Positions 1 through 48,190 of a stretch of 48,190 bases of DNA are shown one piece after another (positions within the stretch are counted from its first letter, which is position 1; the number at the start of each line of letters is the position of its first letter). Origin of the DNA: Chloroflexota bacterium. GTDB lineage: Bacteria > Chloroflexota > Anaerolineae > Anaerolineales > Villigracilaceae. Location of the stretch: positions 1 to 48,190 of the forward strand of contig JAPLGS010000086.1 in assembly GCA_026390015.1 (NCBI GenBank), read 5' to 3'. The notes beneath the pieces were generated by a model. That model worked only from the letters and a program-made list of their open reading frames with translations. It searched no databases and was not told the origin of the DNA. A program made the translations under genes and the position numbers.

Positions 1-2
1 GT

Positions 3-671
3 GTACTGACAGATGCCACTGCCGACATGGCCTTTGCCTTGTTGTTCGCATCCGCTCGCCGAGTGGTGGAAGGTGAAAAATATGTGCGCTCTGGGAATTG
101 GAAAACGTGGAATCCAAAACTTCTGCTCGGCGCAGATTTTGTCGGTGCTACTTTGGGAATTGTCGGGTTCGGGAGAATTGGTCAAGCCGTGGCGAAACGT
201 GCCCAAGGTTTTGATATGCGCGTGATCTATTATGACCCAACAGCGCAATCTGCTTACGGAGCGCAAGCCGTTGACCTTGATATACTTTTGCGCGAATCAG
301 ATTTTGTCTCGATCCATGTGCCATTGACTGAAGAGACGAGACATCTGGTTAATGCAGATTTTCTTGCGAAGATGAAACTCAATTCGATTATGGTGAACAC
401 GTCACGCGGCGGGGTGGTGGATCAAGTTGCTTTATACGATGTGCTGAAATCAAAAAAGATTTTCGCCGCCGCGTTAGATGTGACTGACCCTGAGCCATTG
501 CCAACTGATAATCCATTATTTGAGCTGGAGAACTGTCTCATCGTTCCGCATCTTGGAAGCGCCAGTCAACATACCCGTGACATGATGTCGCTGCTCGCCG
601 CGGAGAATTTGATCGCAGGCTTGAAGGGCGAGAGATTACCGAATTGCGTCAATCCCGAAGTTTATAATTAG
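3..671 (+). CDS. D-2-hydroxyacid dehydrogenase (glyoxylate/hydroxypyruvate reductase type), 5' truncated
   Basis: The last 222 codons of an NAD(P)-dependent D-2-hydroxyacid dehydrogenase. The frame is open from base 3, before any start codon, so the true start lies outside the window. The visible N-terminus reads VLTDATADMAFALL, a segment typical of GyaR-type glyoxylate reductases and D-glycerate dehydrogenases. It is followed by the Rossmann motif GIVGFGRIGQAVAKR for dinucleotide binding, the NTSRGGVVD strand-loop, and the catalytic pair E (DPEPL) and H (VPHLGSAS). The family reduces glyoxylate or hydroxypyruvate. SerA-type phosphoglycerate dehydrogenases share the fold, but no C-terminal ACT domain is present, so the short reductase type is favoured. 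Substrate is inferred. Confidence 0.88.
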   Translation, partial: VLTDATADMAFALLFASARRVVEGEKYVRSGNWKTWNPKLLLGADFVGATLGIVGFGRIGQAVAKRAQGFDMRVIYYDPTAQSAYGAQAVDLDILLRESDFVSIHVPLTEETRHLVNADFLAKMKLNSIMVNTSRGGVVDQVALYDVLKSKKIFAAALDVTDPEPLPTDNPLFELENCLIVPHLGSASQHTRDMMSLLAAENLIAGLKGERLPNCVNPEVYN

Positions 672-696
672 GAGCGGAGACTAAAGCCCGCGCTCC
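671..696. repeat. Small inverted repeat after the dehydrogenase stop
   Basis: GGAGCG (671-676) pairs with CGCTCC (691-696) around a 14-nt loop, filling the gap between the dehydrogenase stop and the convergent ubiE stop. There is no clear T-run, so terminator function is uncertain. The sequence style (GCGCTCC next to CTAAAGCCCG) resembles dispersed palindromes elsewhere in the window, for example at 10272-10287. Confidence 0.35.
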
Positions 697-705
697 GGGT
701 GTAAA

Positions 706-1398
706 TTATTTTTCTCCCCAATGTATTCCGATCGTGCCGAACATCATGCGCTTGAAATCCACTTTCTTGAATCCGACAGCGATCATGCGCGCGGCGAGTT
801 GTTCTGCGGTCAGAAAATTTTCGGTGGTGTCGGGCAAATAATTATAGGCGTCGCGTTCGCCTGAAAGTAATCCGCCGATCGTGGGGATGATGAAGTGCAT
901 GTGAAGCCAAATAAACGGCGAGAGTAAATTTTTCTTTGGGCGCGTGGTGTCGAGGATCACGATCCGTCCACCGGGTTTGAGCGTGCGATACTGTTCCTTC
1001 AAGGCTTGCTGAATATCGGTCACGTTGCGCATTAGAAAACCTGAAACTACTGCATCAAAGGTTATATTTTTGAACGGAAGGTTTAATGCGTCGGCAGCTG
1101 ACCATTCCAAATTTCCATTTTTATTTCCAACTCGCATCATCTCAATTGTAAAATCTGCGGCAGTGACTTTGGCTTGCGGCTGCTGCAAAAGTGCCTCGCG
1201 TGCCAGATCGCCGGTGCCAGTTCCCAGGTCAAGCAGTGCTGCGTTGGGAGTTAGCCGCGCAAGTTTGATGACCTGCTTTCTCCAGCGGATATCCTGGCCG
1301 CCGGTCATGAGTCGATTCATCAAGTCATAACGATGGGCTATTTTTGTGAACATGGATTGTACGTATTTGGAACGTTCCGTTCCTGTGAGGTTGCTCAT
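706..1398 (-). CDS. ubiE: Demethylmenaquinone methyltransferase
   Basis: SAM-dependent C-methyltransferase that converts demethylmenaquinone to menaquinone, the last step of the pathway. The product is 230 aa, normal for UbiE/MenG. The N-terminus carries the family signature YDLMNRLMTGGQDIRWRK (about residues 24-41). Motif I for SAM binding is LDLGTGTGD (56-64), and an acidic AADF segment follows. The middle contains the family segment with LMRNVTDIQQALKE and the LKPGGRIVILDTTRP block. The start at 1398 is an ATG. It faces menA head to head with only 45 bp between the two start codons, so the last steps of menaquinone synthesis are paired here. A TATAAT box lies 9 nt upstream of the ATG, suggesting a very short or absent leader. 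Confidence 0.93.
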   Translation of the reverse strand: MSNLTGTERSKYVQSMFTKIAHRYDLMNRLMTGGQDIRWRKQVIKLARLTPNAALLDLGTGTGDLAREALLQQPQAKVTAADFTIEMMRVGNKNGNLEWSAADALNLPFKNITFDAVVSGFLMRNVTDIQQALKEQYRTLKPGGRIVILDTTRPKKNLLSPFIWLHMHFIIPTIGGLLSGERDAYNYLPDTTENFLTAEQLAARMIAVGFKKVDFKRMMFGTIGIHWGEK

Positions 1399-1407
1399 AG
1401 TTGACCT

Positions 1408-1413
1408 ATTATA
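1408..1413 (-). promoter_or_regulatory. -10 box for ubiE, near-leaderless
   Basis: On the minus strand TATAAT occupies 1413-1408, leaving 9 nt before the ATG at 1398. A start site 6-8 nt below the box would fall within about 3 nt of the ATG. A weak AGGT is the only purine-rich stretch. No good -35 hexamer was found. Confidence 0.5.
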
Positions 1414-1429
1414 AACGCTGAAAATTCGT

Positions 1430-1435
1430 TATACT
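1430..1435 (+). promoter_or_regulatory. -10 box for menA, near-leaderless
   Basis: TATACT at 1430-1435 is followed by 8 nt and then the menA ATG at 1444. The spacer has no Shine-Dalgarno sequence. Transcription would start at or one or two bases before the start codon. Confidence 0.5.
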
Positions 1436-1443
1436 GCGCGGCA

Positions 1444-2340
1444 ATGAAAAATCAAACGAAACTGAATTTATTTCAAATCTGGTGGCTCGCGATTCGACCA
1501 CGGACTTTGCCCGCAGCCGCGGCTGGTGTGGTCATGGGATGTGCGCTGGCTTGGCAAGCCGGTTCGTTTCAAATTTTGTCTGCGTTTGCCGCATTATTTG
1601 TAGCTTTGCTTTTGCAAATTGGCAGTAACGTTGCCAATGATGTTTTTGATTTCGAACGCGGCGCAGATACTGCCGGGAGACAAGGCCCGCTGCGTGTGAC
1701 TCAAGCGGGATTGCTTTCGCCGGCGCAAGTCAAACGCGGAATGTGGATCATCTTTTTTCTGGCAGCCTTATTCGGACTTTATCTCGCTTCGCTTCGCGGC
1801 TGGCCCGTGATCTGGATCGGCGTAGCAGCCATTGTCTCGGCGATAGCTTATACCGGTGGGCCGTTTCCGCTTGGCTATTTTGGACTCGGCGATTTGTTTG
1901 TGTTTATATTTTTTGGATTTGCTGCAGTTGCAGGGACCTATTATGTGCAAGTCGGTTCGGTCAACGCCGCAGCGTGGTGGATGTCTGTGCCTGTGGGATT
2001 GATCGTCACTGCGATTTTAGTCGTCAATAATTTGCGTGATCTTGAGAATGATCGCGCAGCTGGCAAACATACATTGGCGGTGCGGCTTGGCGAAAAAGCC
2101 ACGAAATCAGAATATGTTTTGTGCATGGGAATTGCATATTTACTTTTGCCTGTTTTAGTGAGTTTGAAAATTGTTCCCGCTGCCTCATTGCTCGCGTGGT
2201 TTTCTTTGCCAATTGCGATCAAAACTTTGCGAATAGTTTTCACGCAGACAGGTCGTCCGCTTAACGCAGCGCTTGCAGGGACAGGTCAGACTGCGCTGCT
2301 GTATAGTGTTTTGTTTTGGGTGGGGATGTTGGTTTCGTAA
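1444..2340 (+). CDS. menA: 1,4-dihydroxy-2-naphthoate polyprenyltransferase
   Basis: Integral membrane UbiA-superfamily prenyltransferase that attaches the isoprenoid tail to 1,4-dihydroxy-2-naphthoate, giving demethylmenaquinone, the substrate of the neighbouring ubiE. The 298-aa product has about eight to nine hydrophobic segments. Both aspartate-rich metal/diphosphate motifs are intact: NDVFDFERGAD at about 66-76 and NNLRDLENDRAAGK at about 193-206. The second block is the MenA type rather than the UbiA (4-hydroxybenzoate) type. The ATG at 1444 is preceded by a -10 box and no ribosome-binding site. Compare the second UbiA-like protein at 22465, which lacks these motifs. Confidence 0.93.
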   Translation: MKNQTKLNLFQIWWLAIRPRTLPAAAAGVVMGCALAWQAGSFQILSAFAALFVALLLQIGSNVANDVFDFERGADTAGRQGPLRVTQAGLLSPAQVKRGMWIIFFLAALFGLYLASLRGWPVIWIGVAAIVSAIAYTGGPFPLGYFGLGDLFVFIFFGFAAVAGTYYVQVGSVNAAAWWMSVPVGLIVTAILVVNNLRDLENDRAAGKHTLAVRLGEKATKSEYVLCMGIAYLLLPVLVSLKIVPAASLLAWFSLPIAIKTLRIVFTQTGRPLNAALAGTGQTALLYSVLFWVGMLVS

Positions 2341-2388
2341 ACTTCATGCCACGACTGTACTTGCGTGCGGTGCACTCCTTAAATAATA

Positions 2389-2428
2389 GGAGATTGCTTC
2401 GAGCCAGAGCGCTGTCTCGCAATGACAT
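2389..2428. repeat. Dispersed palindromic repeat (GGAGATTGCTTCG...CTCGCAATGACA type)
   Basis: This 40-bp stretch between the convergent menA and permease genes starts GGAGATTGCTTCG and ends CTCGCAATGACAT. It belongs to a style of dispersed repeat seen in many bacterial intergenic regions. A diverged copy in opposite orientation lies at 6131-6166. Confidence 0.55.
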
Positions 2429-2431
2429 CCA

Positions 2432-3172
2432 TCAACTTACAAATTTCCACCTGCACCATTTCCGCTCCAGCCAATCCACACCGAAGTACATGCCAAGTCC
2501 CAGTAAACTCATCGCCACCACTCCAGCATACATGGCGGGATAATTAAATAGCGTGCTTCCCTGATAATAAATGTAATAACCCAATCCATATTTTGTTGCG
2601 AATAGTTCAGAGATGTATAACACCGCCACCGCTGTACCTATGGATTGTCTCAGTGCCGTCAGAATCGCTGGCAGGCTGGCAGGTAAATAAACGAATCGAA
2701 ATAATGCGCGTCGTCCCGCGCCGAGGCTTTGTAAACTTTGGATCAACTGCGGTGGGATTCCAACTGCCTGGTCGCGGACAAGTACGATGATCTGAAAAAA
2801 TAATATCAAGAAGATAAGTGTGATTTTCGCAGTGTCACCGATTCCCAGGAACAATAAGACTACTGGTACAAACACCACTTTTGGAATTGGATACAGCAAA
2901 TAAATAATGGGAGAGAGGAATCTGTCCATCGTCTTTGACCCGCCAATTGCCAGCCCTGCAGGCGCAGCGACCAACACTGAGAGCGCCATTCCCGCGCTGA
3001 CTCGCCATAGGCTGACGCCAAAATGAATCAAGAGTCCATTGCCCAACTCTTTGAAGAATACAACGAACACTTCCCACGGCGCGGGCAAAATGGGACGGTG
3101 AACGATCAACGCGGTGATCTGCCAGATCAAGATCAATCCCAGTGTAGCAAATAAAACATCACGCCGATTCAT
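2432..3172 (-). CDS. ABC transporter permease, SsuC/TauC/ThiX-like
   Basis: Inner-membrane permease of a three-gene importer. The 246-aa product has about six hydrophobic segments and the family EAA-loop region (QSLQSLGAGRRALFRFVYLP), which contacts the ATPase. It ends in a basic tail. I chose the ATG at 3172 (MNRRDVLFATLG); the frame stays open further upstream but runs inside the ATPase gene. With this start the gene overlaps the ATPase stop by 14 nt, so the two are translationally coupled. Related permeases carry sulfonates, nitrate, thiamine precursors, riboflavin or aromatic compounds. The substrate cannot be told from sequence alone. Confidence 0.88.
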   Translation of the reverse strand: MNRRDVLFATLGLILIWQITALIVHRPILPAPWEVFVVFFKELGNGLLIHFGVSLWRVSAGMALSVLVAAPAGLAIGGSKTMDRFLSPIIYLLYPIPKVVFVPVVLLFLGIGDTAKITLIFLILFFQIIVLVRDQAVGIPPQLIQSLQSLGAGRRALFRFVYLPASLPAILTALRQSIGTAVAVLYISELFATKYGLGYYIYYQGSTLFNYPAMYAGVVAMSLLGLGMYFGVDWLERKWCRWKFVS

Positions 3173-3926
3173 GTTGCATTTCCTTCCACAATAAATCGCA
3201 TAGCTCGTGAAATGCCTGACTGCTCCTATGATTTTTTTGACCCGCATTCGGGTTATCGAAAATATGAGCATTTTTGTTTGGCGCTTGATTTAATAATAGT
3301 ACCTTTTTGCCCAATGCAGCCGCTTCTTCAATTGCGTGTGTGACAATGACCAGCGTCAAATTTTTTTCGGCGCATAAACTCAAAGTCAGGTTTTGCAAAT
3401 CTTCGCGCGTGATGGCGTCCAGTGATGAGAAAGGTTCATCCATCAATAGCAGATCGGGCTCAAGCGCAAGCGTGCGCGCAATGGCTGTGCGTTGACGTTG
3501 GCCGCCAGAGATCTGGGAAGGGAATTTATCCGCTACTTCGCTGAGCCCCATACGTTCAAGCCAGTCACTTATATTATTTTTTGATTGAAAATTATCCGGT
3601 GTATGTTTTCCATCTGGTCCATAAAAATCGCGGACTCGAATTCCCAGTTCCACATTCTCATAGACAGTTGACCATGGAAGCAACCCATAATCTTGGAGAA
3701 TGAGTCCGCTGTGCGGGCGAGGACGGGTGAGGAGTTGGCCGCCAATGGATATTTGCCCTGAAATAGGCTTACGTAATCCAGCGAGCAAATAGAGCAATGT
3801 TGTTTTACCGCAGCCTGAGGGACCGAGAATCGCCCATGTCTCACCGCGTGAGATGCTAATTTCGAATCCACTGAAGAGCGGAATATTATTTTGATAATTA
3901 AACTTCAGCGAGTTAATTTTGATCAT
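3159..3926 (-). CDS. ABC transporter ATP-binding protein, SsuB/TauB-like
   Basis: Cytoplasmic ATPase of the importer, 255 aa. Walker A is GPSGCGKT (35-42), the Q-loop is in LILQDYGLLPW, the signature is SGGQRQR (from 140), and Walker B is LLLMDEP (around 159-165) followed by SSLD and the switch histidine in VTHAIEEA. GLLPW and DEPFSSLDA are typical of the nitrate/sulfonate/taurine/thiamine-precursor subfamily. It sits between the substrate-binding protein and the permease genes. Confidence 0.92.
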   Translation of the reverse strand: MIKINSLKFNYQNNIPLFSGFEISISRGETWAILGPSGCGKTTLLYLLAGLRKPISGQISIGGQLLTRPRPHSGLILQDYGLLPWSTVYENVELGIRVRDFYGPDGKHTPDNFQSKNNISDWLERMGLSEVADKFPSQISGGQRQRTAIARTLALEPDLLLMDEPFSSLDAITREDLQNLTLSLCAEKNLTLVIVTHAIEEAAALGKKVLLLNQAPNKNAHIFDNPNAGQKNHRSSQAFHELCDLLWKEMQHESA

Positions 3927-3932
3927 AAGCGA

Positions 3933-3964
3933 AGCGGGAGACTGCCAAAGGGCAACCTCCCGCT
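3933..3964 (-). terminator. Intra-operon hairpin between binding protein and ATPase genes
   Basis: AGCGGGAG (3933-3940) pairs with CTCCCGCT (3957-3964). A second nested stem TGCC/GGCA closes an AAAG loop, with a 2-nt symmetric mismatch between the stems. No T-run follows and the ATPase ATG is only 7 nt beyond, so this looks like an mRNA-stabilising or partial attenuating hairpin, as is common after binding-protein genes, rather than a full terminator. A TATAAT on the minus strand at 3971-3966 is just upstream. Confidence 0.55.
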
Positions 3965-3988
3965 CATTATAACGGAATCAATTTTCGG

Positions 3989-5005
3989 CTAGGGCAGAAG
4001 TGAGGCGTTGACAGAGTCTGCATAAGAAACATCAGCCGTCAACATTCCTTTTCCTTTTGCCCATTCCAAAGCATCATTCCATTCCGCTTCAGTGGGAACG
4101 GCCTGATCAGGAAAAGGCGGGACTTGAAAAGTTTTCAGCAATGGCGGCGGGACGAGTCCCTTGTCGCTCAAGAGCGAAGTGTATTTGCTGGAATCAAGAT
4201 TGATGAGATCGGCGGCTTCTTCGATCGCGGCTAGAAATGCCTTGACCGCATTCGGGCTGGCGTCGATCACTTCCTTGCGAAATGAGATCACGCTGAAACC
4301 ATATTCAGGATGAAGCGAATCGTCGAGCACCTTGACCGCGCTTTGACTGATCGCGAGCGAGGCGAGTGGGTCGGGCAAAACGCCAGCGCTGAGTTTGCCA
4401 GAAGCAAGCAACGCCATGCGATCGGGAATTTTCGGTACGGCAATGGTCTTGATCTCATCAACTCTGAGCCCCTCGGATTGCAAAAGTCGCTCGGTTACAT
4501 ATTCGATCACCGTGCCTTGTGACACGCCGATCTCAATGCCCTTGAGGCCCTGCGCATCGGTGATGCCGCTTTTCGCTGATGCGAGAATGAAGAAATGTCC
4601 ATAGCCTTCGCTGGGTCTCAATGCATAACGTACCGCCTGCATTTGAATACCATCTTTATTGAACAGCATCACCGAAAGCGTTTCGTTAATGGTTCCGTCG
4701 GCTTGGCCTGCCGCCAGTAATTGATCACGTTCTGGCGCTGATGCAACGGGAATAAATTCAACCGTCACGCCGTGTTTTGCAAATAAACCTTCCGCTTCAG
4801 CGACATACATCGGAAGCGTATCAATGATCGGGAGGACTGCGATCTTCAGCGTGCCGACACTATTAACAGGCGCTTCAGTTGCGAGCTGCGTAGCTGAGTC
4901 AGCGACAGGAACATCAGTCGCAGGGACAGCCGTCTCCGCTGGCGCGCAGGCCGCGAGTAGTGTAACGAACAAAAGAACAAGTGATAGTGTGGCCCGAAAT
5001 TTCAT
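3989..5005 (-). CDS. ABC transporter substrate-binding lipoprotein, NMT1/SsuA-like
   Basis: Extracytoplasmic binding protein of 338 aa. A lipoprotein signal peptide ends in the lipobox LLAAC with the lipidated Cys at residue 20, then a Thr/Ala/Pro-rich linker to about residue 50. The mature domain begins TLKIAVLPIIDTLPMYVAEAEGLFAKHGV, the standard opening of the NMT1/THI5-like and SsuA-like type II binding fold, and contains the QLLAAGQADG and GVSQGTVIEY ligand-loop regions. It is the first gene of the importer. Because it follows an F420 block, a flavin, deazaflavin or pyrimidine precursor is a possible cargo, but sulfonates or other small molecules are equally possible. No FMN or TPP riboswitch-like structure was found in the roughly 100 bp upstream. 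Confidence 0.86.
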   Translation of the reverse strand: MKFRATLSLVLLFVTLLAACAPAETAVPATDVPVADSATQLATEAPVNSVGTLKIAVLPIIDTLPMYVAEAEGLFAKHGVTVEFIPVASAPERDQLLAAGQADGTINETLSVMLFNKDGIQMQAVRYALRPSEGYGHFFILASAKSGITDAQGLKGIEIGVSQGTVIEYVTERLLQSEGLRVDEIKTIAVPKIPDRMALLASGKLSAGVLPDPLASLAISQSAVKVLDDSLHPEYGFSVISFRKEVIDASPNAVKAFLAAIEEAADLINLDSSKYTSLLSDKGLVPPPLLKTFQVPPFPDQAVPTEAEWNDALEWAKGKGMLTADVSYADSVNASLLP

Positions 5006-5060
5006 GCAAGAATTTCCCGTATTATTTTTTCCAAATTGATTAGCATGTATTGAAATTTAA

Positions 5061-5093
5061 AGACCTCGGAGGTTTTCAAAACCTCCGAGGTCT
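5061..5093. terminator. 33-nt palindrome, likely terminator of the LLM gene
   Basis: A perfect 16-bp inverted repeat around a single central base, built as AGACC, five variable bases, GGTTTTCAAAACC, five complementary bases, GGTCT. It lies after the stop of the minus-strand LLM gene and before the binding-protein gene. A sister copy with the same frame but different variable bases is at 38484-38516. Confidence 0.7.
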
Positions 5094-5107
5094 GATAACT
5101 GAGAAGG

Positions 5108-6106
5108 CTAACTCTGTGCGAACGTGTCGATCAGCAGCTTGAAATTTCCGCCGACTGGGTACAGAATGGGGCAGGTACATCCACGCTTGGTGTATTCGGC
5201 TACTTTGGCGCGTGCCTCTGCGGGCGTGCCCGAAGCCGTGATCTTGTGAACCAATTCGTCTGGGACAAAATGCTTGGCTTTGTTGATCTGTTCCTTCGTG
5301 GCGGGCCATCCCAAAGTGGACTGGATGTTGTTGATGACTTCTTGCGAAACATTCGAAGCCTTCGCGATGTGCGGCTGTTGGGCGAGATACTGGCAAAGCA
5401 ATTCTTTGGTGTACTCGATCGCCTTATCGTGATCTTCATCCACCGAACACACGATTAACTGCGGACGGTCAATGTCTTCGATTTTCCGCCCAGCTTTATT
5501 CGCGCCTTTTTCAAGCAGTTCCAACGCTTTGTCATTATATTCAGGCGCGACGCAATAATTCATCACACAGCCATCCGCGATCTCGCCTGTCATTTCCATC
5601 ATCAAATCGCCAGTCGCGCCGATCATGATAGGGACGTTGCGCGGCTCGCGGCGGCCATGGACTACATCCAATTCAATGCCGTCTACGTGATGGAATTCGC
5701 CGTGAAATGTGACGCGTTCCATATTTAACAATCGCCGCATGACTTCGACGGTCTCGCGCATGGCGAGAAGCGGTTTCTTTCGGTCAATGCCAACATTCTT
5801 TGCTAGTGGATCCCACCAGGCGCCAATTCCGCAGATAACGCGGTTTGGCGCAAGATCATCCAAAGTTAGGAAAGTGGCGGCGAGCAGGCCAATGTTCCGA
5901 GTCCAGTTATTGATCACGCCAGAGCCGACTTTAATTTTATTTGTCACTGCCGCGTAAGCCGCCATTGGCACTATCGCGTCGCGCACCAAACGACTCTCAG
6001 CTTGCCAAACAGCTTCAAAGCCTTTCTCTTCTGCGTATCTTGCATAATCCATTCCATCACGCAGGTCGTGTGAATCTTGCAGGTAAAGGGCAACACGTTC
6101 GGTCAT
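5108..6106 (-). CDS. LLM-class (F420-dependent) oxidoreductase
   Basis: A 332-aa luciferase-like monooxygenase-family protein with a TIM-barrel fold. Related members are methylenetetrahydromethanopterin reductase (Mer) and F420-dependent glucose-6-phosphate dehydrogenases. Supporting features are the opening [10 protein letters not shown], the [19 protein letters not shown] segment, [14 protein letters not shown] with the family's non-prolyl-cis bulge region, and [20 protein letters not shown] chose the ATG at 6106 because AAGGAG stands about 6 nt before it; the frame is open 87 nt upstream through repeat-like sequence. Location at the end of the F420 gene block supports F420 rather than FMN. 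The substrate is unknown. Confidence 0.85.
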
Positions 6107-6130
6107 GATTTTCTCCTTGAAATAAATTAA

Positions 6131-6166
6131 ATGTTCTTGCGAGAAGTGAGCGGCGAAGCAACCTCC
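6131..6166. repeat. Diverged copy of the dispersed palindromic repeat
   Basis: On the minus strand this reads GGAGGTTGCTTCG, a 10-nt middle, CTCGCAAGAACAT. It matches the repeat at 2389-2428 at both ends with a few changes. It fills the gap between cofC and the LLM gene. The cofC-proximal part of the gap (6167-6209) is rich in GCTTCGCGC and has no gene. Confidence 0.5.
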
Positions 6167-6209
6167 ATTACAACAGAAGAGGGCTTCGCGCAAAGCGCTC
6201 GCGGGGACA

Positions 6210-6818
6210 TCATGTCTTTAATTCTTCCAGTTTTCTTATCATCTCCAAGTCTTCTGGAAGATCCAGATCCAACCCGAGTGATGGTAGTTCGACGATCTCC
6301 AAACGCGCACCAGATTGTAGCGCGCGGTCGCAGTGACGTTGGAATGAATCTTCGCCAAAGTCATATTCAATTTGTCCCGCGGGACAGATCAACAATGCGT
6401 TCGTCCCTTTGCCATGACGGTCAGGTGCGATGACCACCACGGGCGGCTTCACCGCGCGATCGATCAACGCCAGCACATCTTCACGCTCCAACAAAGGCAG
6501 GTCGGCGGGCAAAACCAAAACGCCGTGAGTTGCGTGTACTTTCGCCATAACCGTTGCGCGGGCCAGCGCTGTATTCAAATGCGGTTGACCATCTTCCTGC
6601 ACAGTCTTTGCGCCGTGATTGCGGGCAATCGTCAGCGCCTGCGGGTCGCGGCTCACCACCAATACTTGATCCAACTCTTTTAAAGTTGACAGCGTCTTAA
6701 GGGTGTGTTCCAACAATTTTTGATTTAGCGCGGTTCTTTCATCTTCGGTAAGCATTCCAGATAAACGCGACTTGCCTCGTCGCAAAGGTTTTACAGGGAT
6801 AATTGCCCAAAGTGTCAT
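6210..6818 (-). CDS. cofC: 2-phospho-L-lactate / phosphoenolpyruvate guanylyltransferase
   Basis: Nucleotidyltransferase that activates the three-carbon acid (2-phospholactate in archaea, phosphoenolpyruvate in actinobacterial FbiD) with GTP, the first step of F420 tail assembly. The 202-aa product has the GT-A-like motifs [14 protein letters not shown] at the N-terminus, VLPADLPLL in the middle (metal-binding aspartates), and [13 protein letters not shown], which is diagnostic for CofC/FbiD. The ATG at 6818 is one base after the cofD stop, so the two are translationally coupled. A slightly longer start at 6836 would overlap cofD and adds no conserved residues. Whether it uses 2-phospholactate or PEP cannot be read with confidence. 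Confidence 0.92.
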
Positions 6819-6819
6819 G

Positions 6820-7743
6820 TTATAAACTCCCAACAAAGTTTAGCACATCCGTTGCCAATCGTGCACGCTCTGATGAGTTATTCATAAGCGTGTTCGTAAC
6901 CAGGGTCTTTGTTTCAATTTTATCTGATAACTGTCTGTCCACGTTATCCAACACGAATCCGCATAACAAGCCTCTATAATGTTCAGCCACAGCCAACGCC
7001 GAAGGTTCGATTCCGAGTTCAGTATACATTTTTGCCGCAGGACCTTTTACTGCCTGCCCGCCGATAATGGGCGAGACCGCGATCACTTTTTTTTCTTCCC
7101 CCTTTTGGATAAGGGCAGGGGAGAGGAGTTGGAGAATCGGATCGACACTCACCCATGGATTTGACGGGCAAATGACAATTGCCTCTGCTGATTCGATCGC
7201 TTCGCGCGCGCCGATAACAGGTTCAGCGGAATCGACTCCCTCAAACCGAAAGCCTTTGACTCGCGGCTCGCAATGTCTGTGAACAAAATATTCCTGAAAC
7301 GCCAGCTCGCCTTCGTCTGTATCCACCATGGTTCGCACTGGTGAGTCAGACATTGGCAAAACCGTATGGTTGATTCTCCAGGCCGCGCAAAAATCCTTTG
7401 TGATCTGTGACAGCGATTGGCCTGCTTTCATTCTTCTTGTTCTTTCAAGATGCGTGGCAATATCCTGGTCGCCGAGGCGAAACCAATTCGGTCCGCCAAG
7501 TTTTTCTATATTTGCAATCGTATTCCAGGTTTCATTTATACGCCCCCAGCCTGTCTCGGGATTCGCAAGTCCAGCCAGTGTATAGCAGACTGTATCCAAG
7601 TCGGGAGAAATGTACATTCCCAAATGCTCGAAATCATCGCCCGTGTTGACGATGACGGTCAGATCTTCTGGTGAGAGGATTTGGGCGAGTCCGTGGGCAA
7701 GTTTTGCGCCGCCGACTCCGCCCGCGAGGGCTACGATTTTCAT
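6820..7743 (-). CDS. cofD: 2-phospho-L-lactate transferase (CofD/FbiA)
   Basis: Transfers the activated phospho-acid from the GDP adduct made by CofC to FO, giving F420-0 or dehydro-F420-0. The 307-aa product starts MKIVALAGGVGGAKLAHGL, the family's nucleotide-binding loop. VIVNTGDDFEHLGMYISPDLDTV and GWGRINETWN are hallmark CofD segments for FO and phosphate binding, and VICPSNPWVSVDPIL with VSPIIGGQAVKGPAAKM closes the active site. The start at 7743 is chosen because homology begins there; the open frame upstream overlaps the nitroreductase gene. The ATG lies 8 nt after the upstream stop with no clear ribosome-binding site, so it probably depends on coupling. Confidence 0.94.
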   Translation of the reverse strand: MKIVALAGGVGGAKLAHGLAQILSPEDLTVIVNTGDDFEHLGMYISPDLDTVCYTLAGLANPETGWGRINETWNTIANIEKLGGPNWFRLGDQDIATHLERTRRMKAGQSLSQITKDFCAAWRINHTVLPMSDSPVRTMVDTDEGELAFQEYFVHRHCEPRVKGFRFEGVDSAEPVIGAREAIESAEAIVICPSNPWVSVDPILQLLSPALIQKGEEKKVIAVSPIIGGQAVKGPAAKMYTELGIEPSALAVAEHYRGLLCGFVLDNVDRQLSDKIETKTLVTNTLMNNSSERARLATDVLNFVGSL

Positions 7744-7750
7744 AGGTAGG

Positions 7751-7771
7751 TTCAAACGTTCAAACGTTTGA
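7751..7771. repeat. TTCAAACG octamer repeat at the nitroreductase/cofD junction
   Basis: Two direct copies of TTCAAACG followed by a partly inverted TTTGACG. It encodes the C-terminus and stop of the nitroreductase and forms the spacer before cofD. It is one of several short micro-repeats in this window. Confidence 0.45.
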
Positions 7772-8366
7772 CGATTTCCTTTATGGATTTTCTTTCTCTT
7801 GCTTGTGGAATTTCTGTTGGATAGCCAAGAAAGTACATGGCTTGCGGTTCCCATGTTTTTGGCAGCTCCAAAGCGGCTTGCACAATTTCCTGCGCAAATA
7901 GCGGACTGCAAACCCAGACGCTGCCCAATCCTTCAGCGTGCGCGGCAAGGAGCAGCTGCATGCCCGCGTTCGCTGCGGATTGGGTTGCCATGAGGTATTC
8001 GGCTTTTTTTCTTTGTCTGTCAGGATATTTGTCCATATCGGTCATATCTACACTTAAGATAATTACAACAGGCGCGGATTGGATTCGGTCTTTGGAACGT
8101 GTTACTCGTTTTGAAATTTCATCAGGTGAAAGATGGTCGGTTTCAAGTTCGTGTTGAAATTTTTCCGCCAGCGCATCGGCAAGTTTTGTTTTGACAGATA
8201 AATCTGTCACTACGGCGAATCTCCAGGGTTGGCGATGATGCGCGGAAGGAGCGAATGTGGCAGTGGTGAGAATATCCTCGATCACCGAATCAGGGATCAG
8301 GTCCGCTTTGAAGCGGCGAATTGAGCGACGAGTCCGCAGGAAGGTGTGGAGATCAGTGGGCGTCAA
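7752..8366 (-). CDS. Nitroreductase-family flavoprotein, possible dehydro-F420-0 reductase
   Basis: FMN-binding nitroreductase-fold protein of about 204 aa. The N-terminus has LRTRRSIRRFKADLIP, the family's Arg/Ser phosphate-binding segment. TTATFAPSAHHRQPWRF and the late GLGSVWVCSP...LGYP block follow. In mycobacteria this domain is fused to CofE in FbiB and reduces dehydro-F420-0; here it is a separate gene between a PPOX gene and cofD, so that job is a reasonable inference. The start is awkward: the only ATGs lie deep inside the upstream gene, and I place it at a TTG at 8366, overlapping the PPOX stop by 14 nt. Alternative role: a general nitroreductase using F420H2 or NAD(P)H. Confidence 0.82.
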   Translation of the reverse strand: MTPTDLHTFLRTRRSIRRFKADLIPDSVIEDILTTATFAPSAHHRQPWRFAVVTDLSVKTKLADALAEKFQHELETDHLSPDEISKRVTRSKDRIQSAPVVIILSVDMTDMDKYPDRQRKKAEYLMATQSAANAGMQLLLAAHAEGLGSVWVCSPLFAQEIVQAALELPKTWEPQAMYFLGYPTEIPQARERKSIKEIVKRLNV

Positions 8367-8745
8367 AGTGAATCGGCTTAATTTTGAAGATGATCCGCTT
8401 TTGTCCTTCGAGATATTTCCACGGTTCATTATCATATTTGAGCGAGAGTTGGTTGATGTGTTCGTCGGCGCCTTGAGTGGTGTACTCAGCGATATCTCCG
8501 CGAATTTGAATATAACGATAAGGCGTTTTGGGGTCTTGAATGACGAGGCCAATTTTGGGACGCGCTTTCATGTTGCGGTCTTTTGTGCGGCCTTCGTTGG
8601 TGTTGATGAGGATGTAGTTCTCATCTGTATTAAACCATATCGGCGTAACTTGCGGCGATCCATCGGGCATGGTGGTTGCAAGAAACAAATATGCTTTTGT
8701 TTCATCTTTGAGAAGATCAAGATATTCCTGGGGAAAGTTTTTCAT
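8353..8745 (-). CDS. PPOX-class F420-dependent enzyme (pyridoxamine 5'-phosphate oxidase fold)
   Basis: Small split-beta-barrel protein of 130 aa, normal for the F420-binding FDOR-B/PPOX class. The start MKNFPQEYLDLLKDE is followed by AYLFLATTMPDGSPQVTPIW, with the conserved DGSPQVTPIWF strand, then TKDRNMKARPKIGLVI and YIQIRGDI, all characteristic of F420-type PPOX proteins. An ATG at 8745 has GAGG about 5 nt upstream. Its coupling to the nitroreductase and to cofDC supports F420 rather than FMN as cofactor. Substrate unknown; relatives reduce biliverdin, quinones or fatty acids. Confidence 0.85.
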   Translation of the reverse strand: MKNFPQEYLDLLKDETKAYLFLATTMPDGSPQVTPIWFNTDENYILINTNEGRTKDRNMKARPKIGLVIQDPKTPYRYIQIRGDIAEYTTQGADEHINQLSLKYDNEPWKYLEGQKRIIFKIKPIHFDAH

Positions 8746-8792
8746 TGTGCCTCAATTTTATTCAACGATACCAGACGAACATTGGAATTGTA

Positions 8793-9560
8793 TTAGCGGA
8801 ACATATCCTGTTCCTTCGGGCGGATGATTTCCTTGAGCGAGCCTTCGCCGAGCGGATAGGGGAATCCGCGCACATGCACTGCGGGGATTCCTTCGGAGGC
8901 TTGCCCCATCACGAGGGATGCGGCGGCGGCGAGTTCATCTGCCACGCCTACGATCGTGATTTGAAGTGTGTAGCCAAATAGATCCTTCCAGCCGCGTTCA
9001 TCGATGATCGCGGGCAATCCACTTAATCCGATACAAATTCCAACTGTGCCGTTTCTCCACGCGCGGCCATGCGAGTCGATAACCATGACACCGATATTTT
9101 TTTTCGTTGTTTGTTTTATCTGTTCACGGATGTTTCGCGCAGATCGATCGGGGTCTTCGGGAAGGAGTAAAACATATTCCATGTTTTTATCGCCAGCGCC
9201 CATTACATTCGAGTGATCAATGCCCGCGTTGGCGCAGACAAAACCGAGCTTGTGTTCGACAATAATCGTCCCGACCCGCACACGCAGAATCTCGTTACTT
9301 TCCTGAAGCATGAGCTCCATCACGCGCGGATCTTTTTCCGCTTTTAGCGCGAGTTCAATTGCACGCATAGTTGGCGTAACTGTCGCGAGATTCACCATGC
9401 GCCCTTCGCTTTTGCTGACAATCTTTTGAGCGAGAACAATAATGTCATTGTCTTGCAATTCAAGATTTGTTTCGTGCAAAGACTTAATGAGAATATCCGC
9501 CAGGTTATCGTTCTGGCGGATGAGGGGAATGTTTTTTAGAGGAGTTAATAGGAGGGACAT
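8793..9560 (-). CDS. cofE: Coenzyme F420-0:L-glutamate ligase
   Basis: GTP-dependent ligase that adds the gamma-linked glutamates to F420-0. The 255-aa product is single-domain, like archaeal CofE and unlike FbiB, which carries an extra nitroreductase domain. Diagnostic segments are VLAQKIVSKSEGR near residues 42-54, VCANAGIDHSNV, DSHGRAWRNGTVGICIG and ADELAAAASLVMGQASEGIP, covering GTP and metal sites. The ATG at 9560 lies 13 nt after the Fno stop; it has no clear ribosome-binding site but stands at the foot of a small hairpin (9565-9584). The nitroreductase domain missing here is encoded separately at 7752-8366. Confidence 0.94.
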   Translation of the reverse strand: MSLLLTPLKNIPLIRQNDNLADILIKSLHETNLELQDNDIIVLAQKIVSKSEGRMVNLATVTPTMRAIELALKAEKDPRVMELMLQESNEILRVRVGTIIVEHKLGFVCANAGIDHSNVMGAGDKNMEYVLLLPEDPDRSARNIREQIKQTTKKNIGVMVIDSHGRAWRNGTVGICIGLSGLPAIIDERGWKDLFGYTLQITIVGVADELAAAASLVMGQASEGIPAVHVRGFPYPLGEGSLKEIIRPKEQDMFR

Positions 9561-9564
9561 TGCG

Positions 9565-9584
9565 TTCAACGTGCTAACGTTGAA
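9565..9584. repeat. Hairpin spanning the Fno stop and cofE leader
   Basis: TTCAACGT (9565-9572) pairs with ACGTTGAA (9577-9584) around GCTA. It covers the Fno stop codon and the bases just before the cofE ATG, so it could tune coupling. Its TTCAACG core is related to the micro-repeats at 7751 and 30667. Confidence 0.4.
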
Positions 9585-10248
9585 TACCAGTGATCTTGAT
9601 GCCAGCGTGGGTTGAACCATATTTTTTGTTGATGCCGATCAGAATGCTGGTCATACCTTCCACGACAACCGAGTTTTCGATCGGGCCCGCATCCCATCCG
9701 TGCAAACCAGCAGCTTCGACCAGCTTGATCGTTTCGGCGCGGGCGTCTTTGCTAGTGCCTGTCACGAGTACATCACATTCCACATCTGAATTATCAAGCA
9801 AGTGGTCGTATCCAATATTTTGGAATGCCGCGCAAACCTGCACATCTTCGCCGAGGATTTGTTTTGCTTCCTGTGCGGCAGAGCCAGCGGCTGGCATTTG
9901 TACCGTGGCAACTTTCGGCGGGATGAGCGGAACGGTTACATCCACAAGGATTTTCCCCTTGAGTTCATCTTTGACTGATTCAAGCGTGTCACGATGCGCC
10001 GAGTATGGAACGGTTAATACTGCGATATTCGCTTCGTGAGCTGCTTCAAGGTTGGTCATGCCTTTGACTGAGACTCCATCTCCGAGCATTTCCATGATTT
10101 CATTTGCTGCGGCAATTGCTTTCTCCGCAGTCCGCGAACCAATGCAAATTGGGTAACCCGCGCGTGCCCAACGATACGCCAGTCCCTTGCCTTCCTTGCC
10201 AGTTCCGCCTAGTACAGCGATGGATAATAAAAGTTTTGAGTCGCTCAT
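9574..10248 (-). CDS. NADPH-dependent F420 reductase (F420H2:NADP oxidoreductase)
   Basis: Fno-type enzyme that transfers hydride between NADP(H) and F420, supplying F420H2 to the LLM and PPOX enzymes downstream. The 224-aa product has an N-terminal Rossmann motif, IAVLGGTGKEGKGLAYRWA, in the Fno form GGTGxxGxGLA, then CIGSRTAEKA for the NADP phosphate. NIGYDHLLDNSDVECDVLVTG and the late GWDAGPIENS segment match Fno. I chose the ATG at 10248 (MSDSKLL), which has GGAGA 4-5 nt upstream. It is the first gene of the F420 block. Confidence 0.9.
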   Translation of the reverse strand: MSDSKLLLSIAVLGGTGKEGKGLAYRWARAGYPICIGSRTAEKAIAAANEIMEMLGDGVSVKGMTNLEAAHEANIAVLTVPYSAHRDTLESVKDELKGKILVDVTVPLIPPKVATVQMPAAGSAAQEAKQILGEDVQVCAAFQNIGYDHLLDNSDVECDVLVTGTSKDARAETIKLVEAAGLHGWDAGPIENSVVVEGMTSILIGINKKYGSTHAGIKITGIQR

Positions 10249-10271
10249 TAATTCTCCAGTCAAATTGTATT

Positions 10272-10324
10272 GCGGACTTCAGTCCGCTTGTATTTTTTAT
10301 TAAGGTAGGCAGACGGAAGTCTGC
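10272..10324. repeat. Two short palindromes in the spacer before Fno
   Basis: GCGGACT/AGTCCGC (10272-10287) and GCAGAC/GTCTGC (10309-10324) stand about 20 bp apart in the spacer between the SsnA-like gene and Fno. The spacer between them contains a T6 run. They look like members of a dispersed small-palindrome class; one may end transcription of the upstream minus-strand gene. Confidence 0.4.
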
Positions 10325-10333
10325 GTTTCGAAA

Positions 10334-11686
10334 TTACGAAATTTTCGCCACTTCTTCTTCGTAGCGCTTCCAAATTCTTGGTGCAATTTCTCTGGCGCGC
10401 GCGGCGATCTCTGCTTCGTTGAGAGTTAGCAATTCACGGTCTTTCATTAAAACTTTGCCAGCCGCGATGGTTGTTGTGACCATGCTCTGCTGAAAACCGA
10501 AGATGATATGCCAGGGCAGGTTGCCATCGGTCATGGGTGTGTATGGATGGTAATCCACGAACATCAGGTCAGCAAATGCGCCCGCTGTGATCTGCCCAAT
10601 AGGCGCGGCAGGAAAGAACATGTTTGCCAGGGCGGCGTTATTATAGATCGCCATTTGCTGAACATCATATCCGCCCATGCGGCGCGGGTCACCGTGATAG
10701 GCTTTGTGCAACAGATAGGCGCTTTTCCATTCTTCCCACATGGCATTAGAGAAACCGTCATTGCCCAAACAGACTTTAATACCCAAGCGCAGCATGGATT
10801 CAATGGGTGCAACTCCCACTGCGTTGTTCATGTTTGAACGCGGCTGGTGAGTGAGCCAGGTGCCCGTCTCTTTTAAAATTTCCATTTCACGCGCATCGAA
10901 ATGAACTCCATGCGCAGTGATCGTATTGGGACCAAGAATGCCATGCTTTAACAAACGGTCGATAACGCGCATGTCACTTTTGTTCAGGCTGTCATATTCA
11001 TCTGATTCATGCTCGGCGGTGTGGATGTGGAAACCTGTCCCTTCGGGCGCAGCGACTCGGCAAGCCTGCAGGGTGATACCTGAAAGCGTCAGACTGGCGT
11101 GCAGGCCAAAAGTCCCAGCGAGGCGCGGATGCGGGTCAGCGGCCAGGCGTTTTAGGAAACGCACATTTTCGTTGATGCCCGCGTTGGCTTTATCGCTTCC
11201 GTCGCGATCTGTCACTTCGTAGCACAACACGCCGCGCAATCCACTTTTATCAACGGCATCGGCAATAAGATCCAGTGAACCGTCAATACTATTTGGAGAA
11301 GCATGATGATCGATGAGAGTCGTCGTGCCGTGCTTGATCGCATCCACAAGACTTGATAAGGCTGAGAAACGCACCGCTTCCGCATCCAGCGAACGGTCAA
11401 GCGGCCACCACAACTTTTGCAGAATCTCAGGGAAGTCTTTTGGAGCAGTTCCAGGGATGGCCATGCCGCGCGCGAAGGCGCTGTAAAAATGCGTATGCGC
11501 GCAAATACTGCCGGGCATCACATACTGTTCGCGCGCATCCAGAGTTTTTGCTTTTGGATATTTCGCGGCCAGAGATCTGGTTGTGCCGATCTCTTTGATG
11601 CGATCACTTTCGATATAGATCGCGTAATTTTGCAGAATCCGATTTGTGGATTCCCATGTGATGATATTTGCATTAGTAATGAGCAT
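10334..11686 (-). CDS. SsnA-like metal-dependent amidohydrolase
   Basis: Cyclic amidohydrolase of 450 aa, close in pattern to the SsnA/TrzN/guanine-deaminase group. It has the N-terminal beta-sandwich start MLITNANIITWE, the metal motif HTHFYSAF (H-x-H) near residue 64, the helix-strand GTTTLIDHHASPNSIDGSLD, HIHTAEHESDEYD, the AHGVHFDAREM histidine, and the metal-binding Asp in CLGNDGFSN. The segment DHHASPNSIDGSLD with GVLCYEVTDRDG strongly recalls SsnA proteins. SsnA genes often sit near purine/selenium-molybdenum hydroxylases, but none is visible here. The ATG is 2 nt after the NACHT gene stop, so the genes are likely co-transcribed. Substrate unknown. Confidence 0.8.
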   Translation of the reverse strand: MLITNANIITWESTNRILQNYAIYIESDRIKEIGTTRSLAAKYPKAKTLDAREQYVMPGSICAHTHFYSAFARGMAIPGTAPKDFPEILQKLWWPLDRSLDAEAVRFSALSSLVDAIKHGTTTLIDHHASPNSIDGSLDLIADAVDKSGLRGVLCYEVTDRDGSDKANAGINENVRFLKRLAADPHPRLAGTFGLHASLTLSGITLQACRVAAPEGTGFHIHTAEHESDEYDSLNKSDMRVIDRLLKHGILGPNTITAHGVHFDAREMEILKETGTWLTHQPRSNMNNAVGVAPIESMLRLGIKVCLGNDGFSNAMWEEWKSAYLLHKAYHGDPRRMGGYDVQQMAIYNNAALANMFFPAAPIGQITAGAFADLMFVDYHPYTPMTDGNLPWHIIFGFQQSMVTTTIAAGKVLMKDRELLTLNEAEIAARAREIAPRIWKRYEEEVAKIS

Positions 11687-11688
11687 AG

Positions 11689-14217
11689 TTAACCGAATCC
11701 ATATTGACTGGGGTGTGGGAGTTTTACGCCGGATGCACCAATCTCCCAGAGAGTGTTATATGCGGCTTCGCGTAGTTCGGGATCATCCCGATACATGGCG
11801 CCGTATATTTGTGTGATCACGCCTTCGTTTGGAGTGAACTTTAAATAGGGAAGCGCCGCAAGGCGTAGATCAGGGTCATCGCTTTTAAGGGCCAACAGGA
11901 GTAGATCGGTCGCGGCTGCGCCAGGTGGGATGCCAACACCCTGCTTGCTGGCGAATTCGATCAGCCATGGTGAATCAGATGGAGCTTTCAGTTTTTGTGG
12001 TGCGCGAGCCTCGGCATGTGCTAATGAATCCAGCACTTCAGTTGCGGCATTACGAACCAGCCATTGGTCATCTTCGATCTGTATTTTTTGCAACGCTTCG
12101 ACCGCCCATTCTTCGTGGATGCGCCCAATCCCGTAAACGACCGCGCGGCGCAGGAGAATGTCGCTTAGTGTTATGCCATCCTTCAGCATTGCGTGTCCTT
12201 CGGCTGTATCGTTTGCGAGCGCTTCGCCAGCGGCGCGGCGAATATCCTCATCACCATGGAGCAGGGTATGCGCCACAGCTTCGAGCGCCGTATTTGTGCC
12301 AATTGCAACCAAGGCCATACATGCCGCGCGGCGCACCGACAAGCTGGGCGCCGCCATAACATGTTCCACTACCTCGACGGCTTTTGCATCGCGTATTGCG
12401 CCGGTTCCCAGTACAGCCAGGTGGATAAGTTCAAAGGACAGTGTTGTCTCAAATTGACGGAAAAGCGCGGCTGCGCTTGGATCATTACTGACAACGAATG
12501 CTGCCATCGCCTGTCCACGCAAACTGATCGGAATACCATCTGTTTGCAGAATGGTCGCCAATGTACTAAACAATTTTCCCCGCCAGGGCGCGTTCTTTGG
12601 CGCATCACGCAGCCAGCGTGCCGCAGTAAAAAGCGGACGGTGCATCGGCATTCGGGAAAACTCGAGCAGGGAGTTCACCAGTTTGCTGGCATCACCGCGT
12701 GCTGCGAAATAGTGCATGGCAAGATACTTGCCTGCCCAATCTGACTGGCTCAGTAGGATTTCTTCACCTTTGAATTCGCTGAGCGCATGGCCTGCGAGAT
12801 AGCCCGCAAAGACAGGGTGTGCAAATCGCATCTTGTTATTTGGGTAGCTGATCAACAATCCACTGGCAGCCATTCTTCCAAGCAATCCAGTGGTAGGTGT
12901 TTTTACTCGTTTTTCGTTCTTCTTTTTCTTTTTAGGTTCTATTTGACCTATAGCTAGTTCTGTAGTTTCTTCTTCTGATTCCGAGATTCCCTCGTTTACT
13001 TCAAACGATTTCAACCATGCGCGTGCCTTGCGGGGATCGAAGACCGGCTGCGCGCTGAGTAATACTTGCATTGCGAGTGTTTCCAATGCGGCAATGGGAG
13101 TGTTTGATGGTGCGATCCGACGGATATGGGTTGCGATGGAGTCTAATACGTGCGGGCCCATGCTATCCCCCGCGTACCCGCCCCAGGCTTTGAGGGTCAT
13201 CTCGAGTGGAGATAAATTTTCGTTGTCAGCACTCAACCAAATGTTAAGCAGGATCGGATCTACTTGTTCAGGGCCAGCCTGCGCCCAGGCTTCCATCGTA
13301 ATTGTTTTGGTCCAAAGTTCGCCCCAGCGTTCTACAAATTGTTTGTTTTGCCCATCAGACCAGGTTATCAACGCGAGCGGGGCAAATCCGAGACCGATCA
13401 AACCATCCATATATTCCGGCGCGCCGGTTGTGATGATGTGTATTTTTGGATAGTTTTTAATAATGATCTTTAAATATTCTGTCACGATTTGCTGGCTATC
13501 GGGTGTGAGTTCGTCATAACCATCCACAAGAAGCAGGGCGTCGCCGTTATTGAAAGTAGTTTCAAAAAATACTGGCAGCCGGCCTACATCGAACATGGAT
13601 GCAAACTCAGCGGTGGCCTCGATCAGCGGGGTGAGTGCGTTTTTGGAATCTACAAACGGAAGTTTTAGATCGGCAACATGCACGAGGAATGGGACGACGT
13701 TTTGCAGTCTTCCCATTTTTTCGCTTCGATTCGCGGCCAGAGATGCGAGGTGCGCGAGTGAGACGGTCTTGCCGACGCCCGGTTGACCGATGACCACGAT
13801 ATTCGTGTTGCCTGATAATGCTTGAGCGAGTGTTAATGTTGGCGCTTGATATGCGGCGGCAATTTCAGGCCAGGCTGGCAGATAGGGCAGAGTTAGAGAA
13901 ATGACATCTTCAAAATATGGTGGTTCGCCGGGTACTACGATATGCGGTGGCGCGATGAGTCTTGGTTCCAGAAGGATCTCGTCCAGCGCAAAGAGTGGCG
14001 CGGCGAGGTGCATGCCTTGTGCGCGTCGTAACGTGATACGGCGATGGTTTTCTTCAACTGAGCTTGTCTTGCGCGTGTGTGTGACTTCACGTTGTTCTTT
14101 CAGGCCGGCGCGCATTTCATCCCATAGCGGACGGGCGCGGGTAACAAGCCACCAGAATACTGAGGCGGTTGCAAAACCTACAAAGAAGGAGAAGGGATAA
14201 ATTGCAAGATCAAGCAT
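11689..14217 (-). CDS. Membrane-anchored NACHT-type STAND NTPase with HEAT-like repeats
   Basis: An 842-aa protein with one N-terminal transmembrane helix (about residues 8-26, ending in a basic stretch), a cytoplasmic linker, and an NTPase core. Walker A is GQPGVGKT (144-151). Walker B is LLLVDGYDE (228-236), where the D-G-x-D-E form is the hallmark of NACHT domains. A Lys/Glu-rich linker (about residues 420-440) follows. The C-terminal third (from about 540) is alpha-helical with repeating segments such as AVEVVEHVMAAPSLSVRRAA and RRAAGEALAND, which read as HEAT/PBS-lyase-like repeats. STAND NTPases are signal-sensing switches; some bacterial NACHT proteins act in phage defence. The gene lies between metabolic genes, with no nuclease, toxin or other defence gene beside it, so a role in signalling or quality control is also possible. 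Confidence 0.82.
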   Translation of the reverse strand: MLDLAIYPFSFFVGFATASVFWWLVTRARPLWDEMRAGLKEQREVTHTRKTSSVEENHRRITLRRAQGMHLAAPLFALDEILLEPRLIAPPHIVVPGEPPYFEDVISLTLPYLPAWPEIAAAYQAPTLTLAQALSGNTNIVVIGQPGVGKTVSLAHLASLAANRSEKMGRLQNVVPFLVHVADLKLPFVDSKNALTPLIEATAEFASMFDVGRLPVFFETTFNNGDALLLVDGYDELTPDSQQIVTEYLKIIIKNYPKIHIITTGAPEYMDGLIGLGFAPLALITWSDGQNKQFVERWGELWTKTITMEAWAQAGPEQVDPILLNIWLSADNENLSPLEMTLKAWGGYAGDSMGPHVLDSIATHIRRIAPSNTPIAALETLAMQVLLSAQPVFDPRKARAWLKSFEVNEGISESEEETTELAIGQIEPKKKKKNEKRVKTPTTGLLGRMAASGLLISYPNNKMRFAHPVFAGYLAGHALSEFKGEEILLSQSDWAGKYLAMHYFAARGDASKLVNSLLEFSRMPMHRPLFTAARWLRDAPKNAPWRGKLFSTLATILQTDGIPISLRGQAMAAFVVSNDPSAAALFRQFETTLSFELIHLAVLGTGAIRDAKAVEVVEHVMAAPSLSVRRAACMALVAIGTNTALEAVAHTLLHGDEDIRRAAGEALANDTAEGHAMLKDGITLSDILLRRAVVYGIGRIHEEWAVEALQKIQIEDDQWLVRNAATEVLDSLAHAEARAPQKLKAPSDSPWLIEFASKQGVGIPPGAAATDLLLLALKSDDPDLRLAALPYLKFTPNEGVITQIYGAMYRDDPELREAAYNTLWEIGASGVKLPHPSQYGFG

Positions 14218-14226
14218 ATTTGTTTT

Positions 14227-14928
14227 TTAGTTCGCGAATAAGATTCGTCCGCAGGATGGACAATTTGCCAATTGTTTGGGAGAGCGCGCGCTTTGCTGAA
14301 GAGCGGCGTTCAAAATTGTGCCGCAGGCCGCGCAGGCACCGTCACTGATCTCTGCTATGGCCACGCCTCGTTTTTGTTGACGCAGGTTTTCGTATGTGTG
14401 AAGTAGGTTGCTTTCGATCGGCGCAAGAGCCGCTTCGCGTTCTTCAGAAAATTGCTCCAGTTCGACCATGATCCTGGTTTGATCCGCGATTAAGTTTTTA
14501 TGCTCATTGCCAAGGCGGGCTTGCATCAATTCCAAACCTGTTTTCGCGCTTTGCAGATCGCTCTCAGATTTTTCTGCTTTGATCATCGATTCAAGTTCGC
14601 GTTCTTCCAATGTGGTCAGATGTTTCTTCAGCGAGATGATATCTTTTTGAAGATCCTGTAGTTCTTTTGGATTTTGCACCCTGCCGCCATATAAATTTGA
14701 TTCGGCTTGTTCGATTTTTATTTTCTGCGCTTCGGCTTCTGCGTCTGCATTTTTAAGTTCATGATGGGAATGAAAATGATCGGCTTGGGCTGTCTCAACA
14801 CGAATGAGTGCCTGACGCATTTCAATATCGTTTTCAAGCGTCTGGCGGATCGTATCCAGTTGCGCACGCGAACGATCCATTTGACGGTCGACTTGTTGTA
14901 AGCGGTAAAGTCCCAGCGATGCGCTCAT
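14227..14928 (-). CDS. Coiled-coil C4 zinc-ribbon protein (zf-RING_7 / DUF164 type)
   Basis: A 233-aa protein made of a long antiparallel coiled coil (about residues 8-180) and a C-terminal zinc ribbon with the two knuckles CAAC and CPSC. The segment GGRVQNPKELQDLQKDI is the family signature. Relatives are proposed to act as nucleic-acid or ribosome-associated scaffolds, but the function is not settled. I chose the ATG at 14928 (MSASLGLYRLQQVD) because family similarity begins there. It is the first gene of the minus-strand run leading into the NACHT gene, 9 nt apart. Confidence 0.85.
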   Translation of the reverse strand: MSASLGLYRLQQVDRQMDRSRAQLDTIRQTLENDIEMRQALIRVETAQADHFHSHHELKNADAEAEAQKIKIEQAESNLYGGRVQNPKELQDLQKDIISLKKHLTTLEERELESMIKAEKSESDLQSAKTGLELMQARLGNEHKNLIADQTRIMVELEQFSEEREAALAPIESNLLHTYENLRQQKRGVAIAEISDGACAACGTILNAALQQSARSPKQLANCPSCGRILFAN

Positions 14929-15059
14929 AAGTTGAATTATATACGAAGTGTGAAAAAAAGAGCCGTTTTCGCTCAAGCAAGAATATCAAAAAGAGTGATG
15001 GAAAATTATTTGTCACTGAGAATACACAGATTACTGAGATTTCCCCAGTGATCTATGGT

Positions 15060-16550
15060 TTATTGAACTGTAATATTGAAGTAGTTGTATACGGCTTTTG
15101 TGAGATCGCCAAAGAGCGGGTTGATAATGCCCCAAATGTTGGTAACGGGGTGATATGAATAAATGGATAATACAAAATTTCCGCCGGGTGTGTAAACGAT
15201 GCCAGCGTCACTTGTATCATGCACAACGCCATCGGAAGAGGGCACGTAGCCATGTTTGTGCGGAACCAGCGTACCATCCGGCACGCCGCCCTGAATCAGC
15301 GAGCCAAATTTATCCTGCGCCATGAAATCTATCAGCAATTGACAGGTGGCCGGGTTGATCTTATCCGGGAAGGCCGCGATCAGCGCACCGCCGCTATTCT
15401 GCGCGCACTGATATAAATCTGCGAGCAATGCCCCCATTTCAGAAGGGGTTGTCTGAGAATAAGGGTCTGGGTCGGTGAACACATCAACGCGTTGATTGCC
15501 GGGGGTTATTCTTCCGGGCAAAAGGTTTGGTGCGCCATTATAAAAGAAGCCACCGATGTAGGTACTGTTGAAGCCGAGCGTTTCCATGTTTTGGGTAACG
15601 ATGAGCGGCCCGTTATTTTTTTCGATTCCCGCCAAAACCAGATCTGTGGCTGGGTTATCTGATTTACCCAGTACGCGCGAAATAATATTGGATGTCTCCG
15701 AGTCGAGAACACTTCCACGGTTGATCAGATAGGAGGTAACGATCGGAACCTTGATGGTGCTGGATGCGGTAAAGGCGATGTCAGGCTCGTTCGGGATCTC
15801 TTGTTTATTGTCCATGATGAAATGGATTTCCTGACCCGACTGCAGATCCATCATGTAGAAACCGATCAAGCCGTCAAAGTTGGAAATGGTCACAAGTTGT
15901 TTTAGCAGGATCGTAAGCGTATCGATCGTCGGGCGGGCAGCGGAACTGCGGGTGAAGGTGAGCGCCACCGAGCGATCGCTTGGCGAACGCAGTGCATCTC
16001 CGATGAGTTGTACGGCGCGGTCAAGGTCAAGAGTCTGTCCGGGCGTGCCGGGCAGGAACGAGGTACCGCCAGGGATCGGTTGTGCGGGACCTGGCGGAAG
16101 ATCGTAGCGTAAAGCAATCTCATTCTGAAGGTATTCGCGCAAACGTTCATCTGAAAGGTCGGAGCTTAGGGGAATCACGGTTTCGATCGATGACCGATTC
16201 CACAGATAATCCCAAAAACCACCCCAGAAGGATTGGCCTGTGCGGCGGAGATCTGCCGCGGCCAGCATGGTTTCAATATCGGGCTGAAAGCCAACCACGC
16301 CCGGGTCAATATGAATGATGGCGCCGTTATATTTCACTTCTATTGGAGAAGTGTACACTTCGAGTAGTCTTTGAGAGGCACCTTGTGGTGGTAAACCGCC
16401 GACAGAGACGCCGGCGATGGTCATGCTTGCGGGGTAATTATTACGTTGACGGCTGTAGCCGATCAGGGAAACGATACTGAGAACGAGCGCGCCGGTCAAA
16501 AAAAGGATGGAAGCACCCCGAAGGATGGTGTTGGTATTACGATTTCTCAC
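15060..16550 (-). CDS. Class A beta-lactamase-like serine hydrolase, membrane anchored, with PG-binding-like domain
   Basis: A 496-aa protein with an N-terminal transmembrane helix (ILFLTGALVLSIVSLIGY), then a VanW/PG_binding_4-like extracellular domain (about residues 45-200) and a class A beta-lactamase-like domain. The catalytic SxxK is STIK in TASSTIKVPIV, the second motif is SDN (GKSDNPATD), and the third is KHG (VPHKHGYV) instead of KTG/KSG. Such proteins are usually peptidoglycan-active or of unknown substrate rather than antibiotic resistance enzymes. I chose the GTG at 16550, with GGAGG about 4 nt upstream; the longer TTG start at 16601 would include the -10 box. Confidence 0.8.
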   Translation of the reverse strand: MRNRNTNTILRGASILFLTGALVLSIVSLIGYSRQRNNYPASMTIAGVSVGGLPPQGASQRLLEVYTSPIEVKYNGAIIHIDPGVVGFQPDIETMLAAADLRRTGQSFWGGFWDYLWNRSSIETVIPLSSDLSDERLREYLQNEIALRYDLPPGPAQPIPGGTSFLPGTPGQTLDLDRAVQLIGDALRSPSDRSVALTFTRSSAARPTIDTLTILLKQLVTISNFDGLIGFYMMDLQSGQEIHFIMDNKQEIPNEPDIAFTASSTIKVPIVTSYLINRGSVLDSETSNIISRVLGKSDNPATDLVLAGIEKNNGPLIVTQNMETLGFNSTYIGGFFYNGAPNLLPGRITPGNQRVDVFTDPDPYSQTTPSEMGALLADLYQCAQNSGGALIAAFPDKINPATCQLLIDFMAQDKFGSLIQGGVPDGTLVPHKHGYVPSSDGVVHDTSDAGIVYTPGGNFVLSIYSYHPVTNIWGIINPLFGDLTKAVYNYFNITVQ

Positions 16551-16585
16551 ACGGCCTCCAAAGTAATGACAAATATCACCTAAAA

Positions 16586-16591
16586 AGTATA
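16586..16591 (-). promoter_or_regulatory. -10 box for the beta-lactamase-like gene
   Basis: TATACT on the minus strand at 16591-16586 gives a predicted start near 16579, about 29 nt before the GTG start. This supports GTG 16550 over the upstream TTG. Confidence 0.4.
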
Positions 16592-16615
16592 ACACACCCA
16601 AAATGGTGCTTGTGC

Positions 16616-16621
16616 TAGAAT
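16616..16621 (+). promoter_or_regulatory. Extended -10 promoter for proline dehydrogenase
   Basis: TGCTAGAAT contains an extended -10 (TGn-TAGAAT), with the -10 at 16616-16621, about 66 nt before the ATG. The -35 region is poor. It diverges from the promoter at 16586-16591. Confidence 0.35.
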
Positions 16622-16687
16622 GTATTTATCGGTTGGGCTGGTTCCAACCCGTGCCGACCTTGGCACATTCCCAAAAAAAGGATTAAT

Positions 16688-17647
16688 ATGCTTCGCTCAT
16701 TTTTCATCTATTTATCCAAAGCTGCCTGGGCTCAAAACCTGGTAATAAGCTGGAGTTTCGCATGGCGCACCGCCTCTCGTTTTATTGCAGGGACAAAACT
16801 TGACGATGCCCTGCGGGTTGTCCGTGAAGTGAATGCCAGGGGAATGAATGCCACGCTTGATCATCTTGGCGAGCATACCAATACTCCCGAAGAAGCCCAG
16901 CAAGCAACCGATGATATTTTTATGTCTCTTGATGCCCTCGGAGCAGAGCCCTCTGCTCGAGCCAACATCTCCATCAAATTGACTCAGATCGGTCTGGGCT
17001 TGGATGAAAATTTGTGCGCCCAAAACCTTGAGCGAATTGTCGCCCGGGCAAAGAAGAACAACACCTTTGTCCGCGTGGATATTGAAGATACTCCTTATAC
17101 AGAAAAAACCATTAATCTATATTACATGATGCGCGAAAAAGGATATGCTAATATCGGCACGGCCGTGCAGTCCTATCTATATCGCGCCGAAGCTGATCTG
17201 CATCGATTACTGCAGGATAAAACGCCCATCCGTTTGGTTAAGGGAGCTTATGACGAACCAGCTGATAAAGCCTTCCCCAAAAAAGCGGATGTGGACGCGA
17301 ATTACGATTTGCTGACCAAGATCATGATAGACGCTTCGCTTGCCAACCAGACAAAACTATCGAGCGATTGCCGCTTTCCGCCCATTCCTGCCATCGCGTC
17401 TCACGATGAAAAGCGTATCGCCTTTGCCAAACAATATGCTGAAAAAGTGGGGCTTCCCAAAGATGGAATGGAATTCCAAATGCTATACGGGATTCGCCGT
17501 GATTTGCAGGAACAACTCGTAAAAGAAGGTTATCCTGTGCGTGTGTATGTTCCATTTGGCACACACTGGTATCCATACTTCATGCGCCGGCTTGCAGAAC
17601 GACCGGCAAACATCTGGTTCTTTATCTCGAATTTCTTTAAGGGATAA
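16688..17647 (+). CDS. Proline dehydrogenase (monofunctional)
   Basis: FAD-dependent PRODH that oxidises proline to pyrroline-5-carboxylate. The 319-aa length matches the short monofunctional bacterial type. Motifs: ATLDHLGEHT near residues 56-65, VRVDIEDTPYTEKT, the substrate-site YDEPADKAFPKKADVDANY, IASHDEKRIAFA, GMEFQMLYGIRRDLQEQLV and the RVYVPFGTHWYPYFMRRLAERPAN block containing the RxxxRxxE carboxylate-binding element. The ATG has AAGGA upstream. No P5C dehydrogenase is in the window. Confidence 0.93.
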   Translation: MLRSFFIYLSKAAWAQNLVISWSFAWRTASRFIAGTKLDDALRVVREVNARGMNATLDHLGEHTNTPEEAQQATDDIFMSLDALGAEPSARANISIKLTQIGLGLDENLCAQNLERIVARAKKNNTFVRVDIEDTPYTEKTINLYYMMREKGYANIGTAVQSYLYRAEADLHRLLQDKTPIRLVKGAYDEPADKAFPKKADVDANYDLLTKIMIDASLANQTKLSSDCRFPPIPAIASHDEKRIAFAKQYAEKVGLPKDGMEFQMLYGIRRDLQEQLVKEGYPVRVYVPFGTHWYPYFMRRLAERPANIWFFISNFFKG

Positions 17648-17665
17648 AAATTTCTGTTACCATGC

Positions 17666-17704
17666 AGACACGCGGGATAATTTTCTCGCGTGTCTTATTT
17701 TTTA
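17666..17704 (+). terminator. Rho-independent terminator after proline dehydrogenase
   Basis: An 11-bp stem (GACACGCGGGA with TCTCGCGTGTC, one G-T pair) starts 19 nt after the stop and is followed by TTATTTTTT. A clear plus-strand terminator. Confidence 0.8.
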
Positions 17705-17746
17705 AATGACATTAGTTTCTTTAAAACTCAAATATTCGTTTCCACA

Positions 17747-18130
17747 CTATCCTTTGACGTAGGATAACTTTTCACAGATGGAACCATCCTTCACTTGGAA
17801 TATATCAACTCCCCGTACATATCCTTTTTTTCCAGCTTGATCCAGCCAGTGGTATCTCCAGCGCATAACGCACCGAAGACCAAGGCCAAAAATTTCCTCG
17901 ATTTCAATGTGCGCATTGGGCGACTCACGGAAAAAGTTCTGCCAAAATTCAGTTACGATTTCCTTCCCCGAATACACAGCACCATTGGGGGCAGGGACAG
18001 TATTTTCGAAGACACAATCCTCGCTCATCAGCTGCATCATCCCCGCGACATCATGACGGTTGAAGGCCTCGTTGAACTCAAGGACGATGCGGATCGCTGA
18101 TTCTAACCGTGACATACGGATAGGGCTCAT
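17747..18130 (-). CDS. SnoaL-like / NTF2-fold protein
   Basis: A 127-aa protein of the cone-like NTF2/SnoaL fold. The pattern VLEFNEAFNRHDVAGMMQLMSEDCVFENT, followed by YSGKEIVTEFWQNFF and a C-terminal VRGVDIFQVKDGSICEKLSYVKG, is typical of the nuclear-transport-factor-2-like family with a hydrophobic cavity. Members are isomerases, hydrolases or binding proteins, and the actual substrate is not predictable. ATG at 18130 with GAGGT about 9 nt upstream. Confidence 0.8.
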   Translation of the reverse strand: MSPIRMSRLESAIRIVLEFNEAFNRHDVAGMMQLMSEDCVFENTVPAPNGAVYSGKEIVTEFWQNFFRESPNAHIEIEEIFGLGLRCVMRWRYHWLDQAGKKGYVRGVDIFQVKDGSICEKLSYVKG

Positions 18131-18369
18131 ATAGATAAAACCTCATGACGCTCTCTGTGGTTACTGGCCGGTGGGCGTGGATTCTGTTTGGGAGCAGAGA
18201 GAAAACTCTTAGCCAGAAAAATTCTTGACGCGAAGCGTGCCGCAAAATCCTGCTCGTTCATTAAGTAAGTGAGGTTGTTAGTAAGAGAGGTTGCGCGACT
18301 AAAACTTCCACACTTATGCCAACTATACAACTACTTCATTAATTCCGCAAAGGCAGTTGTGTGCACACT

Positions 18370-18384
18370 CTAATTGCCTAATCC
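18370..18384. repeat. Two degenerate CCTAATCC-type octamers upstream of the SDR gene
   Basis: CTAATTG and CCTAATCC stand directly before the -10 box of the SDR gene and resemble the array after its stop at 19109-19176. The rest of 18131-18369 has no convincing gene; an open frame of 67 codons at 18127-18330 (minus) has no family resemblance. Confidence 0.4.
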
Positions 18385-18386
18385 CT

Positions 18387-18392
18387 TATAAT
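18387..18392 (+). promoter_or_regulatory. -10 box for the SDR gene, leaderless
   Basis: TATAAT at 18387-18392 is followed by 6 nt (CTCTCT) and the ATG at 18399. Transcription should start at the A of the start codon or one base off. No ribosome-binding site fits. Confidence 0.6.
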
Positions 18393-18398
18393 CTCTCT

Positions 18399-19121
18399 AT
18401 GATTAAACCCCTCGCCCTCATCACCGGCAGCGCACACAGACTCGGCAAAGCCTTCGCGTTGACTCTTGCGCGCATGGGCTATGATCTTCTTTTACATTAT
18501 TATTCCGCCGAAGAACAAGCCCAGCAAACCAAATCTGAAATCGAAGCTCTTGGCGTCAAAGTCCACCTCGTCCAAGCTGACTTGACTCAGCCTGACCAAA
18601 TCCAATCCATATTTACAACTCTCGACTCTCTGCATTCTGCCTTCCGCCTTCTGATAAATTCCGCAGCCATCATGCCCGTTGCAAATCCGCTTGACCTTGA
18701 ATTACAAGATTGGGACTCCGCTCTCGACCTCAATCTGCGCGCACCATTCCTGCTGGCGCAGCACGCCGCAAAACGAATGACTGCGGGCGGACTCATTGTC
18801 AACATCTCAGACATCGCGGCCCAAAAAGCATGGAGCCGCTACCCATCCTACACAATCAGCAAAGCGGGATTGGAATCGCTCACCAAATTGCTGGCGCGTT
18901 CCTTCGCCCCGAACATCCGAGTCAACGCCATCGCCCCGGGCTTGGTTCTACAATCTGACGTTGTCAATCCCGAAGAATGGATTAAACTTGTCAACCGATT
19001 GCCGCTAAAGCGTGCCGCTACTCTCGATGAGATTACCTGCACTCTGCAATTTCTCATCAACAACGAGTATATTACCGGCCAAACCATCATCGTGGATGGC
19101 GGCTATTCCCTAATCACCTAA
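18399..19121 (+). CDS. Short-chain dehydrogenase/reductase, pteridine-reductase-like
   Basis: A 240-aa NAD(P)-dependent Rossmann oxidoreductase. The cofactor motif is TGSAHRLGKAFA (about 9-20), the TGxxxRLG form common in FolM/pteridine reductase-like SDRs and used by NADPH enzymes. LINSAAIMP is the NNAG-equivalent, NISDIAAQKAWSRYPSYTISKAG holds the catalytic Ser, Tyr and Lys (YxxxK), and NAIAPGLV follows. The C-terminus GQTIIVDGGYSL is standard. I chose the ATG at 18399 (MIKPLALITG); the frame extends upstream to a TTG before the -10 box, which argues against it. The stop codon lies inside the octamer array. Confidence 0.88.
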   Translation: MIKPLALITGSAHRLGKAFALTLARMGYDLLLHYYSAEEQAQQTKSEIEALGVKVHLVQADLTQPDQIQSIFTTLDSLHSAFRLLINSAAIMPVANPLDLELQDWDSALDLNLRAPFLLAQHAAKRMTAGGLIVNISDIAAQKAWSRYPSYTISKAGLESLTKLLARSFAPNIRVNAIAPGLVLQSDVVNPEEWIKLVNRLPLKRAATLDEITCTLQFLINNEYITGQTIIVDGGYSLIT

Positions 19122-19176
19122 TCACCTAATCACCTAATCACCTAATTCCCTAATTACCTAATCCCCAATTACCTAA
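19109..19176. repeat. CCTAATCA octamer tandem array
   Basis: Seven uninterrupted 8-bp units (CCTAATCA, later CCTAATTC, CCTAATTA, CCTAATCC) run 19109-19164, followed by degenerate units to the ATG of the next gene at 19177. The SDR stop codon is in the second unit, so the array makes up the 55-bp spacer and leader of the membrane-protein gene. The unit is not a multiple of three. Confidence 0.8.
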
Positions 19177-20802
19177 ATGACCTTCCCAAAGAAACTCGAC
19201 CTCCTGCTCTCCATCCTCCTCATCGCCATCGCGCTTATCTACGCCGCGCAGTTGGTAGATTTCTCCATCCCGCCTTTTGAAGACGCCGCCATGCTCATGC
19301 GCTACGCCCAGCACCTCTCAGGAGGCCACGGCATTGTTTGGAACATCGGCGAACATCCCGTAGACGGCGCGACTGATTTTCTCTTCATGGTTGTCTCTGC
19401 CGCCTTCATCAAACTTGGTTTGACAGTCGGTCAATCTGTTCGCGGCATCGGATTCGTTTCGCACATCCTCACCGTCCTTATCGTCTACTGGACAAATCGG
19501 CGCGTCAACAAAGCCAGCATTCTCTTTTCTTTTCTAAGCGGATTTTATCTCATCGTTGGAACTGGACTCTCCTACGTAGCCGCCTATTTTGGCACACCGT
19601 TCTTTGCGCTCGCCGCCGCATCCACCTGGGCGTTGGGCCTGATCCTGATTCAAAAAGAAGACTCTCCCTTTTGGCTTTCCCTCGCCTTCGCAGTCAGCGG
19701 ACTCATCACCGGACTCATTCGCCCCGAAGGAGTCATCCTTGCTTCATTGATGTTGCTCGCAGTCATCGTTTTGCGCGGGGTAAGGCGATCTGTTTCGATC
19801 ATGATTATTTTTGGCGCAGTGTTTCTTGTATTAGGCGGCGCGTATTTTATTTGGCGCTGGAATTATTTTGGCTATCCTTTGCCTAATCCATTTTACAAAA
19901 AAGGGGATGGCGGCCTGCATTGGGATTCATTCAACAATTCCCTGTTGAACACATTGCGCTTGTTCCTGCCGATGGTCATCGCGTTCATTCTTGGGTTTCG
20001 TTCACGCGAAACCACAAAACAGACATTGGCTTTTCTCATTCCCATCCTTGGTTTTGCATCTGCCTTCATCTTGATCTCAGACGAGATGAATTATGGCGCG
20101 CGCTTTCAATACGCGCTCGTGCCCATCGCTCTCATGTCGTGGACTCGGCTCGTAGATGGATTCAAATTCTCGCGGCCAGACCAACTATCAGGCAGAGAAA
20201 GAAGCGTGTATTCCATCGCATTAATATTCTTGTCAGCGAGCATCATTTACTACTCGTGGTTTCAAAATTGCTTCCTGACCTCTTATCAGCAAACTTGCAC
20301 AACGGCTTATGAAAATGACGGACGTTATGATATGGGAAAATTGCTGTCGGAATATCGCGGCAAAGGCTATCTCATCGCCACCACCGAAGCGGGCTTGCTT
20401 CCATATTATTCCGGCTGGGACGCGCTCGATACCTGGGGCTTGAACGATCAGTTCATCGCGCACAACGGCGCGATAACCGCGGATTACCTTGATCAATATA
20501 AACCGGAGATCATCATGTTCCATGATTATTATTCGCCGCTCGTCCCGCCTAAGTTGACCGAAGCCAACCTCGCCCAAAAATGGTTCAGTATGACGATTAC
20601 AATGAAGCAGTACGCCGAAGCGAATGGCTATGTGCTCGCCGCGATCTTCGGCGACAGCCCGTATGATACGCATTATTATTATGTCCGCTCTGATTTCGCC
20701 GACAGCAAACGCCTGATCGAGCAGATCTCGACCATGAAAAAATATTACTATCCCACCACGGGAAAAAAATCCATCAATTACGCGGGCTATCCCGAACCAT
20801 AA
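19177..20802 (+). CDS. Polytopic membrane protein, GT-C glycosyltransferase-like
   Basis: A 541-aa protein with roughly ten hydrophobic segments in the first 360 residues and a soluble C-terminal part (about 370-541). The first external loop reads PPFEDAAMLMRYAQHLSGGHG then VWNIGEHPVDGATDFLF; an acidic E-D pair in the first loop followed by WN..E.PVDGATDFL is the layout of GT-C lipid-sugar glycosyltransferases, such as actinobacterial arabinofuranosyltransferase-like proteins. It would transfer a sugar from a polyprenyl phosphate donor outside the membrane. No ribosome-binding site is seen before the ATG; the leader is the octamer array. The exact donor and acceptor are unknown. Confidence 0.7.
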   Translation: MTFPKKLDLLLSILLIAIALIYAAQLVDFSIPPFEDAAMLMRYAQHLSGGHGIVWNIGEHPVDGATDFLFMVVSAAFIKLGLTVGQSVRGIGFVSHILTVLIVYWTNRRVNKASILFSFLSGFYLIVGTGLSYVAAYFGTPFFALAAASTWALGLILIQKEDSPFWLSLAFAVSGLITGLIRPEGVILASLMLLAVIVLRGVRRSVSIMIIFGAVFLVLGGAYFIWRWNYFGYPLPNPFYKKGDGGLHWDSFNNSLLNTLRLFLPMVIAFILGFRSRETTKQTLAFLIPILGFASAFILISDEMNYGARFQYALVPIALMSWTRLVDGFKFSRPDQLSGRERSVYSIALIFLSASIIYYSWFQNCFLTSYQQTCTTAYENDGRYDMGKLLSEYRGKGYLIATTEAGLLPYYSGWDALDTWGLNDQFIAHNGAITADYLDQYKPEIIMFHDYYSPLVPPKLTEANLAQKWFSMTITMKQYAEANGYVLAAIFGDSPYDTHYYYVRSDFADSKRLIEQISTMKKYYYPTTGKKSINYAGYPEP

Positions 20803-20838
20803 TTTATTGCTGCTCAACCACCATTACAGGAGAATTCA

Positions 20839-21309
20839 ATGTCTGAGATCGAAGAGCTTGCCGAAAAATTACGAACTGAAGGCGAAAAATTTGTGACTAT
20901 CTTTTCCAGCCTGACAGAGGATCAATGGAAAGTAGAAGTCTACACTGAAGGTACAACCTGGACGATCCGCAATGTGTTTGCGCACTTCGTCACTTCTGAG
21001 CGCGGGCTGGTCAAATTATTTGAACAGATCCGTTTGGGCGGCAGCGGCGCGGCGGATGATTTTTCCATTGACCGTTACAACGAATCTCAACAGCAAAAGA
21101 CCAAAGACTTCTCGACGGCTGAATTGATTGGGAACTATAAAACGATCCGCGCAGATACGATTGTATGGGTTTCAAGTTTGAAAGAATCCGAACTCGAGAT
21201 TCAAGGCCGCCATCCATTCCTTGAATTAACCACCTTGCGTGAAATGGTGAAAATGCTTTACCTTCATAACCAGATCCATTATCGTGATCTGAAGAAAGTG
21301 CTAAATTAA
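20839..21309 (+). CDS. DinB-like four-helix metalloprotein
   Basis: A 156-aa protein of the DinB/YfiT/mycothiol-dependent isomerase superfamily. Candidate metal-binding histidines are H49 (VFAHFV), H143 and H147 (YLHNQIHYRDL). SLTEDQW and WTIRNVFAHF are typical. Members include thiol-dependent S-transferases and DNA-damage-induced proteins. ATG at 20839 has AGGAG upstream. Function otherwise unknown. Confidence 0.82.
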   Translation: MSEIEELAEKLRTEGEKFVTIFSSLTEDQWKVEVYTEGTTWTIRNVFAHFVTSERGLVKLFEQIRLGGSGAADDFSIDRYNESQQQKTKDFSTAELIGNYKTIRADTIVWVSSLKESELEIQGRHPFLELTTLREMVKMLYLHNQIHYRDLKKVLN

Positions 21310-21347
21310 ATTCTTCCTTCATAATTAATACGGAACCTCCTCTCCCT

Positions 21348-22457
21348 ATGAATCTTCCTCCCTTCAAACTTGAACGTTACTTCGCCAAATACGAATTCAA
21401 CACCAAATTCCTGCTCTGTTCTTCAGACTGTGAAGCCATGTCCATTGCGGACTTGCTTGTTTTTGAAGAGGGCGCAGCAGAAAAATTTCCGCAACTCTGG
21501 CTCGGCTACACCGAATCACAGGGCAGCCTTGCCCTGCGAAAAGAGATTTGCAATCTTTACCCAACCCTGCAGCCTGAACATATTTTGGTTCATACAGGCG
21601 CGGGGGAAGCCATCTATCTTTTTATGCACGCTGTGCTAACAGCAGATGACCATGTTATTGTGCATACGCCCGGTTATCAATCTCTGGCGGAAGTGGCTCG
21701 CTCTATCGGCTGTGACGTCAGCCCGTGGCTGGCGCATGAAGAAAATCAGTGGGCGCTTGATCTCGACGAGCTGCGCCGCCTGATCCGCCCGAATACAAAA
21801 GCCATCGTCATCAACACGCCACACAACCCGACCGGCTACCTTATGTCCCGCGCGGATTTTGATGCGCTCAACAAATTGGTGCAGGAAAATAATCTACTGC
21901 TTTTCTCTGATGAGGTCTACCGCGAATCAGAATACGATCCAGCCACGCTTCTGCCCGCCGCCTGTGATTACGGTGACCATGCTATTTCTCTGGGAGTAAC
22001 TTCCAAAACCTACGGACTCGCAGGTCTGCGTATCGGCTGGATCGCTACCAGCAATAAAAAAGTCTATGAAAACATGGCTTCACTCAAAGACTACACCACC
22101 ATCTGCAACTCCGCACCAAGTGAATTTCTCGCGGAAGTTGCGATGCGTCATCGTGTAAAACTTGCTGAAAGAAATATTAATATCATTAAACATAATCTCA
22201 CTGTAGTTGATAATTTTATTGATTCTCACTCTTCACTATTTTCCTGGATCCGTCCACGGGCAGGTTCGATGGGATTCCCGCGGCTTCTCAAAGGTGACAT
22301 CGAAGACTTCTGCGATAAACTTGTCAGGCAGGTTGGTGTTCTGCTTCTGCCCGGCACGATGTATGATGAGTCCAATAATCATTTTAGATTGGGTCTTGGC
22401 AGAAAGAATCTTCCGCAAGCTGTGGAGCGATTGGAAGAATATCTGCTGAAAAAATAA
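21348..22457 (+). CDS. PLP-dependent aminotransferase, class I/II
   Basis: A fold-type I aminotransferase of 369 aa. HTGAGEAIYLFMHAVLTADDHVIVHTPGYQSL covers the cofactor phosphate site and stacking residue. NTPHNPTGYLMS has the conserved Asn-Pro; LLFSDEVYRESEY holds the PLP aspartate and tyrosine. The Schiff-base lysine is in VTSKTYGLAGLRIGW, and the carboxylate-binding Arg is in FRLGLGRKNL. The donor and acceptor are unknown. The leader before the ATG is pyrimidine-rich (CCTCCTCTCCCT) and lacks a Shine-Dalgarno. Confidence 0.9.
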   Translation: MNLPPFKLERYFAKYEFNTKFLLCSSDCEAMSIADLLVFEEGAAEKFPQLWLGYTESQGSLALRKEICNLYPTLQPEHILVHTGAGEAIYLFMHAVLTADDHVIVHTPGYQSLAEVARSIGCDVSPWLAHEENQWALDLDELRRLIRPNTKAIVINTPHNPTGYLMSRADFDALNKLVQENNLLLFSDEVYRESEYDPATLLPAACDYGDHAISLGVTSKTYGLAGLRIGWIATSNKKVYENMASLKDYTTICNSAPSEFLAEVAMRHRVKLAERNINIIKHNLTVVDNFIDSHSSLFSWIRPRAGSMGFPRLLKGDIEDFCDKLVRQVGVLLLPGTMYDESNNHFRLGLGRKNLPQAVERLEEYLLKK

Positions 22458-22464
22458 TGCTTCG

Positions 22465-23427
22465 GTGGTTGATGCGCTCCACACCCATCAGAATTGCCAG
22501 ACACTTCATACATCTTTTATTTTACTAATAACTGTCCACACCACATTGCTAAAACTCACCCGCCCCCTGCACCTTCTGCTCGCCGCGCTCACCTATACCC
22601 TCGGAGCCAGCATTCCTGCCTACCTCGGTAAACCCCTGAGTGTCGGAATATTCTGGCTTGGCTTGACCATAATTATTTTCGCGCAATTGAGCATGTTCCT
22701 GCTGGCCGAAGTTTTTCGCCCGCAGAATGAACCGCTGGTTGAAAACCAAACTCCCCAACAAAAAGAGACTCTTCGTAACAACACACTATATTTTTCAATT
22801 GCCGCGCTGACAGTCACCGCCTTTATCATCTATCTTCTTTACATCAGCCAGGCGCTAGTTCTTTCTTCCCTTCGAGAGCCTCAGGGCGGCGCTTTCATCC
22901 TTCTTCTTTCATCCTTCCTGCTGGTCATTTTATATGCCATCCCGCCCATGCGCCTGCTCGCTCGCGGCTTCGGCGAACTGACCCTCGCCGCGCACATTGC
23001 TTACGTGATCCCGTCCATCGGGTTTCTTCTGCAAGCCAAAGAAAATCACCGACTGCTCATCCTCATTATCATTCCACTCACTGCACTCGCGCTCGCATAC
23101 CTTCTCATTCTCAACTTTATATCCTATCCATCAGATCAAAAATATCAACGCGCCACACTTTTACGCCTGCTCACGTGGGAGCGCGCCGTGCCGTTCCATC
23201 ACAGCCTGATCGTTCTGGCTTACCTTATCTTTGCGATCGCGCCCGCCCTCGGCTATTTCATTCTCTGGCCTGCCTTTCTGACGCTCCCATTCGCCATCCT
23301 GCAGATCATTCTTTTGCGTCACATCTCTCTCGGCGGCAAACCAAATTGGATCTTGCTCAACGTGACCGCGCTCGCAGTCTTTGGCCTGACAACATATTTC
23401 TTAACTTTGACTTTCTGGATTAGATAA
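22465..23427 (+). CDS. UbiA-superfamily-like membrane protein lacking the aspartate motifs
   Basis: About 320 aa with eight or nine hydrophobic segments. The part from residue 28 (LLKLTRPLHLLLAALTYTLG) matches the opening of UbiA/MenA prenyltransferases, and the order of helices fits. However, the first NDxxDxxxD site is replaced by AEVFRPQNEPL and the second aspartate motif by NFISYPSDQKYQR, so prenyl-diphosphate chemistry is doubtful. The GTG at 22465 or a TTG at 22546 could be the start; similarity favours the later one. It lies 8 nt after the aminotransferase and 2 nt before moeA, so it belongs to that operon. A TTCATCC heptamer repeat (22894-22914) runs through the coding sequence. Confidence 0.6.
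   Translation: MVDALHTHQNCQTLHTSFILLITVHTTLLKLTRPLHLLLAALTYTLGASIPAYLGKPLSVGIFWLGLTIIIFAQLSMFLLAEVFRPQNEPLVENQTPQQKETLRNNTLYFSIAALTVTAFIIYLLYISQALVLSSLREPQGGAFILLLSSFLLVILYAIPPMRLLARGFGELTLAAHIAYVIPSIGFLLQAKENHRLLILIIIPLTALALAYLLILNFISYPSDQKYQRATLLRLLTWERAVPFHHSLIVLAYLIFAIAPALGYFILWPAFLTLPFAILQIILLRHISLGGKPNWILLNVTALAVFGLTTYFLTLTFWIR
22894..22914. repeat. TTCATCC heptamer repeat inside the UbiA-like gene
   Basis: Three units in a 7-bp register, TTCATCC TTCTTCT TTCATCC, encode part of a hydrophobic helix. The same heptamer fills spacers at 25676-25703 and 36680-36693. Confidence 0.4.
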
Positions 23428-23429
23428 GT

Positions 23430-24698
23430 ATGCCTGAATTTTTGACTCTACTCCCTCCCAATGAAGCGCGGATGTTATTGCTCTCGCATCTTGCTGCGCC
23501 GACGATTGATCCTGAATCAATAGACATGCTCCACGCTCTGGGCCGCTTCACCGCCTCTGACATATTCGCGCCGCACCCGTTGCCTGATTTCCCGCGAACC
23601 ACCGTGGACGGGTACGCTGTCCGCGCGAAGGATACTTTTGGCGCGAGTGATTCGCTTCCCGCGTATCTGACCTTGATCGGCGAAGTGCCGATGGGTGATT
23701 CACCATCCTTTGAAATTGGCGCGGGTCAATGTGCATTGATCCACACCGGCGGCATGTTGCCGGACGGCGCAGACGCGGCTGTGATGATCGAATATACTCA
23801 ATCCATTGGTAAGGGCGGATCGCAATCCGCCCCAACAGGCGAAATCGAGGTATTCAAATCTGTGGCTGATGGCGAGAACATTATCCGCATCGGCGAAGAT
23901 GTTGCTCAGGGGCAATTGGTCATTCCAAAAGGGAGTGTGATTCGCCCCGCCGAAATTGGCGGATTAATGGCATTGGGATTTACATCCATCAATGTTGCAA
24001 AAAAACCACGTGTCGGGTTGATCTCAACCGGTGATGAAGTCATTGATCCAAGCCAATCTCCGCGCCCGGGTCAAGTCCGCGATATTAATTCATATACATT
24101 GAGTGCGCTCGTTGAAAAGACTGGCGGAACAGCCATCCGCTATGGGATTTTTAGTGACAACTTTCAGGTACTGAAAGAGGCGGCGGCGAAGGCACTATCC
24201 GAATGCGACGTGCTTATCATCACCGCAGGCTCATCTGCATCCACCAGAGATATGACCGCTGAAGTCATCCGCACATTGGGCGAGCCCGGCGTGTTGGTGC
24301 ATGGCATAAATACAAGACCCGGCAAGCCGACCATCCTGAGCGTGTGCAATGGCAAGGCTGTGATCGGCCTGCCCGGCAATCCCGTCAGCGCGTTGGTGAA
24401 TGGATATTTATTTGTGGTGCCGGTCATTGAAAAATTATTAGGTGCATTGCCAAAACCAAAGGCGACTGTGCAGGCCGAATTGACAGTCAACCTTTCATCG
24501 CAGGCTGGCCGCGAAGATTGGTGGCCGGTGAAGCTAGTGGTCAGTGGCCAGTCGTCAGTGATCAGTTATCTGGCCGAACCCATCTTCGGAAAATCAAATT
24601 TAATTTTTACACTCGCCTCCGCCGATGGACTTTTGCGGATTCATCCTGACGCGACCGGTTTAAGCGCAGGCGAAGTGGTTGAAGTAATGTTGATCTAA
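23430..24698 (+). CDS. moeA: Molybdopterin molybdenumtransferase
   Basis: Inserts molybdate into adenylated molybdopterin, the last step of Mo-cofactor synthesis. The 422-aa product has the domain order of MoeA: ALGRFTASDIFAPHPLPDFPRTTVDGYAVRA near the N-terminus, then IHTGGMLPDGADAAVM, STGDEVIDPSQSPRPGQVRD, and the active-site region TAGSSASTRDMTAEVI in place of the usual TSGGVSVGD, followed by RPGKPTIL and GLPGNPVSALV. The variant TAGSSAS form is seen in a MoeA subgroup. Domain IV contains a heptamer repeat (24537-24570) encoding VVSGQSSVISYL. The ATG is 2 nt after the previous stop. Confidence 0.93.
   Translation: MPEFLTLLPPNEARMLLLSHLAAPTIDPESIDMLHALGRFTASDIFAPHPLPDFPRTTVDGYAVRAKDTFGASDSLPAYLTLIGEVPMGDSPSFEIGAGQCALIHTGGMLPDGADAAVMIEYTQSIGKGGSQSAPTGEIEVFKSVADGENIIRIGEDVAQGQLVIPKGSVIRPAEIGGLMALGFTSINVAKKPRVGLISTGDEVIDPSQSPRPGQVRDINSYTLSALVEKTGGTAIRYGIFSDNFQVLKEAAAKALSECDVLIITAGSSASTRDMTAEVIRTLGEPGVLVHGINTRPGKPTILSVCNGKAVIGLPGNPVSALVNGYLFVVPVIEKLLGALPKPKATVQAELTVNLSSQAGREDWWPVKLVVSGQSSVISYLAEPIFGKSNLIFTLASADGLLRIHPDATGLSAGEVVEVMLI
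24537..24570. repeat. Heptamer repeat within moeA
   Basis: Four consecutive heptamers GTGGTCA, GTGGCCA, GTCGTCA, GTGATCA and a partial GTTATC. They are in phase with one another at 7 bp and are translated in frame as the residues leading into LAEPIFGKSN. The repeat type resembles heptameric intergenic filler known from cyanobacteria. Confidence 0.65.
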
Positions 24699-24742
24699 AT
24701 ATTTCTCAATTGTAAATTTCTCACACTGGATACAGATAACCG

Positions 24743-25627
24743 ATGACTTTCCTAACTGCACTTTCCCTGCCTCACAAACTTATTCTCGACGGCGCGACCG
24801 GCACTGAACTCAATCGCCGCGGCGTGGATACAGGCCTGCCGCTTTGGTCAGCCAATGCGTTGATGAATGACCGTGACGTGAATATTCTTCAACAAATTCA
24901 TGAAGACTATCTTCGCGCCGGCGCGGATATTATCACCACGAATACATTCCGCACACATCGCCGCGCCCTCGCCCCAAGCGGAAACGCGAATCACGCCCGC
25001 AAATTAACCCATCTCGCGGTGGAGCTTGCCCGCGCCGCGATGGTTAATGTCCCGTCAGACCAGCCGCGTTTTGTAGCGGGCTCGATCTCCACTCTCGAAG
25101 ATTGCTATCGCCCCGATCTGGTCCCATCCGATGAGGAACTTCTCGATGAACACTCTGACCGCATTATTGATATGATCGAATGCGGCGTGGATTTGATCCT
25201 GATCGAAACCATCAATTCGATTCGTGAAGCTGTTGCGATCGCAAAACTTGCGGCAATTACAGGCACACCGGTGGTTGTCAGTTTTGTCTGTGACCGAGAT
25301 GGAAAAATACTTTCAGGTGAATCCCTGACGGATGCCGCGTTTCAATTGTTGCCGCTTGGTATTTCCGCCATCGGAGTCAATTGCGGGCCAACTCCTGATT
25401 TAGCAAAACCCCTCGCTGAACTTCAGACCGCCTGCGGAAATGATTTCCCATTGATCGCCTATGGCAATATCGGCTATGTTGATGATGCGGTGGGCTGGGT
25501 CAACACGGATTCAGAAGACCCGAAAAAATATGATGAGCACGCCGCTCACTGGCCGGCAAAAATAATCGGGGGCTGCTGCGGCACTACACCTGAACATATC
25601 GCCCAGTTAAAGTTGACATTCAAGTAA
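24743..25627 (+). CDS. Homocysteine S-methyltransferase family protein
   Basis: Zinc-dependent methyltransferase of 294 aa, the length of the single-domain MmuM/BHMT-type enzymes. LILDGATGTELNRRGVD is the family opening, GADIITTNTFRTH the substrate loop, VDLILIETINSIREA the next strand, and the zinc ligands are the Cys in GVNCGPTP and the adjacent pair in GGCCGTTPEHI. It methylates homocysteine, usually from S-methylmethionine, betaine or SAM; the donor is not defined here. The ATG at 24743 has no obvious ribosome-binding site. Confidence 0.9.
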   Translation: MTFLTALSLPHKLILDGATGTELNRRGVDTGLPLWSANALMNDRDVNILQQIHEDYLRAGADIITTNTFRTHRRALAPSGNANHARKLTHLAVELARAAMVNVPSDQPRFVAGSISTLEDCYRPDLVPSDEELLDEHSDRIIDMIECGVDLILIETINSIREAVAIAKLAAITGTPVVVSFVCDRDGKILSGESLTDAAFQLLPLGISAIGVNCGPTPDLAKPLAELQTACGNDFPLIAYGNIGYVDDAVGWVNTDSEDPKKYDEHAAHWPAKIIGGCCGTTPEHIAQLKLTFK

Positions 25628-25640
25628 AAGGTGAAATGTA

Positions 25641-25674
25641 AAAAATCAAAGGTCAGACAAAGTCTTTGATTTTT
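25641..25674 (+). terminator. Rho-independent terminator after the methyltransferase gene
   Basis: AAAAATCAAAG pairs with CTTTGATTTTT around a 12-nt loop, directly followed by CTTC. It starts 13 nt after the stop. Confidence 0.65.
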
Positions 25675-25675
25675 C

Positions 25676-25703
25676 TTCATCCTTCACAACTCATCCTTCA
25701 TCC
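25676..25703. repeat. TTCATCC heptamer repeat in the leader of the antiporter gene
   Basis: Four units in perfect 7-bp phase: TTCATCC, TTCACAA, CTCATCC, TTCATCC. They occupy the spacer just upstream of the antiporter ATG at 25722. Confidence 0.6.
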
Positions 25704-25721
25704 TTTTTAAAGACCTTCCTC

Positions 25722-27698
25722 ATGCTTCTCGAACTCTTCAATAAACCCGTTGGTTTCTTCCTGCTCGTCATGGCGATCATTCTCATCGCGCCCCTGCTCT
25801 CTGAACGCGTGAGATTACCTGGCATCATCGGCATCATCATCGGTGGCATGTTGATCGGCCCGCATGGATTTGGACTCATGCTGGATGGCGAACGCATCCA
25901 ATTCCTCTCCACCATTGGCCTTGTCTACCTCATGTTCAGCGCTGGACTCGAAGTCGACATCAATCAATTCATGCGTGTCCGCACCCGTGCGCTTTTTTTT
26001 GGTCTGATCACATTTGCATTCCCTCAAATGATGGGCATGGGACTTGGCTACATCCTCGGTCTCGACTTTTTAGGAATGATCCTGCTCGGCTCCGCGTTTG
26101 CATCTCATACTCTTATCGCGTTTCCCATTCTCACGAAATTTGGGGTGACTCGTAACGAGGCGATTGCTGTCACAACAGGCGCAACCGTCCTCACCGATAT
26201 CGGCGCGTTCATTGTCCTCGCGGTTGTGCTTGGCGCAAAATCAGGCGGTGGATTTACCATTGGTTATTTTGCACAACTGCTTGTTATGCTTGCCATCTTC
26301 ACCGCAGTCATTATCTTCGGACTGCCCCACCTCGGCAAAATTATTTTTCAAAAACTTACAGGGCGCGCGGTTGAATTTCAGTTTGTCATCGTCACACTTT
26401 TTATCGCAGCGCTCACCGCGGAACTCATCGGTGTGCACGAAGTTGTCGGCGCATTCATTGCGGGGCTTGCGGTCAACTCCATGTTGCCGCGTCGCAGTCC
26501 TGTGATCGGTCACGTGCTTTTCATGGGTGAATCATTTTTCATTCCCGTTTTTCTTTTATACAGCGGCCTCATTACTGACCCGCTCACATTTCTAAAAAGT
26601 CCGCAAACCATCATCGTTGCGATCGGTGTGACCATCGTTGCGTATGTTTCCAAATTCATCGCAGCATGGATCACTGCAAAAATTTACAAGTACACCAGAT
26701 CAGAATTCTGGACAGTCTACGGCCTGTCTCATGCGCAGGCCGCAGTCACGATTCCAACTTTAGTCATTGGTCTGGAAACTGGACTTTTTGACTCCACCCT
26801 TTTCAATGCTGCCATCTTGATGATTCTCCTCACTTCAATTACTTCCCCTTTAATCGTCCAGCGCTTCGCTCCTGACTTGAAAACTACCGGGGCAGACGAG
26901 GAAGTTTTACCGCTCTTTGGGCGGATCCTCGTCCCCATTGCTGACTCGAAACAATCCGAGGGGCTCATCTCTCTGGCGAGTTTGTTGGCAAATTCTTCGC
27001 AAGGGAAAGTTCTTGCTGTCAGCGTGGCGCGTGACGTAGGCATCGATAAGGATAGAGACAGCAACTTCACCATTCACAAGGATTTACTTGGTCGTGTTTC
27101 TGATGCATTGAATGATTCCGAAACTGAAATTGAACTGATCCCGCGTCTCGCAGCATCGCACGCGCAAGGGATTTTGCAAACCGCGCATGAAAAGAACGCA
27201 TCCCTCATTCTCATGGGCTGGCGTGGCAAGCGGACGTTGCGCGAGTCAGTGCTTGGCTCCGTTTTGGATGAAGTCATCTGGGGCTCAGATACACCTGTGA
27301 TGATCGGGAAACTTTCCCTGCCTTTGATCGGCATGCAGCGTATTGTTTTTGTCATTCCGCCTAAAACTGTCCCGCCTGTGATCCTTAAACGCATGCTCGA
27401 TGTAAATTTGACTCTCGCAAAGGCTCTCAATGTGCCGCTTGAGGTTGTCGCTGATAAAGCGTACCTGCAAATCGCTGAGTCGCTCCTTGTCGCAGCAGAA
27501 ACAGACCATCCCGTTAAGCTCGAAGCGCTGCAAGATCAACTCAAGCCGGAGAATCTGGAACATGCATCCATCAGCAGCTTTATTATCCTCCCGGGCTTTG
27601 GTTCCCGCAAACGCGTTGCGGATACATTAGGCCGCATCCCTGAACAACTCGCACACTCCTTCGACGGCAATCTCGCAATTTTGCACTTTGACCAATAA
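25722..27698 (+). CDS. CPA2-family cation:proton antiporter with C-terminal Usp-like region
   Basis: A 658-aa protein. Residues 1 to about 385 hold around twelve hydrophobic segments with the CPA2 signatures LPGIIGIIIGGMLIGPHG, FSAGLEVDINQFMR, GSAFASHTLIAFPILTKFGVTRNEAI and VLTDIGAFIVLAVV. The remaining 270 residues are soluble: PLFGRILVPIADSKQSEGLI and LILMGWRGKRTLRESVLGSVLDEVIW match the universal stress protein fold, with the G-x-R-G-K nucleotide-like segment, and a second degenerate copy follows. It exchanges Na+ or K+ for H+. ATG at 25722 without a clear ribosome-binding site. Confidence 0.88.
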   Translation: MLLELFNKPVGFFLLVMAIILIAPLLSERVRLPGIIGIIIGGMLIGPHGFGLMLDGERIQFLSTIGLVYLMFSAGLEVDINQFMRVRTRALFFGLITFAFPQMMGMGLGYILGLDFLGMILLGSAFASHTLIAFPILTKFGVTRNEAIAVTTGATVLTDIGAFIVLAVVLGAKSGGGFTIGYFAQLLVMLAIFTAVIIFGLPHLGKIIFQKLTGRAVEFQFVIVTLFIAALTAELIGVHEVVGAFIAGLAVNSMLPRRSPVIGHVLFMGESFFIPVFLLYSGLITDPLTFLKSPQTIIVAIGVTIVAYVSKFIAAWITAKIYKYTRSEFWTVYGLSHAQAAVTIPTLVIGLETGLFDSTLFNAAILMILLTSITSPLIVQRFAPDLKTTGADEEVLPLFGRILVPIADSKQSEGLISLASLLANSSQGKVLAVSVARDVGIDKDRDSNFTIHKDLLGRVSDALNDSETEIELIPRLAASHAQGILQTAHEKNASLILMGWRGKRTLRESVLGSVLDEVIWGSDTPVMIGKLSLPLIGMQRIVFVIPPKTVPPVILKRMLDVNLTLAKALNVPLEVVADKAYLQIAESLLVAAETDHPVKLEALQDQLKPENLEHASISSFIILPGFGSRKRVADTLGRIPEQLAHSFDGNLAILHFDQ

Positions 27699-28039
27699 GA
27701 ATTTCTTTGCCAGAATCTGAAGTGGAAGCATGGCTGTAGCAAAGTCGCTGGACAAAATCAGGAAAGCAAGTTGTCAGGCATGTCGCCCAGAGCGAAGCGC
27801 AGGGTCTCTCCCTCGGCATGGAGCTTCTCACCGCACTCCCGAAAAAGCATCGGGACTATGTGGCGCGCGGCGCAAGAGTCGTTTTACTCAGAATGACAAA
27901 ATCGGACTTGGCTACAGCCATGGAAGTGGAATGGTTTTTTTATTTGCTTTTTTTTAAAATTCATGTAAAATTAGTTTTGTCTTGTCCAGGATGCCCCCCT
28001 CATCCTGGGCAAGACATTTTTTATTCCTTCCCCACAATT
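27699..28039. repeat. Gene-free spacer with dispersed-repeat sequence and a terminator
   Basis: No gene is supported here. The stretch 27785-27900 reads on the minus strand as TCATTCTGAGTAAAACGACTC at one end and GAGACCCTGCGCTTCGCTCT at the other, in the style of dispersed TCATTCTGAGcgaagcgAAG repeats of many environmental bacteria. Short frames at 27730-28087 (plus) have no family resemblance. Confidence 0.45.
27979..28025 (+). terminator. Strong hairpin with T-run downstream of the antiporter gene
   Basis: GTCTTGTCCAGGATG pairs with CATCCTGGGCAAGAC (15 bp, one G-T pair) around CCCCCCT, followed by ATTTTTTATT. It is 280 nt after the antiporter stop, so the transcript would have a long tail through repeat sequence. 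Confidence 0.7.
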
Positions 28040-28403
28040 TGTAACTATACCCATAAAGTGGCCGCTTTTTCCACTTTATGGGTATAGAGGGGATATTTTG
28101 AAAATGGCACTATCTCAAAAAGCTCATTCGATAAGTCGAAATTGTTGATCATTTCTCCAAACGGACTTCGAGAAATACTGTTCTGTATTCTTATGAACGC
28201 AGAATGTAATTTTGCTAAGTTTTCGCTGTGTTTTGGGCGGAAAATGAGGCATAAACTTTCGGCCACTTTATGCTTCCAGAATTTACTGGCGGCCAAGTTA
28301 TGGTTCCAGTTAGATCACGATCTATTAATTTTTCCATTCAAAGCAGGCTAAAATGCGGTCACTTTATGCTTCCAGGCGTGGCCATTTTATGGGTAAAGTC
28401 ACA
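28040..28403. mobile_element. 364-bp non-autonomous element with terminal inverted repeats (IS21-like ends)
   Basis: The left end starts TGTAACTATACCCATAAA and the right end, read on the other strand, TGTGACTTTACCCATAAA; the two termini match at about 21 of 24 positions and begin TG and end CA. Inside are repeated motifs GGCCACTTTATGCTTCCAG (28261-28279), GGCCAAGTTATGGTTCCAG (28291-28309) and GGTCACTTTATGCTTCCAG (28357-28375). Several subterminal copies of a ~20-bp site are typical of IS21-family ends. No transposase is encoded, so this is a deletion derivative or MITE-like relic. I could not identify a target-site duplication. Family assignment is tentative. Confidence 0.65.
28045..28087. 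repeat. Perfect 17-bp inverted repeat in the left end of the element
   Basis: CTATACCCATAAAGTGG (28045-28061) and its exact complement (28071-28087) surround a 9-nt loop CCGCTTTTT. The right arm contains the same core as the internal repeats, so it is a second transposase-type site in opposite orientation. Confidence 0.8.
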
Positions 28404-28490
28404 CAATCCCAATCTCATATCACTCATGTGAGAGTTCCCTTGCCTAAAAGTGACTCTCACTTTTTACTTCTTCAAGAGTCAGCTGTTAAG

Positions 28491-28817
28491 CTAGTCTTCA
28501 TCCACGAAAAAGCGTAGACGGCTTAAAGTGCTCCACTCGCTGGTTTCATTTTCATACTCCACCTCTACCCGCTCGCCGTCACGATCGAGTACAACGACAT
28601 CGTAATATAAATTATCCTGCGCTGATTTGCACTCGACCTGGTCATCCACCTCCACGATAAATTCTTCAAGATAGTCAGCGTTGGTCCATTCTTCATCACC
28701 CGTGTCAAAGCGGATAAATATATCGTCACCATCGAGTGCAACGATCGTGGCGGGGTAAAAATATTCATCCTCATCCCAAAATGCAAACGCGCGGTTGCCT
28801 TCCATCCAGTATTCCAT
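28491..28817 (-). CDS. Small acidic protein with two Tudor/Agenet-like repeats
   Basis: A 108-aa, strongly acidic protein built from two similar SH3-like beta-barrel units. Unit 1 (about 8-50) reads RAFAFWDEDEYFYPATIVALDGDDIFIRFDTGDEEW; unit 2 (about 57-103) reads DQVECKSAQDNLYYDVVVLDRDGERVEVEYENETSEW. Each has the pattern x-V-x-A-x-W/x-D-x-x-Y-Y-P-A-x-I-V found in Tudor, Agenet and SGF29-like folds, ending in a Glu-Trp. Family name not known to me; partner and function unknown. ATG at 28817 with AAGGA upstream; a single gene with its own spacers. Confidence 0.7.
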   Translation of the reverse strand: MEYWMEGNRAFAFWDEDEYFYPATIVALDGDDIFIRFDTGDEEWTNADYLEEFIVEVDDQVECKSAQDNLYYDVVVLDRDGERVEVEYENETSEWSTLSRLRFFVDED

Positions 28818-28864
28818 TTTTGAAATCCTTTTTGTTTGATTTTATTGTGTTATTGCAAAGAAAA

Positions 28865-28891
28865 GGAGTCGGGCAAACATTGCCCGACTCC
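28865..28891 (-). terminator. Terminator of the CpgS-like gene
   Basis: GGAGTCGGGCAA (28865-28876) pairs with TTGCCCGACTCC (28880-28891) with a 3-nt loop; read on the minus strand it is followed by TTTTCTTT. It lies 20 nt after the stop at 28911. Confidence 0.85.
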
Positions 28892-28910
28892 CGAATTCCG
28901 ATTCCCGCTT

Positions 28911-30233
28911 TTATTTCTTTACGCCAAACTTCTTCATCAAAACATCCGTCAACGTGGGTTGACCGATCTCCTGCAATTCATATCTTACACGCTGACTTGG
29001 TTTCGTGATCTTCATCACGCGTGAAAGATCGATCGGTGTACCAATGATGACCAAGTCCACATCAGACTTGTTGATCGTCTCTTCGAGGTCTTTGGTTTGT
29101 GCGTCGCCGTAACCCATCGCGGGCAGGATGGGTCCAGTCTTCGGATACTTGACATAAGTCGCTGCAATGGATCTCACCGCAAACGGACGCGGGTCGACGA
29201 TTTCCTTCGCGCCGAATCGTCGGGCGGCGATATATCCAGCACCATAGGCCATCTCACCGTGCGTCAGAGTCGGTCCGTCTTCCACAACCAAAACACGTTT
29301 GCCCTGAATGGCATCCGGGTCATCTACAAAGAGCGGGGAAGCCGCTTCGATTTGAACAGCATTCGGATTCAGTTTACGAAGGCTCTCGCGCAGCTTGATG
29401 ACGTTTTCTGCATCCGCTGTATCCACTTTGTTGATCACGAACACATCCGCCATGCGCACATTGGTTTCGCCGGGATAATAAGTTGATTCGTGTCCCGTGC
29501 GATGCGGGTCAGCCACCACAATTTGCAGGTCAGGCACATAGAACGGGAAATCGTTATTGCCGCCGTCCCACAAAATAATATCCGCCTCGGCCTCGGCCTT
29601 GCGAATGATCTTTTCATAATCCACGCCCGCATAAATGATCACGCCGTTATCGATGTGCGGTTCGTATTCCTCGCGCTCCTCGATCGTGCAATCGTATTCA
29701 TCGAGATCATCATAATTTGCGTAACGTTGAACTTCCTGCGCGATGAGATTTCCATAAGGCATGGGATGACGAATGGCCGCGACTTTGTATCCCATTTCCT
29801 GCAGGATCAAAGACACGCGCCGCGTAGTCTGACTTTTACCTGATCCCGTCCGAACGGCACTGATCGACACGACAGGTTTGTTCGATTTCACCTGTGTGTA
29901 TTTTGTGCCCATCATACGGAAATCTGCGCCTGCGGCATTGACCATGGCGGCTTTGTGCATCACATATTCGTGCGGCACATCGCTGTATGAAAAGACAACC
30001 TGTTCCGCGCCATGCTTTTTGATGAGGTCGAGTAATTCTTCCTCTGCATGGATCGGAATCCCTTTCGGGTATAGATCGCCCGCGAGTTCCGTGGGATATA
30101 CGCGGCCTTCGATATCAGGGATCTGCGTCGCGGTGAACGCCACGACCTCATAATCCTTGTTGCCGCGGAAGAACGTGTTGAAGTTATGGAAGTCACGTCC
30201 GGCCGCACCCATGATGATAGTTTTGATAGGCAT
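28911..30233 (-). CDS. Cyclic 2,3-diphosphoglycerate synthetase-like GTPase (COG2403 type)
   Basis: A 440-aa P-loop protein. The first 110 residues start MPIKTIIMGAAGRDFHNFNT and contain TATQIPDIEGRVYPTELAG, a Rossmann-like NAD/ligand domain. The P-loop is SAVRTGSGKSQTTRRV (Walker A at about 128-135), with a later NKVDTAD that looks like an N-K-x-D guanine motif. Homologs are annotated as cyclic 2,3-diphosphoglycerate synthetase from archaeal precedent, but many bacterial homologs have unproven function. I chose the ATG at 30233 because AGGAG is 7 nt upstream. It is single-cistron with a strong terminator. Confidence 0.8.
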   Translation of the reverse strand: MPIKTIIMGAAGRDFHNFNTFFRGNKDYEVVAFTATQIPDIEGRVYPTELAGDLYPKGIPIHAEEELLDLIKKHGAEQVVFSYSDVPHEYVMHKAAMVNAAGADFRMMGTKYTQVKSNKPVVSISAVRTGSGKSQTTRRVSLILQEMGYKVAAIRHPMPYGNLIAQEVQRYANYDDLDEYDCTIEEREEYEPHIDNGVIIYAGVDYEKIIRKAEAEADIILWDGGNNDFPFYVPDLQIVVADPHRTGHESTYYPGETNVRMADVFVINKVDTADAENVIKLRESLRKLNPNAVQIEAASPLFVDDPDAIQGKRVLVVEDGPTLTHGEMAYGAGYIAARRFGAKEIVDPRPFAVRSIAATYVKYPKTGPILPAMGYGDAQTKDLEETINKSDVDLVIIGTPIDLSRVMKITKPSQRVRYELQEIGQPTLTDVLMKKFGVKK

Positions 30234-30336
30234 GATTATTCTCCTATTTCTAAGCCGCGCTGAGGACAGTGTCCGAGAGACTCCGCTTTGGTTTTGAGTC
30301 TCATCGTTTTTACCCAGCCCGACATAATACACAATG

Positions 30337-30342
30337 ATTATA
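30337..30342 (-). promoter_or_regulatory. -10 box upstream of the CpgS-like gene
   Basis: TATAAT at 30342-30337 (minus) lies directly after the argS terminator, giving a predicted leader of about 95 nt before the ATG at 30233. No riboswitch-like structure was recognised in this leader. Confidence 0.35.
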
Positions 30343-30348
30343 AAGAAA

Positions 30349-30380
30349 ACAGGCTAAACGTAGTAGAACATTTAGCCTGT
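30349..30380 (-). terminator. Terminator of argS
   Basis: ACAGGCTAAA (30349-30358) pairs with TTTAGCCTGT (30371-30380). On the minus strand the stem is followed by TTTCTTTAT. It begins 4 nt after the argS stop at 30384. Confidence 0.8.
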
Positions 30381-30383
30381 CTT

Positions 30384-32189
30384 TTACATGACCTCTGGCG
30401 CTTGAATATCCAACAAACGGAGCGCATTCTCGATCGTCTGCCTGGCCGCCATTACCAATTGCAAACGGGCATTCCGTATTTTTTCATCTTCGGTCTGCAT
30501 CACGTTGACCGCGTGGTAGAACGAATGAAATGTGTTCGCCAGGTCGTATGCGTAGGCCGCCATCACCAGCGGACGGTACTCATTGGCCGCTTGCTCCACC
30601 GTCTGCGGGAAGCGTGAAATGAGTTCTATTAATTCGATCTCATGCTTGGTTAATTCATAATCAAACGTTGAAGGTTGAACGTTGAAGGTCCCCGATTTTT
30701 TCAATATCGAGTTCGCCCGCACATACGCATTCTGAATGTACGGTCCCGTTCTGCCGTCAAACGATAGTGCCTCATTAATATCAAAGATAATATCTTTGTT
30801 GTTATCCATTGAAAGCATGGAATAAACCAGCGCGCCCATGCCGATCTGATATGCGATCTTCTCCCGTTCATTTACAGGGATGTCGCCGCTCTTTTCAGAT
30901 TCGACGGCCAGTACGCGCTTCACCGCTTCATCGGCTACATCCTTGAACAGCACCACTCGTCCACGCCGCGCAGACATGGCGCCTTCGGGAAGATTTACAA
31001 CTCCATAACCGAGATGGTAGCATTTCTCTGATTGTGGGAATCCCCATAGTTTGAGAATGGCAAACGCTTGTTGCAGATGCAGCGCCTGACGTGAATCAAC
31101 TACATAAATAGAACGGTCTACATGATATTGTTCGAACTTGATCCTTGCCAATGCAAGGTCTTTCGTCAAATATAATGTTGTGCCGTCTTTTCGCAGGATC
31201 ACATTCGTGCGATATTTTTCTTTGGTGAGTCCAAGTTTCTCGTCTATCTTCACGATGACCGCGCCGCCCTGTGGACGTTCGTCTGTGGCTATGTCTTTTG
31301 CGATCAATTCATCCACAATGACTTTGGAGGGTTCATCCACTTCGCTTTCGTAGAACCAGACATCCATTTTGACGTTGAGCATTTTCAAAACTTCGCGCAG
31401 TTCTTCCAAACTCCACTCGCGGGTTTCGCGCCATAAATTTCGCACATATTCATCGCCCACATCCCATTTGCGATACATCTCGCGCCGTTCGGCGTCATAG
31501 GCTTCGCGCTGTGCGGATTGTTCTGACGTTTCATTTTCCTGTTTTTCAAGCATAGCTGTGGCTTCGACATAAAGTTTCGCCAGCCATTGACCGCGCTCAT
31601 GCACGCCATCAGGTTCCTGTCCTTTGTATAACTTATCGTAGATCCACATGACGGTGATGACGCCCAGTCCCAAGTCACCGGGGTACGAGGCGCGGATCGT
31701 TTCGTAGCCGGCGAATTCAACCAGCCGCGCAAGCACTTCGCCTAAGATCGTATTGCGCGCGTGCCCAATGTGAAATGAGTGATGCGTATTGGGCTGGGCA
31801 TATTCGACCATGACCCGTTCATTTTTTTTCGTGCCCCGCCCAAAGTTAAATCCAGATGCGAGCACTTCATCCACAACTCGACTCGCGTAGGTGGAAGTCG
31901 AGAAATATAAATTGAGATAGCCTTTGACCGCGTTGATTCGGCTGATCCCATCCACACTTCCGATCTGCGCCTTGACCTGTTCGGCCATCTCTTGCGCTCT
32001 CTGCGGGACGGGTTTTCCGCCCTTGCCGGCGCGCGCTTCATTTGCGGCAGTTTGAAAAAAGGAAGTGGCGAATCCCCATTCACCAGAAAATGGAATGGGC
32101 TGCCATTTAAGCTCAGCCAGCGGAATATCATGCGCGGCGCAGAACTCTTTTATTTTTGCTTCGATGATTTGCTGTTCTTGTGTAAACAT
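30384..32189 (-). CDS. argS: Arginyl-tRNA synthetase
   Basis: Class I aminoacyl-tRNA synthetase that charges tRNA-Arg. The 601-aa product has the HIGH motif at 140-143 in SFHIGHARNTILGEVLAR. The KMSK-equivalent is MSARRGRVVLFKD, which lacks the first Lys, as in many ArgRS. The C-terminal anticodon-binding DALR domain ends RLQLVMAARQTIENALRLLDIQAPEVM, the usual ArgRS tail. A heptamer micro-repeat (30667-30687) encodes the stretch NVQPSTF near residue 505. The ATG at 32189 has a TATAAT 7 nt upstream and no ribosome-binding site. Confidence 0.95.
   Translation of the reverse strand: MFTQEQQIIEAKIKEFCAAHDIPLAELKWQPIPFSGEWGFATSFFQTAANEARAGKGGKPVPQRAQEMAEQVKAQIGSVDGISRINAVKGYLNLYFSTSTYASRVVDEVLASGFNFGRGTKKNERVMVEYAQPNTHHSFHIGHARNTILGEVLARLVEFAGYETIRASYPGDLGLGVITVMWIYDKLYKGQEPDGVHERGQWLAKLYVEATAMLEKQENETSEQSAQREAYDAERREMYRKWDVGDEYVRNLWRETREWSLEELREVLKMLNVKMDVWFYESEVDEPSKVIVDELIAKDIATDERPQGGAVIVKIDEKLGLTKEKYRTNVILRKDGTTLYLTKDLALARIKFEQYHVDRSIYVVDSRQALHLQQAFAILKLWGFPQSEKCYHLGYGVVNLPEGAMSARRGRVVLFKDVADEAVKRVLAVESEKSGDIPVNEREKIAYQIGMGALVYSMLSMDNNKDIIFDINEALSFDGRTGPYIQNAYVRANSILKKSGTFNVQPSTFDYELTKHEIELIELISRFPQTVEQAANEYRPLVMAAYAYDLANTFHSFYHAVNVMQTEDEKIRNARLQLVMAARQTIENALRLLDIQAPEVM
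30667..30687. repeat. GTTGAAG/GTTGAAC heptamer repeat inside argS
   Basis: Three units in 7-bp phase: GTTGAAG, GTTGAAC, GTTGAAG. The minus-strand gene reads through them in frame as FNVQPSTF. Confidence 0.55.
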
Positions 32190-32196
32190 AGTTTTG

Positions 32197-32202
32197 ATTA
32201 TA
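32197..32202 (-). promoter_or_regulatory. -10 box for argS, leaderless
   Basis: TATAAT at 32202-32197 (minus) is followed by CAAAACT and the ATG at 32189, a 7-nt gap. Transcription would start at or next to the start codon. Confidence 0.6.
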
Positions 32203-32229
32203 GCCGAGGGTTGGTTGGAAGGGAAATAA

Positions 32230-32262
32230 AAACGGGAGCGCCATTGACCGGCGCTCCCGTTT
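32230..32262 (-). terminator. Strong terminator after rpsT
   Basis: AAACGGGAGCGCC (32230-32242) pairs with GGCGCTCCCGTTT (32250-32262) around a 7-nt loop; the minus strand continues TTATTTCCC. It lies 26 nt after the rpsT stop. Confidence 0.88.
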
Positions 32263-32288
32263 AATAACTTGCATACAAGATCACTTAA

Positions 32289-32609
32289 TTATTTCTTAGC
32301 CGCAGTTTTCTTCTTCTTGGGCGCGGCTTCTGCAACGACCGGGGGCGCGGCAATAAAAGCGGCCAGGCGCTTCATCAAACGTCCTTTGCGGCGGGATGCG
32401 TTATTTACGTGGATCACGCCTTTTTGAGCGGCTCTATCCAAAGTGCTTATCGCTTTCAGCACAGCTTCTTTTGTATTCGGTTCGTTCTCTGCCAAAGCTC
32501 CGCGAGCGACGGTAATAGCAGTACGAGCTGCTCCACGAAAGTTGCGATTATGAATGCGGCGCTTCTCGTTCTGACGATTGCGTTTGATTTGTGACTTAAT
32601 GTTAGCCAA
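32289..32609 (-). CDS. rpsT: 30S ribosomal protein S20
   Basis: S20 binds the 16S rRNA 5' domain early in 30S assembly. The 106-aa product has the family opening MANIKSQIKRNRQNEKRRIHNR and the NNASRRKGRLMKRL segment. It is longer than the usual ~87 aa because of a C-terminal tail rich in Ala, Pro, Val and Lys (APPVVAEAAPKKKKTAAKK). The start codon is TTG (32609-32607), preceded by GGAGG at 6-nt spacing, so the start is well defined though non-ATG. Confidence 0.95.
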   Translation of the reverse strand: MANIKSQIKRNRQNEKRRIHNRNFRGAARTAITVARGALAENEPNTKEAVLKAISTLDRAAQKGVIHVNNASRRKGRLMKRLAAFIAAPPVVAEAAPKKKKTAAKK

Positions 32610-32717
32610 GGTCTTCCTCCAAAAATATCTTGCTTTTCTTTACGACAGCGCATTATTTTACATGAGGGTAGGGGATTTGTCCAGTAAATTACCCTGCCAT
32701 TCCAAAAGGTGATACAA

Positions 32718-32750
32718 AACCCCGTCCCGCGTTTTTTTCGGGACGGGGTT
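32718..32750 (-). terminator. Terminator after the LysM gene
   Basis: AACCCCGTCCCG (32718-32729) pairs with CGGGACGGGGTT (32739-32750) around a T-rich loop; on the minus strand TTTTG follows. It begins 13 nt after the stop at 32764. Confidence 0.8.
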
Positions 32751-32763
32751 CTAAAAGGCAGTT

Positions 32764-33555
32764 TTAGTTTACCGGTGTAATGGACGCAGTCGGTAAGAGA
32801 GTGCCTGCGCCCGGAGTTATAGGTGTGCTTGTGGACGGACGAGTAGCTGTGGGAGTGACAATATTAACAGGAATGAGGAGCAATTGCCCAACTTGAATGG
32901 CGTTTGCATCCGCGATATTGTTCTCTTTGATGATCTCTTCTTCGGTGCTGTTGAATGATGAGGCGATCCCCGCCAGGGTGTCGCCGGAGCGTACATTATA
33001 GGAAATCTTTGTGCCGCGTGGCAGATCCACTGGGATTGGGGTTGAAGTCGGCAGCGGAGATCCAGGAGCGGGGAGCAGTAACACCTGTCCGGGAATGATA
33101 TTTTGTGTAGACGGGTCTACACCGATTGGAAATCCCTGTGCATCTGTTCCACTGAAAGGGTTAAGCAGAAATATCCATGCGACGCCGTCATCGCCAAGGT
33201 TGTATTTCTTGACGATCAGCTCAAGGTAGTCACCTTGTTGAACCGTATAAGTGAAAGATGTGGAAAAAGTAGGTGTAGGGGTGATCGTGAAAGTCGAAGT
33301 GGCGGGCGGCGTCTCGGTTGGCGTGGTTGTGTTGGTTGATGTGAATGTGAGCGTCGGGGTGAGAGTTTCAGTGGCAAAGAATTTATTAATTGGCTTGTCC
33401 GGTCCGGCCAGCCAGGCGATTATTAATCCCACACCGATTAGGATCAGCAAACCAGCCATAATGATTATGAAATTGGGCCTGCCGGACTTCCTCCGTTTGC
33501 GGTATGAGTTGATCACACTGGCAGAAGATGATGAAATTGGCGGTCTATTGTTCAT
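32764..33555 (-). CDS. Single-pass membrane protein with two LysM domains
   Basis: A 263-aa cell-envelope protein. Residues 1-30 are cytosolic and basic, a transmembrane helix spans about 32-50, then a Thr/Pro-rich linker (about 65-95, many T-P-T repeats) leads to two LysM domains: YTVQQGDYLELIVKKYNLGD... (about 105-165) and YNVRSGDTLAGIASSFNSTEE (about 190-235). LysM binds peptidoglycan or other GlcNAc polymers. A Thr/Pro tail ends the protein. There is no catalytic domain, so it may anchor or scaffold. ATG at 33555 with AAGGA upstream. Confidence 0.88.
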   Translation of the reverse strand: MNNRPPISSSSASVINSYRKRRKSGRPNFIIIMAGLLILIGVGLIIAWLAGPDKPINKFFATETLTPTLTFTSTNTTTPTETPPATSTFTITPTPTFSTSFTYTVQQGDYLELIVKKYNLGDDGVAWIFLLNPFSGTDAQGFPIGVDPSTQNIIPGQVLLLPAPGSPLPTSTPIPVDLPRGTKISYNVRSGDTLAGIASSFNSTEEEIIKENNIADANAIQVGQLLLIPVNIVTPTATRPSTSTPITPGAGTLLPTASITPVN

Positions 33556-33681
33556 GGACTGATTCCTTATTATTAATAAAGCGATTTTTAGAGGCGCTTT
33601 CTATATCGTATCGCATTTTGAGTACTGAAAAGAATTCTACCTGAAAATACGGGCTTGTGCGTGAGCGCTTTTCACGCCAAA

Positions 33682-33712
33682 AGTCGAAGGTGATTGACTT
33701 TCACCTTCGACT
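33682..33712. terminator. Terminator after uvrA, probably bidirectional
   Basis: AGTCGAAGGTGA (33682-33693) pairs with TCACCTTCGACT (33701-33712); T-rich sequence follows on both sides. It directly follows the uvrA stop at 33717. Confidence 0.85.
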
Positions 33713-33716
33713 TTTT

Positions 33717-36593
33717 TTACTTTATATGCGCCTTCAAATATTTGCCTGTATAAGATTCCTTCACCTTCATTACCTGCTCGGGTGTGCCTTCGGCGAGCAA
33801 TTCTCCGCCGCCGTCTCCGCCTTCGGGACCGAGATCGATCAGCCAGTCCGCGATCTTGATGATATCGAGATTGTGTTCGATGATCACCACCGAATTCCCG
33901 GTATCCACCAGCCTTTGCAATACTTCGATCAGTTTGTGGACGTCTGCGGCATGTAGCCCGACTGACGGTTCATCTAAAACATAAAGGGTTCGTCCTGTTG
34001 CCCGGCGCGATAATTCCTTCGAGAGTTTCACGCGTTGTGCTTCACCGCCTGAAAGCGTGGTGGCAGGCTGACCGACACGCACATATCCCAAACCTACTTC
34101 CTGCAATAATTTCAACTTGTTCTGCATCGGTGGATAATTTACGAACTCAGTCAGCGCGTGGTCAACGGTCATATCAAGAATATCTGAAATGCTGTATTGA
34201 TCGTGGAACATCACCTGCAGTGTCTCACGGTTAAATCGTTTGCCATGACATATATCACAGGGCACATACACATCGGGCAAAAATTGCATTTCGATGCGCA
34301 GCTCGCCTTGTCCCTGACAAGCCTCACAGCGCCCGCCATGCACGTTGAAAGAGAATCGCCCGGGCTTATATCCGCGCACTTTGCTTTCAGGTAATTCTGC
34401 AAAAAGTTTTCTGATTTCATCGAACAGCCCTGTATACGTTCCGGGGTTGGAGCGCGGCGTGCGTCCGATCGGCGACTGGTCAATGTTGATGATCTTATCA
34501 AGATGCTCAATGCCTTCGATCTTTTCATGCGCCCCCGCAGACGTCCGCGCGAACATCAATTTTGCGGCCAGCGCGTTATACAAAATATCGCTCATCAACG
34601 TGGATTTGCCCGACCCTGAAACGCCTGTGATACAAACCATTTTTCCCAATGGGATGGAGACATCGATGCCCTTCAAATTATTCGCAGTCGCGTTGATAAT
34701 TTTCAGCGCCTTGCCATTTCCTTCGCGCCGCTTCTTCGGGATTTCGATCTGCTTGCGCCCCGAGAGATAGGCTCCTGTTAGTGACTTTGGGTGCGCCAAG
34801 ATCTGCTTTGGCGTCCCTTCTGCGATCACCTCTCCGCCATGTTCGCCAGCAGCCGGACCAAGGTCAATGATCCAATCTGCTTCGCGGATGGTTTCATCGT
34901 CATGTTCAACAACCAAAACGGTGTTGCCCAGATCGCGCAAACCTTTGAGAGTTTCCAATAATCTCGCGTTATCGCGCGGGTGTAATCCGATAGACGGTTC
35001 ATCCAAAACATATAACACGCCCACCAGCCGCGAGCCGACTTGTGTCGCGAGTCGAATCCGCTGCGCCTCTCCGCCTGATAATGTGGTGGCCGAGCGATTC
35101 AACGTCAAATAATTCAAGCCGACATTGACCAGAAAATTAAGCCGCTCGTGAATCTCTTTGATAACTCTTTCAGCAATGGTCTTCTGTTTTGATGTCAGTG
35201 GAGAATTCTTGCCTGATATTTTCTTCACCCACTCCAAAGTTGTGGATACAGGCCAGGAATTCGCTTCCACAATATTGACATTGTCCACAGTCACAGCCAG
35301 CGCTGCGGGATTTAATCTCTTTCCGCCGCAGCTTGGGCATGGTCGGTCAGACATGAATTCGCTGATCTTCTCGCGGATGTATTCTGAATTGGTTTCACGG
35401 TAACGTCGTTCCAGATTTGTGATCACGCCTTCGAATGCGCGCGTGAATTTGAATTCGTTGCCGTTGGCGTTCTGATAGGTCATCTGAATTTGTTTATCGC
35501 CCGTGCCGTAGAGGACAATTTTTATTTGATCTTTGGGCAGGTCTTTGACTGGTTTATCCAGATCGATTTTGTAGGCCTTGGCAGCGTTGATCAGGCTCTG
35601 CCAGTAATATCCGCCTTCCACTTTGGGGCCGCTCCATTCCATGCTGACGATGGCTCCGTCATTAAAGGACAGGCTGTCGTCCGGGATCATGCGCTCCGGG
35701 TCAATTTCCAGTTTCGAGCCGAGTCCCTGACAATCCTGACAAGCGCCTTGGGGCGTGTTGAATGAGAATGTGCGCGGTTCAATTTCATTGATGCTGACCC
35801 CATGTTCGGGGCAGGCGAGATGTTCGGAGAATTGTATATCTTCTTTTTTATCGATCAGGTTGATCGTTAAATATCCTTCGCCAAACTTAAGCGCGGTTTC
35901 AATGGAATCAGTTAAGCGCGTCAGCGCGGCTTTTTTTTCTTCCTTGTCGCCTTCATGCGTAATGACGAGGCGATCTACAACTGCTTCGATGGTGTGCTGT
36001 TTGTAGCGGTCAAGCTCGATCTCCTCATCTAACGAGTAGACAGTTCCATCCACGCGGACGCGGGCAAAACCAGCCTTGCGGATTTCCTCGAAGACGGCTG
36101 TATAAGTCCCTTTGCGCGCGCGTACCAGCGGAGCGAGGAGCAAAGTGCGCGTGCCCTCGGGAAGTTTATCCACGTTATCGACGATCTCTTGCGCAGATTG
36201 CTTGACCACTTCACGTCCACAGACGGGACAGTGTGGAATGCCAGCGCGTGCGAAAAGCAAACGCATATAATCGTAAATTTCAGTGACGGTTCCCACGGTT
36301 GAGCGTGGATTGTGACTGGTTGATTTCTGGTCGATGGAAACAGCGGGGGAGAGGCCGTCAATGTAATCTACATCGGGTTTGTCCATTTGACCGATGAACT
36401 GCCGCGCATATGCTGAGAGCGACTCTACATATCGTCTCTGGCCTTCAGCGAAGATGGTATCAAATGCAAGTGAAGATTTGCCCGATCCCGATAAGCCTGT
36501 GATCACCACAAATTTATCGCGTGGAATTTCAACCGTAATATTTTTTAAGTTGTGAACGCGTGCGCCGACGACGCGAATGACATTAGCTGACAT
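33717..36593 (-). CDS. uvrA: Excinuclease ABC subunit A
   Basis: DNA-damage-recognition ATPase of nucleotide excision repair. The 958-aa product has two ABC ATPase halves: Walker [10 protein letters not shown] near the N-terminus and GVSGSGKST in the second half, each with an [12 protein letters not shown] / [12 protein letters not shown] signature and VLDEPS Walker B. Zinc modules [10 protein letters not shown] and [14 protein letters not shown] with [10 protein letters not shown] are present. I chose the ATG at 36593 ([19 protein letters not shown]), which has AAGGAG at good spacing; the frame upstream is an artefact. No uvrB or uvrC is in the window. Confidence 0.97.
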
Positions 36594-36679
36594 ACATAGT
36601 TCTCCTTGGGATGCCTGATTGTAGCACAAATGTTTTATGTTTTTAGCTCTGCATATCTTTAAGGCAAACGCCGCATTTT

Positions 36680-36693
36680 TTCATCCTTCATCC
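36680..36693. repeat. TTCATCC heptamer pair upstream of the sigma factor gene
   Basis: Two direct TTCATCC units upstream of the -10 box at 36706. The same heptamer is at 25676-25703. Confidence 0.5.
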
Positions 36694-36705
36694 TTTGATT
36701 CACGT

Positions 36706-36711
36706 TATACT
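36706..36711 (+). promoter_or_regulatory. -10 box for the ECF sigma operon
   Basis: TATACT at 36706-36711 predicts a start near 36718 and a leader of about 55 nt. It lies downstream of the TTG at 36695, so that start cannot be used from this promoter. Confidence 0.4.
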
Positions 36712-36730
36712 CGGTGCAACTTCTCAAATC

Positions 36731-36759
36731 CGGCGGGGTTATATTTGTAAATCCGCCGG
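36731..36759 (+). promoter_or_regulatory. Hairpin in the leader of the ECF sigma gene
   Basis: CCGGCGG pairs with CCGCCGG across a 14-16 nt loop (GGTTATATTTGTAAAT). The 3' arm ends about 3 nt before the AAGG ribosome-binding site of the TTG start, so it could limit access to it. Confidence 0.4.
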
Positions 36760-36772
36760 TAAGGTTTTTAAC

Positions 36773-37345
36773 TTGTCGGAATTGGAATTCAACGAAGAAG
36801 AGATTTTATCACTCGCTTCACAAGGTGACCGAGATGCTTTTGGTCAACTGTATGAACGTTATGTTGAGCGCATCTTCAACTATGTGTATTACCGAACAGG
36901 CAATACACACGATGCTGAAGATCTCACGGCGCGTGTGTTTCAGCGGGCGATGAATCATATTCAAAAATATACAGATCGCGGCGTACCGTTTTCTGCCTGG
37001 TTATATCGGATCGCTCATAATCTTGTCGCGAACTGGCACCGTGATCGCAGCCGCAAACAGGAAATTCCGTTGGATGATCTGCCCATCCTTCCGACCAAGG
37101 GTGATCACCCGGAGAAAAATCTAGTCCGTTCACAGGATCAGGATGCTTTGTTGAGAATGATCCGCAAACTGCCTGGGGAGCGGCAAAATCTATTGATCTT
37201 GAAGTTTGTTGAGGATATGTCTAACGCGGAGATTGGCGCCATCTTGGGAAGAAGCGAAGGCGCAGTAAAGAGTCTTTACCATCGTACGCTTCTGGCATTG
37301 CGAGATCAGCTCGAAGATCAAAATCTTTTTCTTGAAGGAGAATAA
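36773..37345 (+). CDS. ECF-type RNA polymerase sigma factor
   Basis: Sigma-70 family factor of the extracytoplasmic-function type, about 190 aa. Region 2 reads AFGQLYERYVERIFNYVYYRTGNTHDAEDLTARVFQRAM and PFSAWLYRIAHNLVANWHR; region 4 reads LPGERQNLLILKFVEDMSNAEIGAILGRSEGAVKSLYHRTLLALR, with the helix-turn-helix. No anti-sigma gene is adjacent. I chose the TTG at 36773 because AAGG is 8 nt upstream and it lies after the predicted transcription start; the longer frame begins at a TTG at 36695. The degV gene follows 3 nt after the stop. Confidence 0.9.
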   Translation: MSELEFNEEEILSLASQGDRDAFGQLYERYVERIFNYVYYRTGNTHDAEDLTARVFQRAMNHIQKYTDRGVPFSAWLYRIAHNLVANWHRDRSRKQEIPLDDLPILPTKGDHPEKNLVRSQDQDALLRMIRKLPGERQNLLILKFVEDMSNAEIGAILGRSEGAVKSLYHRTLLALRDQLEDQNLFLEGE

Positions 37346-37348
37346 AAC

Positions 37349-38194
37349 ATGATGCGAATTGTGACTGATGGCGCCGCTGACATCCCAGCAGAATGGCAAA
37401 AAGAATTTGATGTTCAAGTGATTCCTATTAATATACATTTTGGTGAAAAAACCTATATTCAAAATGTTGATCTGGATTTTGATGGGTTTTATAAACTGGT
37501 TGCTGATAAAACCAATGCGTTCCCCAAGACAAGCCAGCCATCTCCGCATCAGTTCGTGGAGTTTTACAAGAAAAACTATCAACAAGGCGATACTATTCTT
37601 TCGATCCATATCACCAGCAAACTCTCCGGCACGTACGCTTCTGCGGTGGCGGCGGCAGAGGAATTGAAAGGTGTGTATAACGTTGTCACCTTTGATTCTC
37701 TCGGCGGTTCGATGGGCACTGGTATTATGTGCCGTACTGCGCGTCAAATGGAACGCGCCGGAAAAAGCGTGGATGAAATTGTGGCGCATCTAGAATCGAT
37801 CCGCAGCAAAGTCTTTATCATCCTTACACTTGATACTTTAGAGTACGCCCGCCGAAGCGGACGGGTGGGCGCTCTCTCTGCCTCACTCGCCTCCGTACTG
37901 AACCTCAAGCCGATCGCTTTATTGAAAGATGGGTTGGTGGAAACAGTGGATAAAGTCCGCACACGCAAAGCCGCTCTTACGCGCGTGATTGCGCTCGGCC
38001 AGGAATTGGTTGGCGATAAACCCGTGCATCTGGGCGTCGTACATGCCCGTGATATTGAGTCCGGCAAATCCTTGATGGAAGAAGCTAAAAAACATTTCAA
38101 TATTAAAAGTGTAGAGATGACCGACCTCTCCATTTCCCTCGCGATCAACTTTGGACCTGGAACAGTTGGTTTGGTTTTATACCCCGCAGAATAG
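37349..38194 (+). CDS. DegV family fatty-acid-binding protein
   Basis: A 281-aa DegV protein; relatives (FakB) bind fatty acids for the FakA kinase. Motifs: IVTDGAADIPAEW, KTSQPSPHQFVEFY (TSQPS lipid-binding loop), SIHITSKLSGTYASAVAAA, TFDSLGGSMGTG and the C-terminal NFGPGTVGLVLYP. ATG at 37349 has GGAG upstream. No fakA kinase is in the window. It is co-transcribed with the sigma factor, which suggests lipid-related regulation, an inference only. Confidence 0.92.
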   Translation: MMRIVTDGAADIPAEWQKEFDVQVIPINIHFGEKTYIQNVDLDFDGFYKLVADKTNAFPKTSQPSPHQFVEFYKKNYQQGDTILSIHITSKLSGTYASAVAAAEELKGVYNVVTFDSLGGSMGTGIMCRTARQMERAGKSVDEIVAHLESIRSKVFIILTLDTLEYARRSGRVGALSASLASVLNLKPIALLKDGLVETVDKVRTRKAALTRVIALGQELVGDKPVHLGVVHARDIESGKSLMEEAKKHFNIKSVEMTDLSISLAINFGPGTVGLVLYPAE

Positions 38195-38200
38195 GCAAGA

Positions 38201-38476
38201 ATGACGAAACGTAAGCAGACGGTTACCCCTGAAGAAAAATTGGAAGCTCTTGAATCGCATCTGGCTGTAACTTTGAAGCCGGTCACGCCTTCGAAAGAGA
38301 TTGTCCAGCGCCTGAGAGCGCGCATCCATATGCCGGCGCGGGATGAAATAATATTGCGCCTGAGCGATTGGCGCAGATTGTTCCTTGTCTTTGGCGGAGT
38401 GCTTTCGGGGATGATGTTATTGATCACGATCGCGCGTGCTTTTTATTATCTGGTTGGCCGTAGAGATCCGATGTAA
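38201..38476 (+). CDS. Small protein with one transmembrane helix
   Basis: A 91-aa protein, 6 nt after degV. It has a basic soluble N-terminal part (about 1-58, MTKRKQTVTPEEKLEALE...) and a hydrophobic helix at about 59-80 (LFLVFGGVLSGMMLLITIARAFYYL). It lies third in the sigma-degV operon; an anti-sigma or membrane partner role is possible but no anti-sigma motif (such as HxxxCxxC) is present. Function unknown. Confidence 0.7.
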   Translation: MTKRKQTVTPEEKLEALESHLAVTLKPVTPSKEIVQRLRARIHMPARDEIILRLSDWRRLFLVFGGVLSGMMLLITIARAFYYLVGRRDPM

Positions 38477-38483
38477 AGAAGAA

Positions 38484-38516
38484 AGACCCGAAAGGTTTTC
38501 AAAACCTTTCGGGTCT
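38484..38516. terminator. 33-nt palindrome, bidirectional terminator
   Basis: A perfect 16-bp inverted repeat around a single base, AGACC, CGAAA, GGTTTTCAAAACC, TTTCG, GGTCT; the complementarity extends by 2 more bp on each side. T-runs follow in both directions, between two convergent genes. Sister copy at 5061-5093 with different variable bases. Confidence 0.9.
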
Positions 38517-38523
38517 TTTTGAT

Positions 38524-38853
38524 TTAAGACGAAGTCGTCAGCCAGTTGCACAAAATCCGCGCTTCGGCGATCAGGTCTGCATCCATGGGGAGGGTGAATT
38601 CTTCAGTGACTCGGACTGTCAAGTGGTCAGCGATCAACTTTAGGTTGGCGGGGATGAGCTCATCTTCCTTAAGTAGATTCAGCAGGTCGTAGGCACTCAT
38701 GCTTGGGACTTTTGTCCCGTTGCGGGTCAGGTAATCCCGTATCGCAATGCCCGCTGCGCGCCGCGCACAAACGCGGGCTTGCCCCTCGTTTTTTTTGATG
38801 CGGGCCTGTTGGGCTTTATCAAATTCTTGTTGGAGTGAATATTTTATATCCAT
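38524..38853 (-). CDS. Small helical protein, HEPN-like
   Basis: A 109-aa alpha-helical protein. KAQQARIKKNEGQARVCARRAAGIAIRDYLTRNG and AYDLLNLLKEDELI, with a C-terminal ADLIAEARILCNWL, resemble small HEPN-fold proteins, but the catalytic R-x(4-6)-H motif of RNase HEPN proteins is not seen. It may be a structural or partner HEPN protein. The ATG at 38853 is preferred; an in-frame ATG 12 nt upstream sits on the -10 box. Confident as a gene, weak as a family call. Confidence 0.6.
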   Translation of the reverse strand: MDIKYSLQQEFDKAQQARIKKNEGQARVCARRAAGIAIRDYLTRNGTKVPSMSAYDLLNLLKEDELIPANLKLIADHLTVRVTEEFTLPMDADLIAEARILCNWLTTSS

Positions 38854-38863
38854 GATTCCATGC

Positions 38864-38871
38864 ATTATAAT
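38864..38871. promoter_or_regulatory. Palindromic ATTATAAT, shared -10 box for two divergent genes
   Basis: ATTATAAT reads the same on both strands, giving TATAAT toward the HEPN-like gene (10 nt to its ATG) and TATAAT toward the S41 protease gene (26 nt to its ATG). Confidence 0.5.
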
Positions 38872-38897
38872 CGCTAAAAAATTCAGACGAGGTAAAC

Positions 38898-41411
38898 ATG
38901 AAAACTCGATCGTTCCAAATTTTTGCGTCCATAATGATATTGTGCATGGCAATTGTGGCATGCGCGCCGAAACTGGAGACAACCAAGCTTACGCCAGTTC
39001 CTACAACAGTACCTATCGCTGTTACCGCGGCGGATGACAGTGGCCCGAAGACGGTTACCGGTACTTTGACTTATACCAATACCTTCTTTACTGACGGGGT
39101 TGCAGAGCCGGTGATTATTCTTGAAGATCAGGGCGGATTTGTAACCCGCGACCGCAAGTTCCTGATCCCTGTTGAGTCGCAGGTGATCGGCGAGATCACT
39201 TCAGATTTTTACACATCGCCTTTCACTTATAGCTTGTCGCTTCCTTCAAAACCGAATGGCACCTTGCATGATGTTAATCATGATGGCGTCGATCAAGCTG
39301 GTGTGATGGTCTTTGCTGTGGCCTATTGGACGAACACTTGGGGCGATCCATTTCTGGAGCGTCGCGATCAAGGCGGCGGCGGTTGGTCGAGCGCGTATGC
39401 TTCCACAAAAATCACCGATGATCCTAAATTTTATCTTGAAGTTACGGGAGGTAAATATCTGGTTTATGCGCCAGATGGTCAACAACAATTCCCATCCGGA
39501 TTTGGTGCTGATAAAAAATTATTCACCGATGATGACCCGATCATGGATCTGGCTGCGGGCTGGTCAATGATCAATATGGATCAATCTCCATTTTTAATTG
39601 ATCGCTCAGAAAATCCGACCATTGAACTCATCGAACCGGAAAGCGTCGCGCTGGTGGATTTCTCAGGGCTTTCCTACACCAAAGCGTTTGACGGCATGGC
39701 TGAAAAATTCAAGAATGAATATGCCTTCACGGATTTAAAGAAAATTGACTGGGATGCCAAATCCGCGGAATTCCGTCCGCGCTTTGTAGAGGCCGAGAAG
39801 AATAAAGATAAACATGCGTACGCGCTTGCATTACGCGATTTTCTGTGGTCAATCCCTGATACCCATGTGGGCTATAGCACCGACTTGCTGGACAAAGATT
39901 TTTCAGAGGAAATAGCTGGCGGACTGGGTTTTGCTATGCGTGAAACAGATGACGGCAAAATCATCGCGAACTTTGTTTTGGGTGGCGGCCCTGCAGCGGC
40001 CGCTGGCATGACCTGGGGAGCTGAGATCATTTCCATCGACGGAGTATCAACCACTGATGTGGTTGAGAAGGTGGTTCCATGGTCGTCTCCGTTCAGTAAT
40101 ACGGAGATCAAGCGTTTGCAGCAATTACGTTATGCGACCCGCTTCAAGATGGATAAGGGCCAGGTTGAAGTTAAGTTTAAGAATGTTGGCGGCGCTGAGA
40201 AGACCGCGAAGCTGGAAGTTGTCAACGAATTTGACAGCTGGAATTTTTCATCCTTCCGCAGAGGCGTTGATGCGGAAGCTCTGCCAGTTGAATTTGATTT
40301 ATTGCCAAGCGGTTATGGTTACATCAAGATATCCAGCTTTTTGGATAACGATGTCCTTTCCATTCAAGTCTGGGAACGTGCCATCAAGTATTTCAATGAT
40401 AATAAGGTGCCCGGCGTGATCCTTGACCTTCGCAATAATGGCGGAGGCAGCGGCTGGCTGGCCGATCAAATGGCCGCGTACTTCTTCGATAAAGAGATCA
40501 TCGTTGGCAATAGTTCTCAATACAATAAAATCACCGGCGAGTTCTATACGGACCCGGGCGGCGAGGCTATTATGCTCCCTCCGCGAGCCGACCTTCAATA
40601 CAGCGGACCGGTGGTTGTAATGGTTGGACCCTCTTGTGCCAGTGCCTGTGAATTCTTCTCTTATAACATGACGATCAATGACCGCGCCACGATTGTCGGA
40701 CAGTACCCAAGCGATGGCGCAGGCGGAAGTGTTGAAGATTTCTCGATGCCCGAAGCTATCACTGTCCAAATAACGATTGGCCGCGCAGTGGATGCTGAAG
40801 GGAACATCCACCTTGAAGGCAAGGGCGTTGTACCTGATGTTCGTGTCCTGGTTACGGCAGAGACACTCCAAAAATTAGCGAATGGCGAAGATGTAGTTCT
40901 TGCCGCCGCTGAGAAAGTGATCAGCGAACCGCAAGGCGCAGGTGTGACTCCCTCCGGGCCTCCGGAAATGGCAAGCGCCGCCGCTGCATCCTCCGCACTG
41001 ACATCGGGTAAAAGTTATCTCGAAGATCTGGCTCGTGAAAAATACGTGGCCGCTGATTTTGGTGCGCCCGGCTCACTAGCTTACACCATTCCACTCACCA
41101 AGACCGACACGTTGGTGTGGATGTACGCGTGGTGTACCAAGTCAACCGATATCCTCAATCAGAATTTTAAGAACATCGAATTAAAATTTGCAATGGATGG
41201 AGAGAATATTCCCCTGGACAAATTCAAGACCGAAGATTTGGAAAGCGGAGGCCAGCAATGCCGGTTGTATTACACCGCTTTGAGCAAATGGCCTGCCGGT
41301 GAACATCACTTAAGCACCACCGCCACCTTCAAAACCTCAATCAATGATGGGTCGGCTGATTACGCGCCTGGTGACTATATCCTTGATTATGCGGTGTACT
41401 TGAAGCCGTAA
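38898..41411 (+). CDS. S41-family (C-terminal processing) peptidase lipoprotein
   Basis: An 837-aa exported serine protease. A lipoprotein signal peptide ends AIVACAPK with the Cys at about residue 22. The large N-terminal region (about 45-230) is beta-rich and of unknown fold. A tail-specific-protease N-terminal helical stretch is followed by a PDZ-like region (GLGFAMRETDDGKIIANFVLGGGPAAAAGM... about 345-390). The protease core includes GVILDLRNNGGGSGWLADQMAAYFF and the nucleophile Ser582 in GPSCASACEFF. The C-terminal 150 residues form another beta domain. ATG at 38898 has GAGGT upstream. Substrate unknown. Confidence 0.85.
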   Translation: MKTRSFQIFASIMILCMAIVACAPKLETTKLTPVPTTVPIAVTAADDSGPKTVTGTLTYTNTFFTDGVAEPVIILEDQGGFVTRDRKFLIPVESQVIGEITSDFYTSPFTYSLSLPSKPNGTLHDVNHDGVDQAGVMVFAVAYWTNTWGDPFLERRDQGGGGWSSAYASTKITDDPKFYLEVTGGKYLVYAPDGQQQFPSGFGADKKLFTDDDPIMDLAAGWSMINMDQSPFLIDRSENPTIELIEPESVALVDFSGLSYTKAFDGMAEKFKNEYAFTDLKKIDWDAKSAEFRPRFVEAEKNKDKHAYALALRDFLWSIPDTHVGYSTDLLDKDFSEEIAGGLGFAMRETDDGKIIANFVLGGGPAAAAGMTWGAEIISIDGVSTTDVVEKVVPWSSPFSNTEIKRLQQLRYATRFKMDKGQVEVKFKNVGGAEKTAKLEVVNEFDSWNFSSFRRGVDAEALPVEFDLLPSGYGYIKISSFLDNDVLSIQVWERAIKYFNDNKVPGVILDLRNNGGGSGWLADQMAAYFFDKEIIVGNSSQYNKITGEFYTDPGGEAIMLPPRADLQYSGPVVVMVGPSCASACEFFSYNMTINDRATIVGQYPSDGAGGSVEDFSMPEAITVQITIGRAVDAEGNIHLEGKGVVPDVRVLVTAETLQKLANGEDVVLAAAEKVISEPQGAGVTPSGPPEMASAAAASSALTSGKSYLEDLAREKYVAADFGAPGSLAYTIPLTKTDTLVWMYAWCTKSTDILNQNFKNIELKFAMDGENIPLDKFKTEDLESGGQQCRLYYTALSKWPAGEHHLSTTATFKTSINDGSADYAPGDYILDYAVYLKP

Positions 41412-41439
41412 AATATTATGTAAACTTGTGGATAAAAAT

Positions 41440-41464
41440 AAGACGGGCGCTCAGCGCCCGTCTT
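41440..41464. terminator. Bidirectional terminator between S41 and GT2 genes
   Basis: AAGACGGGC pairs with GCCCGTCTT around GCTCAGC. It lies between the convergent stops at 41411 and 41470 and ends in TTTATG on the plus side and TTATTTTTATC on the minus side. Confidence 0.85.
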
Positions 41465-41469
41465 TATGA

Positions 41470-42153
41470 TTACTCCACAAATCGATACTTGAACAAAGTC
41501 CACACTGCTTCAAAGGCATCCTTTAACTTTATCTTTTTGCCTTCTGTGTAATCACGCGGGTTAAAAGTAATAGGCACTTCAAAAATGCGGAAGTGGCGTT
41601 TAAGTATTTTTGCCGTGAACTCAGGTTCAAAGTCAAAGCTGTTGGCGCGCAGGATCATTCCGTTTAGTATCTCACGCCGAAATACTTTGTACCCCGTTTC
41701 CATATCTGTGAGGATGGTGTTGTAAAGAATGTTAGTCATGAAGGTAAGCATTTTATTGGCGACAAGATGCCAGAACATGGTGACACGGTGCGCACGTCCC
41801 AAAAAACGGGACCCATACACCACATCCGCCAGACCTTCTTCGATCGGTTGGAGCAGCAGGGGGTAATCACGCGGATCGTATTCAAGATCAGCATCTTGAA
41901 TGAGGAATATATCGCCAAGCGCTGCCGCCATTCCAGTACGTACCGCCGCGCCTTTGCCCTTATTATGTTCGTGCAGGATGACTCGCACGCCATTTTTTCC
42001 ATCCAGCGTAGCGAGCACATCGCGCGTACCGTCTTTTGAACCGTCATCCACCACAACGATCTCATGCACAAGGTTGGTGTCTTGCACACGTTTTAAGATG
42101 ACTTGAATGCTTTCAACTTCATTGTATACAGGGATAATCACTGATAGTTTCAT
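41470..42153 (-). CDS. Family 2 glycosyltransferase, DPM1/polyprenol-phosphate type
   Basis: A 227-aa GT-A enzyme without a C-terminal membrane domain. VVVDDGSKDGT and the D-x-D-like IQDADLEYDP carry the nucleotide-sugar/metal site; KGAAVRTGMA is the acceptor-side loop. Relatives transfer mannose or glucose from GDP/UDP-sugars to polyprenyl phosphate, which would feed GT-C enzymes such as that at 19177. The ATG at 42153 has TATAAT 8 nt upstream and no ribosome-binding site. Confidence 0.9.
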   Translation of the reverse strand: MKLSVIIPVYNEVESIQVILKRVQDTNLVHEIVVVDDGSKDGTRDVLATLDGKNGVRVILHEHNKGKGAAVRTGMAAALGDIFLIQDADLEYDPRDYPLLLQPIEEGLADVVYGSRFLGRAHRVTMFWHLVANKMLTFMTNILYNTILTDMETGYKVFRREILNGMILRANSFDFEPEFTAKILKRHFRIFEVPITFNPRDYTEGKKIKLKDAFEAVWTLFKYRFVE

Positions 42154-42161
42154 AGAACGGG

Positions 42162-42167
42162 ATTATA
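42162..42167 (-). promoter_or_regulatory. -10 box for the GT2 gene, leaderless
   Basis: TATAAT at 42167-42162 (minus), CCCGTTCT, ATG at 42153: an 8-nt gap. No Shine-Dalgarno. Confidence 0.55.
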
Positions 42168-42179
42168 AACGAAAAGATG

Positions 42180-42185
42180 TATAAT
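42180..42185 (+). promoter_or_regulatory. -10 box for the AAA ATPase gene
   Basis: TATAAT at 42180-42185, divergent from the GT2 promoter. The predicted leader is about 26 nt to the ATG at 42218. Confidence 0.35.
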
Positions 42186-42217
42186 TAGATTTATATAAAA
42201 AATCCCACTCTGCTTGA

Positions 42218-43564
42218 ATGGTGACTAAAATGATAAGACAATCAGGACAACTTTCCTCGCCGGTTGGCGGATATTCACCGTCACAGATCAATAGCCTTGA
42301 AGATACAGGTCTTTCGCCTCTTTGGCTTCAAGATCTGGTTCTTAAAGTCTTATATTTTCGCGGTTATTTGACCGGCTTAAAGATCTCTGAAGAGATTACT
42401 CTGCCGCTTGCAGGAGTGACAGACCAACTCCTAACCACATTGAAGCAGGAAAAATTCATCGAAGTGAAATCCACCCAGGGTGGTTTGGGCGAAGGCTCCT
42501 ACACTTATGGAATAACGAGCGCAGGCGTGCTCCGCGCGCGGGAAGCGATGGAACGCAGTCAATACGCTGGCCCGGCCCCAGTTCCATTTGAAGTTTACAA
42601 TGAAGCAATCCGCCGTCAAAAGAGTGGACGTCTGACCGTGACCTCGCGTACCATGCGCCAGATCCTTTCTCAATTGGTTATTTCCGAATCGACATTTCAA
42701 AGACTTGGGCCCGCGCTTAATTCAGGCGCATCTATTTTTATGTATGGGCCTCCCGGTAACGGAAAAACCAGCATCGCACGCGCATTTGGAAACCTGGTGC
42801 TAAGCCAGAATATGTATATTCCCTATGCGCTGTATTTGGACGGACAGGTCATCAAAGTGTATGACGCGGTTAGCCACAGTCTTGCTCCAGAAAATGAACC
42901 GGTAGGAACAAGCAGCACCGGTACCGGTAACTTGCGAACAAATCCCCGCCGTGACCCGCGCTGGATAAAGATACGCAGACCTTTCATCGTCGTCGGCGGT
43001 GAGTTGACACTCGAAGGGCTTGATCTCGTCTTTGACGATACAACTAAGTTCTATGAAGCGCCATTTCAAGTCAAAGCGAATGGCGGCATTTTATTGATCG
43101 ACGATTTTGGCCGTCAGCAAGTACGCCCGCGTGACCTGCTCAACCGCTGGATCGTTCCACTTGAGAATCGCGTCGATTATTTGCGCCTGCACACCGGTCG
43201 TAAAGTGGAAGTCCCTTTCGATGTCTTGATCGTTTTCTCCACCAACCTGCCCCCGAAAGATCTTGTAGATGAAGCTTTCCTGCGACGTCTGCGCCACAAG
43301 ATCGAGATTGGCGATCCCACCTTTGAAGAGTATCGCGAGATATTCAAACGTGTCGCTCAAGATAAACGAGTGGAATATAACGATCAGGGCCTCGCCTATC
43401 TTTTACAGGAGTGGTATCTCAAACGCAATCGCAAACTGCGCGCCTCGCATCCGCGCGACCTGTGCGATCAGATCATTGATATTTCATCCTATCTTTCTGT
43501 TGCGCCGACCATGTCACGTGAAATGATCGACCACGCCTGCAAAGCCTACTTTGTGGATATTTAA
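42218..43564 (+). CDS. AAA-type ATPase with N-terminal winged-helix-like region
   Basis: A 448-aa ATPase. Residues about 30-120 form a winged-helix-like region (WLQDLVLKVLYFRGYLTGLKI... TYGITSAG). Residues about 150-410 hold the AAA core: Walker A MYGPPGNGKTS (177-184), Walker B GGILLIDDFGR, and the sensor region VLIVFSTNLPP. A NRWIVPLENRVDYLRL block precedes the sensor. A helical lid with HPRDLCDQIIDI closes the protein. Similar ATPases occur in many environmental bacteria without known function. Its partner is unknown; the following ugpQ starts 32 nt after its stop. Confidence 0.82.
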   Translation: MVTKMIRQSGQLSSPVGGYSPSQINSLEDTGLSPLWLQDLVLKVLYFRGYLTGLKISEEITLPLAGVTDQLLTTLKQEKFIEVKSTQGGLGEGSYTYGITSAGVLRAREAMERSQYAGPAPVPFEVYNEAIRRQKSGRLTVTSRTMRQILSQLVISESTFQRLGPALNSGASIFMYGPPGNGKTSIARAFGNLVLSQNMYIPYALYLDGQVIKVYDAVSHSLAPENEPVGTSSTGTGNLRTNPRRDPRWIKIRRPFIVVGGELTLEGLDLVFDDTTKFYEAPFQVKANGGILLIDDFGRQQVRPRDLLNRWIVPLENRVDYLRLHTGRKVEVPFDVLIVFSTNLPPKDLVDEAFLRRLRHKIEIGDPTFEEYREIFKRVAQDKRVEYNDQGLAYLLQEWYLKRNRKLRASHPRDLCDQIIDISSYLSVAPTMSREMIDHACKAYFVDI

Positions 43565-43595
43565 ACGCACCTCACTTAACTCAAGCCTGCCTCCG

Positions 43596-44348
43596 ATGTT
43601 TGAACATTTTCCAACCCCCATCATTCTCGCCCACCGCGGTGACTTCAGCCATGCGCCGGAGAATACACTCCCGTCATTTCACCAGTCCCTGCAAAAAGGC
43701 GCGGACGGGGTCGAGCTTGACGCAAAATTAACATCAGACGGTCACGTGATTGTTATCCACGACCCCACAGTAGATCGCACCACAGATGGCAAAGGTCGTG
43801 TCGCAACACATACGCTTGAAACGATCCGCAAGTTTGATGCGGGTTCGTGGTTCGACGAAAAATTCCGCGGCACCCAGATTCCCTTACTCGAAGAAGTCTT
43901 TGAAGCAGTCGGCAGGGACAAATTGATCAACATCGAATTAACGAATTATTCCACGCCTCGTGATGGATTGACTGTAAAAGTATGCGAGTTAATAAAAAAA
44001 CATAACAACCAGAAGCAGATCATTTTTTCATCCTTCTTTTCTTCCAACCTAAAAATTGCCTCGCAAGCCCTGCCCGAAGTTCCACGCGGATTGCTTGCGT
44101 TACCAGGCATGATCGGAATTTGGGCACGCTCCTTTGGATTTATGTTCGGTGATTATCAGGCATTGCATCCGCATATTTCCAACGCGAGCAAGGAACAGGT
44201 GCAGCGCGCGCACCGTCTCAACCGCCGGGTGCATGTTTGGACGGCGAATACTCCTGAGGAAATTAATCAACTTAAAGAATGGGGTGTGGATGGTATCTTC
44301 ACGGATGATCCACAAACCGCAGTGCGCGTACTCGGGAGGGCAGGGTGA
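43596..44348 (+). CDS. Glycerophosphodiester phosphodiesterase
   Basis: A TIM-barrel GDPD of 250 aa that hydrolyses glycerophosphodiesters to glycerol-3-phosphate and alcohol. AHRGDFSHAPENTLPSF holds catalytic His and Glu (HRGxxxxxPENT); GADGVELDAKLTSDGHVIVIHDPTVDRTT has the E-D metal ligands and second catalytic His. NRRVHVWTANTPEEINQLKEWGVDGIFTDDP is the usual C-terminus. I chose the ATG at 43596; the longer frame overlaps the ATPase gene. Its stop overlaps a small GTG frame (GTGA). Confidence 0.92.
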   Translation: MFEHFPTPIILAHRGDFSHAPENTLPSFHQSLQKGADGVELDAKLTSDGHVIVIHDPTVDRTTDGKGRVATHTLETIRKFDAGSWFDEKFRGTQIPLLEEVFEAVGRDKLINIELTNYSTPRDGLTVKVCELIKKHNNQKQIIFSSFFSSNLKIASQALPEVPRGLLALPGMIGIWARSFGFMFGDYQALHPHISNASKEQVQRAHRLNRRVHVWTANTPEEINQLKEWGVDGIFTDDPQTAVRVLGRAG

Positions 44349-44464
44349 AAGCGAATTCATCCGAACGCCTGAATCAGAATGGGGCGGGGCTCGATCTGAA
44401 TATCCACGTGGCGCCGTTCCTTGAGCGGCGTCCGTTTTATCCTGCTAGAAAAGTTGTGTTATAA
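44345..44464 (+). CDS. Possible 39-aa small protein coupled to the GDPD gene
   Basis: A GTG at 44345 overlaps the GDPD stop as GTGA, a typical coupled junction. The frame encodes 39 residues (VKANSSERLNQNGAGLDLNI... ending RRPFYPARKVVL) and stops at TAA 44462-44464, which overlaps the ribosome-binding site of the GH3 gene. Only the junction geometry supports it; there is no known family. It may be a translational bridge or nothing. Confidence 0.3.
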   Translation: MKANSSERLNQNGAGLDLNIHVAPFLERRPFYPARKVVL

Positions 44465-44473
44465 GGAGATGCA

Positions 44474-47200
44474 ATGCGATTGATCCGAGTTTTTCTTTTA
44501 GTCATCTTTCTTGCGATTCTTATCCCGGTTCCGGCGCGGGCACAATCAACTAGCGTTGATGCAATTTTGAATTCCATGACTCCCGAAGAGCGGGTAGGTC
44601 AGTTGTTCCTGGTTACTTTTAGCGGTACAGATGTCAGCTTAAATTCCCAGATCTACGAACTGATCATTCGTCATCATGTCGGCGGCGTGGTTTTGCTTAA
44701 GCAAAATGATAATTTTGCGTCTGCACCTGAGACTGTACTTCAAGCCCACACGCTTATTGCAGGCCTTCAACAATTGGAGTGGGATAATTCTATTAACCCT
44801 GTGGCAGTGGATCTTGCAACAGGGAACTCAGTCCCTTCTGCGTATGTGCCGCTTTTGGTTGGCATCTCGCAGGAGGGGGATGGAAATCCCACAGACCAAA
44901 TTTTGAGCGGGCTGACGCCTCTGCCCAGTGAGATGGCCATTGGCGCAACCTGGAATAAAGAGCTTTCCCAAAAAGTGGGCGAAGTTCGTGGACGCGAGCT
45001 CGCGGCGCTTGGCATTAATTTATTTTTTGGCCCGTCTCTCGATGTATTGGAAGTGCCGGCTGTTTCAGGCGGTGACTTGGGAACGCGCGTTTTTGGCGGT
45101 GATCCATTTTGGGTGGGTGAGTTGGGCGGCGCATACGTCACTGGTTTGCATGCCGGGAGTGAAAATAAATTACTGGTGGTTGCCAAACATTTCCCCGGCG
45201 TGGGCGGGTCAGACCGTTTGCCCGAAGAGGAAGTTTCAACCGTTCGCAAATCCATTGACCAGCTTAAGCAGATCGAACTCGCTCCATTTTTTGCAGTCTC
45301 AGGCAATGCGCTTTCGCCCGAATCGACTGTGGACGGTTTGCTGGTTTCACATATCCGCTATCAGGGATTTCAGGGAAATATTCGCGCCACGACCCGCCCG
45401 ATCAGTTTTGATCCGCAGGCTTTAAAACAAATTCTGGCATTGCCCGAATTCTCCACCTGGTATTCCAATGGTGGTCTGGTCATCAGCGATGATCTCGGCA
45501 CGCGCGCGGTCAGTGATTTCTATACTTCCGGCGGCGGACAATTCATTGCGCGCACAGCCGCGCGGGATGCGTTTCTCGCGGGCAATGATATGTTGTATCT
45601 TGGCAATATCAACTCCAGTGATTCGACGGATAGCTACTCCAGCACGATCAGCATTATTGATTTTTTCGCGCAGAAATATCGGGAAGACCCAGCCTTTGCC
45701 CAGCGTGTTGATTCATCTGTAGCGCGAATTCTCGCAGTGAAATTCGGATTATACGGGAAGTATGATATTTCAAAAGTAGCAGTGCCAGCCGATCGGTTGG
45801 CTGAACTTGGTTCTGGAACTGATGTCACCTTTGAGGTAGCGCGTAATGCTGCAACCCTCATCAGCCCGGATATTCAAGACCTGGCTTCTGTTCTGCCATT
45901 GCCGCCCAAAGCAAACGAGCGCCTCGTTTTTATCACAGACACCTCCAGCGCCCAACAATGCTCAGAATGTGCTGAACAACCAGTCCTTGCAATTAATGCA
46001 TTACAACAAGCAGTGCTTCAACTTTATGGCCCACAAAGCGGTAATCAAACAGCCAATTTTCGACTCGCTTCTTACTCCCTGCAAAATTTACAAACTCTGC
46101 TCGATCAGCTCGAGATCCCTTTGATCGAAGAAGATATTAGCCGCGCAGATTGGGTCGTCATATCACTGACAGACGCCTCGCAAGGACAACTCGAACTCAT
46201 TAGCCGTTTTTTGCGCGAACGACCTGATCTCTTGCGCGAGAAGCACATCATCCTATTTTCTTTTGGCGCGCCTTATTATTTTGACACCACTACCATTTCT
46301 AAATTCACCGCGTATTTTACGCTGTACAGTAAGCAACCGCAATTTGTAGATGTAGCCGCGCGGCTTCTTTTTCAGGAACTGACGCCGATCGGCGCTTCGC
46401 CAGTATCCATTTCTGGAATTGGATATGAACTGATCTCCGTGCTGACTCCTAAAGCTGACCAGATCATCCCGCTCTTTCTTGACCTTGAAACTGTTCCTGA
46501 AATCCCCGGTTCTCTTATCACCCCCGAGCCGACCCCGATCCCGTTTTTTCAAATTGGTGACACCATCGCCATTCGCACCGGCGTGATCATGGATAATAAT
46601 GGACATCCCGTTCCAGACGGCACGCCCGTTCAATTCTCCATGACGCTTACCGGAGAAGGCGGGAGCATTCTAAAGCAAGTGGATTCTGTCACCACGCAAG
46701 GAGTTGCGCGCGCCCCATTCGGTTTGGACAAACCCGGCTTGCTTGAAATCCATGCGACGAGTGACCCGGCCTTGACTTCTACAATTTTGCAATTGGATGT
46801 TTCGCAAGCCGGCGCAGTGGTTGTGACAGTGGTTGTCCCTGAGGCGACTCAAATCAATGAGCCAGCCACTCCCGAACCCACGGTTGTTGAAGCAGTGGAA
46901 GGTTACATATCAACCAAAGGCTATCCGCGTTTCCCGGCCTGGTTGGTTGCGATGCTTTTCATTTCGTTTTGTGCCTGGGTCGGTTATGGCGTGGGAATAA
47001 GAATTGCGGATCGCCGCACTGCATTCCGCTGGTCTTTAGGCATCACGCTGGGCGGATTGGCCGCCTACAATTATCTTGCTTTTGGCTTGTTCGGCATTAT
47101 GAATTGGCTCAGCGCCAGTGGATTGTTAGGACTGATCATGTTTGTACTTCTTGGGGAATTGCTTGGCTTTGTAGCTGGTTGGCTGTGGGCGCGGAGATAG
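44474..47200 (+). CDS. Membrane-anchored NagZ-like glycoside hydrolase family 3 protein
   Basis: A 908-aa exported protein: signal peptide (1-23, cut after ARAQS region), GH3 catalytic barrel (about 28-430), a second alpha/beta domain (about 440-640), an Ig-like domain (IRTGVIMDNNGHPVPDGTPVQFSM, about 690-770), a Pro/Thr stretch (ATPEPTVVE), and two or three C-terminal TM helices (about 825-908). NagZ-like features are KHFPG (238-242) and the S-D-D-L nucleophile loop (338-341). The NagZ acid/base D-x-H loop after KHFPG is replaced by GVGGSDRLPEEE, so the normal general acid is missing. It may bind or cleave peptidoglycan GlcNAc. ATG with AAGGAG. Confidence 0.82.
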   Translation: MRLIRVFLLVIFLAILIPVPARAQSTSVDAILNSMTPEERVGQLFLVTFSGTDVSLNSQIYELIIRHHVGGVVLLKQNDNFASAPETVLQAHTLIAGLQQLEWDNSINPVAVDLATGNSVPSAYVPLLVGISQEGDGNPTDQILSGLTPLPSEMAIGATWNKELSQKVGEVRGRELAALGINLFFGPSLDVLEVPAVSGGDLGTRVFGGDPFWVGELGGAYVTGLHAGSENKLLVVAKHFPGVGGSDRLPEEEVSTVRKSIDQLKQIELAPFFAVSGNALSPESTVDGLLVSHIRYQGFQGNIRATTRPISFDPQALKQILALPEFSTWYSNGGLVISDDLGTRAVSDFYTSGGGQFIARTAARDAFLAGNDMLYLGNINSSDSTDSYSSTISIIDFFAQKYREDPAFAQRVDSSVARILAVKFGLYGKYDISKVAVPADRLAELGSGTDVTFEVARNAATLISPDIQDLASVLPLPPKANERLVFITDTSSAQQCSECAEQPVLAINALQQAVLQLYGPQSGNQTANFRLASYSLQNLQTLLDQLEIPLIEEDISRADWVVISLTDASQGQLELISRFLRERPDLLREKHIILFSFGAPYYFDTTTISKFTAYFTLYSKQPQFVDVAARLLFQELTPIGASPVSISGIGYELISVLTPKADQIIPLFLDLETVPEIPGSLITPEPTPIPFFQIGDTIAIRTGVIMDNNGHPVPDGTPVQFSMTLTGEGGSILKQVDSVTTQGVARAPFGLDKPGLLEIHATSDPALTSTILQLDVSQAGAVVVTVVVPEATQINEPATPEPTVVEAVEGYISTKGYPRFPAWLVAMLFISFCAWVGYGVGIRIADRRTAFRWSLGITLGGLAAYNYLAFGLFGIMNWLSASGLLGLIMFVLLGELLGFVAGWLWARR

Positions 47201-47293
47201 AAAAACTAGCTACGCTTTTAGCGTGAAAAAGTAAGGTTAATTATTTGCGTCTGATCGTTTGGAATTATGTACAAGAAACGGTAGGAGAAAAAT

Positions 47294-48190
47294 ATGCCGC
47301 CACAGAAAAAAAATAAAAAAGAAAAACAACCCCCGATCTTATTTAATAAAACACAAGCCATAATCAAGCAGGCCAATAAATTGCTGGGTGGAACGCTCGT
47401 CACTTATTTCAATAATCCGCGCGGAAGTGTATGCCATGATGACGTGCTGGCTTTGTATGAATTACTTGAAAAGATCGGTCATCAGAAAAAGATATTTCTA
47501 TTTATTAAATCGAGCGGCGGAAATGGACAAGCATCCCTGCGGATCGTGAATCTTTTACGTCAGTATTGTGAGGAAGTGGTCGCTGTCGTTCCGCTGGAAT
47601 GTGCTTCCGCTGCGACCATGATCACACTCGGCGCGAATGAGATTCAAATGGGCCCGATGGCTTATCTCACGCCAGTGGATACTTCACTGACCCATTCGCT
47701 TTCGCCGATCGATCGTGACAATGACCGTGTCAGCGTCAGCCTGGATGAGTTGACGCGCGTCGTCCGTTTGTGGCAGGCGCAGAATGCGGATGCCAAAGAA
47801 AATCCGTATCAGGAATTATTTCGACACGTCCATCCACTCGTGATCGGCGCAGTCGATCGGGCCGAGTCGCTTTCGATCATGCTCAGCAAGGAATTGCTCG
47901 CGTATCACATTGAAGACGATCAAATGCAAGATAAGATCGCCAGCGCGTTGAATGCAAAATATCCATCGCATGGCTATCCCATTTTACTTGAAGAAGCCAA
48001 GCGCATCGGGCTTAAGGTAAGTCACCTTGCGCCTGAGATCAATTCTCTTTTGCTTGAGCTGAACGAACTTTACAGTGAGATGGGTCAGCGTGCTACGACC
48101 GACTTCGATGATACCCATGCGCACGGAAATGAGATCCTCAACATTTGGGAATCAACCAACGTGCTGGCTTATTATCAACAGGATAAGGAT
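47294..48190 (+). CDS. ClpP/SppA-class serine protease (SDH_sah-like), truncated at the window edge
   Basis: 299 codons are visible and the frame runs off the right edge without a stop. A lysine-rich start (residues 1-12) leads to a ClpP-fold core. The oxyanion-type SSGG (73-76) and the catalytic-type Ser105 in LECASAATMITLGANEI match the serine dehydrogenase proteinase (SDH) and SppA-like class, where a later Lys or other base completes the dyad. GPMAYLTPVDTSL follows. There is no signal peptide, so it is probably cytoplasmic or attached by a missing region. ATG at 47294 with GTAGGAG upstream. The 93-bp spacer before it contains no other gene. Confidence 0.8.
   Translation, partial: MPPQKKNKKEKQPPILFNKTQAIIKQANKLLGGTLVTYFNNPRGSVCHDDVLALYELLEKIGHQKKIFLFIKSSGGNGQASLRIVNLLRQYCEEVVAVVPLECASAATMITLGANEIQMGPMAYLTPVDTSLTHSLSPIDRDNDRVSVSLDELTRVVRLWQAQNADAKENPYQELFRHVHPLVIGAVDRAESLSIMLSKELLAYHIEDDQMQDKIASALNAKYPSHGYPILLEEAKRIGLKVSHLAPEINSLLLELNELYSEMGQRATTDFDDTHAHGNEILNIWESTNVLAYYQQDKD

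Follow-up and report, generated by a model that had tools for sequence, protein, structure and literature searches.

REPIN-like palindromes without a GTAG foot and their probable RAYT partners, viewed from a Chloroflexota contig

Palindromes and Neighboring Genes

The window (the whole 48,190-nt stretch of contig JAPLGS010000086.1 that was analyzed) contains two 33-nt palindromes that match the frame AGACC-N5-GGTTTTCAAAACC-N5-GGTCT exactly, with arms of 16 bp around one central base (Table 1), as a first-pass annotation of the DNA had described. They are the only sites in the window that fit this frame with up to three mismatches (on the opposite strand each has one mismatch, at the center base), and 100 dinucleotide shuffles of the window gave no frame match. 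Folded as single-stranded DNA, the two copies form one hairpin each (-16.2 and -16.8 kcal/mol), whereas three single units reach only -1.7 to -3.7 kcal/mol. Several window genes are colinear with a Chloroflexi contig (L042), the longest stretch having 76% DNA identity. The true start of the ORF that converges on palindrome 2 is probably further in, because its upstream part overlaps an ORF at 38898.

Table 1. Palindromes, adjacent genes, and other inverted repeats of the window.
Feature	Position	Strand	Description
Palindrome 1	5061-5093		N5 = TCGGA/TCCGA; two inverted 15-nt units with a short center between them
Palindrome 2	38484-38516		N5 = CGAAA/TTTCG; flanked by two convergent stop codons; TTTTT after it
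Bac_luciferase gene	5108..6193	-	Pfam assignment; stop codon 14 nt ahead of palindrome 1
NMT1_2 gene (binding-protein type)	3989..5005	-	Pfam assignment; downstream of palindrome 1
Small ORF (91 aa)	38201..38476	+	ends 7 nt ahead of palindrome 2; ORF kept in relatives; Pfam search without matches
Convergent ORF	38524..38982	-	ends 7 nt past palindrome 2; Pfam search without matches
Inverted repeat	33679-33715		outside the family; T-rich tail, shorter or longer loop; ordinary terminator-like
Inverted repeat	32230-32262		as for 33679-33715
Inverted repeat	41440-41464		as for 33679-33715
Inverted repeat	28045-28087		perfect 17-nt repeat, 9-nt loop; unrelated to the 33-nt family

A Covarying Repeat Family

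The window's genome (4.31 Mb) carries five exact copies of the frame, six with the center base free, and none of the pattern read backwards; further variants appear when the core is relaxed. A scan of one genome per species gave at least 122 copies in at least 117 loci from several phyla, so the family is not limited to the two copies of the window. Copy numbers in ten genomes chosen from the listed loci are 38, 2, 3, 26, 1, 11, 5, 29, 1, and 6, against a control count of 0 throughout. The distribution is patchy: within the window's class (249 genomes), 39 have the palindrome, and in a sample of five genus mates, three do.

The first-pass annotation noted that the differences between the two N5 blocks preserve pairing, and this extends to the family. 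Among the 122 matches listed, the N5 blocks have no mismatch in 100, one in 17, two in four, and three in one; the 53 distinct N5 pairs are complementary at a mean of 4.53 of five positions (34 perfect), vs. 2.41 in 2000 partner shuffles (maximum 2.85). The constancy of the ends and core in this sample of at least 122 copies is by construction, because the search pattern fixes both. Among relatives reached through RAYT proteins, ends and core vary as well.

Association With RAYT Genes

When the open frames of the at least 117 listed loci were clustered with function ignored, the palindromes proved to be a focus of a single family, a Y1 transposase with nine frames, all from Bacteroidota. Eight of these lie 0-142 nt from, or overlap, an exact copy, and under a looser search each of the nine has a related palindrome beside or within it. 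The motifs NHFH and YIHxNP occur in nearly all of the 30 class loci described below, and GSLF[QE]xPFxR is also typical; the HUH and catalytic Tyr motifs are thus present in a Y1 fold, as in RAYT/TnpA_REP proteins. A sequence search of solved structures has TnpA_REP (4er8) as its single match (E 1.3e-6), and an AlphaFold2 model (mean pLDDT 86.9) has 4er8 as top fold match (E 4.5e-8), followed by IS200/IS605-type transposases. The NCBIfam model REP_Tyr_transpos matches eight of eight proteins, but the score shown, 51 bits, is below the cut-off of 80. Phe occupies the place of W94 of the foot-bearing subclasses; since the role of W94 is called unclear in the accessible text of Quentin 2018 (PMC6006769), we take this as a correlate and not as proof. 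As for other neighboring genes considered as partners, response regulators and ABC ATPases recur (named by eye), but at scattered distances.

The nine frames come from loci picked via the palindrome; as an independent test, a profile (A1) of eight of the nine Y1 proteins was searched in the 249 genomes of the window's class, of which 124 match at 1e-5; loci from the best 30 of these 124 were examined. Outside the class, 24 palindrome-bearing genomes were hand-chosen among the listed loci; 17 match at 1e-10 and contribute 30 loci, 17 with a score of at least 100 and 13 with lower scores (distant RAYTs). Under a strict rule (arms of at least 14, at most one mismatch, 29-46 nt overall, within 200 nt of the RAYT gene or inside it), a palindrome is found at 26 of the 30 class loci (on both sides in 20, inside in 19), at 11 of the 17 higher-scoring outside loci, and at one of the 13 lower-scoring ones, a broken gene; control windows have one palindrome in 28 of 274 and two in 0 of 274. 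Beyond the class, strict hits come from Geobacteraceae, Venteria, Methylobacter, Thioploca, Thiotrichaceae, Leptolyngbyaceae, Chloroflexi, Gelidibacter, and Mucilaginibacter. A wider rule, which accepts inverted unit pairs with spacers of up to 80 nt beside or inside the gene and raises the control rate too, is satisfied by 30/30 class loci, 15/17 higher-scoring outside loci (where the pairs at L233 and L250 are unrepeated and may be due to chance), 1/13 distant RAYTs, and 60/269 controls; two or more pairs occur at 29, 10, 1, and 5 of these, respectively. The control rates err on the high side, because part of the control windows lie in loci that had been selected for sites of this kind. Copies upstream of the RAYT gene are often 33-39 nt ahead of the start of the match and those downstream 38-63 nt past its end, and copies inside RAYT genes lie between the HuH and Tyr motifs.

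Across the window's class, a strong RAYT (E up to 2.2e-46) is present in 43 genomes, 18 of which have the palindrome; among the 206 remaining genomes, 21 have it (odds ratio 6.3, p 3e-6; genome lists compiled by hand). Several observations count against the link: 21 of the 39 palindrome-bearing class genomes are without a strong RAYT, seven of the 24 chosen palindrome-bearing genomes are without a RAYT match at 1e-10, and Desulfonema magnum has 38 copies, yet its sole RAYT is distant and without palindromes. A search of the window's genome (95% complete) for a RAYT of the clade found none. Single assignments may be wrong, because several of these genomes are MAGs.

Dialects and Anatomy of the Element

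Copies around one RAYT resemble each other, and copies of different RAYTs differ, with other stems in the same layout (AGATTGGACCAATCT, AGCGCCTAACGCGCT, AAGGTTGCCAACCTT). The ends and core that the first-pass annotation regarded as fixed belong to one dialect, and it is the layout that other RAYTs have in common with it. In a tree of 59 proteins, in which 54 stronger rows separate from five weak ones (100/94), well-supported sister RAYTs have a common dialect: AGCGCC for L165/L167, AGATTGG and AGATTTG for L175/L179, the AAGGTTG type for L176/L180, and AGGAC for L168/L169. In Mucilaginibacter arboris, TATAA is on the left arm in 26 of 26 copies (22 perfect), and a remnant RAYT with ten stops has the TATAA dialect on one flank and a different palindrome on the other. 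RAYT loci of the window's genus (L177, L178) bear AGACCCTAAGGGTTT and AGACCTGACAGGTTT units, and L238, a RAYT in the genome of the colinear Chloroflexi contig L042, has the palindrome 1 dialect on its flanks.

The arms are dyads in their own right: over 86 distinct arms, the mean is 4.66 of six Watson-Crick pairs (best of four registers), whereas shuffled arms reach 2.73 (maximum 3.03) and a set of 16 other palindromes 3.0. The blocks described as fixed are thus inner stems, and N5 is their loop. Inverted unit pairs with spacers of 33-66 nt occupy the three usual positions around the RAYT gene at L177 and L178, and pairs with spacers of up to 80 nt occur at L168 and L169; the 33-mer is best understood as a pair of this kind whose spacer has nearly disappeared. 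With dyad arms, and with spaced inverted pairs at L177 and L178, the elements have the two inverted REP units that define a REPIN. No 5' GT[AG]G foot was found at the hairpin, as nothing is conserved beyond the palindrome: all outside positions have at most 0.6 bit save one adjoining base in the set of inside copies. On the uptake-signal idea, a strict test leaves 58 of 208 half-sites without a close inverted partner, mostly RAYT-locus arms of mixed or spaced pairs. At L168, AGGACTGACAGTCCT units stand in a row beside the RAYT gene, about 80 nt apart.

Genomic Placement and Orthologous Sites

By a simple ORF rule, the 122 matches listed comprise 51 in tandem gaps, 26 in convergent gaps, seven in divergent gaps, 19 inside ORFs, and 19 at locus ends (unclassed); the background of 316 other gaps of at least 40 nt comprises 202 tandem, 40 convergent, and 74 divergent gaps. 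The idea that copies always sit at gene 3' ends is often borne out, but fails for the divergent and intragenic copies. Seventeen of the 122 matches listed have 60 or more codons of open frame to either side, and in 13 of these the frame reads DLxGFENLxGL or close to it; two of the 17 (L052, L125) are in RAYT genes. A Pfam scan of 10 of the 17 places the insert within the matched domain in four: a type ISP specificity domain (L068), the HATPase_c domains of two histidine kinases (L076, L078), and an Eco57I methylase (L084).

Twelve relatives have both neighbors of palindrome 2. One (G266) has an identical copy; three (G274, G259, G262) have related palindromes with N5 or ends changed; six have other hairpins (by detector); one (G265) has an imperfect hairpin (by eye); and in one (G267) the arms are split by an insert, which in L191 is about 70-80 nt. 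Behind the same gene as palindrome 1, the identical 33 nt recur in G266, G267, and the Chloroflexi locus L042, while 12 other relatives have a different hairpin (eight) or none by the detector (four). A further copy in the window's genome (C150:78881; L199, gap 3968-4031) lies between genes for a PnrA-like binding protein and an ABC ATPase. All 14 loci with both genes, its own included, have a hairpin in this gap (13 by detector, one by eye); these include three 33-nt palindromes and one 31-nt palindrome of different sequences. For comparison, a hairpin with arms of at least nine is present in six of 22 window gaps of 40-200 nt. At C66:172278, the palindrome occurs in its own genome only, among nine loci with both genes; the gap is 62 nt with it vs. 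33 nt (G265) and 40 nt (G263) without, and the insertion ends are unreadable because the loci are too diverged. We read the orthologous sites as gain and replacement of hairpins where a hairpin is useful. They resemble the REP after malE of E. coli.

Interpretation and Rival Explanations

Given the computed family with its covariation, RAYT association over phyla, dialect match, inner dyad, and missing foot, the palindromes are very probably compact REPIN-like repeats of one clade of RAYT/TnpA_REP proteins, which are HUH-Y1 single-strand nucleases; each repeat has two inverted 15-nt REP units around a short center. Like REPs, they are repeated, mostly extragenic palindromes tied to a RAYT gene. 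The RAYT would recognize and cut the hairpin on single-stranded DNA and so spread it; cutting of this kind has been published for E. coli TnpA_REP, as far as the accessible text describes it. Copies in the window's genome may be leftovers, or may stem from a RAYT that was later lost or is missing from the assembly. Hosts would retain some copies for the effect of the hairpin in the transcript at a gene end, where it would stop transcription or shield the mRNA; the scattered copies are mostly just past stop codons, and their reuse as terminators or mRNA stabilizers is probable. We infer transposition of the palindromes; no movement was observed, and the orthologous sites, where presence vs. absence is between diverged loci, gave no exact insertion ends or target rule.

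A more far-reaching version is put forward tentatively, and we would sooner bet against it than for it. In it, a foot-less clade of RAYTs that occurs in several phyla would recognize a nested palindrome, with the inner dyad of the 15-nt unit replacing the GTAG guide; repeat and enzyme would drift together as dialects while the two-tier 33-nt shape is kept. The element could enter reading frames because 33 nt equals 11 codons and the common frame is stop-free, and hosts would repeatedly adopt copies of different dialects at the same operon hairpin position as portable terminators or mRNA stabilizers.

That the palindromes are instead ordinary intrinsic terminators, often bidirectional, whose sequence is common by chance, is improbable. 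Their placement does suit terminators: among the matches listed, the median distance from the closest stop codon upstream is 24 nt (n = 77), convergent gaps are over-represented (26/84 vs. 40/316 background gaps) and divergent ones under-represented (7/84 vs. 74/316), and most relatives have some hairpin at the sites of both window copies. The terminator role fits palindrome 2, with its convergent stops and T-run, but at least five T within the next 8 nt follow only 25% of the 122 matches listed, slightly above the 15% of random positions. Ordinary terminators would also not account for the concentration of palindromes at and inside RAYT genes, for the 17 copies within long open frames, or for a single architecture with many dialects in several phyla. 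The first-pass suggestion of something beyond a simple terminator is in this respect upheld by a covarying, structured family tied to a RAYT-type nuclease clade. Less probable still is a binding site of a dimeric host protein (a regulator, chromosome organizer, or uptake signal) that lies near RAYTs by chance. The gapped dyad ACCTNNNAGGT, present two times per element, would suit such a protein, but copies are few (1-38 in the ten genomes) and patchy (39/249 class genomes), promoter-side divergent gaps are under-represented, and the dialects track RAYT genes.

A different matter is how the N5 blocks came to be complementary. Template-switch correction of quasipalindromes occurs during replication, and could have produced the pairing by mutation and not by selection; we give this explanation roughly one chance in three. 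It is compatible with a RAYT origin of the repeats and opposes the selection for structure that the first-pass annotation had drawn from the covariation. The perfect arms even in the window's genome, which is without a RAYT of the clade, speak for such correction, whereas arm-to-arm correction alone leaves the inner dyad of each arm unexplained, and 22 of the 122 matches listed are imperfect. Covariation does not single out selection here, since complementary N5 blocks would also result from mutational correction of palindromes or from perfect elements being copied.

Relation to Known Systems

RAYTs, REPINs, tag-less TIRtrons, and REPs inside a transposase gene are already known. In the accessible text on the REP/REPIN systems of E. 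coli and the Pseudomonas REPtrons (PMC2817692, PMC8266576), short palindromes likewise occur at the RAYT gene and scattered intergenically, each RAYT has its own family, and units form inverted pairs; our protein also matches the fold of 4er8. The present elements differ from that description: they have no GTAG foot, the 33-nt palindrome is nearly perfect and contains an inner dyad, the protein has Phe at W94, and copies are usually fewer. The TIRYT genes of TIRtrons are RAYT-like and lie between inverted repeats that lack GTAG; as in our case, some of these repeats are self-complementary or "double palindromic" and some make up repeat families (Di Nocera 2013, accessible text; PMC3733652); their common motif GGGGWSAS differs from ours, and, as the comparison is with the text description, overlap is possible.

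Among the TnpA_REP subclasses, as the accessible text of Quentin 2018 describes them (PMC6006769), 2.4 has in-frame REPs inside the gene between HuH and Y and is scattered over phyla, as here, but it has WQ and GT[AG]G feet where ours has Phe for W and no foot, which places our clade outside 2.4 by description (not by profile). Subclass 2.6 is similar in occurring in Bacteroidetes, in lacking GT[AG]G, and in its "atypical secondary structures," although those structures are weaker. The motif list is nearest to that of subclass 2.1 (NH[YF]H, FQ, Y[IV]HLNP, SS), for which that text reports no REPs found. Taken together, the missing foot, Phe in place of Trp, the nested 33-nt palindrome, and the many dialects across phyla fit none of the descriptions in the accessible text, and the clade may have been listed earlier in figures or supplements; a literature text search with short strings of the repeat gave, among the matches listed, titles that look unrelated. 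A tag-less family is easily missed, because REP elements have been collected largely by a GTAG or CGTC tag. Its many matched enzyme-repeat pairs in different dialects could be used to test how a single-strand nuclease locates its hairpin when a guide tetranucleotide is missing, and the orthologous sites show gene-end hairpins appearing, vanishing, and being swapped.

Other Y1 Proteins and a Fused Frame

The eight Y1_Tnp hits of the window's genome were considered as partners and set aside: they are IS200-like or fragments, and the family palindrome is absent within 1.5 kb on each side of each hit. Three of the eight (L146, L148, and L150, on C68, C16, and C113) score above the Pfam cut-off for Y1_Tnp, and the HuH motif is absent by eye; they look like non-catalytic, domesticated relatives, and at L148 the domain forms the end of a 544-aa frame. 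At two Flavobacteriaceae-type loci (L056:5712-7184 and L100:2-1471), a stop-free palindrome fuses the end of the RAYT frame to a HemF-like frame (by eye).
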